A stretch of DNA of 64,000 bases, from contig NZ_CP160402.1 of assembly GCF_040730185.1 (NCBI RefSeq), forward strand, positions 3,782,001 to 3,846,000. The letters are read 5' to 3'. Position numbers and translations under genes: made by a program. The stretch is from Streptomyces sp. Je 1-332 (GTDB taxonomy: Bacteria; Actinomycetota; Actinomycetes; Streptomycetales; Streptomycetaceae). A model generated the notes under the pieces. That model made no database searches, was not told the DNA's origin, and saw only the letters and a list, made by a program, of their open reading frames with translations. This document shows, piece by piece, positions 1-64,000 of this stretch; position 1 is the stretch's first letter, and each line of letters opens with the position of its first letter.

Positions 1-279
1 GTCATCGCCCCAGCTGAAGGCGAAGAGGCGGGGCTCGTCGGCGTCGGTGACCTCGCCGGTCATGCCGGGGCCCTCGTCACCGGGGAAGTGGAAGCCCATC
101 GCGCCGCCGGGCCGCAGCTCCAGCGTCACCTCGGAGGGGAACCACTGGGCGAGGTGCTCGGGCCGGGTGATCGCGGCCCAGACGGTGGCGGGCGGGTGCG
201 CGAGGCGGCGCTCCATCCGCAGGACGTTCCGGCCGCCGTCGTCGCCGGCGGGGGTGAGGGTGTCGGAGTGCGGGTTCAT
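1..279 (-). CDS. SRPBCC (AHSA1-like) domain protein, partial
   Basis: Partial gene reading off the left edge; 93 N-terminal residues are visible from the ATG at 279. The stretch ATVWAAITRPEHLAQWFP followed by a Gly-rich strand and a GEV strand is the standard start of the SRPBCC/AHSA1 ligand-binding fold. It begins 22 bases after the ArsR regulator on the same strand. Such ArsR-SRPBCC pairs are common, with the regulator controlling its partner. The ligand is unknown, and the C-terminal half is not in the window. Confidence 0.8.
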   Translation of the reverse strand, partial: MNPHSDTLTPAGDDGGRNVLRMERRLAHPPATVWAAITRPEHLAQWFPSEVTLELRPGGAMGFHFPGDEGPGMTGEVTDADEPRLFAFSWGDD

Positions 280-301
280 GAGGAGTCACCGTCCATGCTC
301 G

Positions 302-634
302 TCAGGGTTCATCGGGACCCACCCCACCGCCGTCCATGACGTCGAGGTGCCGTTCGAGTGCGTCGAGCCGGTCCGTCCAGAGGTGCCGGTAGTGCGCGAG
401 CCAGGCGTCGAGCTCGGCGAGGGGCTCGGGCCGCAGCTCGTACCAGCGACGCTGCGCGTCCTGCCGCACCCGCACCAGGCCCGCGTCGCGCATGATCCGC
501 AGATGCTTGGACGTGCCGGGCTGGCTCAGGCCGAGCCGCTCGGTGAGCTCACCGACCAGATGGGGACGTTCGAGCAGCAGATCGAGGATCTTGCGGCGGC
601 TCGGCTCGGCGAGGACGTCGAACGGTATGGGCAT
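302..634 (-). CDS. ArsR-family winged-helix regulator
   Basis: A 110-residue protein that is almost entirely one winged-helix domain: ADPSRRKILD-like helix 1 (here LAEPSRRKILDLL), recognition helix LGLSQPGTSKHLRIMRDAGLV and wing VRQDAQRRWYEL. It lacks the cysteine pair of metal-sensing ArsR proteins (no CxC in the recognition helix), so it belongs to the non-metal group usually paired with SRPBCC proteins. It is the first gene of a two-gene unit with the downstream SRPBCC gene and probably autoregulates it. Confidence 0.85.
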   Translation of the reverse strand: MPIPFDVLAEPSRRKILDLLLERPHLVGELTERLGLSQPGTSKHLRIMRDAGLVRVRQDAQRRWYELRPEPLAELDAWLAHYRHLWTDRLDALERHLDVMDGGGVGPDEP

Positions 635-701
635 GATCTCAACATAACTTTCAGGCTATATAACCGCAATGGCATGTACTCACGGGCGGGCCGGGGCCGC
701 C

Positions 702-2846
702 TCACGCCTCCCAGGGCAGCGGCCTGCTGTGCAGCACGTCCAGCCGGGAGACCGCCCTGGTCAGGACCACGTACAGGCGGCTGGGTCCGCGCTGTTCCGC
801 CTCCGCGATGGCGGCGGGCTCGACGGCCACCACATGGTCGTACTCAAGGCCCTTCGCCATGGAAGCGGGCAGCACCGTCACGCGTGCGCCCAGGTCGTCG
901 GGGCCCGCGCTCTCGATCCCGGCCTCGGCGAGGGCCGAACGCAGGCTGTCGGTACCGGCGTCGGCGGCGATGACGCCGACCGAGCCCTCGCGGGCCAGCG
1001 CGGCACGCACCGCCTCGACGGTGGCGGAGGCCAGGTCCCGTACCTCACGCACCCTCAACTCCCCGTCCGTGCGCAGCGATCGAGAGGGCGGTACGTCGAC
1101 GTCGAGCGAGGCGAGGACGCGGTTGGCGAGGCCCACGACCGCCTTCGGTACGCGGAAGCCGACGGTCAGAGGCGTGATCGAGGCGTCGGGTTTGCCGAGG
1201 TGGGCGAGGAGTTCGGGCCAGCCGCGGGCGGCCCACGGGGTGGTGCCCTGAGCGAGGTCGCCGAGGACGGTGAGCGAGCCGAAACCGGCGCGGCGGGCGA
1301 TCACGCGGGCCTCCATCGGGGAGAGGTCCTGCGCCTCGTCGACGACGATGTGGCCGTAACCATCGGGCCGTTCGAGCAGTCCGTCGATCTCGTCGAGCAG
1401 CACCAGATCGGCGGCGGACCACTTCGCCGACTTGTACGAGCGCGGGGGCTTGGTCCAGCGGATCGCCCGCTGCTCGTCGGCGTCGAGGATGCCGTCCGCG
1501 GCGGCGGCGAGCGCGGCCGGGTCCGCGAGCAGGGCGGCGAGCACCTCCTCGGGCCGGACCCTGGGCCAGACCTCGTCGACGAAGGCGGAGACGGAGCGGG
1601 CACGGGAGATCTTCCGCAGCCAGGCGTTGTGCACGGCGCCCGCGCGGCGCTCGGCCTGCTCCTGGATGCGCCGGACGGCACGGGTGCGCACGCGCTCGCG
1701 GCCGACGGCGTAAGGGGGTTCCTCGGCGCGCACGTCCGAGATGATCCGCTCCAGCTCGTCGAGCGCGACCCGCCAGGTGTACGAACCGTCGGGCACGGCA
1801 AGGGAGTCGGCGGGCGGCGTGACGCGCGAGTAGAGGGCGCGGCGCAGGACGGCGGCCATCCGGGCGTCGTGCTTGACGCTCGCGGCGGCTTCGCCGTCCC
1901 GGGCTCGCACGGGGGCCGCGGGTCTGGCGATCTCGTCCGCGACGGTGGACTGACGCACGCCTGTCTCACCGAGGGAGGGGAGCACCTCGGCGATGTAGCG
2001 CAGGAAGGTGCGGTTGGGGCCGAGGATGAGGAGTCCCGCGCGCTGCACGCGCTGGGGGTGGGTGTAGAGGAGGTACGCGGCGCGGTGCAGGCCGACGGCG
2101 GTCTTGCCGGTACCGGGCGCACCCTGGACACACACGGACGAGGCGAGTTCACCGCGCACGAGGTCGTCCTGCTCGGGCTGGATGGTGGCGGCGATGTCCC
2201 GCATCGGGCCGACGCGGGGGCGCTCGATCTCACCGGCGAGGATGCGGCTGCCCTGCGCGGGCGGGGCGAGCGGGATGCCGTCCGGCGTGCTGCTGCCGGC
2301 CAGTGGCTCGTCCTCCAGGCCCGTGAGGTCGGCGGATGCGCCCTTGCTGCCGGGGGCCCAGCCGAAGCGGCGCCGGACGGCGACGCCTTGGGGGTCACGG
2401 GCCCCCGCCTGGTAGAAGGCGCGGGAGACGGGGGCGCGCCAGTCGACGACGAGGGGCGGGGCGGAGGGGTGCTCGGTGATGCGGAGGCGGCCTATGTGGT
2501 AGCTCTGCCCGCGGTGGTCACCGGCTTCGGCGGCCTCGGGGCTCTCGGCGGCGAAGTCGAGACGGCCGAAGAAGAGCGGGGCATCGGGGAGTTCGCGCAT
2601 CGCCTTGGCGTGGCTGCGGAACTGGTAGCCGAGGACTTCGGCGTCGGCGCCGGACGCGGAGACGTCGGCTCCGCTGATGACCTGCTCCTCGGCGCCGTCG
2701 ACCATGCCGGTGAGGGCGGCGCGGCAGGTCTCGTGGTAGCGGCGTTCTCGGGCGAGGGCGGCGTCGAGTGAAGAGAGTGACGAGAGTGAAGAGAGTGAAG
2801 AGGAGGCGGTGTCGGGAGGTCGTGAAGACGGGTCGGGAGGTCGCAT
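702..2846 (-). CDS. HelR/HelD-like superfamily 1 motor ATPase
   Basis: About 714 residues. Superfamily 1 helicase-type ATPase: Walker A GAPGTGKT near residue 242, Walker B VVDEAQDLSP near 510, a GFRVP motif and a C-terminal motif VI-like LYVVLTRAVSRLDVL. The N-terminal coiled-coil-type region (ARERRYHETCRAALTGMV) and overall length fit the actinobacterial HelD/HelR group, which strips stalled RNA polymerase and can confer rifamycin tolerance. The start at 2846 has GGGG six bases upstream. An earlier start at 2876 would lie inside a palindrome and is less likely. The N-terminus has an odd SSL repeat encoded by GAGTGAAGA repeats (about 2768-2805). I did not find a rifamycin-associated element upstream. 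Confidence 0.8.
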   Translation of the reverse strand: MRPPDPSSRPPDTASSSLSSLSSLSSLDAALARERRYHETCRAALTGMVDGAEEQVISGADVSASGADAEVLGYQFRSHAKAMRELPDAPLFFGRLDFAAESPEAAEAGDHRGQSYHIGRLRITEHPSAPPLVVDWRAPVSRAFYQAGARDPQGVAVRRRFGWAPGSKGASADLTGLEDEPLAGSSTPDGIPLAPPAQGSRILAGEIERPRVGPMRDIAATIQPEQDDLVRGELASSVCVQGAPGTGKTAVGLHRAAYLLYTHPQRVQRAGLLILGPNRTFLRYIAEVLPSLGETGVRQSTVADEIARPAAPVRARDGEAAASVKHDARMAAVLRRALYSRVTPPADSLAVPDGSYTWRVALDELERIISDVRAEEPPYAVGRERVRTRAVRRIQEQAERRAGAVHNAWLRKISRARSVSAFVDEVWPRVRPEEVLAALLADPAALAAAADGILDADEQRAIRWTKPPRSYKSAKWSAADLVLLDEIDGLLERPDGYGHIVVDEAQDLSPMEARVIARRAGFGSLTVLGDLAQGTTPWAARGWPELLAHLGKPDASITPLTVGFRVPKAVVGLANRVLASLDVDVPPSRSLRTDGELRVREVRDLASATVEAVRAALAREGSVGVIAADAGTDSLRSALAEAGIESAGPDDLGARVTVLPASMAKGLEYDHVVAVEPAAIAEAEQRGPSRLYVVLTRAVSRLDVLHSRPLPWEA

Positions 2847-2859
2847 GCACCCCAGAATA

Positions 2860-2876
2860 ATGTAACCGAGTAACAT
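2860..2876. promoter_or_regulatory. Imperfect palindrome between divergent helR-like and tetR genes
   Basis: ATGTAAC-cga-GTAACAT, one mismatch, in an AT-rich stretch between the helicase start (2846) and the TetR start (2914). Size and position suit a TetR operator controlling both divergent genes. Binding is inferred. Confidence 0.55.
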
Positions 2877-2913
2877 TTATTACTGAGACTCATGACTGCG
2901 CTAAACTCCCGCC

Positions 2914-3612
2914 ATGACGGAAGAAGAAGCAGCGGCTTCGGCCACTACCGCCGATTCCGAGGGCGGCGGCCCCGGCCTGCGCGAGCGCAAGCGGCAGCGG
3001 ATGTACCAGGCGGTCTCCGACGCGGCGATCGCGCTCTTCCTGGAGAAGGGCTTCGAGAAGGTGCCGGTGGCGGAGGTGGCGGCGGCCGCGGACATCTCGA
3101 AGCCGACTTTGTTCCGGTACTTCCCGGCCAAGGAGGACCTCGTACTCCACCGGTTCGCCGACCATGTGGACGAGGCGGCGAGGGTGGTGGCGGGGCGCCC
3201 CGCCGGCTGCTCCCCACTGGACGCGCTGGAGCGGCACTTCCTCGACGGCCTTGAGCGCCAGGACCCGGTGACCGGCCTGTGCGACAACGTCCACGTACTC
3301 GCCTTCCACCGACTGCTGTACGGGACGCCTTCGCTGGTCGCGCGGCTGTACGCGTATCAGGAGCGGTCGGAGGGGGCGCTGGCCGAGGCGCTGGGCGAGG
3401 CGACGGCGGGCCCTCGGGCCGACGACACCCTGACCGCGCGGCTGGCCGCGGGTCAGATCATCGCCGTACAACGCATCCTTGCCCTGGAGAACTGGCGCCG
3501 GATCGACGCGGGCGCCAGTGCGGGGGCCTTGCGGCCGGGGGCTGTGGCTGCGTCGAAGGGTGCCTTCGGGCAGCTACGGAGGGGGCTCGCCCAGTACGCG
3601 GGCCCCGAGTAA
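2914..3612 (+). CDS. TetR-family transcriptional regulator
   Basis: 232 residues. A TetR N-terminal DNA-binding domain starts near residue 25: QAVSDAAIALFLEKGFEKVPVAEVAAAADISKPTLFRYFPAKEDLVLHRF in outline, with the recognition helix ISKPTLFRYF. The C-terminal ligand-binding part is not assignable. It is divergent from the HelR-like gene across a 67-base gap that holds a 17-bp near-palindrome, so it is probably both autoregulatory and the regulator of that gene. Confidence 0.85.
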   Translation: MTEEEAAASATTADSEGGGPGLRERKRQRMYQAVSDAAIALFLEKGFEKVPVAEVAAAADISKPTLFRYFPAKEDLVLHRFADHVDEAARVVAGRPAGCSPLDALERHFLDGLERQDPVTGLCDNVHVLAFHRLLYGTPSLVARLYAYQERSEGALAEALGEATAGPRADDTLTARLAAGQIIAVQRILALENWRRIDAGASAGALRPGAVAASKGAFGQLRRGLAQYAGPE

Positions 3613-3647
3613 CCGCCTCCCGGCGCGGGTGCCGCCCCGAACGGGCC

Positions 3648-3735
3648 TTTCCCACCCGCCCAATCAACCCGCAGTCACCCCTGGCCGGACAAGCCTTTCC
3701 CACCCACCCACCCGATCACCCCGCAGTCAGCCGCC
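3648..3735. repeat. Two copies of a C-rich intergenic repeat
   Basis: CCTTTCCCACCCGCCCAATC and, about 55 bases later, CCTTTCCCACCCACCCACCC, each followed by ACCCGCAGTCA or CCCCGCAGTCA. The element resembles the GGGYGGGAAA-type elements at 14042, 16563 and 49855. It sits between two convergent tetR genes. Confidence 0.6.
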
Positions 3736-3737
3736 TC

Positions 3738-4517
3738 TCAAGCGCCCCCCGCTCCCCCCACCAACACCGCCACCCCATCCAGCACCCGTCCGATCCCGAA
3801 TTCGAACTCCGTGTCCTCCTCGTCCGCCACGTCGAGCACCCCCGCCGCGAGCGTCCGGCGCAGGGCGGGGAAGCGTTCGGGGGTGGGCGAGGTCAGGGCG
3901 TCGATGGTGCGTGCGTAACGCCGCATCACCTCGTCGGGCTCCCGGCCCCCCGCCCTCATGGCCGCGTCCAGATCAGCCATGAGCGTGACCTCGTTCCGCA
4001 CGAAGCCAGCCACCAGCATCAGTACGGACAGCTTCCAGGCCTCCTCGAGCCCACTGCCGTCGAGCGCCGCGAGGCCCTGCTCCATCCACTCCAGGGAGTG
4101 GGGCGACGCGGGCGGTGACGTGATGGGGATGCGTACGAGCCACAGGTTGCGCCGGAAGACGTCACGCTGCGCCCGCGCCCACCACTCCAGGCGCGCTCGC
4201 CACCCCATGATCTCCGCAGGCATCTCGGGCGGAGCCCCGGTCGCCGCGTCCTGCATGAGGACGTACAACTCGTCCCTGGCGGACACGTACCGGTAGAGGG
4301 ACATCGGCGAGACGCCGAGCGACTTGGCGACCCGCCCCATGGTGACCGCGCCGATCCCCTCCGAGGCCGCGACGGCGATCCCCGCGTCGACGATGCGGTC
4401 GAGGCTCAGGCCGGGCTTGGGCCCTTTCGACGGCCGCTCGCGCAGCCCCCAGGCGGTTTCGAGGGTCACGGAAAGCCCGGAGCCCTCCTCGCCGGCGCTT
4501 CCACCGTCCACCGCCAT
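3738..4517 (-). CDS. TetR-family regulator of the adjacent ABC exporter
   Basis: About 259 residues from the ATG at 4517, which is preceded by GGAGGAGGCGGAGG; an upstream ATG at 4559 lacks this. The DNA-binding helix is LDRIVDAGIAVAASEGIGAV followed by VAKSLGVSPMSLYRYVSARDELY. The C-terminal half (WRARLEWWARAQRDVFRRNLW) matches the TetR_C_1 type that commonly controls DrrAB-type exporters. It is divergent from the ABC genes with an inverted repeat between them, which indicates local repression relieved by a drug-like ligand (inference). Confidence 0.85.
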   Translation of the reverse strand: MAVDGGSAGEEGSGLSVTLETAWGLRERPSKGPKPGLSLDRIVDAGIAVAASEGIGAVTMGRVAKSLGVSPMSLYRYVSARDELYVLMQDAATGAPPEMPAEIMGWRARLEWWARAQRDVFRRNLWLVRIPITSPPASPHSLEWMEQGLAALDGSGLEEAWKLSVLMLVAGFVRNEVTLMADLDAAMRAGGREPDEVMRRYARTIDALTSPTPERFPALRRTLAAGVLDVADEEDTEFEFGIGRVLDGVAVLVGGAGGA

Positions 4518-4590
4518 GATCCGCCTCCGCCTCCTCCTGAGCTGCCGTGCTTGACGCACATCGTAGTTCTGCGTAACCCTTACTCAGTAA

Positions 4591-4607
4591 TGCGTAGACC
4601 ATACGCA
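4591..4607. promoter_or_regulatory. Putative TetR operator
   Basis: TGCGTA-gacca-TACGCA, a perfect inverted repeat with a 5-base spacer, 16 bases before the ABC ATPase start. A further CTGCGTA half site lies at 4569-4575. It lies between the divergent TetR gene and the exporter it probably controls. Confidence 0.6.
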
Positions 4608-4623
4608 GTAGAGGGAGTAACCC

Positions 4624-5643
4624 ATGCCACCACCAGCCATCGAGGCAACAGCCCTCACCAAGGCCTACCGAACGGGAACAGGAACCGGAACCGGCCGCGA
4701 CCGCACCATCCCCGTACTCCGCGGCATCGACCTCCACGTCCCGCCCGGCACCGTCTTCGCCCTCCTCGGCCCGAACGGCGCGGGCAAGACGACCGCCGTC
4801 CGCATCCTCACCACGCTCACCACGCCCGACGCGGGCATGGCGCGGGTCGCGGGCCACGACATCCGTACGGCGCGACGCGAGGTCCGCCGGGCGATCAGCC
4901 TCACCGGCCAGTTCGCGGCGGTCGACGAGACGCAGACCGGCGCGGAGAACCTCCGCATGATGGCGAGGCTCGCGGGTCTCTCCCGCCCCGCGGCCCGCGC
5001 ACGAGCCGCCGAACTGCTGGCCCGCTTCGACCTCACGGAAGCGGCCGACCGCCTGGTCCGCACGTACTCGGGAGGCATGCGCCGTCGCGTCGACCTGGCG
5101 GCGGGACTCGTGGGCGACCCCGAGGTCATCTTCCTGGACGAGCCGACGACGGGCCTCGACCCGCGGAGCCGCCAGGGGATGTGGGAGGTGGTGCGCGAGC
5201 TCACGGCACAGGGCACGACGGTCTTCCTGACGACCCAGTACCTGGAGGAGGCCGACCAGCTCGCGGACCGCGTGGCGGTGCTGCACGAAGGAGCGATAGC
5301 GGCGGAGGGCTCCCCCGCGGACCTCAAGTCCCTCCTGCCGGGCCACCGTCTGGACGCGACGCTCACCACCCAGGAGTCCTACCTGCGCCTCACCGACCGG
5401 GCCACGCACCACGTGCCCGAAACCCTGACGCTCGGCTTCCCGACGGACGGCACGGCAGGAGGCGTACGCGCGCTCCTGGACGACCTGGACCCGGCCCGCA
5501 CGGATGTCGCGACCTTCAAGCTCCACGCGGCAACGCTGGACGACGTCTTCCTGACCCTCACAAGCCCGTCGAACAACCCGTCGTGCAGTTCGTCGAACAG
5601 TTCGTCGCACGGCCACCCGCCGAAGGGACTGGCCCATGTCTGA
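4624..5643 (+). CDS. DrrA-type ABC exporter ATP-binding protein
   Basis: 339 residues. Walker A GPNGAGKTT near residue 47, Q-loop LTGQFAAVDE, signature YSGGMRRR, Walker B VIFLDEPTTGLDP and the H-loop region FLTTQYLEEAD. The C-terminal extension after about residue 235 is the DUF4162-like domain of DrrA (daunorubicin resistance) ATPases. The N-terminus has a GTGTGTG low-complexity run and the C-terminus a Ser/Asn-rich tail. It overlaps the permease gene by 8 bases, so the two are translationally coupled and form one efflux pump. Confidence 0.9.
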   Translation: MPPPAIEATALTKAYRTGTGTGTGRDRTIPVLRGIDLHVPPGTVFALLGPNGAGKTTAVRILTTLTTPDAGMARVAGHDIRTARREVRRAISLTGQFAAVDETQTGAENLRMMARLAGLSRPAARARAAELLARFDLTEAADRLVRTYSGGMRRRVDLAAGLVGDPEVIFLDEPTTGLDPRSRQGMWEVVRELTAQGTTVFLTTQYLEEADQLADRVAVLHEGAIAAEGSPADLKSLLPGHRLDATLTTQESYLRLTDRATHHVPETLTLGFPTDGTAGGVRALLDDLDPARTDVATFKLHAATLDDVFLTLTSPSNNPSCSSSNSSSHGHPPKGLAHV

Positions 5644-6391
5644 AGTGTCTGAAGCCCTGATCATGACCGGCCGGTCGATCCGCATCAGCCGACGGAACGT
5701 GGATGCCCTGATCACCTCGATGGCGCTCCCGGTGATGCTCCTGCTGATCTTCGTCTACTTCTTCGGCGGCGCGATCAAGACGGACACCCGGTCCTACGTC
5801 ACGTACGTGGTCCCCGGAGTCCTCCTCCTCTGCGCCGGCTTCGGCTCGTCGAACACGGCGATCGCGGTGACGGAGGACCTGAAGGGCGGCATCATCGACC
5901 GCTTCCGTTCCCTGGACATCGGCGGCACCCAGATCCTGGCGGGCCACGTCTTCGCCTCGGTGGCCCGCAACCTGCTCGCCACGTCCCTGGTCCTGGCCCT
6001 GGCCTTCGCGATCGGCTTCCGCCCGACGGCCACCCTGCCCGGCTGGCTCGCGGCGACCACCATCCTCCTGGCCTTCATCCTGGCCCTGTCCTGGCTCTCG
6101 GCAGCGGTGGGCCTGCTGGCCAAATCCCCCGAAGCGGCCGGCGGCTTCACCTTCTTCGTGAGCTTCCTCCCCTACCCCAGCAGCGCCTTCGTCCCCACCT
6201 CCACCATGCCCGACTGGCTCCAGGCCTTCGCCGACAACCAACCGGTGACGCAGGTGATCGAATCCCTGCGAGGCCTGCTCCTCGACCAGCCCGTGGGCGC
6301 GACCCCTTGGATCGCCCTGGCCTGGTGCACAGGAATCCTGACGGCTTCGGCGGCGGCGTCGGGCGCACTGTTCAGGAGGCGGACGGCGTGA
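5636..6391 (+). CDS. DrrB-type ABC-2 permease
   Basis: 251 residues, six predicted membrane segments. Characteristic ABC-2 features are ALPVMLLLIFVYFFGGAI near the N-terminus, the central GGIIDRFRSLDI loop (DrrB/NodJ signature) and FVSFLPYPSSAFVPTSTMPDWLQ near residue 190. It partners the DrrA-type ATPase immediately upstream. The last 20 bases overlap the 3' end of the convergent membrane-protein gene. Confidence 0.9.
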   Translation: MSEVSEALIMTGRSIRISRRNVDALITSMALPVMLLLIFVYFFGGAIKTDTRSYVTYVVPGVLLLCAGFGSSNTAIAVTEDLKGGIIDRFRSLDIGGTQILAGHVFASVARNLLATSLVLALAFAIGFRPTATLPGWLAATTILLAFILALSWLSAAVGLLAKSPEAAGGFTFFVSFLPYPSSAFVPTSTMPDWLQAFADNQPVTQVIESLRGLLLDQPVGATPWIALAWCTGILTASAAASGALFRRRTA

Positions 6392-7229
6392 GGGGTCGCG
6401 CCAGGTCCCAGAGCGTCTCGAAGAGCTCCTTGCGCTGCTTGCACTTCTCTCTGGCGGCGGCCCCCGCGTCGACATGCCAGCGCGTCAGGGAGGCGTGGTA
6501 CCCCATCAGGTCGAGCACCTGCCGACCCGACTCATCATTCGCGGGCTGTATCACCAGCTTGTCGTAGATCCCGTCGAAGAGCTGCTCGTCGTTGATGAGA
6601 CAGAACTTCAGGGAGGGAGAAATGTGCAGGACGCGAAAGTGCGGGTCGAGTTCCGCCTTTCCGTCCAGTTGCAGTCGTCTGGCCAGGTTCCTCATGCTGC
6701 GCTCGTACCCGTGCACCTGCGCCAGCAACTCGGCCCGCAGCAGGTCGTCGTCCTCCGCTTTCCCCTCTCCGTTGAGCATGCCGGGTATCTCCATCGGCTT
6801 GGTGAAGTCCGGTACGAGGATGCGCACCCTCACCTGCGGCCGCACGCTGCCGCGGAGGTCCTCCAGGCTCGTGGTGATCTGGTCGACCACCGTCTGGCCC
6901 GTGAATCCGATGGCATCGATGTGGGCTTCGCGTGACAGCAGCGACTCGTCGAAATACGTCTGGAGGTGGCGCGTCAGCACAGTTTCCCTGGTGGCTGGTC
7001 TCATCGCGGCGTTCAGCTTCTGGACCTCGCTGTACAACACGTAGCCCACCAAACTCAGGACGGCGCCTCCGAGATAGGCCTTGCCCTCCAGGGCGTCACC
7101 CACCGGCTGCACGAACTGGGCGACCAGACCGAGACCGAAGATGGAAAGAAGCAGCACCCTGGTGACGACGCTCTCGGACTGCGCCCACCCCTCCACGACG
7201 CGCTGTCTGACCGACACCCTACGAGCCAC
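6372..7229 (-). CDS. Membrane-anchored protein with degenerate PLD-like domain
   Basis: About 285 residues. The GTG at 7229 is preceded by GAGGGGGAATTG; a TTG one codon earlier is possible. Two membrane helices (about residues 23-41 and 52-70) are followed by a cytoplasmic domain: IDAIGFTGQTV, then VRVRILVP, then HFRVLHISPSLKFCLIND and a C-terminal ELFETLWDLAR. The same block order occurs in the two GntR proteins at 10061 and 11286. K-x5-D resembles a phospholipase-D HKD motif without its histidine, so I infer a sensing rather than catalytic domain. It is the last gene on the strand that starts with GntR, HAD and APH-HAD. No characterised function is known to me. Confidence 0.7.
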   Translation of the reverse strand: MARRVSVRQRVVEGWAQSESVVTRVLLLSIFGLGLVAQFVQPVGDALEGKAYLGGAVLSLVGYVLYSEVQKLNAAMRPATRETVLTRHLQTYFDESLLSREAHIDAIGFTGQTVVDQITTSLEDLRGSVRPQVRVRILVPDFTKPMEIPGMLNGEGKAEDDDLLRAELLAQVHGYERSMRNLARRLQLDGKAELDPHFRVLHISPSLKFCLINDEQLFDGIYDKLVIQPANDESGRQVLDLMGYHASLTRWHVDAGAAAREKCKQRKELFETLWDLARPLTPSAS

Positions 7230-7292
7230 CAATTCCCCCTCGCATCAAGCGTGTTGATCCGCAGGGGCTCATGGTGCCCGGTTCGTGGCCGG

Positions 7293-9179
7293 TCAGGAAG
7301 GGCCCGTCTCCACCAGGTCGACCAGGGGCTGAAGCGTCGTGATGATCACCTCGGCTCCGGCGGCGCGCAGAGGAGCCGCCTTGCGTTCGTCGCGTGCGTA
7401 TCCGACGAAGCGGACCCTCGCCTTCTCGGCCGCTTCCAGATCGGTCACCGTGTCACCGATCATCACCGCGTCCTCGGGCTCGGAGCCCAGAGCTTCCAGG
7501 GCCCGGCTCAAGGAGTGCGGGTCGGGCTTCAACAGGCTGGGTTCATCCGTCCGCCCGTAGATGTGCGGCCCGAACGCGTCCCGGAGCCCCGCCCTGTCGA
7601 GATAGGCGGCGACAGCCGTGGGTGAATTGTTCGTCACCACGGCGATCCGGCACCCCCTCGCCCGCAGAGCGAGGATGAGGTCACCGGCCCCAGGGGTAGC
7701 AGGGGCCGTCCGCGCCGCCTCCACCTCACCGTCCGTGAGCAGGGCTTCGAGCGAGGGGACGAGGTGCTTGCCCAGGGGGTCCTGGTCCATGGCCCGCAGG
7801 ACGTCGTGCGGATCAATGGTCTTCCTGACCGCCTCGGTGAGACGGTCCCCCAGGCCGTGCGCGGAAACCAGGTCCCTGAGATCCTGGGCGACGCCCTGCG
7901 ACGATCCGTTCGGGAACAGCCGGCAGACGGGTCCGTCGAAATCGAGGAGAACACAGCGGTCCGGTGACCGGGAGAGCCAGTCGGCGAGCTCCGTGAACCG
8001 GTCCGTTCCGATGGGCTCGCCCTCATGGCCGTCTGTCACATTGACCCAATCGTCGTGGGCACCGGCCGATCGCGCCGGCTCGGGCGCCCGCTGGTGGCGC
8101 GGTCCGGCCTGCCAGTCCCGCAGAGCTCGCACCACCTGCCACTCATCCGGTACGTCCACCAGCTTCAGGGGCTCAGCCGCCCGCCGCAAGGCCCGGCAGA
8201 TCTTCAGGGACGCGGATACGTAGTCGTTCTCGTGCGGCTCCGGCGGCAAGGCCAGTGCAGCCCTCATGACGTCGGGAAACACCGACTGGGCGTACTCGAA
8301 GTCCAGATAGACGCCGAGGTCGGTGTCGAGCCCGGCCACCATGTCCTCGTGGCCCGCGCGCGTCATGGCCTCGGACCACAGTGACGTCATACGCCTCTGC
8401 TCGTCCTTGTCGTAGCCCATCCGTACGAGATGGGTGGCGAGGTCGTGCAACGGATCGCCGTATATGGCCAGTTCCCAGTCGATGACGACCAGTTCGCCTC
8501 GGTCGATCACCACGTTGGCACGGTGAACGTCGGTGTGCAGCAAGCAGAACGGGCGGGACGTCAGGGGAGGGCGGTGTGGGTCGTTCTTGAAGTTGGTCAC
8601 GATGTCGGCCTTGATGCCCACAGCTTCGAAGAGCGTGTCGAACCTCTGCCGGTTGGGGCGGTGCACGTGTTCCTCGGTGAAATCGATGAGCCAGTCGAGA
8701 AAACGTCTGCTCTCACCGGACTGCGGCCAGTCCTCCGGGCGAGGGGGCAGCTCTTCCTCCGGTACATCTGCCGTCCGGGCGAAGAACTCGGCGAACGCGC
8801 TCATCAGTTCGTCGTCGACCGGACCGTCAGGATTCACGTCGGACAGCGCTTGGCCCGCGCGGTAGGCGTGCATCGACCAGTCCCCGAAATCCGCGAGACA
8901 CCGTGGCACTTCCCGCAGATATCGGGTCACCACCGACAGCAGCTGCGCCTCGCTGCGCCAGATGCGCGGCACCACCTCGACTCCGGCGAGCGGCGTACGG
9001 CACTTGACCTGTGCCCGCAGAGGCATCAGCAGGAGGATCGCCAGGGACCAGCCGAGCGGCACGACGTAGTTGACATTGTGATGCCCGTTCGTAACTCGAC
9101 CATCAGGTCGATCCCGATAGGAATCAGCGAGACGGCGAACCAGTGCCTGATGGGCTCTGCGAGGCAGAGGTGACGACAT
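7293..9179 (-). CDS. Aminoglycoside-phosphotransferase-like kinase fused to HAD hydrolase
   Basis: 628 residues. The N-terminal part (about 1-340) has the APH/choline-kinase fold: NGHHNVNYVV nucleotide strand, catalytic HTDVHRANVV and metal-binding VIDWELAIYGDPLHDL. The C-terminal part (about 405-628) is a HAD phosphatase: motif I LLDFDGPVCRLF, motif II VVTNNS, motif III LKPDPHS and motif IV MIGDTVTDLEAA. All catalytic residues appear present in both halves. The HAD part closely resembles the free-standing HAD encoded just upstream. A small-molecule kinase joined to a phosphatase suggests reversible phosphorylation of one substrate, but the substrate is unknown. Confidence 0.85.
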   Translation of the reverse strand: MSSPLPRRAHQALVRRLADSYRDRPDGRVTNGHHNVNYVVPLGWSLAILLLMPLRAQVKCRTPLAGVEVVPRIWRSEAQLLSVVTRYLREVPRCLADFGDWSMHAYRAGQALSDVNPDGPVDDELMSAFAEFFARTADVPEEELPPRPEDWPQSGESRRFLDWLIDFTEEHVHRPNRQRFDTLFEAVGIKADIVTNFKNDPHRPPLTSRPFCLLHTDVHRANVVIDRGELVVIDWELAIYGDPLHDLATHLVRMGYDKDEQRRMTSLWSEAMTRAGHEDMVAGLDTDLGVYLDFEYAQSVFPDVMRAALALPPEPHENDYVSASLKICRALRRAAEPLKLVDVPDEWQVVRALRDWQAGPRHQRAPEPARSAGAHDDWVNVTDGHEGEPIGTDRFTELADWLSRSPDRCVLLDFDGPVCRLFPNGSSQGVAQDLRDLVSAHGLGDRLTEAVRKTIDPHDVLRAMDQDPLGKHLVPSLEALLTDGEVEAARTAPATPGAGDLILALRARGCRIAVVTNNSPTAVAAYLDRAGLRDAFGPHIYGRTDEPSLLKPDPHSLSRALEALGSEPEDAVMIGDTVTDLEAAEKARVRFVGYARDERKAAPLRAAGAEVIITTLQPLVDLVETGPS

Positions 9180-9306
9180 GAGCGCAGAGGTTATCGCCTA
9201 CAGCACCTCGCCCTTACCACACGCCACATTCTGGACCCTGTCGGAGCGGTATGAATATCCCTCAGTGGGCCATGGTGAACAGTTCCCGGCAGGAGTTGAA
9301 TCAGGT

Positions 9307-9350
9307 TTGTCCCCGCAGCACCTTCAGGATTGTCCCCGCAGCACCTTCAG
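9307..9350. repeat. 23-bp tandem duplication at the 3' end of the HAD gene
   Basis: TTGTCCCCGCAGCACCTTCAG occurs at 9307-9327 and again at 9330-9350, one unit of 23 bp repeated. Because 23 is not a multiple of three, the duplication moves the reading frame at the extreme C-terminus. The present stop at 9324 falls inside the outer copy. Confidence 0.8.
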
Positions 9351-10031
9351 CAATGGCTGCAGCGAACTCACCACACACTCCGCCCCCGACTCCTTCAGGA
9401 GTTTCGCCTGCCTCTCGTCACGCGCGAATCCCAGGAAGGCCACCCTGGCCCGCAGGGCCGCTTCGCAGTCCGTAGCGGCATCGCCGATCATCAGCGCGCT
9501 GGAGGGTTCCGCGCCCATGGCGCTGAGTGCGCGGTTGAGGCAGTGCGGGTTCGGCTTGAGGAGGTGCAGGTCCTGGGTGCGGCCGTAGATGTGCGGGGCG
9601 AAGCAGTGGCCCAGCTGTCGGCTTTCGAGGTAACGGCTCACCGCACGCGGCGAGTTGTTCGTGGTGACGGCAAGGCGGGAGCCCATGGCGTGCCACGTCA
9701 TGATGAGAGGGTCCGCGTACTGGGTGGGCCAGGCCGATGCCACCGCCGTCAGCTCCTGATGTGTGAGTCGTTCCTCCAGCTCGGTCACCAGATCGCTGCC
9801 GGAGTGCCTGCGGTCGACCGCACGCAGGACGGCATGCGGATCGGGCTGCTCCCGCTCCTCCGCGGTCAGCAGCCCGTGCAGCCCTCGCCCCTCGAGCCAG
9901 CGGACCTGCTCACTCGCGATCCGCTCCGCCGAGTGCCCGGCGAACAGCCGGCAGATGGGGCCGTCGAAATCGAAGAGTACGAAGCGGGCTCGTTCGATCA
10001 ACTCACGCAGCTTCTTGGTCTCTTCTGCCAT
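9324..10031 (-). CDS. HAD-superfamily hydrolase
   Basis: About 235 residues. HAD motifs: VLFDFDGPICRLF (nucleophile Asp, general acid Asp), VTTNNS, LKPNPH (Lys) and LMIGDAATDCEAA (metal-binding Asp). It is very similar to the C-terminal half of the kinase-HAD fusion downstream, including the unusual FDGP-CRLF motif, so the two are paralogues. Start: the ATG at 10031 matches the paralogue's domain border. A GTG at 10061, overlapping the GntR stop codon, is an alternative that would give translational coupling. The C-terminus ends in a tandem duplication. Confidence 0.85.
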   Translation of the reverse strand: MAEETKKLRELIERARFVLFDFDGPICRLFAGHSAERIASEQVRWLEGRGLHGLLTAEEREQPDPHAVLRAVDRRHSGSDLVTELEERLTHQELTAVASAWPTQYADPLIMTWHAMGSRLAVTTNNSPRAVSRYLESRQLGHCFAPHIYGRTQDLHLLKPNPHCLNRALSAMGAEPSSALMIGDAATDCEAALRARVAFLGFARDERQAKLLKESGAECVVSSLQPLLKVLRGQS

Positions 10032-10060
10032 CCACTCAGTCTGCGTCGTATCAGGAGTCA

Positions 10061-10942
10061 CTAAGAGAGTGTCAGCTCCGTCGCGATGGTTGCCCAGAGC
10101 GCGTCGAACCATTTCTGGGACTCTTCCACGAACGCCGCGTCCCGGGGGGCCGCGTTCTTGTCGAAGGAGAACAGCGGCGACTTCAGTCCGGACACGTCGA
10201 ACGCCTCCATCTCCGCGCTGCCGAGATCCAGCATGCTGCGCTCGATCGTGTAGTAGGCGAGGAGCGCCTCCGAGCCGTTGAGCAGATACAGCTTGACCGG
10301 CGGCGTGAACGGCAGTGCGCGGAACGACACGTCCACGTCGATGCCGTGCGAGGACCGCAGGGCGCGCAGGTTGTGGCGCAGTACCTGCCCTTGAGTGTTG
10401 CGCTGCGCCAGCCATCGCTGGTGCACGCGGCCGTCGTCGTCCTGCCCCTCGGTCGGCCGGGGAAAGGCCAGCGTGATGCCGCTGCTGGGGAGCAGGATGC
10501 GCACGTTGATGGACTCGGGACGTATGTCTCCCCCGTGGATGAGACGCAGCGGCTCCCCCAGCGCGATCATCAGGGTCTCCGCCGTGTACGACACGACATC
10601 TATCCGCACCCGCGGCTCCGAGAACGCGTCGGCCAGCCGTGGTGCCAGGCCCACCATCGAGGCCTGGGGTTCCACACCCGCCGATGTCGAGACCGGCGGC
10701 TCCGCCGCGATGCGGGGTGGGCTGCCCTTGCTCACGTTGGCGAGCAGTCCGTCCCCCTGCAGTGTCTTCAGCGCCTGCCGCACCGTCCCGCGTTCCACGC
10801 CGAACTCCTCCGCGAGCAGCGCCTGCGTGGGGAGGCGGTCGCCCGGTTTGAGGTCGCCGGTGCGGATGCGGTCGCGGAGGGTGTCTGCGATGTCCTGGGG
10901 AGTGAGTTTTCTGCCGTTCACTGCAACGTTCTCCTGGGTCAC
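10061..10942 (-). CDS. GntR regulator with C-terminal PLD-like sensor domain
   Basis: About 293 residues from GTG 10942, the leaderless start; GTG 10921 behind AGGAG is an alternative. The GntR winged helix occupies roughly residues 15-80 (LKPGDRLPTQALLAEEFGVE, then RGTVRQALKTLQGDGLLANV). The C-terminal domain is neither FadR/FCD nor UTRA. It has VRIDVVSYTAET, VRILLPS, NLRALR, RALPFTPPVKLYLLNGSEA and WFDALWATIA, matching the GntR at 11286 and the membrane protein at 6372. It heads the HAD and APH-HAD genes, and a similar small membrane-peptide gene is divergent from it. The ligand is unknown. Confidence 0.8.
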   Translation of the reverse strand: MTQENVAVNGRKLTPQDIADTLRDRIRTGDLKPGDRLPTQALLAEEFGVERGTVRQALKTLQGDGLLANVSKGSPPRIAAEPPVSTSAGVEPQASMVGLAPRLADAFSEPRVRIDVVSYTAETLMIALGEPLRLIHGGDIRPESINVRILLPSSGITLAFPRPTEGQDDDGRVHQRWLAQRNTQGQVLRHNLRALRSSHGIDVDVSFRALPFTPPVKLYLLNGSEALLAYYTIERSMLDLGSAEMEAFDVSGLKSPLFSFDKNAAPRDAAFVEESQKWFDALWATIATELTLS

Positions 10943-10948
10943 GACCAG

Positions 10949-11044
10949 ACGATACAACTCGTCGCCATCTCAGGGCAGTTGTCTAGAAGTTGTTTATGTC
11001 ATGGGACCAAGTGGGGACAACTAAAGTGAAGTTGGTTGCCAACT
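10949..11044. promoter_or_regulatory. Divergent promoter/operator region with repeated AGTTG/CAACT half sites
   Basis: Between the GntR gene and the small membrane peptide. On the minus strand TATCGT (10949-10954) lies 6 bases before GTG 10942, the spacing of a leaderless promoter. The region holds several AGTTG or CAACT half sites, including the inverted repeat AGTTGG-ttg-CCAACT at 11030-11044. The second GntR/peptide pair has nearly the same inverted repeat, so it is the likely GntR operator. Confidence 0.6.
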
Positions 11045-11073
11045 CATCCGAGATGGCAGAAGGGGGAACCATC

Positions 11074-11262
11074 ATGGCCGTCCTCGCCCTCCTCGCAGCA
11101 GCCTTCGCCGTCACCGTCGAACAGTTCGTCCAGTGGCGGTACGGGCCCGTGGGCATCATCGGACTACTGCTCCTGACCATCGGAATCAAGGCGAAGAGCC
11201 CCACCTGCAGCTCCATCGGCGCCGTCGTGCTCGCGCTGATGATGACCGGGCCCGCGCTCTAG
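11074..11262 (+). CDS. Small membrane protein, paralogue 1
   Basis: 62 residues with RBS GAAGGGGGAACC before the ATG. Two hydrophobic helices flank a central conserved block VEQFVQWRYGPVGI and GIKAKS. The paralogue at 12405 has FEQLIQWKYGPMGI and GIKAKS at the same positions. It is transcribed away from the GntR gene at 10942, with the shared inverted repeat just upstream. The conserved charged E-Q-W-[RK]-Y core between helices suggests a folded membrane protein or partner-binding site rather than a random peptide. Function unknown. Confidence 0.75.
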   Translation: MAVLALLAAAFAVTVEQFVQWRYGPVGIIGLLLLTIGIKAKSPTCSSIGAVVLALMMTGPAL

Positions 11263-11264
11263 CC

Positions 11265-11283
11265 GGGGGCCGGCCGAGCCCCC
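11265..11283. terminator. Hairpin between convergent genes
   Basis: GGGGGC, 7-base loop, GCCCCC. It lies in the 23-base gap between the small membrane peptide and the end of the second GntR gene; it may be bidirectional. Confidence 0.5.
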
Positions 11284-11285
11284 CG

Positions 11286-12191
11286 CTATCGGCGGGCGAG
11301 TTCCAGGTCCTGGCTGATCGTGCCCCACAGCGCGTTGAACCACAGATGGGACTGCTCCACGAACGTCGTGTCCCGCAGACCGTCGCCCTGCTGGAAGGGG
11401 AAGAGCATCGACTGCGCGCCCTGGGCGTCGTACATCTCCAGGTTCTCGTGGTCGATCTCTTCGCTCTGCCTGGTCAGCGTGTAGTACGCGAAGAGCGCCT
11501 CGGAGCCGTTGAGCAGATACAGCTTCACCGGCGGCGTGAACGGCAGCGCGCGGAACGAGACCTGTACGTCGATGCCGTGCGAGGTCCGCAGCGCGAGGAG
11601 GTTGTGGCGCAGCACCTGCCCCTGCGCGTTCCGCTGGTCGAGCCAGCGCTTGTGCACCTGCCCGTTCTCGTCGTCCCCGCTGTCCACCGGCGCCGGAAAG
11701 GCGAGATCGATGCTGCGGCTCGGCAGCAGCACCCGGACGTCGACCTTGGCCGGTTTCCGCTGTCCGGCGTGAATCTGACGCAGCGGTTCGCCGATCGCCA
11801 TCGTGAGCGAGATGGAGGTCAGACAGAGCGCGTCGATCTCCACGTGCGGGGCCTCGAAGGCCGCGGCGATGCGCGGGGCGAGGCCGACCATGGTGGGCTG
11901 CGGCTTCACTCCGCCGGGCCCGGACAGCACCTGCTTCGAGGTCATGGCGACCGTCGCGGGGCTCCCCTTGGACACGTTCGCCAGCAGGTTCTCGCCCCGC
12001 AGCGTGCGCAGCGCCTCGCGTATCGCGCCGCGCTCGACGCCGAACTCTTCGGCCAACTCGGCCTGGGTCGGCATGCGTTGGCCCGGCCGCAACGCACCGG
12101 ACCTGATCCGGTCGCGCAGTTCGTCGGCCACCTCGTGGTGCGATCTTGGCGGCCTCTTCATCCCATTGACTGGGGCAGGTTCCGGGCTCAC
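11286..12191 (-). CDS. GntR regulator with C-terminal PLD-like sensor domain, second copy
   Basis: About 301 residues from GTG 12191, which lies 6 bases after a TACTGT -10-like element; ATG 12161 is an alternative. The winged helix is PGQRMPTQAELAEEFGVERG followed by AIREALRTLRGENLLANVSK. The C-terminal domain repeats the features of the GntR at 10061: VEIDALCLTS, VDVRVLLPSRS, FRALPFTPPVKLYLLNGSEA and LWFNALWGTIS. It is a tandem paralogue whose only neighbour is the divergent membrane peptide at 12405. There are no HAD or kinase genes here, so the GntR/peptide pair appears to be the minimal unit. Confidence 0.8.
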   Translation of the reverse strand: MSPEPAPVNGMKRPPRSHHEVADELRDRIRSGALRPGQRMPTQAELAEEFGVERGAIREALRTLRGENLLANVSKGSPATVAMTSKQVLSGPGGVKPQPTMVGLAPRIAAAFEAPHVEIDALCLTSISLTMAIGEPLRQIHAGQRKPAKVDVRVLLPSRSIDLAFPAPVDSGDDENGQVHKRWLDQRNAQGQVLRHNLLALRTSHGIDVQVSFRALPFTPPVKLYLLNGSEALFAYYTLTRQSEEIDHENLEMYDAQGAQSMLFPFQQGDGLRDTTFVEQSHLWFNALWGTISQDLELARR

Positions 12192-12197
12192 AACCAA

Positions 12198-12294
12198 ACA
12201 GTACAACTTCGCGCCATCTTTGGGGAGTTACTCGGAAGGTGGTTATGAATCGCGCCATCGCGGAGATAACTCAGATGAAGTTGGTAGCCAACTT
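12198..12294. promoter_or_regulatory. Second divergent GntR promoter/operator
   Basis: TACTGT on the minus strand at 12198-12203 precedes GTG 12191. AAGTTGG-tag-CCAACTT at 12278-12294 is a perfect 17-bp inverted repeat matching that of the first pair. A further shared block reading AGATGGCG-GA-GTTGTA on the minus strand abuts both leaderless -10 elements. Confidence 0.6.
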
Positions 12295-12363
12295 AGGCAA
12301 CCTGGCAGGAACCCCAAGGGGTTGGCCACCAGGGGTGGGCCTTCGGAAGGCTGCCGACCGGAT

Positions 12364-12389
12364 GGGACGGGGACCGCTTGCCCCGTCCC
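12364..12389 (+). other. Strong hairpin in the 5' leader of the small membrane peptide
   Basis: GGGACGGGG, loop ACCGCTTG, CCCCGTCCC: a perfect 9-bp stem directly before the RBS AAGGGGGAA. It could limit translation or stabilise the mRNA. The first peptide gene has no equivalent. Confidence 0.6.
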
Positions 12390-12404
12390 GAAAGGGGGAA
12401 CGTC

Positions 12405-12590
12405 ATGCCGCTCATCGCCATCGTCATCGCCGCCCTCGCCATCGGATTCGAGCAGCTCATCCAGTGGAAGTACGGACCGATGGGCATCGTCGCCTTCGTC
12501 CTGCTGACCGTGGGCATCAAGGCCAAGAGCACCAAGATCAGCGGCGTCGGGGCTGCGCTCCTCGTCCTGCTGCTCGCCCAGTCGGGCTGA
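12405..12590 (+). CDS. Small membrane protein, paralogue 2
   Basis: 61 residues with RBS AAAGGGGGAACGTC before the ATG. It has the same plan as the 11074 peptide: N-terminal hydrophobic helix, the conserved FEQLIQWKYGPMGI core, a second helix, GIKAKS and a third short hydrophobic segment. It is divergent from the GntR gene ending at 11286 and followed by a strong terminator, so it is a single-gene transcript. Conservation between paralogues confirms a real gene too short for routine detection. Function unknown. Confidence 0.8.
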   Translation: MPLIAIVIAALAIGFEQLIQWKYGPMGIVAFVLLTVGIKAKSTKISGVGAALLVLLLAQSG

Positions 12591-12597
12591 CAGAGCT

Positions 12598-12644
12598 GGC
12601 TGACCGGGCTCCCATCCGGAGGGGAGCCGGGAGTCCGGTCAGCC
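12598..12644. terminator. Bidirectional terminator
   Basis: Outer stem GGCTGACCGG / CCGGTCAGCC (10 bp) with inner stem GGCTCCC / GGGAGCC. It ends the island between the convergent membrane-peptide and acetyltransferase genes. Confidence 0.8.
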
Positions 12645-12681
12645 ATCACCACGACAGGTGCAGCGACACCAGGTACACCGG

Positions 12682-13932
12682 TCAGAAGATGTCCGGGCAC
12701 CACGGGCGTCGGGACGTACGGAACAGGGCGTCGGCGACAGCGGCGGCGCCCGACCGCTCCTCCGTGACCCGCCCCGCCGCCGCGAGCCGCACCGCGGACT
12801 CGTCACCGAGCCACAGCGTCCCCAACTCACCCACGCCAAGGGACAGTTCGGCCGGGTCCGCGGTCGGCGCGCACACCGCGCCGCCGGGCGACGCGTCAAG
12901 GCGGTAGCGGCCACCCGCGAGGCCCGCGCGGTCGCCGATCTCCAGGACGAGGGACGCCGACGCCTCGTACGTACGCGCTTCCAGGGCCCGTACGACATCC
13001 AGGATCCGCACCCAGAGCCAGTCGGTCTGCCTGCTGAGGCCGGCGGCGCGCGGGTCGGGCAGGAAGAGCGGGAGCAGGTCGTCGGGGGCACGGTTGCCCG
13101 TCTTGACGACGCTGACCCAGTCGATCGAGCAGACGTAGTGCCACAGGGCGCGTTCGGCAGCGGGCGTGGTGGCGATCAGTCCCTGCACGGTCGCGGTGTG
13201 CCGCGGCTGGTTGCTGTCACTCCAGCTCTCCTCCGTCGCGTACGTGACCAGGCCCTCGACCTCGCCGGACGGTGAGCGGTAGAGGGCGTGGAAGGGCTCG
13301 GTCCACGGGTTCTCCGGGGTCACGCACTGCCCGGTGTTCTCCCGCCACCACCCCTCGTCTCGGCTGATGACCCCGTGCCGCTGGGCCCGCAGCCGCTCGT
13401 GCAGGGGCGGGCCCTCCTTGCGTACGTCGTCGCCGTCCACGAGGTCGATGCGGGCGCCGTCGTCCGGGCCCGCCCAGCGGGGGTCGAGCCCGGCCCGCGG
13501 TACGTCGATGGTCCACTCGGTGGCGGTGGTGGCGGGCCCGAAGCCGTAACGGCCGTAGATCGGGTGCTCGGCGGCGATCAGGGTGGCCACGACGTCGCCG
13601 CGCTCCTTGGCCGCGGTGAGGTCGGCGGACATCATGCGGCTGAGGAGGCCGCGGCGGCGGTGGGTCGGGGAGACGGTGACGCCGGATATGGCGTTGGCGG
13701 GGACGGGGGCGCCGCCCACCGCGGTGAGCTGCTGCGGGAAGGACCTGAAGGTCGCGACGGCGCGGTCGCCGTCGAAGGCGGCCTGCCTGCGGCGGACGTC
13801 GAGGCCCTCCCTGCGCAGGGCGACCACCTCGTCCGAGACCTTGGCCAATGGCCTCAGGAACCCGGCGTTGGCGGCCCGGATCCACTCCCGGAGCTCGTCC
13901 TCGGTGATGGCCCTGACGTCAAGATCGCTCAT
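12682..13932 (-). CDS. Eis-type GNAT N-acetyltransferase
   Basis: 416 residues, the usual length of Eis proteins (two GNAT folds plus a sterol-carrier-like C-terminal domain). The acetyl-CoA loop is [20 protein letters not shown] near residue 85, followed by [16 protein letters not shown]. The C-terminus is CPDIF with a terminal Phe, as in mycobacterial Eis, where the terminal carboxylate acts as catalytic base. Eis enzymes acetylate several amines of aminoglycosides and other amine substrates. The natural substrate in Streptomyces is unclear. Confidence 0.85.
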
Positions 13933-14041
13933 CCGGCCAGGCTAGGTCCGCGGGGGCGGGGGGTGCATCTGGTTTCCCGGGGGGCGCGGAGACCCCGGGG
14001 CCCGGGTGGCCGCCCTTCGCCTGCGGGACGTCTCTCCCTGG

Positions 14042-14085
14042 CCCGCCGCTCCGCGGCGGATCTTTCCCGCCCCCCCACCCGATTG
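14042..14085. repeat. Dispersed GGGCGGGAAAGATCCGCCGCGG-type intergenic repeat
   Basis: Read on the minus strand: GGGCGGGAAAGATCCGCCG, then CGGAGCGGCGGG. It is nearly the same as the element at 16588-16615 and related to those at 3648 and 49855. It occupies the 274-base gap between the Eis-type and asparaginase genes, where I see no gene. Confidence 0.7.
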
Positions 14086-14206
14086 CCCCGGAGTGATCCC
14101 GGGGGGGCGGGCCCGGGATATCGGCTGCGTGGCCTCTGAACCGAAGCAGGCGGGAGAAAGCCTCCCCGCAGGGCGGAACCGGCGCGGGCCCCCTACCCGC
14201 CAGGTC

Positions 14207-15184
14207 CTAGAACGCCGCCCGGATCTCCCCCACCTCGGTCGCGCCGCCCAGCAGTGGTGCGCGGCCGACTCGGGTGAGCACGTCCTCCTCCACGCCCGCC
14301 AGGCGCAGCGCGCGGGCCAGGACGGGGCCCAGGGCCCGTATCCCCCCGTCGTCCACCTTGAAGGCGAGCGCGCGGCCGTCAGGAAGTGCGAACGCCTGGA
14401 CCGCCTCCGCGCCCATCTTGGAGAGGGCACCCGGGATCTCCCGCATGAGCCAGGTGTCGGGGCGGCGCGTGCCGGCCACGTACTCGGGGTGGGCCCGCAT
14501 CGCGTCCGCGACCCTGCGCTCCGCCGTCTCCCCGGGGGCGAGGACGAAGTGCCGGAAGGCGCGGGCGAGGCCGGTCAGGGAGATCGCCATCAGGGGGGCG
14601 CCGCAGCCGTCCGTGCCGACGGCGGCCACCCGCTCCCCCGCGGCCTCCTCGACGACCTGGAGGATCAGCTGCTGGAGGGGGTGGCCGGGGTCCAGGTAGG
14701 AATCCGTGGGCCAGCCGTTCAGGTCGCACACCGCCAGCATCGCCGCGTGCTTGCCGGAGCAGTTCATCGTGACCCGGTCACGAACGGCGCCCGCCGCCAG
14801 ATAGGTCTCGGCCTCGACCGCGTCCAGCGGGAGATCGGGCGGGCACTGCAGGTCGGCCGCCGTCAGGCGGTACTCCGCCAGCATCTTCTGGACGAGGTCC
14901 CGGTGGAACACCTCTCCGGAGTGGCTCGCCGCCGCCAGCGCGAGGCGCTCGCCCGCCAGGTCGAGCCCCGCCCGCAGCACCGCCGCCGCCTGCATCGGCT
15001 TGTTGGCGGACCTGGGGAAGACGGGGGCGGTCACGTCGCCCATCGACAGCTCCACGCTGCCGTCCGCCGCGAGCAGCACCAGACTGCCCCTGTGACGGCC
15101 CTCGACGAAGCCCGAACGTACGACCTCGGCGAGGACCGGGGCTATGACAGGGGTGGCGACGGACTCGGCGGACGTCGAGGTCAT
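14207..15184 (-). CDS. Asparaginase (PF06089, rhizobial/type III-like)
   Basis: 325 residues covering a full asparaginase II (PF06089) protein. Family hallmarks are EVVRSGFVEGRHRGSLVLL at the N-terminus, FPRSANKPMQA near residue 57, ASHSGE near 88 and MNCSGKHAAMLA near 140; the Ser-Lys pairs are the proposed catalytic residues in this serine-hydrolase-like family. It converts asparagine to aspartate and ammonia in the cytoplasm; no signal peptide is present. A short gap separates it from rsiG on the same strand. Confidence 0.85.
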   Translation of the reverse strand: MTSTSAESVATPVIAPVLAEVVRSGFVEGRHRGSLVLLAADGSVELSMGDVTAPVFPRSANKPMQAAAVLRAGLDLAGERLALAAASHSGEVFHRDLVQKMLAEYRLTAADLQCPPDLPLDAVEAETYLAAGAVRDRVTMNCSGKHAAMLAVCDLNGWPTDSYLDPGHPLQQLILQVVEEAAGERVAAVGTDGCGAPLMAISLTGLARAFRHFVLAPGETAERRVADAMRAHPEYVAGTRRPDTWLMREIPGALSKMGAEAVQAFALPDGRALAFKVDDGGIRALGPVLARALRLAGVEEDVLTRVGRAPLLGGATEVGEIRAAF

Positions 15185-15244
15185 CTTCGGCCTTCCGGGG
15201 CGGGGGTGGCGTGGCGGCCGCCCGCGGAAGCCGGGGTCACCGGG

Positions 15245-15883
15245 TCACGCGAGCAGGTCGTCCACTTGTGCTTCGCCTTCACGGTACCTGCGGGCGATCT
15301 CCGCGCTGCAATCGTCCGCCGTGCGCTGCAGCTGCTGGCGGCGCCGGGAAACCTGCTGCTCGTAGCGCGTGAGCCGGCCCATGGCCGTGTGCAGCTCGTC
15401 GTCCGTGCGGGCGTCCAGGTCGGAGAGCTCGACCTCGGCGAGCATCTCCGTCGCCAGGAGGCCGTACTCCGCGCTGTGCGGCGTGCCCAGCGTCACATGC
15501 CGGGCCGACGACCGGTGCCGGGCGGGGGCGTCCGTGAGGATCTCCGAGAGCCGGTCCACGAGTGGCCCCTCCGGAGCCGGGCCGCCCTCCGGTCCCGGCG
15601 CCGCGGGGTCCCTGCGGCGCGCGACCTCGGCCCGCAGGATGTCGATACGCCCCTGGAGCAGACGCCGCACATAGCTCAGGTCGGCCTCGTTCTGCTGCGC
15701 GTCCCTGCGCAGCTCACGCAGCTCGCGCAGGAGCAGCGCGGCGATGTCGTGCTCGGGCTGCTCGGACAGCACCGCGCCGGCCGTGCGCTGCCTGGGCGGG
15801 CGCGGCACGTTCGTACGTCGCGCCGCGCTCAGGCGGGTCAGCGACACAGATCCGGGCGGCTGCCCCGTACTTGGTGTGCTCAT
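15245..15883 (-). CDS. rsiG: RsiG, c-di-GMP-dependent anti-sigma factor for WhiG
   Basis: 212 residues. Two exact copies of the c-di-GMP-binding signature E(X)3S(X)2R(X)3Q(X)3D are present: EADLSYVRRLLQGRID near residue 65 and EQQVSRRRQQLQRTAD near residue 173. Both lie in predicted long helices, forming the antiparallel coiled coil known for S. venezuelae RsiG. With c-di-GMP bound, RsiG holds the sporulation sigma factor WhiG inactive in the cytoplasm. The middle part (about 90-140) is proline/alanine-rich linker. The start is the ATG at 15883. No sigma factor gene is adjacent, as expected because whiG is elsewhere. Confidence 0.88.
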   Translation of the reverse strand: MSTPSTGQPPGSVSLTRLSAARRTNVPRPPRQRTAGAVLSEQPEHDIAALLLRELRELRRDAQQNEADLSYVRRLLQGRIDILRAEVARRRDPAAPGPEGGPAPEGPLVDRLSEILTDAPARHRSSARHVTLGTPHSAEYGLLATEMLAEVELSDLDARTDDELHTAMGRLTRYEQQVSRRRQQLQRTADDCSAEIARRYREGEAQVDDLLA

Positions 15884-16118
15884 GTGGCTCTACCGTCCCC
15901 TCGACCGGCGCGGTACACCGCGTGTGAGCATCGTGCCACCCCCGGTGGCCGCTATGTGAGCGAGTGCCCCTAATCGGCCCCAGATGGGGGGTTCAGGACA
16001 CCCCATGGGCGGCGCATACGGCGGCGCACCACGGCCGTACGGAGCAGGCGCCGGGAGAGGGCCGGGCGGGGGCCGGGCGGACGGCCGGGCAGGCGGCCGA
16101 GCAGGCATGATGGGCCGT

Positions 16119-16556
16119 ATGCGTGCTGTGGTGCAGAGGGTGGACGGGGCGAGCGTCGTCGTCGACGGCGAGAACGGACCCGAGACGGTCGGCGAGATCA
16201 CCGGCGAGGGACTGTGCGTCCTGGTGGGCGTGACCCACGAGGACACCAAGGAGAAGGCGGCCCAACTGGCTCGAAAACTCTGGTCCGTTCGGATGCTGGC
16301 CGACGAGAAGTCCTGCTCCGACATCGACGCCCCGCTGTTGGTCATCAGCCAGTTCACGCTGTACGGCGACGCACGCAAGGGCCGCAGGCCCACCTGGAAC
16401 GCCGCCGCACCCGGCGACGTCGCCGAGCCCCTGGTCGACGAGGTCGTCGCCCAACTGCGGTCCCTGGGCGCCACGGTGGCGACGGGCCGCTTCGGCGCCC
16501 AGATGCGGGTGACCCTGACGAACGACGGCCCGTTCACGGTGCTGCTGGAAATGTGA
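16119..16556 (+). CDS. dtd: D-aminoacyl-tRNA deacylase
   Basis: About 145 residues, the normal DTD length. Starts [13 protein letters not shown]; the catalytic SQFTLYGDA motif lies near residue 77 and the specificity motif [12 protein letters not shown] at the C-terminus (the usual form is NGPVT; DGPFT is a common actinobacterial variant). It hydrolyses D-amino acids from mischarged tRNAs, enforcing chirality in translation. Two upstream ATGs (16107, 16110) exist, but MRAVVQRV is the conserved family start. The upstream region is a GC-only run of CGGGCGG repeats. Confidence 0.93.
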
Positions 16557-16562
16557 CAGCAA

Positions 16563-16615
16563 CGGGTGGGCGGGCAAATCGGGCGGGTGGGCGGGAAAGA
16601 TCCGCCGCGAAGCGG
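16563..16615. repeat. Dispersed intergenic repeat with CGCCGC hairpin
   Basis: GGGTGGGCGGGCAAATCGGG followed by GGGTGGGCGGGAAAGATCCG and the hairpin CCGC-gaa-GCGG. It sits between the convergent dtd and ygfZ genes, where the hairpin could act as a terminator. Confidence 0.7.
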
Positions 16616-16650
16616 CGTGCAGGACCACCGCCCAAGGCGAGCCGCCCAGG

Positions 16651-17616
16651 CTACGGCTCGACCACGACCTCCTGCGAAGCCGCCACCGCCCCCGCCAGCA
16701 GCCCCGCGTCCAGCGGAACGTTCCGCTTCACCAGGGCCAGGGCGATCGGGCCCAGCTCGTGGTGACGTACCGCCGTCGTGATGAAGCCCAGCTTCCGGCC
16801 CTCCTCGCCCTCCGAGGCCAGACGCAGCTCCGTACCGGCCACCGGCAGGTGGACCTCGCTGCCGTCCAGGTGCAGGAAGACCAGGCGGCGCGGCGGCTTG
16901 CCCAGGTTCTGGACGCGGGCGACCGTCTCCTGACCGCGGTAACAGCCCTTCTGCAGATGCACCGCCGTACCGATCCAGCCCAGCTCGTGCGGGATCGTGC
17001 GGTGATCCGTCTCGAAGCCGAGCCGCGGCCTGTGCGCCTCCACGCGCAACGCCTCGTAGGCGAGGATGCCGATCGCGGGGCCGTTCGCCTCCGCGTACGA
17101 CTCAAGAGACGCACGCGGCAGGAACAGGTCCCGGCCGTGCGCCGTCTCCCGTACGACGACACCTTCCGGGACCGGCGCGATCGAACCGGCCGGCAGGTAC
17201 ACGACCGCGAACTCGTCCGTACGGTCGGCGACTTCGACCCGGTTGAAGAACTTCATGCTCTCCAGATACGCAACCAGCGCCTCCTGCGAACCGGGCTCGA
17301 CATGCGCCCACACCGTCTCGCCGTCGTCGACGAGATACAGGGCGTGCTCGATGTGGCCGTTCGCGGAGAGGATCAGCGCCTCGGTGGCCTGCCCGACCGG
17401 CAGCTCCGTCACATGCTGGGTGAGCAGCAGATGCAGCCAGCTCAGCCGGTCGGGGCCGGAGACGGTGACGACGCCGCGGTGCGAGAGGTCGACGAAACCG
17501 GTGCCGTCGGCGAGGGCGCGCTGCTCACGGAACAGATCGCCGTAGTGGGCCGCGACGCCTTCGTCCACGCCCTCGGCGGGGACGGCGCCGGGCAGGGACA
17601 GGAGGGGGCTCTTCAT
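16651..17616 (-). CDS. ygfZ: YgfZ/CAF17 family folate-binding protein
   Basis: About 321 residues. The diagnostic K-G-C-Y-x-G-Q-E motif is present as QKGCYRGQETVARV near residue 218, within a GcvT-like tetrahydrofolate-binding fold. The family supports Fe-S cluster assembly or repair. The ATG at 17616 (MKSPLLSL) is chosen; an upstream in-frame alternative start at 17628 adds four residues. It lies 34 bases after nur on the same strand, possibly in one operon with nur and the nitrobindin gene. Confidence 0.9.
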   Translation of the reverse strand: MKSPLLSLPGAVPAEGVDEGVAAHYGDLFREQRALADGTGFVDLSHRGVVTVSGPDRLSWLHLLLTQHVTELPVGQATEALILSANGHIEHALYLVDDGETVWAHVEPGSQEALVAYLESMKFFNRVEVADRTDEFAVVYLPAGSIAPVPEGVVVRETAHGRDLFLPRASLESYAEANGPAIGILAYEALRVEAHRPRLGFETDHRTIPHELGWIGTAVHLQKGCYRGQETVARVQNLGKPPRRLVFLHLDGSEVHLPVAGTELRLASEGEEGRKLGFITTAVRHHELGPIALALVKRNVPLDAGLLAGAVAASQEVVVEP

Positions 17617-17650
17617 GTTCACCCACACTACGACCTGCCGGTACGCGCGG

Positions 17651-18094
17651 TTATTCCTTGCCGGCAGGCCCGGACTCGTGGCCGGAACAGTTCTCGCAAC
17701 GCCCGAAGATCGCGAAGTGCTTCAGATCCGTGTCGAAACCGAACGTGTCCCGCAGCTTCGCGGTGAACTCCGCGGCCACCGACACATCCGCCTCGATGAC
17801 GTTCGTGCAGTCCCTGCACACCAGGTGGATGTGGTGGTGGCGGTCCGCCAGGTGGTACGTCGGCGCGCCGTGCCCCAGATGCGCGTGACTGACCAGGCCG
17901 AGCTCCTCCAGGAGCTCCAGCGTGCGGTACACCGTGGAAATGTTGACCCCCGACGCCGTCTTCCGCACTTCGCCGAGGATGTCGTCGGGGGTCGCGTGCT
18001 CAAGGGTGTCGACGGCTTCGAGGACAAGCTGGCGCTGCGGCGTCAGCCGGTATCCGCGCTGCCGCAGGTCGCTTTTCCAGTCGGTGCTCACCAC
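17651..18094 (-). CDS. nur: Fur-family nickel regulator Nur
   Basis: 147 residues. Fur family: winged helix LRQRGYRLTPQRQLVLEAVD, then NISTVYRTLELLEELGLVSH; metal-binding segment HHHIHLVCRDC with a second CENC pair in the C-terminal domain. In Streptomyces this protein is the nickel-responsive repressor Nur, which controls nickel uptake and the Fe/Ni superoxide dismutases. The assignment over Fur or Zur rests on my memory of the S. coelicolor sequence and its genomic neighbours. It follows the nitrobindin gene by 16 bases. Confidence 0.85.
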   Translation of the reverse strand: MVSTDWKSDLRQRGYRLTPQRQLVLEAVDTLEHATPDDILGEVRKTASGVNISTVYRTLELLEELGLVSHAHLGHGAPTYHLADRHHHIHLVCRDCTNVIEADVSVAAEFTAKLRDTFGFDTDLKHFAIFGRCENCSGHESGPAGKE

Positions 18095-18110
18095 ACCTCG
18101 GAGTGTAGGC

Positions 18111-18683
18111 CTACTTGAAGAAAGCGATGCCGTCGTCCGGAAGATCGCCGAGGCCCCTGGCCATCTCGGCGACGTCCTCGGGCGAGACGACCTTCTTCAG
18201 CTGCGCCGACATGTACGGCCGCAGCGGCACCTCGGGGGTCTGCTTCTCGCCGACCCACATGAGGTCGCCCTTCACATACCCGTAGAGACGCTTGCCGCCG
18301 GTGTACGGGCCGGAGGCCGCCGTACGGGCGACCGCGTCCGTGACCAGGTCGATCTGCGGCTTCTGGTCGGCGAGCTCGCCGTACCAGACCTCGACGACGC
18401 CGTCGTCGCGCACCATCACGGTCTCGACCTTGCGGTCCTTGTCGATGCGCCAGAAGCCCGACTCGGACTCCAGCGGCTTGACCTTGTTGCCCTCGGCGTC
18501 GAGCACCCACGTGTGCGAGTGGTACTCGATGAAGTCCCGCCCGTCATGGGTGAAGGACACTTCCTGGCCGAAGTTCGCCTTCTCGGCGCCGGGGAAGTCG
18601 GTGACGCCCGCGCCGGCCCAGTTGCCGAGGAGCCAAACGAGGGGCACGAGGTCGGGGTGCAGGTCGGACGGAATCTCGATCAT
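18111..18683 (-). CDS. Nitrobindin-like (FABP/DUF1794) haem-binding protein
   Basis: 190 residues forming a predicted ten-stranded beta barrel. The signature GNWAGAG (GxWxGxG) is at about residue 20 and the typical WRIDKDRKVETVMVRDDGVVE-type strands follow. Related proteins bind haem b and isomerise peroxynitrite to nitrate. No signal peptide, so it is cytoplasmic. Same strand as nur, 16 bases upstream of it. Confidence 0.85.
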   Translation of the reverse strand: MIEIPSDLHPDLVPLVWLLGNWAGAGVTDFPGAEKANFGQEVSFTHDGRDFIEYHSHTWVLDAEGNKVKPLESESGFWRIDKDRKVETVMVRDDGVVEVWYGELADQKPQIDLVTDAVARTAASGPYTGGKRLYGYVKGDLMWVGEKQTPEVPLRPYMSAQLKKVVSPEDVAEMARGLGDLPDDGIAFFK

Positions 18684-18728
18684 GGGAAGCTCAGACGATC
18701 TCTAGGTGGCGTACGGGACGTACGGGGC

Positions 18729-18830
18729 TCAGCGCTGACCCTGGTACAGCTTCTTCACGGCCAGTCCGGCGAACGCGAGAACGCCGACGCAGACCAGAAC
18801 CAGCAGGGCGGAGAAGAAGGCCTCAAGCAC
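18729..18830 (-). CDS. 33-residue single-helix membrane protein
   Basis: Short gene: GTG at 18830 with a strong RBS GAGGAGC seven bases upstream, stop TGA at 18729. One hydrophobic helix (FFSALLVLVCVGVLAFAGLA) with a basic KKLYQGQR tail. It sits 45 bases upstream of the nitrobindin gene on the same strand and may head that operon. The strong RBS and clean membrane helix support it as real; function unknown. Confidence 0.65.
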   Translation of the reverse strand: MLEAFFSALLVLVCVGVLAFAGLAVKKLYQGQR

Positions 18831-18967
18831 GGGGTGCTCCTCGGTGAGCTATGGGGTGAGCTAGTGGGGCAGGTATCAGAGCCGCTCCCACTGTAGTCGT
18901 GCGCGCCCCGCCGCTCTCTGCGAGGTGGCCTTACGAGTGACCGCGTGGATGGCCATACGATGCCGCC

Positions 18968-19330
18968 ATGGCGAAGAAGCTCGTGATCAAGGTGACAGCG
19001 GGGGCCGACGCCCCCGAGCGCTGCTCCCAGGCGTTCACGGTGGCGGCCGTGGCCGTGGCCAGCGGGGTGGAGGTCTCGCTCTGGCTGACCGGCGAGTCGT
19101 CGTGGTTCGCACTGCCGGGCCGCGCGGCGGAGTTCGAACTGCCGCACGCCGCGCCGCTGCCCGGCCTGCTCGACTCGATCCTGGCCGGGGGCCGGATCAC
19201 CCTCTGCACGCAGTGCGCGGCGCGCCGCGACATCACCGAGAAGGACGTGCTCGAAGGGGTGCGGATCGCGGGCGCGCAGGTGTTCGTCCAGGAAGCCACG
19301 ACGGACGACGTCCAGGCACTCGTCTACTGA
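18968..19330 (+). CDS. DsrE-family protein
   Basis: 120 residues. DsrE fold: KLVIKVTAGADAPERCSQAF, AVASGVEVSLWLTGESSW, then the cysteine-bearing loop ITLCTQCAARRDI and GAQVFVQEA. The C-x-x-C in the loop could be redox active or sulfur-carrying. It is divergent from the small membrane protein gene. Substrate unknown. Confidence 0.8.
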   Translation: MAKKLVIKVTAGADAPERCSQAFTVAAVAVASGVEVSLWLTGESSWFALPGRAAEFELPHAAPLPGLLDSILAGGRITLCTQCAARRDITEKDVLEGVRIAGAQVFVQEATTDDVQALVY

Positions 19331-19363
19331 CAACTCCGAGCACCCCGCCACACCCAGCCCCGC

Positions 19364-19627
19364 CTACTGCCGTGGCCGCCGCTTGCCGTCCAGCTCGTCC
19401 CACCACTCGTCGGACTTCGAGTCCCCCGAGGGATCGTCCCACCAGCGGTCATCGGGACCGCGCCGGTTGGCGACCATGGCGGCGACGGGCGGAATCACCA
19501 TCGCCACGACACACATCCCGACGGCCACAGGGATGGACCAGAGCCGCACGACGCCCCACGCCAGGACGAAGAGAGTTACGCAGACCCCCATCATGGCGAA
19601 GTAGGCGTGCCGCCTTCGCGCATACAT
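19364..19627 (-). CDS. DUF3099 small membrane protein
   Basis: About 87 residues starting MYARRRHAYFAMMG, the usual DUF3099 start. Two membrane helices (about residues 9-28 and 33-50) are followed by an acidic Trp-rich tail (DDRWWDDPSG, DEWWDEL). The upstream in-frame extension to 19675 runs into the TnpB element boundary and is not conserved-looking. Function unknown. Confidence 0.75.
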   Translation of the reverse strand: MYARRRHAYFAMMGVCVTLFVLAWGVVRLWSIPVAVGMCVVAMVIPPVAAMVANRRGPDDRWWDDPSGDSKSDEWWDELDGKRRPRQ

Positions 19628-19667
19628 ACAACCAGCGTAAGCCGAAGGACCGCACCCCGATCCAGTG

Positions 19668-21394
19668 GCGTCCAACCGTTCCTGATCATCAAGTCTTGCC
19701 GGGCTCCGGATACGGAACCGATCTCGATGGCCTGCCCGGAACGGTTCTGGGCAGACTGGACCGCTGTTCGATGCCGTCGGCGCAGCGCATCACGTGCGAC
19801 GTCCTCGGGGTGAACTTGGGCCTTGAGCGCGTGACCAAGGCGGGCTGGAGTGATGACACGGTCGGGCGATGGTCTTCCGTACCAGCCCCGGAATGCGCTC
19901 TCACGCCTCCGATGCGGGCGGCTTCCGTCTGCTTGCGGAGTACGGTCTTCTCTGCCCTGCGCCGCGCGCCCAAGCCCTGGCCAAGCCTCCCGAGCACGAT
20001 CGCCGCAGCGTCGTGTCGGGACGTCTTGTGCGACTTCGTGCTGGTGGTCCTGCGCCAGTGCTGGGCACCCCAACGACTGGAATAGGCGGGATCCACCACG
20101 ATCACTGCCAGGCCCGCCCGATGCGCCATCGCGACCAGCCTGGCGGCGAACCTCGCCGTCGGCATCCCCGCCACAACAGCCCGGAATCGTCGCCCGCCGG
20201 GCCCCATCCACCCGCAGGCTTCACGGGCGGTGTCGAAATCCAGGTCCTCGATGACCAGAGCTGTAGCCCCCAAGTCCTTGGCACGGCGAATCAGCGTGCT
20301 GCAGGCATGCCGGACGTGGGCATCGCGCCTCGAACCGGAGCCGCGGTAGTCGACTTCGACACGTTCCGGGCGCCCCACCGGGTTGCCATGTACGTCCAGG
20401 CGCCAAGCGGCGAGATGGTCGGCATTGTGATCGACGCCCACCACCCCGCCTGCCAACGCCGACTTCATCAACTGCTCGTCGTACGCGAAGGCGCAGTCGG
20501 CCTCCAGTCGATAGCGACCGAAACGATCACAGTGCGCGGCGTGGCGGGTGGCGAGCTCGGGAGGCAGCTTGATGAGTACCGTTCCCCGCGGACTGATCTG
20601 GATCGACTGGTTGCCGTAAGTCTTGCCCGACTCCCCGTCGGCCTCGATTCGGGTGCGCGCATCGCTCCAACGCCGCCGCCACTGGACCAGGTCGGTACCG
20701 GCCTCGTCCAGGTGCAGCCGGTTGCCCAAAAGATCCTTCCCGCCGCGCACCACGTGCACCCTCCCCGCGGCGAGCTCGGCAGCAACCCTGGCGGCATGGG
20801 CGCTCAGATGCTGAAGGCGCTGTTGCTTTGCAGCCCGTACGTGCTGAGTGGGATATCCGCGGGTACGGGTGACCACATCACAGGAGGCCACCGGAACCGC
20901 GAGACGCTCCTTGATCGCGGCGACCGCCGCGTTGAGCCGGCGCAGGTGGGCGGCCTGCCCACGGCGGGCCAGTTCCCACTGTTCATTGGATCCCCGCACG
21001 ATCGTCCCGGCCCAGCGGGAAGAGGTCAGGGCAGTCAGCTCTCGCTTGCGGCGTGCGAAATCCGCAGCGGAATGCTCTTCCCCCAGGAACGTTCGTTCAG
21101 CCAGATCTCGCACGGCCAACTCAGACAACAGGCTGCCGAGTTCACGCAGGATCAACTCGTCACGCGTCGAGAGCCGCAACCGGGTCCGCACCGCCAGGCC
21201 GGGCGAGGGCGTCGCAAGACGGGGCGGTGCAAGAACGCGCAAGCCGGAGGGAGACCGCTCCACCATGCCTCCCCCTCTCGTACGCCCGTCGAACAGGACA
21301 ACGAACCGCGGGAATGAAGGTCACTCTGGTGGCCCAACGCGTTCTGATGCCGAACGGCACGAAGGGCCGCGTCCCGGATACGGAGCGTCCAACC
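19668..21394 (-). mobile_element. TnpB-only (IS200/IS605-type) element, ends tentative
   Basis: A single tnpB-like gene without a tnpA, between DUF3099 and DUF1416. GCGTCCAACC occurs at both proposed edges (19668-19677 and 21385-21394), and CCGGATACGGA occurs near both (19706-19716 and 21374-21384), all in the same orientation. In TnpB systems the 3' end of the gene overlaps the guide (omega) RNA and the guide lies just outside the right end, here left of 19668. The exact ends need comparison with empty sites. Confidence 0.5.
19689..21266 (-). CDS. TnpB-like RNA-guided nuclease/transposase accessory protein
   Basis: 525 residues. RuvC catalytic residues seem intact: D279 in GVVGVDHN, E340 in ALVIEDLDF and D419 in SHKTSRHDAAAIV. 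The region between RuvC-II and III has VDPAYSSRWGAQHW but no C-x2-C pairs, so the usual TnpB zinc finger is missing or highly altered. A C-terminal extension of about 90 residues follows RuvC-III. Family members are omega-RNA-guided DNA nucleases that help retain the transposon. This large, zinc-less actinobacterial form is distinct from the well-studied ones. Confidence 0.8.
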   Translation of the reverse strand: MVERSPSGLRVLAPPRLATPSPGLAVRTRLRLSTRDELILRELGSLLSELAVRDLAERTFLGEEHSAADFARRKRELTALTSSRWAGTIVRGSNEQWELARRGQAAHLRRLNAAVAAIKERLAVPVASCDVVTRTRGYPTQHVRAAKQQRLQHLSAHAARVAAELAAGRVHVVRGGKDLLGNRLHLDEAGTDLVQWRRRWSDARTRIEADGESGKTYGNQSIQISPRGTVLIKLPPELATRHAAHCDRFGRYRLEADCAFAYDEQLMKSALAGGVVGVDHNADHLAAWRLDVHGNPVGRPERVEVDYRGSGSRRDAHVRHACSTLIRRAKDLGATALVIEDLDFDTAREACGWMGPGGRRFRAVVAGMPTARFAARLVAMAHRAGLAVIVVDPAYSSRWGAQHWRRTTSTKSHKTSRHDAAAIVLGRLGQGLGARRRAEKTVLRKQTEAARIGGVRAHSGAGTEDHRPTVSSLQPALVTRSRPKFTPRTSHVMRCADGIEQRSSLPRTVPGRPSRSVPYPEPGKT

Positions 21395-21446
21395 CCCTGG
21401 GATGCGGCCCTCGGCCGTTCACGCGCATCGAACCGCGCGCGAAGAA

Positions 21447-21734
21447 CTAGACCGCGATCGCGACCTCCGCCAGGCCGCCCGTCTGGGCCACGACCGTGCG
21501 GTCCGCCGTGCCGCCCGGGATCAGGGCGCGCAGCGTCCACGTGCCCTCGGCCGCGTAGAAGCGGAACTGGCCGGTGGCCGAGGTGGGGACCTCGGCGGTG
21601 AACTCGCCGGTCGAGTCGAGCAGGCGCACGTAGCCGCTGACGGGCTCGCCGCCGCGGGTCACCTGGCCCTGGATGGTGGTCTCGCCGGGCTTGATGGTCG
21701 AGGCGTCGGGGCCGCCGGCCTTCGCTCCACACAT
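21447..21734 (-). CDS. DUF1416 protein
   Basis: 95 residues; starts MCGAKAGGPDAS and then a single beta-sandwich-like domain (TIQGQVTRGGEPVSGYVRLL, FRFYAAEGTWTLRALIPGG) of the DUF1416 type. It follows cysA by about 30 bases and is always linked to it in Streptomyces as I recall, so it is likely involved in sulfur metabolism. Its Cys2 may carry a cofactor or sulfur (inference). Confidence 0.85.
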   Translation of the reverse strand: MCGAKAGGPDASTIKPGETTIQGQVTRGGEPVSGYVRLLDSTGEFTAEVPTSATGQFRFYAAEGTWTLRALIPGGTADRTVVAQTGGLAEVAIAV

Positions 21735-21764
21735 ATGTCGAATCCGTCCTTCAGGCCTTGTGGG

Positions 21765-22610
21765 TTACTTGTTGGCGCCGAGCTCGATCGGCACACCGAC
21801 CAGGGAGCCGTACTCGGTCCAGGAGCCGTCGTAGTTCTTGACGTTGGTCTGGCCGAGCAGCTCGTGCAGGACGAACCAGGTCAGGGCCGAACGCTCACCG
21901 ATGCGGCAGTACGCGATGGTGTCCTTGGCCAGGTCGACCTGCTCGTCCTCGTAGAGGGCCTTGAGCTCGTCGTCCGACTTGAAGGTGCCGTCGTCGTTGG
22001 CGTTCTTCGACCACGGGATGTTGCGCGCGGACGGGACGTGGCCCGGACGCTGCGACTGCTCCTGCGGCAGGTGCGCGGGGGCGAGCAGCTTGCCGCTGAA
22101 CTCGTCGGGCGAGCGCACGTCGACCAGGTTCTGCGCGCCGATCGCGTTGACGACGTCGTCACGGAAGGCGCGGATCGAGGTGTCCTGGGGCTTGGCCTTG
22201 TAGGACGTGGCGGGGCGGCTCGGGACCTCGGAGCCGTCGACCAGGTCGCGGGAGTCGAGCTCCCACTTCTTGCGGCCGCCGTCGAGGAGCTTCACGTCCT
22301 GGTGGCCGTAGAGCTTGAAGTACCAGAAGGCGTAGGACGCGAACCAGTTGTTGTTGCCGCCGTAGAGGACGACGGTGGTGTCGTTCGCGATGCCCTTGGC
22401 CGACAGGAGCTTCTCGAAGCCCTCCTGGTCGACGAAGTCGCGGCGGACCGGGTCCTGGAGGTCGTCGGTCCAGTCGATGCGGATCGCGTTCTTGATGTGG
22501 TTCTTGTCGTACGCGGAGGTGTCTTCGTCGACCTCGACGATGGCGACCTTCGGGTCGTCGATGTGGGCCTCGACCCAGTCGGCGTCTACCAGGACGTCGC
22601 TGCGGCTCAT
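21765..22610 (-). CDS. cysA: Thiosulfate sulfurtransferase (rhodanese)
   Basis: 281 residues with two rhodanese domains: an inactive N-terminal one (about 1-140) and a C-terminal one with the active-site loop YCRIGERS near residue 230. It transfers sulfane sulfur from thiosulfate to a thiophilic acceptor. The ATG at 22610 has RBS GGAGGAGAAG; longer in-frame extensions upstream cover the leader-peptide region and are not coding. Expression is probably controlled by the cysteine-rich leader peptide and hairpin upstream. Confidence 0.92.
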   Translation of the reverse strand: MSRSDVLVDADWVEAHIDDPKVAIVEVDEDTSAYDKNHIKNAIRIDWTDDLQDPVRRDFVDQEGFEKLLSAKGIANDTTVVLYGGNNNWFASYAFWYFKLYGHQDVKLLDGGRKKWELDSRDLVDGSEVPSRPATSYKAKPQDTSIRAFRDDVVNAIGAQNLVDVRSPDEFSGKLLAPAHLPQEQSQRPGHVPSARNIPWSKNANDDGTFKSDDELKALYEDEQVDLAKDTIAYCRIGERSALTWFVLHELLGQTNVKNYDGSWTEYGSLVGVPIELGANK

Positions 22611-22749
22611 ACTTCTTCTCCTCCGGGGCAGTTGCGGCGGGGCTGCGGTGCTGTGCGAGGGGTTCGTGGCGGGTACGGGCGGTGACTGCGCTGTAGCGCG
22701 GCGTACGCGGCACGGGGTGGCCCTGACGGTGTCAACGGGCCGGGGGATA

Positions 22750-22767
22750 CGGGAGTCGGAGCTCCCG
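22750..22767 (-). promoter_or_regulatory. Attenuator-type hairpin after the leader peptide
   Basis: CGGGAG, 6-base loop, CTCCCG, two bases after the leader peptide stop codon and 140 bases before cysA. Placement fits ribosome-mediated attenuation by cysteine supply. Confidence 0.5.
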
Positions 22768-22768
22768 C

Positions 22769-22849
22769 TCAGAAGGTGCGACAGAGCATGGCGGCGACGC
22801 GGCACAGGTCTACTGCCCGCCGCTTCGTGAGGTCCGCCTGTCGCTGCAT
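22769..22849 (-). CDS. Cysteine-containing leader peptide upstream of cysA
   Basis: 26 residues, ATG at 22849. The core LTKRRAVDLCRVAAMLCR is the recurrent Streptomyces leader-peptide pattern found before sulfur-assimilation genes. Two Cys codons (residues 16 and 23) close to the stop make translation sensitive to charged tRNA-Cys. A hairpin follows at once and cysA lies downstream. It is too short for routine gene finding. Confidence 0.8.
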   Translation of the reverse strand: MQRQADLTKRRAVDLCRVAAMLCRTF

Positions 22850-23089
22850 GCGTCCGATCGTAAGGACGCGAGGGTGGCCGTGTCACCGGGGTGTCGGATG
22901 GTGAGACGGGATCATCCATGATGTGGGATGCGTGCGGGTTGGATCGAACGGAGAAGCCGCCCGCGCGGGGGCGGGGAGCGGGGTTCGCTCCTGTCGCATC
23001 CATCGCGCGGACGGCTTTGTCTCGTACTGCGGAACGGCCGCTCCGGGCGGGCAATCCGGGAGGCCGCTGCGGGCCTCAGCCCGCGTACC

Positions 23090-23842
23090 TCAGCCCGCGA
23101 GTCTCACGTTCGTTCCCTTGACCGAGATGTCCACGCCGTCCTGCGCCGGCTCCACCTCGTCGATCTTGATGCCGCCCGGCAGGCCGGTGATCTTCTCCTC
23201 GAAGTCGGTCACATCGCGGACCATGCCCTCGGGGAGGGGGATCGAGACGCCCATGACCTCGAACTTCTTCGGGATCTCGTCGGCGTTGACCTTGATCGTG
23301 TCGCCCTCGACCTTGACCGAGCTCAGCACGTGCACCGGCCTGGGCAGCTTCGCGCCGCCCTTGCTCACCTCGACCTCGACCTTGATCTTGCCGTCACCGC
23401 CGTCGGAGAGGCCGACCACCTTGCCGGTGGCGCCCAGCGGCAGCTCGACGGGCGGCTCGCCCTGCGCCTCCTTGAGCAGCTCGTCGTACGAGATGTGGGC
23501 GGTGCCCGTGGCCTCCGCGGCGGTGGCGGAGCTGTAGTCGCCGGAGAACTCGACGCCCTGCATCCGGGCGTTCAGATCGGCGATGCGGATCGTGTCGGAG
23601 CCGGAGGTGGCGTCGTAGTTCTCGATGCCGATCTCGACGTCGTCGAGTGTGCCGCCCGCGACCTGGGTCAGGAAGGGAAAGCCCTTGATGGAGACGTCGG
23701 GCGTCTCGCTGAGCCCCTCGCTGGTACGCAGCTTCTCCGCCACCTCGTCCTCGGCGAAGCCCACCATGAAGCGGTCGGCGCCCACGAAGAGACCCCCCAG
23801 GATCACGAGGACGATCAGAAGTATTCGTACGGAGCGCTTCAT
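23090..23842 (-). CDS. LmeA-family (DUF2993) phospholipid-binding protein
   Basis: 250 residues. An N-terminal membrane anchor or signal (KRSVRILLIVLVILGGLFVG) is followed by the DUF2993 domain, with the family motif DVSIKGFPFLTQVAGGTLDDVEIG split over two strands. Mycobacterial LmeA binds phosphatidylinositides and aids lipomannan elongation and periplasmic stability; the substrate here is unknown. A larger paralogue is encoded at 32007, and the DNA coding for GFPFLTQV is identical over more than 20 bases between the two. Confidence 0.85.
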   Translation of the reverse strand: MKRSVRILLIVLVILGGLFVGADRFMVGFAEDEVAEKLRTSEGLSETPDVSIKGFPFLTQVAGGTLDDVEIGIENYDATSGSDTIRIADLNARMQGVEFSGDYSSATAAEATGTAHISYDELLKEAQGEPPVELPLGATGKVVGLSDGGDGKIKVEVEVSKGGAKLPRPVHVLSSVKVEGDTIKVNADEIPKKFEVMGVSIPLPEGMVRDVTDFEEKITGLPGGIKIDEVEPAQDGVDISVKGTNVRLAG

Positions 23843-23953
23843 GTCCGGTGTTCCCCCACCTTGTACCCCCGCTTGGCTGTCGTTGCCGCGAGCCTAAAGG
23901 ACAGGTCCCCGGCCGGAGTGCCCGGCCGGGGACCTGTCGATCAGCTGTGACGA

Positions 23954-25105
23954 TCAGCCGATGGCCCTGCCCAGGAGGTAGACGGCCGGGGCCGCGGCGG
24001 CGAGCGGCAGCGCGACACCCGCCGTCATGTGCACGAAGCGGGACGGGTAGTCGTAGCTGGCGACCCGGTGGCCGATCAGCGCGCAGACGCCGGCCCCGAG
24101 ACCGAGCAGCGCCCCCTTGCTGCCGACGTCCGTCGCGCCGCCGACGGCGACTCCGGCCCCCGCGGCGGCGAGCAGCGCGACGACGACCGAGGCGGGCGTC
24201 GGCAGCGGCAGCGCGCGGGCGATCACGGCGACCGCCACGGCGATACCGCCCACCGTCACGGCTTCCTCCGACGCCGCGAGGTGCCCGGTCGCGATGATCG
24301 CGAGCGCGGCGGACGCGACGGTCGCCATCAGACCGGCCATCCGCTCGTCGGCGGAGGCGCGGCTGCGCAGCTGGAGCACGAGAACGAGCAGCACCCAGAC
24401 GCCGAGGGTGCCGAGGATCGCGGCGGGCGCGTTCTCCTTGCCGGTGGCGAGCAGGGCGATGTCGGCGACGACCCCGCCCATGAAGGCGAGTGCGATGCCC
24501 TGCCGGGCGGGCCACATCCCGTTGAGCCGGAACCATCCTGCGGCGGTGACGGCCTGCAGCAGGATCAGCGGTACGAGGAGTGCGTACTGCCCGATGGCGG
24601 CCGTCACGGCGAGCAGCAGCCCGAGGACGGCGGTCAGCGCGGCGGGCTGGATCCCCGGCTCTATGACCGGCGACCGCCCCTCGGCACGGGCGCGCTGGGC
24701 GTCGGTGACGCGGGGGTTGCCGGTGGTGGTGGCGGGGCCGTAGGTGGCGGGGGGCTCTTCGTCTGCTGCCACTGCCGCTGCGGCGGCCGGCGGCTGCGGT
24801 TGCTGCGGCTCCCCGTACGACTGCGGGGGCAGATAAGCCGTCTCCGTCACGTCCACCACAGGTGAGGGCTGGATCGTCGTGTCCCAGGTCTGCCCCTCCC
24901 ACTGCTGGGTGTACGGGTCCTGGGCGTACGGCTGTTGCTGCGGGTGCGCGTACTGCTGCTGCGGGTACTGGTACTGCTGCTGGGCGTACTGCTGGTCAGC
25001 GGGGTAAACCTGCTGCTCGGGCGGGTATGCCTGCGGCTCGGCAGGCGGGTAGTCCCCCCGGTAGGGGTCGTAGTCCCCGTACCCCTGATATCGCGGATCG
25101 CTCAT
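23954..25105 (-). CDS. Gln/Tyr/Pro-rich integral membrane protein
   Basis: About 383 residues from the ATG at 25105; a GTG at 25117 directly abuts GGAGG and is too close. The first 140 residues are disordered and rich in Q, Y and P (QQQYQYPQQQY), and the rest holds about eight to ten hydrophobic helices. No enzyme motif is visible. Streptomyces has many such membrane proteins with sticky cytoplasmic tails. It is next to moaD on the same strand (9 bases). Function unknown. Confidence 0.75.
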   Translation of the reverse strand: MSDPRYQGYGDYDPYRGDYPPAEPQAYPPEQQVYPADQQYAQQQYQYPQQQYAHPQQQPYAQDPYTQQWEGQTWDTTIQPSPVVDVTETAYLPPQSYGEPQQPQPPAAAAAVAADEEPPATYGPATTTGNPRVTDAQRARAEGRSPVIEPGIQPAALTAVLGLLLAVTAAIGQYALLVPLILLQAVTAAGWFRLNGMWPARQGIALAFMGGVVADIALLATGKENAPAAILGTLGVWVLLVLVLQLRSRASADERMAGLMATVASAALAIIATGHLAASEEAVTVGGIAVAVAVIARALPLPTPASVVVALLAAAGAGVAVGGATDVGSKGALLGLGAGVCALIGHRVASYDYPSRFVHMTAGVALPLAAAAPAVYLLGRAIG

Positions 25106-25113
25106 ATCGCTGC

Positions 25114-25368
25114 TCACCCTCCTGCGAACGGCGGGAGCACCTCGACCGTGCCGCCCTCGGCCAGCCGTACCGTCTCATGCCCGCGGGTACCCACGGGGTC
25201 GCCGTCGATGAGGAACGAGCATCGCCGCAGTACACGGACCAGCTCGCCGGGGTGTCGCTCGCGCGCCGCGTCCAGCGCCTCGGCCAGCGTCGTCGCGGCG
25301 TACGGCTCCTCCGCGACACCTGCGGCTGCTTTGGCCGCGGCCCAGTAACGAATGGTGCCGTTCACCAT
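25114..25368 (-). CDS. MoaD/ThiS-family sulfur carrier
   Basis: 84 residues, beta-grasp fold: GTIRYWAAAKAAAGV at the start and a C-terminal ...EVLPPFAGG. The terminal Gly-Gly is the thiocarboxylate-forming end used in molybdopterin or thiamine synthesis. The ATG at 25368 overlaps the stop codon of the hydrolase gene (TGATG), with RBS GGAGAGGAG, so the two are translationally coupled. Confidence 0.85.
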   Translation of the reverse strand: MVNGTIRYWAAAKAAAGVAEEPYAATTLAEALDAARERHPGELVRVLRRCSFLIDGDPVGTRGHETVRLAEGGTVEVLPPFAGG

Positions 25369-26264
25369 CACAGCTCCTCTCCTTCGGCGGTCGCCGATCC
25401 CTCGGCTGTTGCCGGTCTTCCTTCGGCTGTCGCCGACGTCCATGATGCCGTGACCCAATCGGCGATCCGACCGAGCAGTGCGTCGTCCGCCGCGTTCTCC
25501 GCGTGCCCCATGCCCGCCTCCAGCCAGAGCTCCGCCCCGCCCTGCGCGGCGGCGGCCAGCATCCGGGGGTGGTCCACGGGGAAGTACGGGTCCCGGTCGC
25601 CGTGCACGATCAGCAGCGGCGTCGGCGCGATGAGCGGGACCGATTCCACGGGCGAGAGCGGTACGGGGTCCCACTCGTGCGGGTGGATTCGCGTGCGCAG
25701 ACCCCACCGGCCCACCACGCGCCCCGCGGGCCGCGTCACCACCCAGTGCAGCCGCCGCATCGGCGCCGTCCCCCGGTAGAACCAACGGGCCGGGGCACTC
25801 ACAGCGACCACCGCGTCAACCCGCGCTTCCGTGCGCCCCCCATGCGCGGCGCCCGCGATGGCCGCGTGCCGCAGCACCACGGAACCGCCCATCGAGAAGC
25901 CCACGGTCACCACCCGTGCGTGGCCGAGGGACCGCGCCCACTCCACCGCGGCAGCCAGGTCGAGCACCTCGCGGTCACCGACCGTGGAGAACCCGCCGGA
26001 CGCCCCGTGGCCCCGGAAGGAGAACGTGATCACGGCCGCGGCCTTGGCGAAGACACCGGCGGCCCGCCGCACGTGCGGCCGGTCCAGATCTCCGGTGAAG
26101 CCGTGCGCGATCACGATCGCCAGGTCCGTTCCCGGGTCGGGGCCGGGCTGGTACAGAGCGTCGATCACGACTCCGTCCCGTGTACGGAGCGTTGCGCTCT
26201 GCTGAACGCGAGTGATCGGCTGCACAGAAGATCGCGCGACTTGACCTGCCGGACCGGAACTCAT
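25368..26264 (-). CDS. Alpha/beta hydrolase
   Basis: 298 residues. Nucleophile elbow GFSMGG (Ser near residue 119), acid HGDRDPYFP and His in GMGHAE complete a catalytic triad; the oxyanion region is AHGFTGD. It resembles cytoplasmic esterases or acyl hydrolases. The C-terminus ends in repeats of (P/S)ATAEG, encoded by repeated TCGGCTGT-type DNA, an expansion-prone tail with no obvious role. Start RBS AAGGAG. Translationally coupled to moaD. Confidence 0.88.
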   Translation of the reverse strand: MSSGPAGQVARSSVQPITRVQQSATLRTRDGVVIDALYQPGPDPGTDLAIVIAHGFTGDLDRPHVRRAAGVFAKAAAVITFSFRGHGASGGFSTVGDREVLDLAAAVEWARSLGHARVVTVGFSMGGSVVLRHAAIAGAAHGGRTEARVDAVVAVSAPARWFYRGTAPMRRLHWVVTRPAGRVVGRWGLRTRIHPHEWDPVPLSPVESVPLIAPTPLLIVHGDRDPYFPVDHPRMLAAAAQGGAELWLEAGMGHAENAADDALLGRIADWVTASWTSATAEGRPATAEGSATAEGEEL

Positions 26265-26507
26265 GTGGGCTATTCTCCTTGGCAGAGGATCCGGGCAGCG
26301 AAGCCCCCGGGTCCTTTCGTGCTTTCAGACGCGTTGTGATCGACAGCGCGCCAGGGTCCAGGGCGCGGGCCCCGGAATCACGGCAGTACCAGGTAGTAAC
26401 AGTACGAAGCAGTGCCGTAAACGTCCTCGCAGGGACCGAGGAGGAACCGACGTTATGGGCGAGCGAAACGTGCACAACCGTATGACGACCCAGGCAGGTG
26501 GGGAGCG

Positions 26508-27320
26508 ATGAGTTCTCTGCTGCTCCTCACCAATGCCCTTCAGCCGTCGACGGAGGTGCTTCCCGCCCTCGGCCTGCTGCTGCACAACGTGCGGGTCGCC
26601 CCCGCCGAAGGCCCGGCCCTCGTCGACACCCCTGGTGCCGACGTCATCCTGATCGACGGCCGCCGTGACCTCCCGCAGGTCCGCAGCCTCTGCCAGCTGC
26701 TGCGCTCCACGGGACCCGGCTGTCCGCTCGTCCTCGTCGTCACGGAGGGCGGCCTCGCGGCCGTCACCGCCGACTGGGGCATCGACGACGTGCTCCTGGA
26801 CACCGCGGGACCGGCCGAGGTCGAGGCGCGGCTGCGGCTCGCGATGGGCCGCCAGCAGATCACGTCGGACGACTCCCCCATGGAGATCCGCAACGGCGAT
26901 CTGTCCGTGGACGAGGCGACGTACAGCGCGAAGCTGAAGGGCCGGGTCCTGGACCTGACCTTCAAGGAGTTCGAGCTGCTCAAGTACCTGGCGCAGCACC
27001 CGGGCCGTGTGTTCACGCGGGCCCAGCTGCTCCAGGAGGTATGGGGCTACGACTACTTCGGCGGTACGCGCACGGTCGACGTCCACGTACGTCGCCTTCG
27101 CGCGAAGCTCGGTGTAGAGCACGAGTCGCTGATCGGCACCGTCCGGAATGTCGGCTATCGCTTCGTGACGCCGGAGAAGGTCGAGCGGGCCGCCGACGGG
27201 GCGAAGGCAAAGGCGGCGACTCCGCCTGCCGAGGGTGAGCACAGGCCGACGCCTAAGGGCGACCAGGCCCCCGCCGTGTCCCCGCCGAAGGAAGCTGCCG
27301 TACGACCTGCCCAGCGGTAG
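26508..27320 (+). CDS. glnR: GlnR, global nitrogen regulator
   Basis: 270 residues. An atypical OmpR-type regulator: the receiver domain (1-115) retains [10 protein letters not shown] but lacks the full acidic pocket, as in actinomycete GlnR, and the winged-helix output domain is at about 135-225 ([20 protein letters not shown], then [15 protein letters not shown]). The C-terminal 45 residues are a charged, disordered tail. GlnR activates glnA, amtB and related genes in nitrogen limitation. RBS GTGGGGAGCG precedes the ATG. The 243-base upstream gap presumably holds its promoter; I could not assign a GlnR box with confidence. Confidence 0.93.
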
Positions 27321-27343
27321 TTCCATCCGCGTAGACTCCGCGC

Positions 27344-28366
27344 GTGGCCAAGGTGACTCGGGATGACGTGGCGCGACTTGCGGGTACTTCCACCGCCGTC
27401 GTCAGCTATGTCATCAACAACGGACCTAGGCCGGTTGCCCCGGCCACGCGCGAGCGTGTACTCGCCGCGATCAAAGAGCTGGGGTACCGGCCCGACCGGG
27501 TCGCCCAGGCCATGGCGTCGCGGCGTACGGACCTCATAGGCATGATCGTGCCGGACGCGCGGCAGCCGTTCTTCGCGGAGATGACGCACGCCGTGGAGCA
27601 GGCGGCGTCCGAGCGCGGAAAAATGGTGCTCGTCGGCAACACCGACTACGTGGACGAACGCGAGGCCCACTATCTGCGGGCCTTCCTCGGCATGCGGGTC
27701 TCCGGGCTCATCCTCGTCAGCCACGGCCTGACGGATTCGGCCGCCGCCGAGATCGACGCGTGGGACGCGCGGGTCGTGCTCCTGCACGAGCGGCCCGAGG
27801 CGATCGACGACGTCGCCGTCGTCACGGACGACCTGGGCGGCGCGCAGCTTGCCACGCGGCATCTCCTTGAGCACGGGCACGAGTACGTCGCCTGTGTCGG
27901 CGGCACGGCCGAGACCCCGACCGTCGGTGACCCCGTCTCCGACCACGTCGAGGGGTGGCGGCGGGCCATGCGGGAGGCGGGGCGCTCGGTGGAGGGGCGG
28001 CTCTTCGAAGCCCCGTACAACCGGTACGACGCGTATCAGATGGCGCTCGAGCTGCTTGCCCGGCCGGACCGGCCGACGGCGGTCTTCTGCTCCACGGACG
28101 ACCAGGCGATCGGCATCCTGCGGGCCGCGCGGGAGCTCCGGATCGACGTGCCGGGTGAGCTTGCCGTCGCCGGGTTCGACGACGTGAAGGAAGCGGGCCT
28201 GACGGATCCGCCGCTGACGACGGTGGCGTCGGACCGTCCCGCGATGGCGCGGGCGGCGGTTGATCTTGTTCTGGACGACGGGCTTCGGGTCGCCGGTTCG
28301 CGCCGGGAGCGGCTGAAGCTGTTCCCGTCCCGCCTTGTGGTCCGGCAGTCCTGCGGCTGCAACTGA
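27344..28366 (+). CDS. LacI-family transcriptional regulator
   Basis: 340 residues. N-terminal [23 protein letters not shown] with hinge [15 protein letters not shown]; periplasmic-binding-protein-like sensor domain ([12 protein letters not shown], then [13 protein letters not shown], then [13 protein letters not shown]). The C-terminus has QSCGC. Start is GTG at 27344, with TAGACT 6 bases upstream indicating a leaderless mRNA. No sugar transporter is adjacent, so the regulated genes are elsewhere or it is a global regulator. Confidence 0.88.
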
Positions 28367-28376
28367 GGCACGTCCC

Positions 28377-28426
28377 GCAGGGCCGCCGCCCCGGGCCGCC
28401 TGCAGGGCCGCCCGCCCCGGGCCGCT
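28377..28426. repeat. Two 25-bp GC-rich direct repeats
   Basis: CGCAGGGCCGCCGCCCCGGG and TGCAGGGCCGCCCGCCCCGG occur in tandem just after the lacI-type gene. They could fold and act as terminator; they also look like a simple tandem duplication. Confidence 0.5.
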
Positions 28427-28458
28427 TTATATGGGGCATACGAGCTTCTACCGGTGTT

Positions 28459-28485
28459 CTCAGGGCGCACTCAGCCGCCTCTCAT
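28459..28485. promoter_or_regulatory. Three 11-bp-phased CTCA direct repeats upstream of the protease
   Basis: CTCAG at 28459, CTCAG at 28470 and CTCAT at 28481, each exactly 11 bp apart, 24 bases before the protease ATG. OmpR-type regulators bind such helix-phased direct repeats, and an OmpR-type regulator is encoded two genes downstream. Confidence 0.45.
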
Positions 28486-28508
28486 GAACGCCCCGCAGCC
28501 TGGATCCC

Positions 28509-29537
28509 ATGACAAACAGCGGCGAGTACCTCCAGCAGCAGCAGTCGTCAGCGCCTGTTCACCATGGCGGTACGCAGGGCGCGTACCCGCCCCCGCCCGC
28601 TTTCGCGCCGGAGGCGCAGGCACCGGGAGAGCCGCCGAGGCACCGGCGCCGTGCCAGGGGCCCCATGGCCCTGCTCGCCGCCGTGGCCATCGCGGCGGCG
28701 GCGGTCGGCGGCGGCACCGCCTACGCCTTCCAGGAACTGACCGGCAAGGACGGCTCGGCGAGCAGCGCGACCAACACGAACGTCGTGCCCACCAGCCAGA
28801 AGGGCACCGTCTCCGGCGTCGCCGAGGCGGTGAGCCCCAGCATCGTGGAGATCAGCGCGCAGTCCGGCTCGGGCGAGGCCACCGGATCGGGCGTGATCAT
28901 CACCAAGGACGGCGAGATCATCACCAACAACCACGTGATCTCCGGCGCCTCCTCGGTCAAGGTGACGACGAACGACGGCAAGACGTACAACGCCGAGGTC
29001 GTCGGCACCGACAGCAAGAAGGACCTGGCGCTGATCAAGCTCAAGGGCGCCTCCGGCCTCAAGGCCGCGAGTCTTGGCGACTCCGACAACGTCAAGACCG
29101 GCGACGACGTCGTGGCGATCGGCTCCCCCGAGGGGCTGACCGGCACCGTCACCAGCGGCATCATCTCCGCCCTCGACCGTGACGTCACCGTCTCGGCCGA
29201 CCAGGACCAGCAGGGCCAGGGGCAGCGGCAACAGCAGGGCGGCGGCGGCAACTGGCCCTTCGAGTACGGCGGCGAGCAGTTCAACGGCGACACCGGCTCG
29301 TCGAAGACCACGTACAAGGCCCTGCAGACCGACGCCTCGCTCAACCCGGGGAACTCCGGCGGCGCCCTCATCGACATGAACGGCAACATCATCGGCATCA
29401 ACTCCGCGATGTACTCGCCCAGTTCGGCGCAGGCCGGGGCCCAGTCGGGCTCCGGAAGCGTCGGCCTCGGCTTCGCCATCCCGATCAACACGGTCAAGGC
29501 CGACCTGGACACCCTGCGGGCCGGCTCGACCGACTGA
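28509..29537 (+). CDS. HtrA-like membrane-anchored serine protease
   Basis: 342 residues. A Pro-rich cytoplasmic N-terminus (about 1-45), one membrane helix (GPMALLAAVAIAAAAVGGGTAYAF), then a trypsin-like S1C domain with triad His in ITNNHVIS, Asp in KKDLALIKL and Ser in NPGNSGGAL. There is no PDZ domain, unlike DegP. A Q/G-rich insertion (QDQQGQGQRQQQGGGG) interrupts the domain. It is adjacent to the CssRS-like two-component genes, whose S. lividans counterparts induce HtrA-like proteases under secretion stress (recalled). Confidence 0.88.
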   Translation: MTNSGEYLQQQQSSAPVHHGGTQGAYPPPPAFAPEAQAPGEPPRHRRRARGPMALLAAVAIAAAAVGGGTAYAFQELTGKDGSASSATNTNVVPTSQKGTVSGVAEAVSPSIVEISAQSGSGEATGSGVIITKDGEIITNNHVISGASSVKVTTNDGKTYNAEVVGTDSKKDLALIKLKGASGLKAASLGDSDNVKTGDDVVAIGSPEGLTGTVTSGIISALDRDVTVSADQDQQGQGQRQQQGGGGNWPFEYGGEQFNGDTGSSKTTYKALQTDASLNPGNSGGALIDMNGNIIGINSAMYSPSSAQAGAQSGSGSVGLGFAIPINTVKADLDTLRAGSTD

Positions 29538-29573
29538 CCCCGACCACTCCCCCTGGAGCACCTGGAGGCCGCC

Positions 29574-29804
29574 ATGCCCGGACCCCTGATCACCGTCAAC
29601 CGCGCCCGGCACGTCCTCGCCGTCACCGTCGGCTGGGGCAGCCTGCCCGACACCGACCCGGCGGGACTCGGCCTCCCCCTCTCCGTGGCCGGGGAACTGC
29701 ACGGCGCCACCGCGACCGCCCGCGTCCCGGAAGTGGCCACGGCCAAGGCACCGTCCTCCCGGCCCGCCGCACGCCGCAAGCCCCGCGCGCGCGTGCGAGG
29801 CTGA
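29574..29804 (+). CDS. Small basic protein of unknown function
   Basis: 76 residues with RBS TGGAGG seven bases before the ATG at 29574. The N-terminal half resembles a folded segment (GPLITVNRARHVLAVTVGWG); the C-terminus is Arg/Ala/Pro-rich. It sits between the protease and the response regulator on the same strand, so it may be a co-transcribed accessory. I do not recognise a family. Confidence 0.55.
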   Translation: MPGPLITVNRARHVLAVTVGWGSLPDTDPAGLGLPLSVAGELHGATATARVPEVATAKAPSSRPAARRKPRARVRG

Positions 29805-29849
29805 TAGCGGCCCCGTCCACCGCCCCGTACCCGAGGAAGTACCAAGCCG

Positions 29850-30590
29850 ATGAGCCCCGCCGAAGGCGACCGCGAACAGCTGCGCATCCTGATCGTCGAC
29901 GACGAGCCCGCCGTGCGGGAGGCGCTGCAGCGCAGTCTCGCCTTCGAGGGGTACGGCACGGAGGTCGCCGTCGACGGCGCCGACGCGCTGGAGAAGGCGG
30001 CGGCCTACCGCCCCGACCTCGTCGTCCTCGACATCCAGATGCCCCGCATGGACGGCCTCACCGCCGCGCGCAGGCTCCGCGCGACGGGCTCGGTGACGCC
30101 CATCCTGATGCTCACCGCGCGCGACACCGTGGGCGACCGTGTCACGGGGCTCGACGCGGGCGCCGACGACTACCTGGTCAAGCCGTTCGAGCTCGACGAA
30201 CTGTTCGCCCGCATCCGGGCACTCCTGCGCCGCAGTTCGTACGCCGCCGCCGCGGGCCAGGCCGAGGAGGGCGACACGCTCGCCTTCGCCGACCTGCGGA
30301 TGGACCTCGCGACGCGCGAGGTCACTCGCGGGGCGCGCACGGTGGAGCTGACCCGCACGGAGTTCACCCTCCTGGAGATGTTCCTCGCGCATCCGCGGCA
30401 GGTGCTCACGCGGGAGCAGATCCTGAAGGCGGTCTGGGGCTTCGACTTCGAGCCCTCCTCCAACTCCCTGGACGTGTACGTCATGTACCTGCGCCGCAAG
30501 ACGGAAGCCGGGGGCGAGCCTCGGCTCGTTCATACGGTGCGGGGTGTGGGGTATGTGCTGCGGCCCGGCTCCGGCGGGGGCGTGGAGTGA
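29850..30590 (+). CDS. cssR: OmpR-family response regulator, CssR-like
   Basis: 246 residues. Receiver domain with [10 protein letters not shown] acidic pocket, phospho-Asp in [13 protein letters not shown] near residue 60, and the switch Lys in [11 protein letters not shown]; winged-helix output domain [20 protein letters not shown] and [15 protein letters not shown]. The stop overlaps the kinase start (GTGA). By position next to an HtrA-like protease it corresponds to the pair described as CssRS in S. lividans (from memory), controlling secretion-stress proteases. The symbol is given on that basis. Confidence 0.85.
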
Positions 30591-32005
30591 AGGGTCTTGT
30601 CCGCAGGTACCGCGCGATGCCGTTGCGCTCGCGCCTGGCGTTGCTGGTGGCCACCGCCGTCGCGGTCGCGGTCGCGGCGGCAGCCGTCGTGTGCTGGTTC
30701 GTGGTGCGGAACGCACTGATCAACTCGCTGGACGACGCGCTGGGTTCCAGCCGTGTGCCGGAGGACCTGGTCCTCAGCCTGATCGACCAGGACGGCCAGT
30801 GCCGCCATGCCTCGATCGTCACCAATCGGGAGAACAACCCGAACCCGTTCAAGTCGACCGTCCAGGTGGTCGACCGCAAGGGCAACAGCTGCGTCATCTC
30901 CGGGCAGCAGTCCGTCGAGGTCTCGCCCGCGGACATCTCGGTCGCCAAGCACGAGTCTCCCCAAGCCGTCCACACCGCCACCGCGGCGAACGGCGCGAAG
31001 TACCGGGTGCTCACCTACCCCCTGGACAGGCAGCCCCTGGCCGTCACCGTCGCCCGGCCCCTCAGCGAAGTCGACGACACCCTCAACAACCTGGTCCTGG
31101 TCCTCGCCGTCGTCGCCGGCATCGGCGTCATCGGAGCGGGCGCCGCCGGCCTGTGGGTGGCCCGTACCGGGCTGCGCCCGGTCGATCAGCTCACCGAGGC
31201 CGTCGAGCACGTGGCCCGCACCGAGGACCTGGATCTGCGGATTCCCGCGGACGGCGACGACGAGATCGCCCGGCTCTCCCGCTCCTTCAACTCCATGACC
31301 GCCTCGCTCGCCTCGTCCCGCGACCTCCAGCAGCAGCTCATCGCCGACGCCGGGCACGAGCTCCGCACCCCCCTCACCTCGCTGCGTACGAACATCGAGC
31401 TGCTCGCCCGCAGCGAGGAGACGGGCCGGGCCATCCCGCCCGACGACCGCAAGGCCCTGCTCTCCTCCGTCACGGCGCAGATGACCGAACTGGCGGCGCT
31501 GATCGGGGACTTGCAGGAGCTTTCGCGCACGGACAGCGGCCAGGACGGCAAGGTGCAGGTCATCGCCCTGCACGAGGTGGTGGAGACCGCCCTGGAGCGG
31601 GCGCGGCTGCGCGGGCCCGAGCTGACGTTCACCGCGGACCTCGCCCCCTGGTACGTACGCGCGGAACCCCCGGCGCTGGAGCGGGCCATCGTGAACATCC
31701 TGGACAACGCGGTGAAGTTCGGGCCCCCCGGCTCCACCGTCGAGGTGGCCCTGAAGGACGGCGCGCTGACCGTACGGGATCACGGCCCCGGCATCCCCAC
31801 CGACGAGCTCCCGCACGTCTTCGACCGGTTCTGGCGTTCCCCGTCGGCCCGCAGCCTCCCCGGATCGGGCCTCGGCCTGTCCATCGTGGCCCGCACCGTG
31901 CACCAGTCCGGCGGCCAGGTCGCGCTGCGGCCCGCCGAAGGCGGCGGGACGGTGGCGACGGTCAGCCTGCCGGGAGCGCCCACCCCGCCCCCAGCCACGG
32001 CGTGA
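30587..32005 (+). CDS. cssS: Sensor histidine kinase, CssS-like
   Basis: 472 residues, GTG start. TM1 at about 15-41, an extracytoplasmic sensor of about 120 residues, TM2 at about 165-190, HAMP, H-box [14 protein letters not shown]-box [11 protein letters not shown]1 VRDHGPGIP and G2 GSGLGLSIV. The sensor region holds exactly two cysteines (C72 and C102), able to form a disulfide and so a possible redox or secretion-stress sensor. Coupled to cssR by GTGA overlap; it ends two bases before the convergent LmeA-family gene. Confidence 0.87.
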
Positions 32006-32006
32006 C

Positions 32007-33329
32007 CTACGTGCCGATGCCGAGCCCCGTCCCGGTGAGGCGCACCCGGATGCCGTCCTCCTGCACGCTCACGTCCTGGAGCCGGACGTTCCCCTCGCCC
32101 GGCAGCTTCGGCAGCTGGAAGGCGAGCGTGAGGCGGTCGGCGAGTACGGGGCGGGTGAGCTGGGAGAGGCCCTTGAGGAGCGCGGGGTCCAGGCCCAGCT
32201 TCTTCAGGAGCTCGGGGTGGCCCATCGCGACGTCGATGAGGTTCAGGCCCATCACGTCGTTGATGAAGCGCGGCGTTCCGACGAGGTCGTGGAGCTTGGT
32301 GTCGCTCTTCAGGGCACCGCTGACCATCGAGTCGGACACCCCGAGCCGCTTGACGATCGACGGCACGGAGAGCAGGGCCTTCGCCTTGGCGGTCTCCTCG
32401 GCGAGGCGGTCCGCGGAGTCCTTGCTGAGGTGCAGGCCCTCGGACTCGCGGGTGCCGGGCCGGTAGGTCGCCAGATCGCCGATCTGCAGGCTCATCCCGC
32501 CGATGTCGGTGGAGACGCCGCGCTCGCCGTTGCGCTGGATGCGGGCGTCGGCGCGCAGCTTCAGGTCGTGGCCGGCGACGGGCAGGGTGCCGCGCGCCAG
32601 GACCTGGTCGTTGCCGTGGCCGGTGAACGTGACCTGGGAGGCGCCCAGTTCACGGTTCAGGTCGTCGAAGGAGAGCAGCACCTCGCCCTTCATCTCGCGG
32701 ATGAGGGCGCCCTTGATGTCGGTGGGCCCGTCGCCGGTGATCGTCACGTCCTCGGCGGTGGCGGAGACCTGGGCGAGCGAGATCCGGTCGGCCGCGACGT
32801 CCGGGACGGTGACCTTGACCTTGTCCACGCGCTTGTCGAGGACCTGGGTCAGGAAGGGAAAGCCTTCGATGTCGACCTCGGGCGCGGCGCTCAGGTGCAG
32901 GGAGTCCTTGAGCTTGTCCGCGGCCTCGTGCTCGGCGTAGAGCAGGGCCCAGCGGTCACCGAGCGCGAGGAAGGCGGCGAGGACCACGAGGGCGACGACG
33001 GCTTTCGCGGCGAGCGGGAGCCCGGCGAAGCGGTTGCGGCGGCGACGGTTGCCGCGGCGGTGGTTCGGAGGCTGCCAGGGAGCGTCAGCCCTGCGGGCTC
33101 CGGCCTCGGTCTCGTCCTCGTCGTCGGTCTCGCGGAGGAAGTCCTCCAGCGGGCCGGGTCCCGCGAGGGCACCGAGCTCGTCGTACGGGTTGAGCGGGGC
33201 GGTGGTCTCCGCGCGCGTCTCGGGTGCTGCTGATGCTTCGGGGGGAACCGATGCGGCGTGCCAACCATCAGACGGACTAGCCTGGTTGTGATCGGGCGGA
33301 AGCGTGGCTATGCGGTGGGGGGAACGCAT
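32007..33329 (-). CDS. Large LmeA-family (DUF2993) membrane protein
   Basis: 440 residues. A disordered N-terminus (1-95) with a poly-Arg patch RRGNRRRRNRF before a single helix (AAKAVVALVVLAAFLALGD), then an extracytoplasmic DUF2993 domain with DIEGFPFLTQVLDKRVDKV. It is a longer paralogue of the 23090 protein and may bind lipid at the membrane surface. The start ATG at 33329 is the longest; shorter starts are possible in the disordered region. Confidence 0.8.
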   Translation of the reverse strand: MRSPHRIATLPPDHNQASPSDGWHAASVPPEASAAPETRAETTAPLNPYDELGALAGPGPLEDFLRETDDEDETEAGARRADAPWQPPNHRRGNRRRRNRFAGLPLAAKAVVALVVLAAFLALGDRWALLYAEHEAADKLKDSLHLSAAPEVDIEGFPFLTQVLDKRVDKVKVTVPDVAADRISLAQVSATAEDVTITGDGPTDIKGALIREMKGEVLLSFDDLNRELGASQVTFTGHGNDQVLARGTLPVAGHDLKLRADARIQRNGERGVSTDIGGMSLQIGDLATYRPGTRESEGLHLSKDSADRLAEETAKAKALLSVPSIVKRLGVSDSMVSGALKSDTKLHDLVGTPRFINDVMGLNLIDVAMGHPELLKKLGLDPALLKGLSQLTRPVLADRLTLAFQLPKLPGEGNVRLQDVSVQEDGIRVRLTGTGLGIGT

Positions 33330-33426
33330 CAGCTGATTTCACCATACGTTCACACCCCACCCCAAGCCTTACGCCCAGTAACGAACGATTTATGCCGCCT
33401 TCTGAGCGCGTCTGTTAACGCGTCGT

Positions 33427-35238
33427 TCACTTCACGATGGTGATCCGGTCCGCCTTGGGCGGTGCGATCGGCTTGTCGGCCGAGGAGTTGGCGGTCAGGT
33501 AGTCGTTGAACGCCTTCAGGTCGTCGCTGCCGACCAGCGGCTTCGTACCCTTGCCGAGCTCGGCGAAGCCGTCGCCGCCGCCCGCGAGGAAGGAGTTCAT
33601 CGCCACACGGTAGGTGGCGGCCGGATCGATCGCCTTGCCGCCCAGCTTGATCGAGTCCGTCACGACACGGTCGGCGCCGGACTTCGTCATGTCCAGCGTG
33701 TAGGTCAGGCCGTCCGAGATCTGCAGAATCTTCGGGGATGCCTCGTTCGCCCCGCTCACCTGCTGCTTGAGCCCGGTGATCAGCTGCGCGCCGGTCAGGT
33801 CGACGAGATTGACGGTGTTGCTGAACGGCTGCACGGTGAAGCCCTCGCCGTACGTCACCACCCCGTCACCCTCGCTCCCGCTCGCCTTGTGGACGAGGTC
33901 GGAACGGATGCCGCCCGGGTTCATCAGTGCAAGATCCGTCTCCGGATCGAGCGACTTGCCGTGCGCGAGCTGCGCGTCCGCGATCAGGTCGCCGAGCGGC
34001 GCCTCGGGGGTGGTGGCGCCGCGGCCCGGGATGTCGGCGGAGATGAAGCCGACGGGCTTGTTGGCGACGGGCTCGGCCAGCTTGTTCCAGCGCCCGATGA
34101 GCGAGGTCATGTCCTTGGCCTTGGCCTGCTCACGGCTGACGACGTGGTTCGCGGACTTCACGGACGTACGGACGATGTCCTTGGTCCTGCGGTCGTACGT
34201 GAGCGTCGTGTCCGTGTAGAGCTTCCCGTAGGACGAGGCGGACGTGACCATGCGGGGCTTGCCCGACGGGTCCGGGATGGTGCAGACGTACGCGGAGTGC
34301 GTGTGCCCGGTGACCAGCGCGTCGACCTTGGGCGTGATGCCCTTGGCGATGGTGGTGATCGGGCCCGAGATGCCGTCGCCCGCGCCCGGGGAGTCACAGT
34401 CGTAGTTGTAGCTCTGCGACGCGGGGGAGCCGCCCTCGTGGAGGAGCGTGACGATCGACTTCACGCCCTGCTTGTCGAGGATCTTGGCGTACTTGTTGAC
34501 CGTCTCGATCTCGTCGTGGAACTTCAGGCCCTTGATGCCCTCGGCGGAGACGATGTCGGGCGTGCCCTCCAGCGTCACACCGATGAAGCCGACCTTGACG
34601 CCCTTGTTCTTCCACACCCAGTACGGCTTGAGGATGGGCTTGTCGGTCTTCTCGTCGGTCACGTTGGCCGCGAGGTAGGGGTAGTCGGCCCCCTTGAACT
34701 TCTTGCCCTTCTCGAAGCAGCCGTCCTTGGGGTGACAGCCGCCGTTCTGGATGCGGGCCAGCTCCTTGGCCCCCTCGTCGAACTCGTGGTTCCCGACGCT
34801 GGTGACGTCGAGGTCGAGCTTGTTCATCGCCTCGACCGTCGGCTCGTCGTGGAACAGACCCGACAGGAGCGGGCTCGCGCCTATCAGGTCGCCGGCCGCG
34901 GCCGTGACGCTGTAGGGGTTGCCCTTGCGGGCCGTACGGAGCGACGTGGCGAGGTACTCGGCGCCGCCCGCGTCGATCTTCTTCTCGGTCCCGTCCGCCT
35001 GCTTCTCCGTCACCTGGCCCGACGACCCGGCCGGCGGCTGGAGATTGCCGTGGAAGTCGTTGAAGGACAGCAGCTGCACGTCGACGGTGCGCTTCTTGCC
35101 CGCCGCACCGGTGTGGTCCTGCCCGGCGCTCGCGGGCAGCGCGGCGGCCAGCGCACCGAGCGTGGCGAGAGAGGCCGCGGCGGCGAGCACACGGGTGGCG
35201 CGGCGTCTTGGCCGACGCAACTGAGGAGTGGCTGGCAC
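33427..35238 (-). CDS. Secreted bifunctional UDP-sugar hydrolase/5'-nucleotidase
   Basis: About 603 residues from GTG 35238, with RBS CAGGGGGACAC. Signal peptide with an Arg-rich start and cleavage near ALPASAG. Metallophosphatase domain: LLSFNDFHGNLQ, then SVGNHEFDEG, then TGHTHSAY; C-terminal 5'-nucleotidase domain with NPGGIRSDL and FLAGGGDGF. It hydrolyses extracellular nucleotides to release phosphate and nucleosides, which fits the phosphate genes downstream. No clear PHO box is visible in its 282-base upstream gap. The longer frame to 35301 has no RBS. Confidence 0.88.
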   Translation of the reverse strand: MPATPQLRRPRRRATRVLAAAASLATLGALAAALPASAGQDHTGAAGKKRTVDVQLLSFNDFHGNLQPPAGSSGQVTEKQADGTEKKIDAGGAEYLATSLRTARKGNPYSVTAAAGDLIGASPLLSGLFHDEPTVEAMNKLDLDVTSVGNHEFDEGAKELARIQNGGCHPKDGCFEKGKKFKGADYPYLAANVTDEKTDKPILKPYWVWKNKGVKVGFIGVTLEGTPDIVSAEGIKGLKFHDEIETVNKYAKILDKQGVKSIVTLLHEGGSPASQSYNYDCDSPGAGDGISGPITTIAKGITPKVDALVTGHTHSAYVCTIPDPSGKPRMVTSASSYGKLYTDTTLTYDRRTKDIVRTSVKSANHVVSREQAKAKDMTSLIGRWNKLAEPVANKPVGFISADIPGRGATTPEAPLGDLIADAQLAHGKSLDPETDLALMNPGGIRSDLVHKASGSEGDGVVTYGEGFTVQPFSNTVNLVDLTGAQLITGLKQQVSGANEASPKILQISDGLTYTLDMTKSGADRVVTDSIKLGGKAIDPAATYRVAMNSFLAGGGDGFAELGKGTKPLVGSDDLKAFNDYLTANSSADKPIAPPKADRITIVK

Positions 35239-35520
35239 GTGTCCCCCTGGGAGAGGTATGAGACGACTGAGGGTGTGAGGCTGTGCGCAGCCTAAAGTCA
35301 ACGCGCGTAGCGCGACAGGGGGTTACGGGTTACGAGGTGGTTGCCGCCGGGGGCTCCGAGGGGGGCGTTGCGGACACTTGGGGCAAGCGTGACGGCGTAC
35401 GGGGGCGAAGTCGGCCGGGGTGCGGTGACACGGGCGCGCGCGCCGTCGTGCACTCCCCCGCGGACGCCGAGTACGTCCGTGATCTGCTCCTCGACCGGCC
35501 GCCGCCGTACCCTCGACTCC

Positions 35521-36441
35521 ATGACTGACGAGCAGCAGCCTCCCGCCCTGCGGCAGATCGACACCGTCGCCGCCCTCACATCCGACCAGGCCGACGCCGT
35601 GCTCGGACTCCTCGCGGAAGCTGCCCGCTCGGACGGCCAGCAGGCCGTGTCCGAGCAGGGGCGGCTGCAACTGCGGGGCGGAGCGCGGGAGGGAGTGCGG
35701 CATCTGCTGCTCGGCCTGGGCGAAGAGCTCGTCGGGTACGCGCAGCTGGAGGACACCGACCCCATCGAGGCGCCGGCCGCCGAGCTCGTCGTGCACCCCG
35801 CGCACCGCGGACGCGGACACGGCAGGGCGCTCGGCACCGCGCTGCTCGCCGAGTCCGGCCGGCGGCTGCGGATCTGGGCGCACGGCGGACACTCGGCCGC
35901 GCGCCACCTGGCCCAGGTGCTCGGGCTCACCCTCTTCCGTGAACTGCGGCAGATGCGCAGGTCGTTGGGTGACCTGAAGCTGCCCGAGCCGGTCCTCCCG
36001 GAGGGCGTCACCGTACGTGCCTTCGTCCCCGGCCAGGACGACGCGGCCTGGCTCGCGGTGAACGCCGACGCCTTCGCCCACCACCCCGAGCAGGGCTCCC
36101 TCACCCAGCGCGACCTGGACGACCGCAAGGCCGAGCCGTGGTTCGACCCGGAGGGCTTCTTCCTCGCGGAGAAGGACGGCGAGCTCGTCGGCTTCCACTG
36201 GACCAAGGTGCACGCGGACGAGGGCCTCGGCGAGGTGTACGTCCTCGGGGTGCGGTCGGGCGCGCAGGGCGGCGGCCTCGGCAAGGCGCTGACGACGATC
36301 GGCCTCAACCACCTGGCGGCGGCGGGCCTGCCGACCGCGATGCTGTACGTGGACGCGGACAACAAGGCGGCCGTGAGCGTCTACGAGCGGCTCGGGTTCA
36401 CCACGCACGAGACGGACCTGATGTACCGCACGGAGTCCTGA
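35521..36441 (+). CDS. mshD: Mycothiol synthase
   Basis: 306 residues with two GNAT domains: the degenerate N-terminal one with VHPAHRGRGHGRALGTAL near residue 95, and the active C-terminal one with VLGVRSGAQGGGLGKALT near residue 245. Ends VSVYERLGFTTHETDLMYR. It acetylates Cys-GlcN-Ins in the last step of mycothiol synthesis. The ATG lies 7 bases after TACCCT (leaderless arrangement). It is followed by a strong terminator. Confidence 0.93.
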   Translation: MTDEQQPPALRQIDTVAALTSDQADAVLGLLAEAARSDGQQAVSEQGRLQLRGGAREGVRHLLLGLGEELVGYAQLEDTDPIEAPAAELVVHPAHRGRGHGRALGTALLAESGRRLRIWAHGGHSAARHLAQVLGLTLFRELRQMRRSLGDLKLPEPVLPEGVTVRAFVPGQDDAAWLAVNADAFAHHPEQGSLTQRDLDDRKAEPWFDPEGFFLAEKDGELVGFHWTKVHADEGLGEVYVLGVRSGAQGGGLGKALTTIGLNHLAAAGLPTAMLYVDADNKAAVSVYERLGFTTHETDLMYRTES

Positions 36442-36454
36442 GCCAGCTTCCCGA

Positions 36455-36480
36455 GGGGCGGCGTCACTTGACGCCGCCCC
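36455..36480 (+). terminator. mshD terminator
   Basis: GGGGCGGCGTCA, 2-base centre, TGACGCCGCCCC: a perfect 12-bp stem followed by TTTCTT, 14 bases after the mshD stop. Confidence 0.9.
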
Positions 36481-36483
36481 TTT

Positions 36484-36529
36484 CTTGCACCACCCTTTCA
36501 CTACTCAATTAGTGAAAGGGTGGTGCAAG
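36484..36529. promoter_or_regulatory. 20-bp perfect inverted repeat at the GntR/ABC promoter
   Basis: CTTGCACCACCCTTTCACTA, spacer CTCAAT, and its exact complement, ending 3 bases before ATG 36533. The centre holds the AGTG...CACT spacing used by YtrA-type GntR regulators, so it is probably an autoregulatory operator, and the transcript could also form a hairpin over the RBS. Confidence 0.75.
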
Positions 36530-36532
36530 GGC

Positions 36533-36943
36533 ATGGTCGAGTTCCGTATCGACCGGCGCAGCGGCGTCGCCACCTATCTCCAGATCGTCCAGCAGACCCA
36601 GCAGGCCCTGCGCCTGGGCCTGCTGGAGCCGGGCGACAAGCTGCCCACGGCCCGCGAGGTCGTCGAGGCGACGGCCATCAACCCGAACACGGTCCTGAAG
36701 GCCTACCGCGAGCTGGAACGCGAGGGCCTGGTCGAGGCCCGCCGCGGGCTCGGCACCTTCGTGCGGAAGTCACTGGGCTCCACGCCCACCGACTCCCCGC
36801 TGCGCGGCGAACTGAGCCGGTGGGCCGCCCGCGCCCGTGCGTCCGGTCTGGAGAGGGACGACGTCGCGGCGCTGTTCAGCGCCGTACTCGAAGAGCACTT
36901 CACCGAGGCAGAGCAGCACGTAACCAAGGGGGACCCCGCATGA
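36533..36943 (+). CDS. YtrA-type GntR regulator
   Basis: About 136 residues from ATG 36533; the longer frame begins inside the inverted repeat. Single winged helix: YLQIVQQTQQALRLGLLEPG, PTAREVVEATAINPNTVLKA, and REGLVEARRGLGTFV, with the short C-terminal helix typical of the YtrA subgroup. It overlaps the ABC ATPase gene by ATGA. YtrA regulators repress linked ABC transporters and respond to cell-wall antibiotics in Bacillus; the inducer here is unknown. Confidence 0.88.
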   Translation: MVEFRIDRRSGVATYLQIVQQTQQALRLGLLEPGDKLPTAREVVEATAINPNTVLKAYRELEREGLVEARRGLGTFVRKSLGSTPTDSPLRGELSRWAARARASGLERDDVAALFSAVLEEHFTEAEQHVTKGDPA

Positions 36944-37839
36944 CCGACACCGCCATCGAGGCGGCCTCGCTCGCCAAGAGATACGGGCGGCGGGGCCATG
37001 CCCTGCTCGACTGCTCCTTCCGGCTGCCCGCCGGAAGGATCTGTGCGGTCGTCGGGCCCAACGGCGCGGGCAAGTCGACGCTGCTGGCCCTGGCCGCCGG
37101 GCTGATGAGGCCGACCGGGGGCACGCTCAGCGTGCTCGGCACCGACCCGGCCGCCGCGCGGGCACGCCTCGCGTACGTGGCCCAGGACAAGCCGCTCTAT
37201 CCGCAGCTCAGCATCGCCGACACGCTGCGTCTTGGCGCCGAGCTGAACCCGGGGCGCTGGGACGCGGCGCTCGCCGAACGTGCCGTCGGGGAAGGGGGGT
37301 TGGACCCGAAGGCACGCGTGCGGACGCTCTCCGGTGGTCAGCGCACCCGCGTCGCGCTCGCCCTCGCGCTCGGCAAGCGGGCCGAACTCCTGCTCCTGGA
37401 CGAGCCGATGGCCGACCTCGACCCGCTCGCCCGGCATCAGCTGATGGGCACGCTGATGGCGGAGGCCGCCGAGCACGGCACCACCGTGGTGATGTCCTCG
37501 CACATCGTCGGCGAACTGGCCGACGCCTGCGACTACTTGCTGCTCGTCTCCGGCGGCCGGGTGCGGCTCGGCGGCGGCATCGACGACCTCGTCGGCGCGC
37601 ACGCCCTGGTCACCGGGCGCCGGCCCGCCGAGGACCTCGCCCCGCACATCGTCGTCGAATCCCGCGCGACCGGACGCGGCCTGACCGCACTGATCCGCCC
37701 GGAGGGCCCGGTCGACGACGGCTGGGACATCGAGGAACCTTCCCTGGAGGAACTGTTGCTGGCCCATCTGCGCTCCCCCGAGGCGCCCGCACTCCTGACG
37801 CCGGGCACGACCGCGACCGAACCGGCGGTGACCGCGTGA
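36940..37839 (+). CDS. ABC transporter ATP-binding protein
   Basis: 299 residues. Walker A GPNGAGKST, Q-loop YVAQDKPLYPQ, signature LSGGQRTRVALALAL, Walker B LLLLDEPMADLDP and H-loop MSSHIV. It overlaps the GntR gene upstream and the permease gene downstream (GTGA), so the three form one operon under the 36484 operator. C-terminal about 90 residues are variable. Probably drug or envelope-stress export. Confidence 0.9.
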   Translation: MTDTAIEAASLAKRYGRRGHALLDCSFRLPAGRICAVVGPNGAGKSTLLALAAGLMRPTGGTLSVLGTDPAAARARLAYVAQDKPLYPQLSIADTLRLGAELNPGRWDAALAERAVGEGGLDPKARVRTLSGGQRTRVALALALGKRAELLLLDEPMADLDPLARHQLMGTLMAEAAEHGTTVVMSSHIVGELADACDYLLLVSGGRVRLGGGIDDLVGAHALVTGRRPAEDLAPHIVVESRATGRGLTALIRPEGPVDDGWDIEEPSLEELLLAHLRSPEAPALLTPGTTATEPAVTA

Positions 37840-38861
37840 CCGCGTCGACGACGGCGCCCGCAGCCCGGGCACAGAGCCGCAGCACCACCCTCACTCTGCC
37901 CGGCCCGTACCGCGCCGCACTGCGCCAGCACCGCACCGCCCTGTGGATCACGCTCGGTCTGCTGGTGCTCGCCATCGCGTTCCTGGTCACCAACCAGCTG
38001 GTGATCTCCCACGAGGCGGATGCCTTCAGGGCGACCGGTTGCACCATCGGAATGGACATCAGCCCCGACTGCTACACCACGGTCCGCGAGTACGTCGACT
38101 CGGACTTCTCGTTCCGCCGGTCCATCGACTACTCGGGCATGGCCATCCTCGCCCTGCCCTGCCTGATCGGCCTGTTCGTCGCCGGCCCGATGATCGGGCG
38201 GGACATGGAGACCGGCACATACAAGCTGGCCTGGACGCAGTCCATCTCCCCGGTGCGCTGGCTCACCGTCCGGTTCACCCTGTGCGCCATCGTGGTGGTC
38301 GGCTTCGGCACGCTGCTCGCCGCAGGACAGCGCCTGGCGTGGAGCTCGGTGCCGGATCTGAACGGTCCGCGGACTTCCTGGTTCGAGCGCGCGATCTACG
38401 GATCCGTGGGCCCGGTAGCTGTCGCGTACGCCCTCCTCGGCCTCGCCGTGGGCACGCTCGCGGCGGTGGTGCTGCGGCGCACGCTGCCCGCGATGGCCGC
38501 CGCACTGGCCGTCACCGCGGGCGCGGTCATCGCGATGCCGCTGCTCCGGGGCCGCCTGTGGGCGACGGAGACGGTCACCTCGTCGGGCAAGTACGCGCAG
38601 GGCCCTCCCGGCAACGGCTTCGGCGTGGAGCAGGGCATGCTCACCGCCGACGGCCGACGGCTGCCGGAGTCCGTGTGCTCGAACCATGCAGGCCAATTCA
38701 GTCAGTGCCTCGACAAGAACCAAGTCACAGGCTGGTACAACGACTTCCACCCCTCGTCCCACTTCTGGCCTCTCCAGCTCGTGGAGACCGGCATCATCCT
38801 CGCCCTCACCGCAGCGGCAACGTACGCCGCCTTCCGCGTCCTGCGCCGCCGCGCAGCCTGA
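37836..38861 (+). CDS. ABC transporter permease
   Basis: 341 residues, GTG start. Six membrane helices: one near 40-60, then a large extracytoplasmic loop with two Cys (CTIGMDISPDCY), then helices around 105-260 including RDMETGTYKLAWTQSISPVRW, and a second extracytoplasmic domain before the last helix. It is the partner of the adjacent ATPase. The Cys-containing loops may form a disulfide. Followed by a terminator. Confidence 0.85.
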   Translation: MTASTTAPAARAQSRSTTLTLPGPYRAALRQHRTALWITLGLLVLAIAFLVTNQLVISHEADAFRATGCTIGMDISPDCYTTVREYVDSDFSFRRSIDYSGMAILALPCLIGLFVAGPMIGRDMETGTYKLAWTQSISPVRWLTVRFTLCAIVVVGFGTLLAAGQRLAWSSVPDLNGPRTSWFERAIYGSVGPVAVAYALLGLAVGTLAAVVLRRTLPAMAAALAVTAGAVIAMPLLRGRLWATETVTSSGKYAQGPPGNGFGVEQGMLTADGRRLPESVCSNHAGQFSQCLDKNQVTGWYNDFHPSSHFWPLQLVETGIILALTAAATYAAFRVLRRRAA

Positions 38862-38872
38862 GTCGCGCATCG

Positions 38873-38898
38873 CCCCCGGACGTGTAGACGTCCGGGGG
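38873..38898 (+). terminator. Terminator of the GntR/ABC operon
   Basis: CCCCCGGACGT, loop GTAG, ACGTCCGGGGG: a perfect 11-bp stem 12 bases after the permease stop. Confidence 0.85.
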
Positions 38899-39073
38899 CC
38901 TCCCGCACATGTCCCGCACGTCATGTCGCCGTAACCAGTGATTCAGACTGGCTTGCGACCCTCGCTCAATGCAGCCCGCCGTGCCCGACCCTCCCCCCAT
39001 GAACGGGAAGCTCGTCCTCACCCCGGCACTCTCCGACGCGCCTATCGTGCCTCCCGCGCGGAAGAATGGGTCC

Positions 39074-41320
39074 ATGAGCCAGCCCAGCACCCAAGGTCAG
39101 GTCCAGCACGCCCAGCCTTCCGTAGGCTCCATCGCCGCGCACCGGCCGCACACGCTGTCGGCAGCGGTCTCCGACCTCGACCCCGACATCGACGCGGATC
39201 TCGACGCCTACGACGAGGACGGCCAGGTAGGACACGACGGCCAGGAGCTTCCGCAGGGCCGGTTCCTGGACCGGGAGCGCAGCTGGCTCGCCTTCAACGA
39301 GCGCGTCCTGGAGCTCGCCGAGGACCCGAACACCCCGCTCCTCGAACGGGCCAACTTCCTGGCGATCTTCGCCTCGAACCTGGACGAGTTCTTCATGGTC
39401 CGGGTGGCAGGCCTGAAGCGGCGCATCGCGACCGGCGTCGCCACCCGTTCGGCCTCGGGCCTGCAGCCCCGCGAGGTCCTGGAACTGATCTGGAACCGCT
39501 CCCGTGAGCTCATGGCCCGGCACGCCGCCTGCTACCAGGAGGACGTCGCCCCCGGCCTCGCCGACGAGGGCATCCACCTGGTCCGCTGGAACGAGCTGAC
39601 CGAGAAGGAGCAGTCCCGCCTCTTCACGCTCTTCCGGCAGCAGATCTTCCCCGTCCTGACCCCGCTGGCCGTGGACCCCGCGCACCCCTTCCCGTACATC
39701 TCGGGGCTCTCGCTCAACCTCGCCGTGGTCGTACGCAACCCGGTCTCCGGCCACACCCACTTCGCGCGCGTGAAGGTTCCGCCGCTGCTGTCCCGCTTCC
39801 TTGAGGCCTCCCCCCAGCGGTACGTCCCCATCGAGGACGTCATCGCCGCTCCCGCGCACCTCGCGGAGCTCTTTCCGGGCATGGAGATCCAGGAGCACCA
39901 CATGTTCCGGCTCACCCGGAACGAGGACCTGGAGGTGGAGGAGGACGACGCCGAGAACCTCCTCCAGGCCCTGGAGAAGGAGCTCATGCGGCGCCGCTTC
40001 GGGCCGCCGGTGCGCCTGGAGGTCGAGGAGTCCATCGACAGGAACGTCCTCGACCTGCTCGTACGCGAGCTGAAGATCAGCGAGGCCGAGGTCTATCCGC
40101 TGCCGGGTCCGCTCGACCTGACCGGGCTCTTCGGCATCTCGTCCCTGGACCGGCCCGAGCTGAAGTACCCGAAGTTCATCGCGGGCACGCACCGCGACCT
40201 CGCCGAGGTGGAGTCCGCGTCCGCACCGGACATCTTCGCCGCACTTCGCGAACGTGACGTACTGCTCCACCACCCGTACGACTCGTTCTCCACGTCCGTA
40301 CAGGCCTTCCTGGAGCAGGCGGCAGCCGACCCGGACGTCCTCGCGATCAAGCAGACGCTGTACCGCACCTCCGGCGACTCCCCGATAGTCGACGCTCTGA
40401 TCGACGCCGCCGAGTCGGGCAAGCAGGTGCTCGTCCTGGTCGAGATCAAGGCACGCTTCGACGAGCAGGCGAACATCAAGTGGGCGCGGAAGCTGGAAGA
40501 GGCGGGCTGCCACGTCGTCTACGGCCTGGTCGGCCTGAAGACGCACTGCAAGCTGTCGCTCGTCGTCCGCCAGGAGGGCGAGACACTGGTCCGCTACTCC
40601 CACGTCGGCACCGGCAACTACCACCCCAAGACCGCCCGGCTCTACGAGGACCTGGGGCTGCTCACCGCCAAGCAGGAGGTGGGCGCCGACCTGTCCGACC
40701 TCTTCAACAGGCTCTCGGGGTACTCGCGCCGCGAGACCTACCGCCGTCTCCTCGTCGCCCCCAAGTCCCTGCGTGACGGCCTCATTTCACGCATCGACAA
40801 GGAAATACAGCACCACCGCGCGGGCCGCCCCGCCTACGTACGCATCAAGGTCAACTCGATGGTCGACGAGGCGGTCGTGGACTCGCTCTACCGCGCGTCG
40901 CAGGCAGGCGTGCCGGTGGACGTGTGGGTGCGCGGGATCTGTGCCGTGCGGCCCGGTGTCGCCGGGCTCTCGGAGACGATCCGGGTCCGTTCCGTGCTCG
41001 GCCGCTTCCTGGAGCACTCCCGCGTCTTCGCCTTCGGCAACGCGGGCGAGCCCGAGGTGTGGATAGGCAGCGCCGACATGATGCACCGCAATCTCGACCG
41101 CCGCATCGAGGCGCTGGTCAGGGTCACCGACCCGGCACACCGGGCGACGCTGAACCGGCTCCTGGAGACCGGCATGTCTGACACCACCGCCTCCTGGCAC
41201 CTGGGCGCTGACGGCAACTGGACCCGGCACGCGCTGGATCCGGAGGGCCAGCCCCTGCGGAACGTACAGGAGATGCTCATAGACGCCCGGAGGCGCCGGC
41301 GTGGCACAGCTAAACCATGA
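39074..41320 (+). CDS. ppk: Polyphosphate kinase 1
   Basis: About 748 residues from ATG 39074 ([12 protein letters not shown] 11 bases upstream); an ATG at 38969 is in frame. The first 60 residues are a low-conservation extension, then the N domain ([20 protein letters not shown]), head domain and the two PLD-like C domains. The autophosphorylated His is in [21 protein letters not shown]. It makes polyphosphate from ATP and in Streptomyces influences antibiotic production and phosphate balance. The end overlaps the CHAD gene by 20 bases. Confidence 0.93.
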
Positions 41321-42410
41321 GACGACGACAGGCGATGTCCTGTCGGCCTATCTGCAGGGCCAGGCCACGGAGTTCCTGCGCTCACTGCGGCTGCACCGCG
41401 AGTCGTCGACGGACGCGCAGGGCGCCGAGGAGTCCCTGGAGGCGGCCCGCGCCCTGCGCCGCGCCGCCCGCCGCATCGGCGGCACCCTGCACACCTTCCG
41501 CCCGCTCCTGGACCAGGAGTGGGCTGCGGGGATGCGTCCCGAACTGGCATGGCTCTCCGGCACGTTGGCCCGCGAACACGCGTACGCGACCCGCTTGGAA
41601 CGCTTGCTGGACGCACTGCACCGGCTCTCGGGTACGCCGGGGGTTCCGGCTCCGGTGCGTCATGATGTCCCCGCTGTGGGCAGGCGTTCCGCACGGCGAT
41701 GGGGGTCCCCCCGCTCGAGCGGAGCCGAGAGTGGGGGAGGGTGGGCACAGCCCACACCGCCGGGTGCGGACGAACAGAGCGGGACTCCAAGGGGCCTCAC
41801 GGTAGGCGCAGCCAAGGCCGCTGCACTGCTGGAGCGGCAACTCACCCTGGCGCGGACAAGGGCCCACTCCACAGCCCTCCAAGCCTTCGGCTCCTCCCGC
41901 TTCCACGCGGTGGCGGACAACGTCGCCGTACTGGCGAGCGAGGTCCCGCTGACCCAGGCGACGGAGGACCTGAAGCCGCTGGCAGCCAAAGCCGAGGAGA
42001 ACCTCGCGGAAGCGGTCGCCGCCCTCCCCCTCGGCCAGGCAGGCCACCCGTACAACGCGGAGGCCCTGACGCACGGCCTCGCGGCGGCCGAGGCCCCCGA
42101 GGCCCAGGACGCCCCCTGGCTGAAGACCCGCGCCCTCCTGCGCCTGCACAGGTACGCCCAGGAAGTCCTCACCGCGGGCCCCGGCGGGGACCTGCGCCTC
42201 GCGGAGGCCGGCCACGCCCTGGACCGCCACCGCGAGGCCGCGGACGCCGCGTCGGCCGCGGCTTCGGCCGCCCGTACCCCCCGCATCGCCCCGGCGACGG
42301 CGTACGCACTGGGCGTTCTGCACGCCGACCAGCGCCACGAGGTGGAGGCGGCCCGCTTCGCCTTCCACCAGGCCTGGCTCCGCGAGACGGAGGCGGTGAG
42401 CACCTCGTGA
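41301..42410 (+). CDS. CHAD-domain protein
   Basis: 369 residues, GTG start with RBS GGAGG, overlapping ppk. The N-terminal CHAD motifs are [20 protein letters not shown] and [12 protein letters not shown]; the C-terminal half (about 160-369) has [23 protein letters not shown] domains bind polyphosphate granules via conserved basic residues, matching the position after ppk. Residues about 130-155 are encoded by a dispersed Streptomyces repeat (41698-41746) inserted in frame. The usual His/Arg-rich CHAD residues are fewer than in classic members, so binding is inferred from context. Confidence 0.8.
41698..41746. repeat. Dispersed Streptomyces repeat inside the CHAD gene
   Basis: GGGGGTCCCCCCGCTCGAGC and GAGCCGAGAGTGGGGGAGGG: an element found widely between genes in Streptomyces. 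Here it lies inside a reading frame without disrupting it. Confidence 0.75.
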
Positions 42411-42829
42411 CACCCGACGGGGACGAGGTCGTCCGGGCCGCGGGCTGCGTCCTGTGGCGCCACTCCCCGCATGACGGCCGCCTGGAGATCTGCCTGGTCC
42501 ACCGCCCGAAGTACGACGACTGGTCGCACCCCAAGGGCAAGCTGAAGCGGTCCGAGTCGCCCCTCGCGGGCGCCCTGCGGGAGGTCGAGGAGGAGACCGG
42601 CCACCGCTGCACCCCCGGCGCCCGGCTCCCCACGGTCCGCTACCTCGCCCAGGGGCGCCCCAAGGAGGTCAGCTACTGGGCGGCGGAGGTGGCCGGCGGC
42701 CACTTCACGCCCAACAACGAGGTCGACCGCATCCTCTGGCTCTCGCCGACGGCGGCCCGCAACCGCCTCACACAACCCCGCGACCAGCAGCTTGTCGACG
42801 CTCTGCTCGGGGTACTCAACCCTGCGTGA
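42407..42829 (+). CDS. NUDIX hydrolase
   Basis: 140 residues, GTG start overlapping the CHAD stop (GTGA). Nudix box GKLKRSESPLAGALREVEEE followed by TG (GX5EX7REUXEEXGU with the catalytic Glu residues in place). Starts with VVRAAGCVLWR typical of MutT-like proteins. Linked to ppk and CHAD, so it may act on diphosphoinositol-like or nucleotide polyphosphates, but the substrate is unproven. Confidence 0.9.
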   Translation: MTPDGDEVVRAAGCVLWRHSPHDGRLEICLVHRPKYDDWSHPKGKLKRSESPLAGALREVEEETGHRCTPGARLPTVRYLAQGRPKEVSYWAAEVAGGHFTPNNEVDRILWLSPTAARNRLTQPRDQQLVDALLGVLNPA

Positions 42830-42879
42830 CTGATCCGCTACTTTCTGTAGCCCGCCGCCTAACCAGGCCGCCCTCCGAG

Positions 42880-42934
42880 GTTCACCCCCCGTTCACTCAT
42901 GCCCTTCGGCCACTTCACCTGCCCTGCCTAATTT
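42880..42934 (+). promoter_or_regulatory. PHO box and -10 of pstS
   Basis: 11-bp direct repeats on the + strand: GTTCACCCCCC (42880), GTTCACTCATG (42891), a weak third unit (42902) and CTTCACCTGCC (42913). A -10 element TAATTT is at 42929-42934. This is the PhoP-binding arrangement; phosphate starvation should induce the pst genes. Confidence 0.85.
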
Positions 42935-43032
42935 CGGCCTTACAAGACGACGTAAGACCCGTAGGACCGCAGGACGAAGACCTCGCACGCCGCCAGCAAA
43001 GGGCCGGCGGCTCCCGGAAGGAAAACCCGAAA

Positions 43033-44163
43033 GTGAAGCTTCAGCGCAAGAACCGGCTCCGCGCCCTCTCCCTCGGCGCCATCGCCGTCTCCGGCGCCCT
43101 GGCCCTCACGGCGTGCGGCTCCGACGACACGAGCGGCGGCAGCGGTGGCAGCGGCAAGGAGACCAACGCCAACGCCAACATCAAGTGCGACGACGCCAAG
43201 GGTCAGCTCGCGGCCTCCGGTTCGTCCGCGCAGAAGAACGCGATCGACGCCTGGCGCAAGGTCTACTCGACCGCCTGCAAGGACGTTCAGCTGAACTACA
43301 ACCCGACGGGCTCCGGCGCCGGTATCACGGCGTTCATGCAGGGCCAGACCGCCTTCGCGGGCTCCGACTCGGCGCTGAAGCCCGAGGAGATCGCGGCGTC
43401 GAAGAAGGTCTGCAAGAACAGCCAGGCCATCGACCTGCCGATGGTCGGCGGCCCGATCGCCGTCGGCTACAACGTGCCCGGTGTGGACAACCTCGTCCTG
43501 GACGCCGAGACCCTCGCCAAGATCTTCGACGACAAGATCAAGACGTGGGACGACAAGGCGATCAAGAAGCTGAACCCCGACGCCAAGCTCCCCGGCACCA
43601 AGATCCAGGCCTTCCACCGCTCGGACGAGTCCGGCACCACGGACAACTTCACCAAGTACCTCAAGGGCGCGGCCCCCTCCGCCTGGTCGCACGAGCCCGG
43701 CAAGTCCTGGGAGGCCAAGGGTGGCCAGTCCGCCAACGGCTCCTCCGGTGTCGCGGGCCAGGTCAAGCAGACCCCCGGCGCCATCTCCTACTTCGAGCTC
43801 TCCTACGCCTCGGACGGCATCAAGACGGTCGACCTGCAGACCGACGCCAAGGAGCCGGTGAAGGCCACCGTCGACAACGCCTCCAAGGCCATCTCCGAGG
43901 CCAAGGTCGTCGGCAAGGGCAACGACCTCGCCCTGGAGCTCAACTACAAGCCCACCGCCGAGGGCGCCTACCCGATCACCCTGGTGACGTACGAGGTCCT
44001 CTGCGAGAAGGGCAACAAGGCCGAGACCCTGGCCGCGACCAAGTCCTTCCTGACCTACATCGCGAGCGAGGACGGCCAGAACGTCCTCAAGGAGAACGAC
44101 TACGCGCCGATCCCGGCCGAGATCATCGCCAAGGTCCGCACGGCCGTCGCGGGCCTGAGCTAA
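43033..44163 (+). CDS. pstS: Phosphate ABC transporter substrate-binding lipoprotein
   Basis: 376 residues from GTG 43033, with RBS GGAAGGA. Lipobox LTACGS near residue 27 anchors it to the membrane. Phosphate-site motifs: SGSSAQKNAI (GSSAQ loop), AFAGSDSALK and HRSDESGTTDNF. It captures extracytoplasmic phosphate for PstCAB. Led by a PHO box; a strong hairpin separates it from pstC, so it should be more abundant than the other subunits. Confidence 0.95.
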   Translation: MKLQRKNRLRALSLGAIAVSGALALTACGSDDTSGGSGGSGKETNANANIKCDDAKGQLAASGSSAQKNAIDAWRKVYSTACKDVQLNYNPTGSGAGITAFMQGQTAFAGSDSALKPEEIAASKKVCKNSQAIDLPMVGGPIAVGYNVPGVDNLVLDAETLAKIFDDKIKTWDDKAIKKLNPDAKLPGTKIQAFHRSDESGTTDNFTKYLKGAAPSAWSHEPGKSWEAKGGQSANGSSGVAGQVKQTPGAISYFELSYASDGIKTVDLQTDAKEPVKATVDNASKAISEAKVVGKGNDLALELNYKPTAEGAYPITLVTYEVLCEKGNKAETLAATKSFLTYIASEDGQNVLKENDYAPIPAEIIAKVRTAVAGLS

Positions 44164-44195
44164 GCAGCCCTGCGGAAAGGCCGCGCGGTTCGGCA

Positions 44196-44238
44196 GCGCC
44201 CCGAAGGGGCGCGGGGAACTGCGCGACCAGCCACGACG
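44196..44238 (+). repeat. Dispersed Streptomyces palindromic repeat between pstS and pstC
   Basis: GCGCCCC-gaa-GGGGCGC followed by GGGGAACTGCGCGACCAGCC. This sequence recurs between genes in many Streptomyces genomes (recalled). Confidence 0.75.
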
Positions 44239-44287
44239 CACCCGCAGATACGCACCGCAATTCCCGCGGAGCGCTTAGCTGAACCGA

Positions 44288-44322
44288 GTGCGGCCGGCCC
44301 GGCGATCCAGGGCCGGCCGCAC
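44288..44322 (+). terminator. Hairpin/attenuator between pstS and pstC
   Basis: GTGCGGCCGGCC, 11-base loop, GGCCGGCCGCAC: a perfect 12-bp stem in the 232-base pstS-pstC gap. It has no U-run, so it probably acts as a partial terminator or 3'-end stabiliser. Confidence 0.75.
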
Positions 44323-44395
44323 CGTCCGGTGCACCGCCGCCAGGAGCAACGGCCGCTGAAGAAGCGGTTACCGGCTCCGCAGACCGGAGAATCTT

Positions 44396-45418
44396 ATGGA
44401 TATACCAAGCAGTACGACCGCACCTCCACCCCTCAACGACGTGCAGCCCTCGGGCATCACCCCGAAGCGTCCCCGCCGCAGCGCGACCCGCCCCGGCGAC
44501 CGGATCTTCCTCGGCCTCTCGCGCGGCTCCGGCATCACGCTGCTCGTGATCATGGCCGCCATCGCGGCCTTCCTGACCTACCGTGCGGCCCTCGCGCTCT
44601 CGGACAACACGGGCAACTTCCTCACCACCTTCGAGTGGGACCCGGCCGGTACGACCACCGCGGGCAAGCCGTTCTTCGGCATCGCGGTCCTGGTCTTCGG
44701 CACCGTGGTGAGCTCGGTGATCGCCCTGGCGATCGCCGTCCCCGTGGCCATCGGCATCGCGCTGTTCATCTCGCACTACGCGCCGCGCAGGCTGGCCACC
44801 CCGATCGCCTTCGTGATCGACCTCCTGGCCGCCGTGCCGTCGATCGTCTACGGCCTCTGGGGCGCCCTCGTGGTCGCGCCCAACCTCACCGGCCTCTACA
44901 GCTGGCTCGACGACTACTTCGGCTGGACCGGCATCTTCGAGTACCAGGGCGGCGCCCCGCGCTCCCTGATGACGGTCGGCATCCTGCTCGCCATCATGAT
45001 CCTGCCGATCATCACGAACGTCAGCCGTGAGGTCTTCCTGCAGGTCCCGAAGATGCACGAGGAGGCCGCGCTCGCGCTCGGCGCCACGCGCTGGGAGACC
45101 ATCCGCATGTCGGTGCTCCCCTTCGCCCGCTCGGGCGTGATCTCCGCCTCGATGCTGGGCCTGGGCCGTGCGCTCGGCGAGACGATCGCCGTCGCCACCG
45201 TGCTCTCCCCGACCTTCCTCATCAGCGCGTCCGTGCTCGACCCCGGCGGCGGCACCTTCGCGCAGAACATCGCCAGCAAGTTCAACGAGGCGACCGAGTA
45301 CGGCCGTGACGCGCTCATCGCCTCCGGCCTGGTCCTGTTCATCATCACGCTGCTGGTCAACGGCGCGGCCCGCCTGATCATCGCGCGCCGCAAGGAGTAC
45401 TCGGGGGCCAACGCATGA
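44396..45418 (+). CDS. pstC: Phosphate ABC transporter permease
   Basis: 340 residues, RBS GGAG. Six transmembrane helices with the EAA loop [21 protein letters not shown] near residue 220 that contacts PstB. N-terminal 45 residues are cytoplasmic. Overlaps pstA by ATGA. Forms the PstCA pore for phosphate import. Downstream of the pstS hairpin. Confidence 0.95.
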
Positions 45419-46464
45419 GCGCCACCATCGTCAAGCCCACGAGCCTGCAGGGAGCCCGCCTCCCGCGCTGGACGCCGGTCGTCGTCGCACTCGGTTCCGC
45501 CGCCGTCGCCGTCGGCATCGGCATGGGGGCCGGCCTCGACAGCCGTATCCAGTGGGGCCTGATCGCGGCCGTCCTCTTCCTCGTCGCCTCGTACGTCCTC
45601 GCGGTCACCGTCGAGGGCGGACGCCAGGCCAAGGACCGCCTCGCCACCTCGCTGGTGTGGGTCATGTTCCTGCTGGCCGTCGTGCCGCTCGCCTCGCTGA
45701 TCTACGAGACCGTCGAGCGCGGCGCGAAGGTCTTCAACGGCTACTTCCTGACCCACTCCATGGGCGTGGTGGCCGACGACGAGCCCGGCGGCGGCATCTA
45801 CCACGCGATCATCGGCACCCTGGAGCAGGTGCTCCTGGCCTCCCTGATCGCCGTGCCGATCGGCCTGCTCACCGCGATCTACCTCGTCGAGTACGGGCGC
45901 GGGAAGCTCTCCAAGGTCGTCACGTTCTTCGTGGACGTCATGACCGGCATCCCGTCGATCGTCGCGGGTCTGTTCGTCCTCAGCTTCTGGATCCTGATCC
46001 TGGGCTTCGACTTCTCCGGCTGGGCCGGCGCCATGGCTCTCGCCATCCTGATGATGCCGGTGATCGTGCGCTCCACCGAGGAGATGCTCAAGCTCGTCCC
46101 GAACGAGCTGCGGGAGGCGTCACTCGCCCTCGGCATCCCGAAGTGGCGCACCATCCTCAAGGTGGTCCTGCCCACCGCGATCGGCGGCATCACCACCGGC
46201 GTCATGCTGGCGGTAGCCCGTATCGCGGGCGAGACCGCGCCGGTGCTGCTCCTGGTCTGGGTGAACCCCATGATCAACATGAACCCGTTCGAAGGCTCGC
46301 AGGCCTCCCTGCCGCTGTACATCTACCAGCAGTACGGGGCCGGCAACCAGGCCGGTTACGACCGCGCCTGGGCAGCGGCGCTCGCCCTCATCGGCTTCAT
46401 CATGATCCTCAACCTGGCGGCCCGCGGCGTAGCCCGCTGGAAGGCCCCCAAGACGGGCCGCTGA
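45415..46464 (+). CDS. pstA: Phosphate ABC transporter permease
   Basis: 349 residues. Six or seven membrane helices; EAA loop [22 protein letters not shown] near residue 233. The N-terminus has an extra pair of helices ([37 protein letters not shown]) longer than in enterobacterial PstA, as is usual for Streptomyces. ATGA overlap with pstC. Confidence 0.95.
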
Positions 46465-46514
46465 CGCGGCCACCTCAGCGACCTCTCTGTAACCCCCTTA
46501 AGGCAGTGATCCCC

Positions 46515-47291
46515 ATGGCCAAGCGAATCGACGTATCGGGCCTGACCGCTTACTACAGCTCCCACAAGGCCATCGAGGACATCTCGATGACCGTGGAGCC
46601 CCGCTCCGTGACGGCCTTCATCGGCCCCTCCGGCTGCGGCAAGTCCACCTTCCTGCGCACCCTCAACCGCATGCACGAGGTCACCACCGGTGGCCGCGTC
46701 GAGGGCAAGGTGCTCCTGGACGACGAGGACCTCTACGGTCCCGGTGTCGACCCGGTCGCCGTGCGCCGCACCATCGGCATGGTGTTCCAGCGCCCCAACC
46801 CGTTCCCGACGATGTCGATCTTCGACAACGTGGCGGCGGGCCTGCGGCTCAACGGCTCGTACAAGAAGAGCGAGCTGAACGCCATCGTCGAGAAGTCCCT
46901 CAAGGGCGCCAACCTCTGGAACGAGGTCAAGGACCGTCTGAACAAGCCCGGCTCCGGCCTCTCCGGCGGCCAGCAGCAGCGTCTGTGCATCGCGCGGGCC
47001 ATCGCGGTGGAGCCCCAGGTGCTTCTGATGGACGAGCCCTGCTCGGCCCTGGACCCGATCTCCACCCTCGCGATCGAGGACCTGATCGGGGAGCTGAAGG
47101 AGCGCTTCACGATCGTCATCGTGACGCACAACATGCAGCAGGCGGCGCGCGTCTCGGACCGCACGGCCTTCTTCAACCTCGCGGCGGTCGGCCAGCCCGG
47201 CAAGCTCGTCGAGATCGACGAGACGGAGCGGATCTTCTCCAACCCGTCCGTGCAGGCGACCGAGGACTACATCTCGGGCCGCTTCGGATAA
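46515..47291 (+). CDS. pstB: Phosphate ABC transporter ATP-binding protein
   Basis: 258 residues. Walker [11 protein letters not shown]-loop [10 protein letters not shown] (PstB signature), [16 protein letters not shown], Walker [14 protein letters not shown] and H-loop VTHNMQQA. It hydrolyses ATP to drive PstCA. Start ATG 46515. Followed at once by a strong terminator, closing the pst unit. Confidence 0.95.
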
Positions 47292-47353
47292 ACCCTGGTT
47301 GCGTACAGACTCCCCGCGGTGCTGCATGGCGGTGCCACCGCAGGGGCAACAAG

Positions 47354-47390
47354 AAAGGCCCGCCCCCTGGCTCCCGGGGGGCGGGCCTTT
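47354..47390 (+). terminator. pst operon terminator
   Basis: AAAGGCCCGCCCCC, 9-base loop, GGGGGCGGGCCTTT: a perfect 14-bp stem with a following pyrimidine run. It serves pstB and possibly pitH on the opposite strand. Confidence 0.93.
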
Positions 47391-47392
47391 CC

Positions 47393-47470
47393 TTTGTCTC
47401 TTCGCTTTGTCTCTTCGCTTTGTCTCTTCGCTTTGTCTCTTCGCCTTGTCTCTTCGCCTTGTCTCTTCGC
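47393..47470. repeat. Six tandem copies of a 13-bp repeat
   Basis: TTTGTCTCTTCGC repeated six times without spacers (four perfect, two beginning CTTG). It lies between the pst terminator and the pitH stop codon. The unit length of 13 leaves all frames open, which explains spurious long reading frames here. Confidence 0.95.
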
Positions 47471-47482
47471 TTTCCCGTGCTG

Positions 47483-48481
47483 CTACAGGAAAGCCAGGTT
47501 CACGATCCAGAAACTGGCGGCGGCCACAATGGCGGCCGCGGGCATCGTGATGAACCAGCCCAGAATGATGTTCTTGGCGACGCCCCAGCGCACGGCGTTC
47601 ACGCGCTTCGTGGCACCCACACCCATGATCGCGGAAGTGATCACGTGCGTGGTGGAGATCGGCGCGTGGAACATGAACGCGGTGGTGAACATGATGCCCG
47701 CGCCGGTGGTCTCGGCGGCGAATCCCTGCGGCGGGTCCAGCTCGATGATCTTGCGGCCGAGCGTACGCATGATGCGCCAGCCACCGGCATACGTACCGAG
47801 CGACAGCATCAGCGCACAGGCGATCTTGACCCAGATCGGAATGGGCGCGTCGGCGTCCTGCACATCGGAGATGACCAGGGCCATCACCACGATGCCCATG
47901 GTCTTCTGGGCGTCCTGCAGACCGTGCCCGAGCGCCATTCCGGCCGCGGACACCGTCTGCGCGATACGGAATCCGCGCTTGGCCTTGTGCGGGTTGGACT
48001 TCCGGAACATCCACATGATCGCGCACATCACCAGATAGCCGGCGACAAGGCCGACGAGGGGCGAGATGAACATCGGAATGACGACCTTGTCGAGCACTCC
48101 GGACCAGATCACCCCGATTCCACCGGCGAGCGCGGCTCCGACCATTCCACCGAAAAGCGCGTGGGATGAGGACGAAGGAAGCCCGAAGTACCAGGTGATG
48201 AGGTTCCACACGATGGCGCCCACCAGGGCGGCAAAGAGGATCCACATTCCCTTGTCGCCCTCGGGCGTCTCGATCAGGCCCTTACTGACCGTCTTGGCCA
48301 CACCGCTGCCCATGAAGGCACCGGCGAGGTTCATGACGGCGGCCATCGCGAGTGCCGCGCGGGGCGTCAGCGCACGGGTGGAGACGGAAGTGGCGATGGC
48401 GTTCGCGGAGTCGTGAAAGCCATTCGTATACGTAAATCCGAGCGCGACGCCAATGGTCACGATCAAAGCAAAGGTGTCCAT
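47483..48481 (-). CDS. pitH: Low-affinity inorganic phosphate transporter (PiT family)
   Basis: 332 residues with about eight membrane helices. PiT signatures: FTYTNGFHDSANAIATSVSTRAL at the N-terminus (GFHDxANA) and a second GHGLQDAQKTMGIV in the C-terminal half. It is a proton-coupled phosphate (or metal-phosphate) carrier used when phosphate is plentiful. The start is 7 bases after the PhoU-like gene, so the two are one operon, and it faces pstB. The S. coelicolor counterpart is called pitH1 as I recall. Confidence 0.93.
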   Translation of the reverse strand: MDTFALIVTIGVALGFTYTNGFHDSANAIATSVSTRALTPRAALAMAAVMNLAGAFMGSGVAKTVSKGLIETPEGDKGMWILFAALVGAIVWNLITWYFGLPSSSSHALFGGMVGAALAGGIGVIWSGVLDKVVIPMFISPLVGLVAGYLVMCAIMWMFRKSNPHKAKRGFRIAQTVSAAGMALGHGLQDAQKTMGIVVMALVISDVQDADAPIPIWVKIACALMLSLGTYAGGWRIMRTLGRKIIELDPPQGFAAETTGAGIMFTTAFMFHAPISTTHVITSAIMGVGATKRVNAVRWGVAKNIILGWFITMPAAAIVAAASFWIVNLAFL

Positions 48482-48490
48482 GGAGAGGCC

Positions 48491-49111
48491 TCAGGACTCC
48501 TTGACCGCAATGGTCTCCACCGTGTTGGCGACGTGCTCGAACGCGTCGGCCGCCTCTTCAAGCACGTCGACGATCTGCTTGAGCTTCAGCACCTCCATGG
48601 CGTCGTACTTGCCGTTGAAGAGCTGAGCGAGAAGCTTGCGGTGAATCTGGTCGGCCTGGTTCTCCAGACGGTTGACCTCGATCCAGTACTCGGTGAGGTT
48701 CGCCATCGTCCGCAGATTGGGCATGGCCTCCGCCGTGAGTTCGGCGGCCCTCGCGAGCACCTCGATCTGCTGCTCGACACCCTTGGGGAGTTCCTCGACC
48801 TGGTAAAGGACGACCAGGTCGACGGCCTCCTCCATGAAGTCCATGATGTCGTCGAGGGACGAGGCCAGCTTGTAGATGTCCTCGCGGTCGAAAGGCGTGA
48901 TGAAGGAGGAGTTCAGCTGGTGGAAGATCGCATGTGTCGCGTCATCTCCAGCGTGCTCCGCGGCCCGCATACGCTCTGCGATCTCGGCTCGGGCGGAGGC
49001 GTCAGCCCCGAGCAGTTCCATCAGGAGCTTCGAGCCCGTGACAATGTTGTCCGCGGATGCGGCGAACATGTCGTAGAAGCTCGTCTCCCTGGGGGTCAGA
49101 CGAAAGCGCAC
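48491..49111 (-). CDS. DUF47 (PhoU-like) PitH-associated protein
   Basis: 206 residues, GTG start with RBS GAGGAC. All-helical PhoU/DUF47 fold: RLTPRETSFYDMF, then DDATHAIFHQLNSSFITPFDREDIYKLASSLDDIMDF, with the acidic E-x3-D metal-binding repeats of PhoU-like proteins. Usually encoded with Pit transporters and thought to regulate them. It is divergent from csoR, and the CsoR operator lies in the intergenic region (49246). Confidence 0.9.
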   Translation of the reverse strand: MRFRLTPRETSFYDMFAASADNIVTGSKLLMELLGADASARAEIAERMRAAEHAGDDATHAIFHQLNSSFITPFDREDIYKLASSLDDIMDFMEEAVDLVVLYQVEELPKGVEQQIEVLARAAELTAEAMPNLRTMANLTEYWIEVNRLENQADQIHRKLLAQLFNGKYDAMEVLKLKQIVDVLEEAADAFEHVANTVETIAVKES

Positions 49112-49245
49112 GTGGGGTCCTCGGGGTGCTCTGGATTTGGTCAGGCTGATGCTAGGCGCATCATCCGGCCACGGCTAACCGGCCAGACCCCAGTGTCGCC
49201 CATCAGGCACAGTGATCAGCACACCCCCCGAGCAATCGAGTATCC

Positions 49246-49264
49246 TATACCCGCTAGGGGTATA
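49246..49264. promoter_or_regulatory. CsoR operator
   Basis: TATACCC-gcta-GGGGTATA: the G/C-tract palindrome recognised by CsoR-type repressors, 69 bases upstream of csoR and 135 before the DUF47 start. Confidence 0.8.
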
Positions 49265-49333
49265 CGAAGCCAGTTGAGCCAGTGGCTTTCCTATGACTGC
49301 CCAGCAGAATGACTGTCCAAGCAGGAGGACGCG

Positions 49334-49690
49334 ATGACGACCACCGAGCCGGCCGGTGTGGCCATGAACACCGAAGCGCCCTCCGAGCCCGGCGGCCACG
49401 ACCAGGGTGTCCACGGCTACCACAAGCAGAAGGACGAGCACCTCAAGCGGCTGCGCCGCATCGAGGGCCAGATCCGCGGCCTCCAGCGCATGGTCGAGGA
49501 AGACGTCTACTGCATCGACATACTCACGCAGGTATCGGCCGGCACGAAGGCCCTGCAGTCCTTCGCCCTACAGCTCCTCGAGGAGCACCTGCGGCACTGC
49601 GTGGCGGACGCGGCGGTCAAGGGCGGCGACGAGATCGACGCGAAGGTCGAAGAGGCCACGAAGGCGATCGCCCGCATGATGCGAACGTAG
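49334..49690 (+). CDS. csoR: CsoR copper-sensing repressor
   Basis: 118 residues, RBS AGGAGG. CsoR/RcnR fold of helices with no HTH: RLRRIEGQIRGLQRMVEEDVYC, then the Cu(I) ligands C (EDVYCIDIL), H and C (LRHCVADA), the C-H-C triad. It is a tetrameric repressor released from DNA by copper. The N-terminal 30-residue extension is typical of Streptomyces. Autoregulation through the 49246 palindrome is likely. Confidence 0.93.
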   Translation: MTTTEPAGVAMNTEAPSEPGGHDQGVHGYHKQKDEHLKRLRRIEGQIRGLQRMVEEDVYCIDILTQVSAGTKALQSFALQLLEEHLRHCVADAAVKGGDEIDAKVEEATKAIARMMRT

Positions 49691-49699
49691 GCTCCCGCC

Positions 49700-49715
49700 G
49701 GGGGCACCAGCCCCC
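49700..49715 (+). terminator. Hairpin after csoR
   Basis: GGGGGC, loop ACCA, GCCCCC, ten bases after the csoR stop. Confidence 0.6.
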
Positions 49716-49719
49716 GAGC

Positions 49720-49910
49720 CCACCGCTTCACGGCGGACGACCTCCGCCCTTTGACCGCCCCGCGGGGTGCGCGCGACGGATCGCCTCCACCCCCCAGCCC
49801 CCCGCAGGGTGCACGCGCCCGCCCCCCACCCCCACCGATAGCCCCGCGGGGTACTCGGGTGGGTGGGTGGGAGACATCCGTCGCGAAGCGGCGGGCTTGG
49901 TGTTTGCGGT
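49720..49910. repeat. Repeat-rich intergenic stretch
   Basis: The 292-base gap after csoR holds CGCGGGGT/CCGCAGGG-type short repeats and a GGGTGGGTGGGTGGGAGACA element followed by TCCGTCGCGAAGCGGCGGGC, of the same family as 16563 and 14042. I see no gene. Confidence 0.6.
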
Positions 49911-49982
49911 TGGGCCGCGGCAGATGCGGGGGCGAGGCGGAGGCAGGGTCTGGGCCACGCACCGCTTCCGGGGACCCCGGGG

Positions 49983-50168
49983 TCAGTCGCGGTCCTCGGT
50001 TCGGCGCCGCTCCACGTCAGTGGAGACGTCCAGGACCTCGTCGATGCGGTCGGCACTCAACCGCTCCTCCGCGGCGGACGCCGCGATGATGAGTTCGCCG
50101 CAGAGCTCGATCTCGGCGAGGGCAACGTGGTCCTGAACAGTCGTACCGCGCACCAGAGCCACGTCCAT
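49983..50168 (-). CDS. Small conserved protein, function unknown
   Basis: 61 residues from ATG 50168 with RBS GGAAGAGG. Highly helical and acidic (MDVALVRGTTVQDHVALAEI, then AASAAEERLSADRIDEVLDV). No motif or signal peptide. I recall similar small proteins across Streptomyces in this place. It is about 120 bases from the lipoprotein gene on the same strand. Confidence 0.65.
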   Translation of the reverse strand: MDVALVRGTTVQDHVALAEIELCGELIIAASAAEERLSADRIDEVLDVSTDVERRRTEDRD

Positions 50169-50291
50169 CACCTCTTCCTGACCTTGCTTCCTGCTGCCGG
50201 TACCGACTTCCTAGAGTAGGGAGCGGCCTACACACCGCGCATGGCACGGACGGACCATTTCCACACCCCCGGGCGCGACTAGCCGTGCACC

Positions 50292-51113
50292 CTACTTCTC
50301 GGCGATCTTCCCCGCGAAAATGTCCTCGCTGGCAGGCAGCCGCACGTCCACCGGCACCCCGAAGTCGAACAGCAGCGTGGTCGAGGCCACCTCGGCGTTC
50401 GCGACGCTGAAGTGCTGGCGCAGCTTCCGCAGCCGCCCCTGCTCGTCGACGTACGCGTCGAACGGCACCCGCCCCTTGCTGAACCCTTTCGCCGCCGCCT
50501 CCAGAGCCTGCCGCTGCCCCTCGGAAGCGGACTTCGCGGCGCTCGGCAGGTCCGCGGTCCCGCGGTAGTGCCGCACCTTCACCCCGGCCACCGCCGTCTC
50601 CCCCACGTACGACGCCTTGCTCACGCCCCCCAGCAGCTCCGCCGCGGCCAGCGGATCGGTGGCGCCGCCCGTGACGAGGTTGCCGTCCGACAGCGACGCC
50701 GTGTCGATCCGCACCCACTTGTCGGCGGGCACCCCGGCCCCCCGGTTCTTCATGTACAGCGCGCCGCTCGCCATCAGCTCGGTGATGGGACGGTGCTCCT
50801 CGCTTCCGGCGGGATCCTTCGGCAGCACCACCACGAACCGCCCCACCTGCCGCCTGAAGTCGTACGCGCCCTTCCCACGGATGGTCACGCGGGTCCCGCC
50901 GCTCGCCATCTCCATGGACGTACGCGCCTGGGAACTCCCCGCGCGGACAAGGGCATCGGCGGAGCCCCGCACCACGTCGACGGCGTCCTGGGAGGCGCTG
51001 CGCCCGTCGTCCGCCGCGGCTCCGCCCCCCGAACAGCCCGTGGCGACGGCCATGAGACCCACCGCCGCGGCCGTGGCGACCGCCCCGCCTGTGCGCCTGT
51101 GCTGCTGACCCAT
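50292..51113 (-). CDS. Secreted lipoprotein (LppX/LprG-like fold)
   Basis: 273 residues from ATG 51113. Signal peptide with lipobox MAVATGCSGG near residue 27. The remaining domain (DAVDVVRGSADALVRAGSSQ, then strands GVKVRHYRGTADLP and GRVPFDAYVDEQGRLRKLRQ) is the beta-rich lipid-binding fold seen in LppX/LprG-type actinobacterial lipoproteins. It may bind lipid or glycolipid. The start upstream of 51113 would lose the signal peptide. Confidence 0.8.
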   Translation of the reverse strand: MGQQHRRTGGAVATAAAVGLMAVATGCSGGGAAADDGRSASQDAVDVVRGSADALVRAGSSQARTSMEMASGGTRVTIRGKGAYDFRRQVGRFVVVLPKDPAGSEEHRPITELMASGALYMKNRGAGVPADKWVRIDTASLSDGNLVTGGATDPLAAAELLGGVSKASYVGETAVAGVKVRHYRGTADLPSAAKSASEGQRQALEAAAKGFSKGRVPFDAYVDEQGRLRKLRQHFSVANAEVASTTLLFDFGVPVDVRLPASEDIFAGKIAEK

Positions 51114-51234
51114 CGCCCGACTACCCCCAAGCCTTCCCGCGAGGTGCTGTAGCCCCCTGTCGTGACGTGTAACGACCGGTACGTTGACCCGGTCACGCGT
51201 AAGAGCGTTCACCGGGCGTGGGTACGGTGGTCCC

Positions 51235-51390
51235 GTGGCCGAGGAGCAACAGGACGAACCCCACCGCACGACGACGGTCGAGCAGGGCCGCTTCTGCGCG
51301 GCCACGTGCAGTTGCGGCTGGCGCGGCCCCGCCCGCAGAGCGCGCAGCAAGGCCCGGACGGACGCGGAGTCCCACACGTCCCGCGGGTAG
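51235..51390 (+). CDS. 51-residue protein with CSCGW motif
   Basis: Leaderless GTG at 51235 (TACGGT six bases upstream). The protein has an acidic N-terminus, then a compact Cys motif (RFCAATCSCGWRGP) with C-x3-C-x-C that could bind metal, and a basic tail. It is divergent from the lipoprotein gene. Function unknown. Confidence 0.65.
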   Translation: MAEEQQDEPHRTTTVEQGRFCAATCSCGWRGPARRARSKARTDAESHTSRG

Positions 51391-51484
51391 ACCACCGCGC
51401 CACGCACAACTCCCCTTTCCGCCCAGCGGAACCCATGGGTCCCGTACGCCGTCTCGTAGTCCGGGAAGCAACGGGAGGGGCGTC

Positions 51485-53068
51485 ATGGAACGACGTACGT
51501 TCATCGGCACGGCGGCGGCGACCGCGGCGGCCTTCGCGGCGGCGGGCTGCAGCGGCTCGGGCGGCGGCAGCGGCACCGGCGGCAGCGCGGCCTCTCGCAG
51601 CACGGGCACCCCCCGCTCCGGCACCCCCATCCGCACCTCGAGCGCCGCCGCGTCCGCCGCGGCGAACCTCACCGCCCTCGCCAAGGACCTGGACGGCACC
51701 CTGGTCAAGCCGGGCGAGGCGAAGTGGGCGGCGGCACGGCAGCTCTACAACACGCGCTACGACAGCCTGAAGCCGACGGCGGTCGCGTACGTGGCGAACC
51801 AGGACGACATCCGGACGACCCTGGCCTACGCCCGCGCCCACGACGTCCCGGTCTCCATACGCAACGGCGGCCATTCCTACGGGGGTTGGTCGTCCGGCAC
51901 GGGCCGCCTCATCGTCGACGTATCGAAGCTGAACAAGACCCGCGCCAGTGGCTCGACGGCCACGGTCGGCGCGGGCGCGAAGCTGATCGACGTCTACCGC
52001 TCGCTCGCGGCGAAGGGCGTGACGATCCCGGCGGGCTCCTGCCCGACGGTCGGCATCTCCGGCCTGACGCTGGGCGGCGGCCATGGAGTGGTCTCGCGGG
52101 CGTACGGCCTGACCTGCGACAGCCTGACGTCGGCGACGCTGGTCACGGCGGACGGCAAGCAGCTGACGGCGAGCGAGAGCGAGAACAAGGACCTGTTCTG
52201 GGCGCTGCGGGGCGCGGGGAGCGGAAACTTCGGCGTGGTGACGGAGCTGAGCTTCCGCACGCACGCGGCCCCGCAAGGCGTCTCGGCGTACATGACCTGG
52301 CCCTGGTCGAAGGCGGCCGCGGTCATCAAGGCGTGGCAGGAGTGGGGCCCCGGCCAGCCGGACGAGATCTGGTCGTCGGCGCATCTGGCGAACACGCCGG
52401 GCGGCACGCCCACGGTGTCGGTGGCGTGCTTCTCCCTGGGCACGTACGGCGAACTGCAGAACGCGGTGGACCGCCTGGCGGACAAGATCGGCGCTCCGGC
52501 CCGCAGCGTGTCCCTGAAGCGGCGCTCGTACAAGGAGTCGATGGAGGTGTACGCGGGCTGCTCGTCCTTCACCTCGGACGCCCAGTGCCACCTGCCGGGC
52601 GCGACACCGGGCCGGAGCACGCAGGGCGCCCTCAACCGCGAGACGTACGCGGCAAGTTCGGACTTCTTCGACCGCTCGCTGTCGGCGGCCGGGATCCGCA
52701 CGCTCCTCAGCCAGGTGGAGAACGTGACGGGCGCGAGCGGGGGCAGCATCGCTCTCACCGCCCTGGGCGGCGCGATCAACCGGGTCGATCCGACGGCCAC
52801 GGCCTTCGTCCACCGCCGCAGCCGGATGCTGGCGCAGTACATCGCGTCCTGGCGCCCCGGCACATCCGGCAAGCCGGCCCAGGCCTGGCTGAAAAGCGCG
52901 CATGGGGCGATGGGCCGGTACGCGTCCGGGGCGGCGTACCAGAACTACGCGGACCCCACGCTGGCCAACTGGCGTGAGGCTTACTACGGTTCGGCGGCGT
53001 CCCGCTTGAAGCGTCTGAAGAAGCAGTACGACCCAGAGCGCTTCTTCGACTACCCCCAGGCTCTCTGA
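51485..53068 (+). CDS. BBE-like bicovalent-flavin oxidoreductase, Tat lipoprotein
   Basis: About 527 residues. N-terminal twin-Arg ERRTFIG with lipobox FAAAGCSG: a Tat-exported lipoprotein. FAD-binding PCMH domain (about 90-260): flavin-linking His in NGGHSYGGW and Cys in YGLTCDSLTSA, both present, so FAD is bicovalently bound. C-terminal BBE segment NYADPTLANWREAYYG. Such enzymes oxidise sugars, alcohols or alkaloid-like substrates outside the membrane; the substrate is unknown. Confidence 0.88.
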   Translation: MERRTFIGTAAATAAAFAAAGCSGSGGGSGTGGSAASRSTGTPRSGTPIRTSSAAASAAANLTALAKDLDGTLVKPGEAKWAAARQLYNTRYDSLKPTAVAYVANQDDIRTTLAYARAHDVPVSIRNGGHSYGGWSSGTGRLIVDVSKLNKTRASGSTATVGAGAKLIDVYRSLAAKGVTIPAGSCPTVGISGLTLGGGHGVVSRAYGLTCDSLTSATLVTADGKQLTASESENKDLFWALRGAGSGNFGVVTELSFRTHAAPQGVSAYMTWPWSKAAAVIKAWQEWGPGQPDEIWSSAHLANTPGGTPTVSVACFSLGTYGELQNAVDRLADKIGAPARSVSLKRRSYKESMEVYAGCSSFTSDAQCHLPGATPGRSTQGALNRETYAASSDFFDRSLSAAGIRTLLSQVENVTGASGGSIALTALGGAINRVDPTATAFVHRRSRMLAQYIASWRPGTSGKPAQAWLKSAHGAMGRYASGAAYQNYADPTLANWREAYYGSAASRLKRLKKQYDPERFFDYPQAL

Positions 53069-53088
53069 ATCCCCCAGCCCGGCCGGGC

Positions 53089-53120
53089 GATATTCAGCCC
53101 GTCCGGCGTTTGAGGACGAA
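53089..53120 (+). repeat. Dispersed Streptomyces GTCCGGCGTTTGAGGAC repeat
   Basis: GATATTCAGCCCGTCCGGCG then TTTGAGGACGAA, a short element common between genes in Streptomyces (recalled), directly downstream of the oxidoreductase gene. About 180 bases of GC-rich sequence without a gene follow it. Confidence 0.75.
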
Positions 53121-53298
53121 CTCGGCGGAGCCGGTGATGACGGCACGCAAGGCCCCCGCGCCAGAGCGGGTTTTCGGGAAGGGGCGGGGTTGGGGAACGA
53201 ATAAGCCGTTACCCCAGACGGCCGCCCCCGCAACCCGAACAGCCCACCCGACACGCCCTCAGGTGGCCCACTGCCAAGGACCCCGCTGCTCTGGGGGT

Positions 53299-53643
53299 AT
53301 GAACCCGCGAATAGCCACAGCAGCAGCCTCCACCGCCGCCCTACTGGCCCTGGCAGCCCCGGCGGCAACCGCTGCCGACGGCGACACACACCCCGAGGCC
53401 GGCCCCCTCACCGCAGCCTCCGCAGGAGTCACCGCCGCGGCGGCCGCCACAGGCTGGTGGCTGTTGAAGCGCCGCAAGGCAGACGCTAGGCAGCAAGATC
53501 CCGCTCGTCCGGAGCGGAGGGCGCAGGCGGAGCCAGCTCCGCCACACCCTCACCCTCAACCTCGCCCGGCACCGGCCCCCGCTTCGCCCACACCAGCCAC
53601 CCGCCCCGCCCCGTCCGCCCAACAGCCCTGGCCACAGGGGTGA
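53299..53643 (+). CDS. Small secreted or membrane protein, uncertain C-terminus
   Basis: 114 residues from ATG 53299 with GGGGGT upstream. Signal peptide (RIATAAASTAALLALAAPAATAA), a short loop, then a second helix (ITAAAAATGWWLL-like segment) with a basic end RRKADA. The last 50 residues are Pro-rich and lie over the 3' end of the PAP2 gene on the other strand (157-base overlap), so the natural stop may have been lost by mutation. Plausible but unverified. Confidence 0.5.
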   Translation: MNPRIATAAASTAALLALAAPAATAADGDTHPEAGPLTAASAGVTAAAAATGWWLLKRRKADARQQDPARPERRAQAEPAPPHPHPQPRPAPAPASPTPATRPAPSAQQPWPQG

Positions 53644-54205
53644 GCAGGGCCATAGCCAGCGGCGAGAGCAACAGCGCGACGGCCGTTCCGAGCGCGAATC
53701 CGCCCACGACGTCCGTCGGATAGTGCACGCCCATGAAGACCCGGCAGAAGCCTTCGAGCAGGGCGAGGGCGATGCCGACAAGGCCGAACTTCCGGTTGGC
53801 CACGAAGAGCCCGGCGCCAAGAGCCATCGCGAGCGTCGCGTGATCGCTCACGAAGGAGAAGTCGGTCTTTCCGTCCACAAGGAGCTCAAGGCCGTCATGG
53901 TCCTTGAAAGGCCGACGCCGCTCCACGAATCCACGGATCGGTACATTCACCAGGACGGCGATCCCGGCCGCCAAGGGCGCCCAGACCACAGCGGCGACGG
54001 AGGAAGCGGCGTCATCCAGCGACCCCCGCTTCCGCTGTCCCCACCAGCACCAGACGACCAGCAGAACAAGCGCGAGCAGCAGTCCGTACTCGCCGACGAA
54101 TGCGATCGACTTCGCCAGCCAGGCCGGCGAATCCTCAGCCAGGCCGTTGATGTCGTAGAGCAGGCTGACGTCGGGGTTCGACCCTGTTGTGTCGAGTCCA
54201 GCCAT
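53486..54205 (-). CDS. PAP2-family membrane phosphatase
   Basis: About 239 residues from ATG 54205. Six membrane helices. PAP2 motifs: KX6RP-like FVERRRPFKD, VSDHA (PSGH equivalent) and SRX5H-like CRVFMGVHYPTDVVGG. It dephosphorylates lipid phosphates such as phosphatidate or undecaprenyl pyrophosphate. The C-terminal 35 residues (about from PVPGEVEGEG) are a disordered tail, covered on the other strand by the small secreted protein gene. Confidence 0.88.
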   Translation of the reverse strand: MAGLDTTGSNPDVSLLYDINGLAEDSPAWLAKSIAFVGEYGLLLALVLLVVWCWWGQRKRGSLDDAASSVAAVVWAPLAAGIAVLVNVPIRGFVERRRPFKDHDGLELLVDGKTDFSFVSDHATLAMALGAGLFVANRKFGLVGIALALLEGFCRVFMGVHYPTDVVGGFALGTAVALLLSPLAMALLTPVARAVGRTGRGGWLVWAKRGPVPGEVEGEGVAELAPPAPSAPDERDLAA

Positions 54206-54492
54206 GGTGCTGCGGCCCCTTGTCTCCTCGCCTCGGACGCACCTTGCCGTGCGCCCTTCCATCAACCCCCGTGGTCAGTGCTGCTTGCTGCGTGGTCAAT
54301 GCCGCTCGCTACTCGAAGGAAACGCGCGGTCCCCTCCCCTACGTTCCACTCTCCACTGAATGATCACGCAGACGTTATCGAAGAGAGACACATCACCGCA
54401 GCTCAGAGAAGTGTACTGACGGAGAGTTCAAGCCACATCACGCGCCGCTCACGGCTCCGCAACAGGTCCGCTCCGGGGTCGTGAGCGACCCG

Positions 54493-55503
54493 TCAGGCCG
54501 CTGACAGCTTGTCGGGCACGGCGTTCGCCCCGTCCTCGGTGACACGAGTCGCGCCAAAATAGTCCGGGGTGTCGATCGGGTCGAAACGGATCACGGCGCC
54601 GGGCCGCGGGGCGTTGATCATGTAGCCCCCGCCCACATAGATCCCGACGTGCCGGATGGCCCGGGAATTGGTGAGGTCGTCCGAGAAGAACACCAGGTCG
54701 CCCGGGAGCAGTTCGTCCCGTTTCGGGTGAGGTCCCGCGTTGTACTGGTCGTTGGCGACACGCGGCAGATCGATGTCGACACTTCGATAGGCGGCGAGCG
54801 TAAGACCGGAACAGTCGAACCGGCCGTTCTGCTCGGCGGTGCCATTACCGCCCCACAGATAGAGCGTGCCGAGCTTTTTCTGCGCGTAGTAGATGGCGCC
54901 CGCCGCCTGCTGCGAGGGCTGCACTCTGCCGGTGGGCCGGGCGAAGCTCTTCTCCAGGTCCGTGATGGTCTTCACGTAGTTCTGGGTCTCGCGGTAAGGC
55001 GGTACGCCGCCGTACTTGATGACGGCGTAGGCGCCCGCGTTGTACGCGGCGAGCATGTTCTTCGTGGGGCTTCCCGGGGCGTCCTTCACATAACCGGCGA
55101 GTTTGCAGTCGTACGAAGCGGCGGACGGGATGGCGTCCTTCGGGTCCCACACGTCGCGATCGCCGTCACCGTCACCGTCGACCCCGTGCGTGGCCCAGGT
55201 CCCCGGGATGAACTGCGCTATTCCCTGGGCCGCGGCCGGGCTCTTCGCCTTCGGATTGAACCCGCTCTCCTGATACAGCTGCGCGGCGAGGAGGGCGGGG
55301 TTGATGGCCTTGCAGAGGTTGCCCCACTTCTGCACGAGAGGCTGGTAGGTCGCGGGCACAGCGCCTTTCGCCAGCCCGACGTTGCCCTGACCGGCGCCGC
55401 CGGCGATGCTCCCGGCGGCCATGTACGTCCCCACGACGAGCAGGGCGATGAAGCTCATCGCCCCACCGATCCCGACGGCCGCGACCAGCCACGCCTTACG
55501 CAC
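54493..55503 (-). CDS. Cell-wall hydrolase: lytic transglycosylase plus NlpC/P60
   Basis: About 336 residues from GTG 55503 (GGGG about 10 bases upstream). Membrane signal anchor (1-35), SLT domain (about 45-170) with catalytic Glu in LYQESGFNP and AAAQGIAQF, then NlpC/P60 domain (about 200-330) with Cys in RFDCSGLTLAAYR, His in RHVGIYVGGG and a third polar residue in GYMINAP. It cuts glycan strands and stem peptides, as in spore germination or branch emergence. The SLT-NlpC combination resembles RpfA/SwlA-type Streptomyces wall enzymes. Confidence 0.9.
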   Translation of the reverse strand: MRKAWLVAAVGIGGAMSFIALLVVGTYMAAGSIAGGAGQGNVGLAKGAVPATYQPLVQKWGNLCKAINPALLAAQLYQESGFNPKAKSPAAAQGIAQFIPGTWATHGVDGDGDGDRDVWDPKDAIPSAASYDCKLAGYVKDAPGSPTKNMLAAYNAGAYAVIKYGGVPPYRETQNYVKTITDLEKSFARPTGRVQPSQQAAGAIYYAQKKLGTLYLWGGNGTAEQNGRFDCSGLTLAAYRSVDIDLPRVANDQYNAGPHPKRDELLPGDLVFFSDDLTNSRAIRHVGIYVGGGYMINAPRPGAVIRFDPIDTPDYFGATRVTEDGANAVPDKLSAA

Positions 55504-55942
55504 CGTCAACCACCCCTCACCGCGCGGGAGTCCGCCGCGCTCAGTGTAGAGGCGTGAGCCCGCCCCCCGGGGGACCACCGCCGGGTCCGGTCATCGCACC
55601 CCGACGCCCGCGTCCCGGCAGCGGCGCTCCGCGGTGAGGCGCGCGGCGGCCGTGAGCCTGCCGGCGCCCCGCTGCGCGGCGAGCGCGCACGAGACCTCGA
55701 CCAGCTGCCGGGCGTCGGCGTCGAGACTGTCCTCGGCCGGCAGCATGACGCCGACCGCGCGCGTGGTGTCGACTCCGCCGGCGGCCTGGGCCCGCAGTGC
55801 CGAGGGCAGCAGACGAGCCACGCTCTGCGGTGTCGCACGCTCCCCGACGCCCATCGCCGCCAGTTGCGGACTGATCCGTACCAGGCCGTCCCGGCACTCG
55901 ATGACCGGCGCAAGCGCCCTTCCAGAGGAACAGACCGCCTCC

Positions 55943-56010
55943 ACCGAGGAGCAGATCGTGGAACGTCAGATGGAGGCGTACAACCGGCAGGCGCTCGAGG
56001 AGTTCCTCCC
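55943..56010 (+). pseudogene. SnoaL-like domain N-terminal remnant
   Basis: STEEQIVERQMEAYNRQALE then EFLP matches the start of SnoaL-like/DUF4440 proteins (EQIVERQLEAYNxRDLDAFL), then the frame breaks at about 56010 into a different gene fragment. No start codon or RBS is apparent. Confidence 0.6.
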
Positions 56011-56223
56011 ACGGCCCTGGTACGGGAGACGGGCCTCGCCCCCCAGTCCACGGTCCAGGAGGGCGGCGAGGCGGTCCTGAGCCTGGCGCTGTCCACCGAG
56101 AGGGCATCGGCCACCGGGGGCTACTACTCCGGTCTCGAGGCATCGGCGCCCCACGACGACGTACTCGACCCCGGCAAGCGGCTGGCCCTGCGGGAGTCCA
56201 CGGAACGGCTGTTGGGCCGGTAG
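56011..56223 (+). pseudogene. SDR (short-chain dehydrogenase) C-terminal remnant
   Basis: The last about 70 codons of an SDR: STVQEGGEAVLSLALSTERA, GGYYSGLEASAPHDDVLD then PGKRLALRESTERLLGR, stop at 56223. This is the C-terminal pattern of retinol/protochlorophyllide reductase-like SDRs (GTYFDxLRE...DPExRRRLWELSEELTG). The nucleotide-binding part is absent. Together with the adjacent SnoaL fragment it marks a decayed locus between 55559 and 56400. Confidence 0.65.
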
Positions 56224-56418
56224 ACGCAAGGCTCGCTCCTGCCCGCGCGTCCCACCCGACCATTCCAGGCGAGGCACGTCGTCGCAGGTCAGGCCCCTGG
56301 AACCGTTCCATCGTCCCGGATGGGCCGGTGATCCTTGCTCCGGTCAGGACCCTCCCCCTTAGCTGTGATCGCCACTGACCCACAGCACTGACTCACAGCA
56401 CTGATCCGGGGGACTCCC

Positions 56419-57105
56419 ATGAAGCACACCCGCAAGGCCGTCGCAGCAGTCGTCGGCCTCGTCGCCGCCCTCTCGCTCACCGCCTGCAACGGCGACGACA
56501 ACGCGTCGTCGGAGACGACCACCAAGCCCTCCGCGTCGGCGGACAAGGGCGGCGACGACGCGGACACTGGTACAGACGCAGGTACCGGCAGCACCGGCAA
56601 CAGCACCGACGGGGCTTCCGGCGGCGGCAAGGAGACCAGCGGCGGAGGTGACCAGGGCTCTGCCGCCGGCTCCGGTGACAACAGCGACGGCGAGGCCGGC
56701 ATCTGCCGTACCGACGAGCTCGAGGTGAACGCCACCGACAACACCACCGACAAGACGGAAGGCGTCGTCACTGTCGTCTTCAAGAACGGAGGCGGTCGCG
56801 ACTGCACCATCAAGGGCTACGCAGGAGTCGACCTCACGGCGTCCACGGGCGACACCCTCTCGGTGAACCGCAGCGGCGAGCAGGCCGTGCCCGGGGTTCT
56901 GAAGGACGGCGAGTCGGCCGCCTTCAACATCACGTTCCCGTACAACAACTCGGGGGGCTCCGGCGTCCGCATCACCAGCCTCGTCGTCACGCCCCCGAAC
57001 GAGACCAAGCACGTCACTCTCGACTGGCCCGCGGGTACGCTCCCGGTCTCCGACGGCGAGAGCGCGGTCAAGCTGGAGATCAACCCGGTGGGCAAGGTCG
57101 GCTGA
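56419..57105 (+). CDS. DUF4232 lipoprotein
   Basis: 228 residues. Signal with lipobox SLTACNGD near residue 22, a Gly/Ser/Asp-rich low-complexity linker (to about residue 90), then a beta-sandwich DUF4232 domain (CRTDELEVNATDNTTDKTEG, then GGGRDCTIKGYAGVDL). Surface-anchored. Typical of actinomycetes, role unknown. The linker length is probably variable between strains. Confidence 0.85.
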   Translation: MKHTRKAVAAVVGLVAALSLTACNGDDNASSETTTKPSASADKGGDDADTGTDAGTGSTGNSTDGASGGGKETSGGGDQGSAAGSGDNSDGEAGICRTDELEVNATDNTTDKTEGVVTVVFKNGGGRDCTIKGYAGVDLTASTGDTLSVNRSGEQAVPGVLKDGESAAFNITFPYNNSGGSGVRITSLVVTPPNETKHVTLDWPAGTLPVSDGESAVKLEINPVGKVG

Positions 57106-57133
57106 ACAGCGCGGCCCTCACCCCGGCGCCTGC

Positions 57134-57772
57134 TCAGGCGGCCCGCCGCGGACGCACCACCTTGAAGCCGAAGCCGTACGTGCCGAGCGCGTCCCCCACC
57201 CCGATGAACAGCAGCGCGGCGTGTTCCTGCCCCCGCGCGGTCCCGATGCCTCCCAGGTCCAGCTGGGAGGCATCAGGCCATCCCAGGTCACTGAGCAGCT
57301 GCCGCGTCGTCCGCTTGGCCGCGTCGTCGTCACCGGAGAGGAAGACCATGCCCGGCTCCTCCAGGCTCCCCGGATTCGTCATCACCACCGAGTCCATGGT
57401 GACGAGCGTCTTGACGACCGGCGTCGCGGGAAACGCGGCCTGGATCTCCTCGCTCAGGCTGTAGTTGGGGTGGGAGAGCTCCATGTCCCCGGTGAACCCG
57501 ACACCCACATCGACCAGCACCTTCCCGGCGAGAGCAGCCGCACCAATCCCTCGCAGGAGCCCCACCGACTCGGTCCCGGGCGTGGCATTGACGAGCACCT
57601 CCCCATGCCCGGCAGCCTCCTCGAGCCCCACAACCCTGAACCCCGCAAGCCCCTCCGCCTTCCTCCGCTCCCCAGGGCTTCGCGACCCCAACACAACGTC
57701 ATGCCCCGCAACCCGCCACCCATCAGCCAGCGCAGTAGCAACATGTCCTGTCCCAAGCAGTCCGATTCGCAT
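57134..57772 (-). CDS. F420/NADP oxidoreductase-like (NAD(P)-binding) protein
   Basis: 212 residues. Rossmann fold at the start: MRIGLLGTGHVATALADGWR (GxGxxA) with nucleotide-ribose segment LGSRSPGERR. Later motifs LVNATPG and VVKTLVTMDSVVMTNPG are typical of F420H2:NADP+ oxidoreductase/ProC-like NADPH enzymes. ATG 57772 is the conserved start. It is a single gene convergent with the DUF4232 lipoprotein. Confidence 0.85.
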   Translation of the reverse strand: MRIGLLGTGHVATALADGWRVAGHDVVLGSRSPGERRKAEGLAGFRVVGLEEAAGHGEVLVNATPGTESVGLLRGIGAAALAGKVLVDVGVGFTGDMELSHPNYSLSEEIQAAFPATPVVKTLVTMDSVVMTNPGSLEEPGMVFLSGDDDAAKRTTRQLLSDLGWPDASQLDLGGIGTARGQEHAALLFIGVGDALGTYGFGFKVVRPRRAA

Positions 57773-58149
57773 GAACAAGACGCTAAGCACCACCCCCAGA
57801 AGCCGAATCGGCCGAAGGACCGGTACTGGCTGGGCCGGTTGACGTACACCCATGGCCTGATGCCACCGGGCACAGAAGACCGGGCAGACCAAGGCCCCTC
57901 AACAGGGCCTCAACCCGAACGAGCTACGAGCCCAAGACCGTCCTTCGGGTTACCCCGAAGGGTTGACATCCCAATCCGACCGATTCATGTGGGTTCGCGC
58001 ACCTATGACGCAAACTTCGCACTAGCGAAACCGCATACCCCATAGATAGCGTCGGTTGTCCCAAAACCGCCGCGTCACCGGGATTCGAACACGCTGCACA
58101 ACGTGTCCACTAGTGAATCGATCGCGTGACCAGACCCGAGGGAACAGGC
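57773..58149. other. 377-base gene-free region upstream of the WXG100 cassette
   Basis: Less GC-rich than its surroundings. Holds a hairpin CCTTCGGG-ttac-CCCGAAGG (57942-57961) followed by a -35-like TTGACA (57963), a small inverted repeat TTCGC-acta-GCGAA near 58018-58031, and at about 58080-58095 the text GGGATTCGAAC, which looks like the T-arm of a tRNA on the minus strand but without the rest of a tRNA. It may be the promoter and a former attachment site of the cassette to the right. Confidence 0.4.
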
Positions 58150-58476
58150 ATGGCCGAGAGGCTGAGGCTCGACGCCGTCGAGCTAGAAGAATTCATGAGG
58201 TTGCTCGACGGCTCGGTCACCTCCCTGAAGGGTCTGCGAAACGCACTCGCCGGCGCGACTGTCGACGGCCTCGGCACGGACGACCTCGACAAGGCCTGCG
58301 AGGACTTCCAGGCGGACTGGAAATACGGCGCAGAGCAGATCGGTGAGCAGACGGAGGACCTGAGCAAGATTGTCGAACAGAACAAGGACGCGTTCCTGGA
58401 GGTCGATGATGCGCTCGCCAAGGCCTTGCACAAGGCCGGGAAGACCAACGATGACATCGTTGAGGTGCCGAAATGA
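58150..58476 (+). CDS. WXG100-like protein (type VII secretion-related)
   Basis: 108 residues from ATG 58150, with RBS GAGGGAAC. Two helices joined by a turn with FQADWKYGAEQIGEQ, a W-x-x-G variant of the WXG turn. No signal peptide. Overlaps the next gene by ATGA. WXG100 proteins leave the cell through ESX/type VII machinery, usually paired with a larger partner, which here is the next gene. Confidence 0.75.
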   Translation: MAERLRLDAVELEEFMRLLDGSVTSLKGLRNALAGATVDGLGTDDLDKACEDFQADWKYGAEQIGEQTEDLSKIVEQNKDAFLEVDDALAKALHKAGKTNDDIVEVPK

Positions 58477-59702
58477 CGGATTCCACCACCTACCCGGATC
58501 TCGGCTTCGATCCGACGCCCGGCGACTGCGACACCGTAAAGGAACTACGCAAGAAGCTGGGCAACTGCGTCACCATCCTCCGCGACACCCGCAAGGTCGT
58601 CACCAAGTTGATGGACGGCAGCTACTGGGAGGGCGACGCAGCGGTGGCCTTCCGAGAGACCGTCAAGGACGGGCCGCTGTCCCTCAACCTGAAGAATGCC
58701 GCGCGCTCCATCGAAAAGGCGGCAACGCAGTTGGAGCGCTGGGAAGGCGACCTGGACGACTTCCAGCGTCGCGCAAAGGCTCTGGACGGTAAGGCAAAGG
58801 AAGCTCGGGAGGCGCTGAAGGCGGCGAAGGGACATGCCGACACTGCCGGTCACGATCCTGACCTGGACAAGAAGGGCGACAAGCAGGAGGACGCCAAGAA
58901 GTCCCTGAAGCTCGCCAACGGAAAGGTCGAAGACGCTCAGGCGGAACTGGACCGGGTCCTGGCGAGGGCGCGGAGCCTCGAGGATGAGCACGGGAAGAGG
59001 TCCGCGTACCGGGCAACCAAGATCCGCGAAGCCACGGACAAACTGGCCCCGCACGAGCCTGGCGTGTTCGAGAAGTCCTGGGAGTGGGTCAAGGAGAACC
59101 TTCCGGATATTCTCAGCGCGGCTGCCGGGGTTCTGGCGTTGGTGGCGATCCTGGCCACCGGTCCTCTGGGCCTTGGAGTAGCGGCGGCGCTCATGGTGGC
59201 GGCCTCAGCCACAAGCGCTGCGGCGCTCGGAGTGCGACTCTCGGATCCCGCGGTGCGGGAGTCACTGATGGACGGCTTGACCAAGGGCGAGTTCGACGCC
59301 GACTTCTTCGGAAATCTGGTTTCGGTCGGAGCCGACGCCGTAGGGGTGGTGCCTGGCCTGGGAGCCGTCGTCAAGGGAGGCCGCGCCGCCACTCAAGCGG
59401 TGCGGGCGGGCACCGGGGCCATGAGTCTCGGTCAGAAACTGGCCACCTATGGCACACACACCTTGGATGCCGGCAAGGACATCGCCCGACTGGGCAATCC
59501 TTTGATCAACTCAGTGGTTACCAGTGAAACGGTAGCTGAAAACGTGGCAGTCACCTCAGGCGCCTTGGGTCTCGCGACCGCCGGCTATGGGTTCTTCGAT
59601 GACGACGAAGGCAGGGCCGAGGCGACGACCAAGGTTGACGGCGGACGTCTCCTGCTCGACTTGCCAGGAATCCCGGCCATCGCGCGTTTCGCCTTCCCCT
59701 AA
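58473..59702 (+). CDS. Putative type VII secreted protein with WXG N-domain
   Basis: 409 residues. N-terminal WXG-type hairpin (about 25-100) with SYWEGDAAVAFRETV, followed by a long charged coiled coil (KAKEAREALKAAKGHADTAG, about 100-190) and two hydrophobic segments (ILSAAAGVLALVAILATGPL and GLGVAAALMVAASATSAAAL). The C-terminus (KVDGGRLLLDLPGIPAI) has no recognised toxin domain, so it is either a carrier or an orphaned N-part of a polymorphic toxin. Translationally coupled to the WXG100 gene. Confidence 0.7.
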   Translation: MTDSTTYPDLGFDPTPGDCDTVKELRKKLGNCVTILRDTRKVVTKLMDGSYWEGDAAVAFRETVKDGPLSLNLKNAARSIEKAATQLERWEGDLDDFQRRAKALDGKAKEAREALKAAKGHADTAGHDPDLDKKGDKQEDAKKSLKLANGKVEDAQAELDRVLARARSLEDEHGKRSAYRATKIREATDKLAPHEPGVFEKSWEWVKENLPDILSAAAGVLALVAILATGPLGLGVAAALMVAASATSAAALGVRLSDPAVRESLMDGLTKGEFDADFFGNLVSVGADAVGVVPGLGAVVKGGRAATQAVRAGTGAMSLGQKLATYGTHTLDAGKDIARLGNPLINSVVTSETVAENVAVTSGALGLATAGYGFFDDDEGRAEATTKVDGGRLLLDLPGIPAIARFAFP

Positions 59703-59729
59703 TTCTTCCCCGCAGAAAGAAGCGACCAG

Positions 59730-60416
59730 ATGAACCCTGCCGACTACCCCACGGCGTGGCAACATCCACCAACGCGACGCGCCTGGACCCTGCTCATGGT
59801 CAAGAACGTGACAGGGCTCGTCGGCTGGATCGGTGTCTGGGTAGCGCTTCTCGCCCTTTCCACCGAGGCGGACTGGGTGTTGTGGATCTTTATCGCGTAC
59901 TCCATCTACGGCAGTTGGCGACTGTTCGTCCAGATCTTTGGTTACTTCCCCAACGCCATGCGTAAGCTCCGCATCCTGCGTACATACCCATGGCAGGTGC
60001 TGCGAGGAGTTCCGAACGGCCTGAGTAAGTATCCAGACATTGTGGGCGATCAGTACGGATGGTTCGAGTTTCCCAACCCTGCCGAACCGCAGCAGCAACT
60101 CCCGCTCGTCGTCTCCAACCACCTCCGTGTGGGCTGGTGGCACCGAAGAATGGCACCTCGGGCCAAGCCACAGCTGAAAGCCCATATCGAGACGGTGTGG
60201 TTCGCAGGCGACCCTCGCATGATCGGCCTTATCGCCGCACCCTCACCGAGTGGCGGTACACCTGGTCACTTCAAGATCCTCAGGCAGCGTTTGGCGAGGG
60301 CCGATCACGCACTCACCACAGAATGGGGTGCCACAGCTGAGGACGTGGAAATCGGTCGGCGCGCCGGCTTTACCCCCAACGTTGATCCGCGCCAACCGAA
60401 GGCGAAATCACTGTGA
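59730..60416 (+). CDS. Membrane protein of unknown function in the WXG100 cassette
   Basis: 228 residues. Two helices (LVGWIGVWVALLALS and VLWIFIAYSIYGSWRLFVQI), then a cytoplasmic domain rich in W/R (WWHRRMAPRAKPQLKA, then FKILRQRLARADHA). It overlaps the next gene by GTGA and lies 28 bases after the WXG gene, so it is co-expressed. No family recognised; it could be an immunity or anchoring partner. Confidence 0.7.
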   Translation: MNPADYPTAWQHPPTRRAWTLLMVKNVTGLVGWIGVWVALLALSTEADWVLWIFIAYSIYGSWRLFVQIFGYFPNAMRKLRILRTYPWQVLRGVPNGLSKYPDIVGDQYGWFEFPNPAEPQQQLPLVVSNHLRVGWWHRRMAPRAKPQLKAHIETVWFAGDPRMIGLIAAPSPSGGTPGHFKILRQRLARADHALTTEWGATAEDVEIGRRAGFTPNVDPRQPKAKSL

Positions 60417-61099
60417 CCGCGCCCAGGTTCATTCTCGACGCATCAGCTCATAACGCCGAGGCCGACATCTGGTTCGCCCAACCCGCAGGCTTCACCACAA
60501 TCCCCCTCCGCGCACTGCTGAATCCACGCAACTCCCCCGGAGCCGAAGCGTTGCGTGACGCGCTCGCACCGATCCTGGACTCGGCCAAGGACGACCTCGC
60601 CCGCCAGCAATTCCTGATCCAACTCGCCCGGGGGCAGGAGCTCTTGGCTGCCCTCGTCGAAGCGCGCACCACCCGATGCGCCATCGGCCTGCACCACGAC
60701 GACATCGCCGACAGCGACACGGGAGACAACAACGGCAGCTACCTCTTCTCCCTCTTCACCCTCTCCTGGCGAGACATCGCCACCGCCACCCCCACCGTCA
60801 CCGCCGCCCGCGCAGTCACCGGCACCGAGGGGCACACGAACATCGAGTTCCTCGAACTCCCGTGCGGCCCAGCCTCATTCAGCGAGGTAGTACGCACCCC
60901 GAATGCCGAGTCCGGCCTCCCGCAGGACCCGATCCTCCAGGTGTTCGCCCACCTCCCGCACCCGGACAGCAAACGCCTGGTGGTGCTCACGCTGGGAACC
61001 ACCGCCGTGCACCGGCGTGCGGAGTACCGAAGCCTGATCCACCAGATCGCCGAGAACGTCAGCTTCGAGGACCCCCTGCCGGTCGGGGCGGCCCGCTAG
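60413..61099 (+). CDS. Hypothetical protein, fourth gene of the WXG100 cassette
   Basis: 228 residues, GTG start coupled to the previous gene. Alpha/beta composition: PRFILDASAHNAEADIWFAQ, PGAEALRDALAPILDSAKDD, RLVVLTLGTTAVHRRAEYRS. No signal peptide or membrane helix. The repeated pairing with WXG/T7SS genes in Streptomyces suggests a cytoplasmic partner. The stop shares bases with the stop of the convergent TetR gene. Confidence 0.7.
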   Translation: MTAPRFILDASAHNAEADIWFAQPAGFTTIPLRALLNPRNSPGAEALRDALAPILDSAKDDLARQQFLIQLARGQELLAALVEARTTRCAIGLHHDDIADSDTGDNNGSYLFSLFTLSWRDIATATPTVTAARAVTGTEGHTNIEFLELPCGPASFSEVVRTPNAESGLPQDPILQVFAHLPHPDSKRLVVLTLGTTAVHRRAEYRSLIHQIAENVSFEDPLPVGAAR

Positions 61100-61848
61100 G
61101 CCGGGCCGAAGAGCTTGGCCAAGTGGTAGGCCAGCGTGGCGCGTACGTCGTTCAACGTGCGGCGGCCGTGGAGTACGTCGCCGCCCAGGCCGACCGCGGC
61201 GGCCACCAGCAGGTCGGCCTCGCGGCCTGCGTCCAGGCCGGGGGCCGTCTGGCCACTCTCCTGGGCCGTGGTGATGAGACCGGCTACCAGGTCCTCCAGG
61301 GGGTGGTCGTCGCTCAGGAAGACCGCCGCCAGGGCGGGATCGGTGAGGCTGCGCGCGTAGTACGCGGAGAACACCCGCAAGGCCCTGTCGCGTTGGGCGT
61401 CCAGGGGCAGGAACTCGTCCAGCAGAGAGCTGAGTACGCCGCGTAGGTCCGCGGGGTCGTAGTGGACGCGGGTCCTGGCCAGGCGTTCGTTCTCGCGGTG
61501 CAGCATGTGCAGGGCGGCCACGAGGAGTTGGTGCTTGCTGCCGAAGTGGTACTGGACGACGCGCAGCGACACCCCCGCCTCCGCCGCGATCTCCCGCATG
61601 CTCGCCGCGTCCAGACCCCGCTCGGCAGCGATGCGCCACACCGCCTCGGCGATCTGCCGGCGCCTGCGCGACCGGGCGCCGGACGTGGGCGCGGGGCGTT
61701 CGGGCGCCGGGACGGGCGGCTGCTTCCGCCGCCGGTAGGCCCTCGCCTGGCAGCTGCGAGAGCAGTAGAGAGCGGGCCGGCCACGCTTGCTCGCGACGCT
61801 GATTCCGGCCCGGCAGACCGTGCAGCGAGGCTCTTTTTCGTCACGCAC
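61096..61848 (-). CDS. TetR regulator with N-terminal zinc-finger-like region
   Basis: About 250 residues from GTG 61848, seven bases after TATAGT (leaderless). Residues about 6-40 carry C-x2-C (RCTVCRAG) and C-x3-C (LYCSRSCQARAYRRRK), a zinc-ribbon-like segment. The TetR HTH follows (IAEAVWRIAAERGLDAASMR, AGVSLRVVQYHFGSKHQLLV). The C-terminal ligand domain is LTDPALAAVFLSDDHPLEDL. The extra Cys cluster may sense metal or contact DNA. Divergent from the small membrane gene at 61943. Confidence 0.82.
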   Translation of the reverse strand: MRDEKEPRCTVCRAGISVASKRGRPALYCSRSCQARAYRRRKQPPVPAPERPAPTSGARSRRRRQIAEAVWRIAAERGLDAASMREIAAEAGVSLRVVQYHFGSKHQLLVAALHMLHRENERLARTRVHYDPADLRGVLSSLLDEFLPLDAQRDRALRVFSAYYARSLTDPALAAVFLSDDHPLEDLVAGLITTAQESGQTAPGLDAGREADLLVAAAVGLGGDVLHGRRTLNDVRATLAYHLAKLFGPA

Positions 61849-61942
61849 AACTCCCACTATAGAACTTGAAATGTGTGACGTAAGTGGGGAACGTGTGGGC
61901 TGTGCCACCGATTTCGGCCCAGGGCGCTGATACGTTCGTAAC

Positions 61943-62164
61943 GTGAAATACGACATCCTCCAGGTCCTCGGCGCGATCCTGATGTGTTTCTCCGCTCAAG
62001 GCCTCATCCGACTGCTCATCGACCACGACCACACCGGCTTCCTGGGCCGGCTCCCCGGAGGCTTCGCGCCTCTCCTGTTCGCCTACGTCGTCGCCCTCGC
62101 CGCGGGCGTGCTCCTGACCGGCTGGTCCCACTCCCGCGCCAAGGCCATCGGCCGCCGCGGCTGA
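61943..62164 (+). CDS. 73-residue double-helix membrane protein
   Basis: GTG at 61943, leaderless (TACGTT six bases upstream). Two membrane helices (DILQVLGAILMCFSAQGLIR and LLFAYVVALAAGVLLTG) and a basic tail RAKAIGRRG. Transcribed divergently from the zinc-finger TetR regulator across 94 bases, so it is probably its target or partner. Function unknown. Confidence 0.75.
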   Translation: MKYDILQVLGAILMCFSAQGLIRLLIDHDHTGFLGRLPGGFAPLLFAYVVALAAGVLLTGWSHSRAKAIGRRG

Positions 62165-62277
62165 GCGATGCCGATGAGGGGCGCGCGGGCTGTTGACGGG
62201 TGTCCAACTTTCGCCGATCGTTGGGGAATTGGGCGCAAATCAAAGCGTCGCGTTGTGACGGCTGGGGGGAGCCGAAC

Positions 62278-64000
62278 ATGCAACCTGGGGACGAGCACAG
62301 GCCTGGGCAGGGGCCCGACGACGCCGTATCGGGCCGGGAGCCCAGGGACGCGGTTCCGGGTGGGGAGCATCGCCCGGAGGCCGAGGCGGCGCCGGCACCC
62401 CCCGGGCGAGGGCCGGACGAGAGCCGAAGCCCCGAGCCGGGCCAAGCGCCCCCCACCCCACCCGCGGCCCCGCCCGGCGGCCACTTCGGACCGCCGCCCC
62501 CGATGGCACCGCCCACCACGGCGCTACCCACCATGACCCCGCCCCCGCCCGCCAGGCCACCCTCGCCCCCGCCCCCCGGAGCCCCACCCACCTACGCCAC
62601 ACCCGCACCCCCGACCGCACCCCCACCCGCCCCCGACGCCCTGCGTGCCCTCTCCGCCGGGCTGCTCAATCTCACCGGCCTCGGCCTCGGCTACGTCCTC
62701 CTGAAGCGCTGGCTCCTGGCCGCCCTGTGCTGGGCCGCGACCGCGGCGCTGCTCCTCGTCGCGCTCCCCGCGGAGGTCGACGGCGTCCCCGGCGGCGTAC
62801 TCATCGGGTTCGTGGCCTTCCTGCTCATCGCGACGGCCGACGGGGCCCGCCGCGCGCTGCGTACGCACCAGCACTGGCCGCTGCGCGCGCCGCTCGCCGT
62901 CGGGCTCGGCCTCGTCCTGCTCGCCGTACCCGCCGGCGGCGTCATCGCGTACGACGCCGCGCGCGACGAAGCCGTCGAGCAGATGCTGCTCGACCGGCTC
63001 GGCAAGGCGGACAAGATCGTCACGGCCGCCGAGGGCCGCACCTTCGACGCGGCCGAGGACGACTACCGCTCCGCCCTCGCCATCTACCGCGACCTGGGCG
63101 ACGACCACCCGGACTCGAAGGCCGCCGAGCGCGTCCCGGACAGCCTCTCCGCGTACTACAAGTCCGTCGCCGCCCCTTACGACGAGCGCAAGTACTGCGA
63201 CGCCCTCCAACCCCTGAAGTACCTCCGCACCCTCCCCGACACCCTGGGCAAGGACCGCGTCGGCACCCTCGCCACCTGGCCCGACGACCGCCTGGCGACC
63301 TCCCTGTACGAGTGCGGCAGCCAGGGACTCGGAACCACCACGGCCGGAAGCGGGGGCGGCGAGCTCAGCGAGCTGCTGCGTACGTTCCCCGACTCCGACC
63401 AGGCCGGAAAGGTCGAGCCCGCCATCCGCGCCGCCATCGACACCCGCTCATCGGCCCTGAAGGGCTCCGACCCCTGCAAGGCCACCGAGGAGCTGCGCGG
63501 CATCGGCTCCACCGCCAAGGCCCTCCCCGGCGACGCGGGCGGCAGCCTCTCCGGCGACGCCGCGAGCGCCGTGGAGTCCGGGGTGTACGCGTGCGGGGTG
63601 GACGAGTTCAAGGACGGAAAGTTCTCCCAGGCGGCCAAGACGCTCGACGACTTCGCCGGAACCTACAAGAGCAACGGCAAGCGCGACCGCGCCAAGGACA
63701 TCGCCATCGCCGCGGAGATCGCCGCCGCCCGCCCGGCGGCCGGCCGCAGCCTGCCGCCGACGAAGTCACCGGGCGGCGCGAAACTCACGTACGTCGTCGA
63801 GAACGGCGGCCCTGGACCGCTCGAAGTCCTCTACACCGGCCCCACCACCGGCAGCCTCAAGCTCGCCTCGTGCGGCAACTGCAAGACGTACACCAGCAAG
63901 GCCCAGGGCAAGAAGGCCTGCCTGGCGGGCAAGGGGTATCCACAAAAGACGCTCCACCTGCCCCCCGGCGACTACCACTTCCTCTACAAGCGCGACGCGA
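62278..64000 (+). CDS. Large Pro-rich membrane protein, runs off the right edge
   Basis: Continuous reading frame from ATG 62278 to 64000, 574 codons with no stop (RBS GGGGGGAGCC). N-terminal 120 residues are very Pro-rich and disordered; then three membrane helices (about LLNLTGLGLGYVLLKRWLLA, AALCWAATAALLLVALP and GVLIGFVAFLLIATADG) plus a fourth near PLAVGLGLVLLAVPAGGVIA; then an extracytoplasmic domain with repeated D-x-Y-x-A-L (DYRSALAIYRDLGDDHPDSK) and C-x-x-C pairs (KLASCGNCKTYTSK). TPR-like repeats are likely. Function unknown; C-terminus missing. Confidence 0.85.
   Translation, partial: MQPGDEHRPGQGPDDAVSGREPRDAVPGGEHRPEAEAAPAPPGRGPDESRSPEPGQAPPTPPAAPPGGHFGPPPPMAPPTTALPTMTPPPPARPPSPPPPGAPPTYATPAPPTAPPPAPDALRALSAGLLNLTGLGLGYVLLKRWLLAALCWAATAALLLVALPAEVDGVPGGVLIGFVAFLLIATADGARRALRTHQHWPLRAPLAVGLGLVLLAVPAGGVIAYDAARDEAVEQMLLDRLGKADKIVTAAEGRTFDAAEDDYRSALAIYRDLGDDHPDSKAAERVPDSLSAYYKSVAAPYDERKYCDALQPLKYLRTLPDTLGKDRVGTLATWPDDRLATSLYECGSQGLGTTTAGSGGGELSELLRTFPDSDQAGKVEPAIRAAIDTRSSALKGSDPCKATEELRGIGSTAKALPGDAGGSLSGDAASAVESGVYACGVDEFKDGKFSQAAKTLDDFAGTYKSNGKRDRAKDIAIAAEIAAARPAAGRSLPPTKSPGGAKLTYVVENGGPGPLEVLYTGPTTGSLKLASCGNCKTYTSKAQGKKACLAGKGYPQKTLHLPPGDYHFLYKRDA

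Follow-up and report, generated by a model that had tools for sequence, protein, structure and literature searches.

The gene cluster at positions 6372–12590 of the window, i.e. the whole 64,000-nt stretch of the Streptomyces sp. Je 1-332 genome that was analysed, is judged from its sequence to be a version of the Streptomyces dev (sporulation) locus with extra genes; the core of this locus has already been published (PMC3187754). Two GntR regulators and a membrane protein encoded in the cluster share a predicted phospholipase-D-like (PLD-like) domain that is catalytically dead. New here are this dead-PLD sensor, common to the regulators and the membrane protein, a nearly local palindrome with a paralogue-linked centre, kinase partner genes, and a kinship with the regulators of conjugative elements.

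All genes named in the original prediction, i.e. those for a membrane protein, a kinase-HAD fusion, a HAD phosphatase, two GntR proteins and two small peptides, are present according to open reading frames and Pfam searches. devA (10061–10942, minus strand) and its paralogue devE (11286–12191, minus strand) encode GntR proteins that are 60% identical. Both have the winged helix PF00392 at the N-terminus (5.6e-17 and 4.3e-17), behind which Pfam shows no catalogued domain; in DevA the dead-PLD effector domain lies here. The two genes probably start at internal GTG codons (positions 10942 and 12191) that lie below a -10-like TAnnGT, and upstream TTG starts were set aside in favour of these. devB (9324–10061, minus strand), a HAD-type phosphatase gene identified by its position behind devA, has a GTG start that overlaps the devA stop codon by one base. 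A single open reading frame at 7293–9179 (minus strand) encodes an APH-type kinase fused to a second HAD phosphatase domain (Pfam APH at residues 76–259, 7.9e-17; Hydrolase at residues 471–587, 3.9e-24). The HAD of devB is 49.5% identical to the HAD half of this fusion, in line with the paralogy that had been proposed. The kinase and both HAD domains retain their catalytic motifs, as read from the sequence. The membrane protein gene, with the dead-PLD domain at its C-terminal end, is at 6372–7217 (minus strand; start probably at 7217). A devC-type small membrane peptide of 62 aa (11074–11262, plus strand) is divergent from devA, and its paralogue of 61 aa (12405–12590, plus strand), next to devE, is divergent from that gene; the peptides are 49% identical, which agrees with the predicted paralogous pair. 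At the Pfam cut-off there is no domain in the membrane protein or in either peptide. None of the seven genes contains a TTA (bldA) codon.

The original prediction knew of no description of this set of genes. That statement does not hold, as the core is the published devA/devB/devC/devE locus. In S. coelicolor, devA (SCO4190) encodes a GntR protein and devE (SCO4188) its paralogue, devB encodes a putative phosphatase/hydrolase and is co-transcribed with devA, and devC is a divergent open reading frame of about 50 aa (PMC3187754). devA represses itself, and devA and devE mutants are viable and defective in sporulation; the available portion of the paper reports no cross-regulation by DevE and rates knowledge of DevA/DevE functions, regulons and sensed metabolites as early-stage (PMC3187754).

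In the window as in S. coelicolor, two paralogous GntR genes lie side by side, devA is followed by a co-directional phosphatase gene, and there is a divergent small open reading frame. Four published dev oligo sequences were aligned to the window; two match clearly and two do not. The 3′ half of the devA-deletion oligo matches 39 of 47 bases at 10072–10118 (minus strand; 8 mismatches), and the devE cloning primer matches 16 of 18 bases at 12460–12477, within the second peptide gene. The 5′ half of the devA oligo has no match in the first 20 kb of the window at the limit set, and the second devE primer gives just two matches, both with 4 mismatches and one at a distant position. S. coelicolor devA has a leaderless start at CGAAGTTGTAGCGTTTGGTCGTG (PMC3160421); the counterpart in the window is CGAGTTGTATCGTCTGGTCGTG. 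From the oligo alignments and the leaderless start, the first GntR protein is taken as DevA and the second as DevE, the HAD gene as devB, and the peptides as devC and its paralogue. Unlike these, the kinase-HAD fusion and the membrane protein have no mention in the available text of PMC3187754, where the words kinase, phosphotransferase, membrane and ligand have 0 occurrences; the PLD fold and the palindrome are likewise new in the present analysis. According to PMC3187754, S. sviceus and S. coelicolor alone retain a devC-like gene next to devE; the present sample has 30 DevE-type genes with a devC-like neighbour gene.

A search of the genome with DevA finds the membrane protein (E = 9.2e-8, residues 115–292, 25% identity), and a profile-profile comparison of the GntR and membrane families gives a probability of 99.9 and E = 3.5e-31 over 196 columns. 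This bears out the C-terminal domain that had been noted as common to the GntR pair and the membrane protein. The motifs VR-x-L-[LV]P, K-x4-N and terminal LW are present in the consensus of both families. Predicted models of the DevA C-terminal domain and of the membrane-protein domain display a PLD-like fold, and searches of these models against known folds agree with the fold first proposed. Foldseek against PLD-type chains gives a modest best E-value of 1.3e-4, with whole-model TM-scores of ≤0.36 among the matches listed; the best structural matches include FAM83B and the archaeal chromatin protein TrmBL2.

In the column of the catalytic His of the HxKx4D motif, His is found in 0 of 64, 0 of 14 and 0 of 34 rows (the alignment of 64 rows, A1, comprises 2 from the window, 13 of the 120 listed homologues and 49 of 50 representatives of 241 GntR proteins). 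The missing His rules out an active phospholipase. The Lys of the HKD motif is retained, the Asp is replaced by Asn in nearly all rows, and an Arg, a Lys and an Asn are conserved across the GntR and membrane families. The fold and the HKD Lys are shared with the PLD superfamily (Nuc/NucT, Zucchini, and the non-catalytic or sensory TrmB and FAM83 DUF1669), from which the dev domain differs by the lack of His, by Asn in place of Asp, and by the part to which it is fused, either a GntR winged helix or a membrane segment. No report of a PLD fold in DevA was found in the open-licence literature. Public records label many homologues of the membrane protein "ATP/GTP-binding protein"; among the matches listed, Pfam shows no domain in these homologues, and the fold search leads to a PLD-like domain.

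The DevA-type GntR is found in 76 of 121 genomes of the genus (E = 1e-25), the peptide in 63 (E = 1e-4) and the kinase and/or HAD in 80 (E = 1e-20). A search with the membrane protein gives 21 genomes at E = 1e-10; 13 of these are matched at E <1e-30, and the weaker matches include the GntR domain itself. The kinase/HAD is present in 75 of the 76 genomes with a DevA-type GntR and in 5 of the 45 without it; for the peptide the corresponding figures are 62 of 76 and 1 of 45. Fisher values for these comparisons overstate independence because the species are related. The non-random co-occurrence that had been expected in Streptomyces was thus found.

Regions were taken from 72 further genomes of the 121-genome set and from 5 genomes of named records, with 3 of the 76 GntR-positive genomes (G005, G028, G076) left out. 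The resulting 81 loci, the window included, hold 163 GntR copies, i.e. 108 with a divergent peptide gene, 2 at an edge and 53 without; conversely, 109 of 113 peptides face a GntR gene. Seventy genomes are dev-type, with 1, 2, 3 and 4 GntR copies in 17, 27, 21 and 5 of them; 67 have the peptide, 68 the HAD, 64 the kinase, 61 all three and 14 the membrane protein, and since some regions end at contig ends, genes missing there are not proven absences. The membrane protein is found in 14 of the 81 loci and a true kinase-HAD fusion in the window only; in the relatives the kinase and HAD genes are often separate neighbours. Thus neither is a general part, and both appear to be local extras. The view of the cluster as one system therefore stands for the GntR, peptide, HAD and kinase genes and fails for the membrane protein and the fusion as general parts. 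The locus is real, conserved and functionally linked. In many dev loci the place of the single kinase is taken by a protein of roughly 700 aa that contains two APH-like regions, e.g. those of 701–758 aa at L080:3873-6020, L089:3579-5684 and L098:5373-7649. A search for anti-phage defence systems with PADLOC gave just weak matches (best E = 0.0024).

Two palindromes are operator candidates in the window: AGTTGGTTGCCAACT at 11030–11044, between devA and the 62-aa peptide gene, and AGTTGGTAGCCAACT at 12279–12293, between devE and the 61-aa peptide gene. The motif AGTTG-N5-CAACT is found at these two places in the window (0.01 expected) and in 72 of 108 GntR/peptide intergenic regions, with 2.9 expected from the loci's own sequence; it is missing from 36. 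The consensus of 77 sites is AGTTGG[TC]NGCCAACT. In the 8.27-Mb genome, AAGTTG-N5-CAACT is found solely at the two places named, and the reversed control gives 5 strand matches; AGTTG-N5-CAACT has one further exact place, and with one mismatch it shows no excess over the whole genome (130 vs 222 in the control). Among the 121 genomes, the 63 that carry the peptide have 105 copies of AGTTGGNNNCCAACT against 66 of the reversed control, and the remaining 58 have 14 against 29. These counts alone are unremarkable; it is the position that is striking. In the 73 genomes with fetched loci (≤18 kb each; for the window, the first 20 kb), 93 of 108 AGTTGGNNNCCAACT sites lie inside the loci and 15 outside, so that the direct regulon looks local.

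Sites are found in 38 of 50 DevA, 28 of 30 DevE and 5 of 28 other (third-type) GntR regions. Of the DevA-linked sites, 35 of 39 have T as their central base, as against 4 of 28 of the DevE-linked ones. As there is no published cross-regulation by DevE, the near-identical palindromes need another determinant of specificity, and the differing central base could explain why DevA and DevE do not cross-regulate. Half-sites are also found over the GntR promoters: CAACT-N17-AGTTG (10955–10981, minus strand) adjoins the devA -10-like TATCGT (10949–10954), and AACT-N17-AGTT (12204–12229, minus strand) adjoins the devE -10-like TACTGT (12198–12203). AACT-N17-AGTT lies across the GntR promoter in 82 of 108 regions (a count without background control), AGTTGTA is present in 84 (3.7 expected), and the leaderless-start pattern in 62. 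The autorepression of devA (PMC3187754) fits putative half-sites at the GntR promoter.

An alignment of 113 peptides gives an approximate consensus of MPxLALLxAvFvvGFEQLVQWKYGxxGIVGLLLLTVGIKAK...SSIGAVxLALL, with three hydrophobic stretches. The palindrome is 16–188 nt upstream of the estimated peptide start, and once 447 nt. This position just before the start makes the peptide genes the likeliest direct targets.

Relatives of the domain were also found next to genes of mobile elements. Among 296 genomes sampled from the class, 32 have the domain, and 10 of these lie outside Streptomyces; at the level of genera it is present in 6 of 114, Streptomyces included. The gene context was read in those 10 genomes and in 3 more Streptomyces loci. 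A search of 94 loci with nine reference proteins shows integrase, excisionase, RepSA or FtsK-type transfer genes in the same stretch as the GntR gene in 13. Element genes are found in 0 of 73 dev-type loci, 8 further loci have neither context, and a tblastn search of the 64-kb window with nine reference proteins of integrative-conjugative elements found no match at 1e-8. All 13 element-borne loci (4 of which belong to the 121-genome set) are without a recognised peptide, two display Pfam PF20199 (1.4e-146 and 9.7e-154), and in six (L247, L255, L308, L310, L315, L317) a DevB-like HAD gene follows the GntR gene. The element-side GntR genes, some with a DevB-like HAD gene, include L309:5857-6699 and L308:5192-6723, and others are in L307, L310, L311, L315, L317, L208, L221, L247 and L255. 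The DevA C-terminal domain has no match in 50,697 phage records at E = 1e-4.

A tree of 85 of 182 rows (near-copies dropped, SH-aLRT support only, some long branches) groups 10 element-borne with 7 context-less proteins (support 90), apart from 53 dev proteins with 1 context-less protein (96); the membrane proteins fall outside both groups (95). The tree gives no direction between chromosomal and element-borne copies. Several plasmids carry related genes. In S. canus (L319:5387-10420) these are a HAD gene, a divergent, weakly devC-like small open reading frame (E = 0.0017), a GntR gene and a kinase gene, and in Streptomyces sp. NBC_01724 (L320:6647-9675) a PLD-type GntR, a HAD and an APH kinase gene. 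On the Nocardia sp. NBC_01388 plasmid (L318:8614-10825) a GntR gene of the same type and an excisionase gene point away from each other, and the GntR gene is followed, in place of a HAD gene, by one for a family 2 glycosyltransferase. A 1338-aa nSTAND-WD40 protein is encoded near a context-less GntR-HAD pair (L095:1642-5658). The sister clade resembles KorSA/Pif control of pSAM2 in that a GntR gene lies beside transfer and replication genes and a partner enzyme works on phosphate bonds (PMC3218068, PMC8584621); it differs in having a HAD in place of the NUDIX protein, and the window is without element genes.

The chances are judged evenly balanced for a dev locus whose GntR repressors use a dead-PLD sensor to read a small, probably phosphorylated molecule set by the kinase and the phosphatases. 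For this locus we infer DNA binding to the palindrome, a ligand, its phosphorylation cycle, the direction of induction and the peptides as output. As dimers, DevA and DevE would bind AGTTGGNNNCCAACT in the intergenic region between regulator and divergent peptide gene, and also the half-sites over their own leaderless promoters. They would thereby repress a small membrane peptide as well as the operon to which they belong (devA-devB-kinase/HAD-membrane protein). Via its conserved Arg, Lys and Asn, the dead-PLD domain would read one small, probably phosphorylated molecule. The kinase and HAD phosphatases would alter the phosphorylation of this molecule and close a feedback loop, and the membrane protein may read the same molecule at the membrane. 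Given that operator sites are almost restricted to the locus, the phenotypes in sporulation would stem from products of the locus itself (DevB, peptides). Several results above weigh against this reading: the 53 of 163 GntR copies without a recognised divergent peptide, the 36 of 108 regions and most third-type copies without the palindrome, its unremarkable numbers when position is disregarded, the rarity of the membrane protein and of the fusion, the modest Foldseek values, and the near-identical palindromes of two regulators for which no cross-regulation by DevE is reported.

The domain might instead be a platform for binding protein or nucleic acid, with the membrane protein tethering DevA and DevE by domain pairing and the kinase and phosphatases acting elsewhere. 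PLD-type domains often pair, and the structural matches to FAM83B and TrmBL2 speak for such a platform. However, the three residues conserved across the GntR and membrane families look like a kept pocket, kinase/HAD genes come after the GntR gene in almost every genome, and most loci are without the membrane protein; the platform is considered unlikely. Still less probable, at a small chance, is that the membrane peptides are harmful and are kept silent by DevA and DevE, in a kil-kor- or toxin-antitoxin-like manner related to the control of conjugative elements. It is true that small hydrophobic peptides face a dedicated repressor gene, and that the sister clade is in conjugative elements, the GntR protein KorSA being the kor part of pSAM2 (PMC8584621). 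Yet the viable devA and devE mutants, with their sporulation defects (PMC3187754), would be expected to release the peptide, and the 13 element-borne loci have no recognised one. The variable content of the loci (GntR copies from 1 to 4 per genome, kinases single or double) could suggest a chance cluster of unrelated genes. This is extremely improbable and is taken as ruled out by the co-occurrence, with 61 of 70 dev-type genomes having peptide, HAD and kinase beside the GntR gene, and by the palindrome common to the loci between the GntR and peptide genes.

With regard to origin, single-copy relatives with 30–35% identity to DevA/DevE have been taken as the ancestral state, Salinispora tropica STROP0072 was used for complementation, and horizontal transfer was considered for S. 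sviceus (PMC3187754). In the available text of that paper the words mobile, conjugative and integrase are absent. This evolutionary reading is questioned here, since the sampled non-Streptomyces relatives mostly adjoin conjugative-element genes. S. tropica CNB-440 carries AICEStrop0058 (14.9 kb) and S. arenicola CNS-205 carries AICESare1562 (13.3 kb) (PMC3364876). If such elements take their names from the locus tag of their integrase, STROP0072 and SARE1572 are 14 and 10 tags off, or about one element length, and it is plausible that both are conjugative-element genes. The Salinispora devA primer gave 0 matches in 22 genomes of the family of genome G254, a family that is probably not that of Salinispora. 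No report linking DevA-like genes with conjugative elements was found in the open-licence literature.

A tentative reading, held at rather less than an even chance, is that the DevA family is fundamentally a module for the control of mobile elements (GntR repressor, dead-PLD sensor and often a HAD) that ties the elements to a phosphorylated metabolite. Streptomyces would then carry a chromosomal version of it, which has been amplified in tandem, is linked with membrane peptides and kinases, and serves as a checkpoint of sporulation whose regulon is nearly local. If true, the "ancestral devA" of Salinispora would be a mobile-element gene and no developmental ancestor, and a single metabolite would inform conjugation and sporulation alike.

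DevA and DevE are required for normal sporulation in Streptomyces (PMC3187754). The present analysis proposes for them a sensor fold, a precise operator with a centre that differs between the two paralogues, a direct regulon that is mainly local, and enzymes and peptides as partners that can be tested. The inactive PLD-like sensor that they have in common makes the signal of this sporulation checkpoint open to testing.
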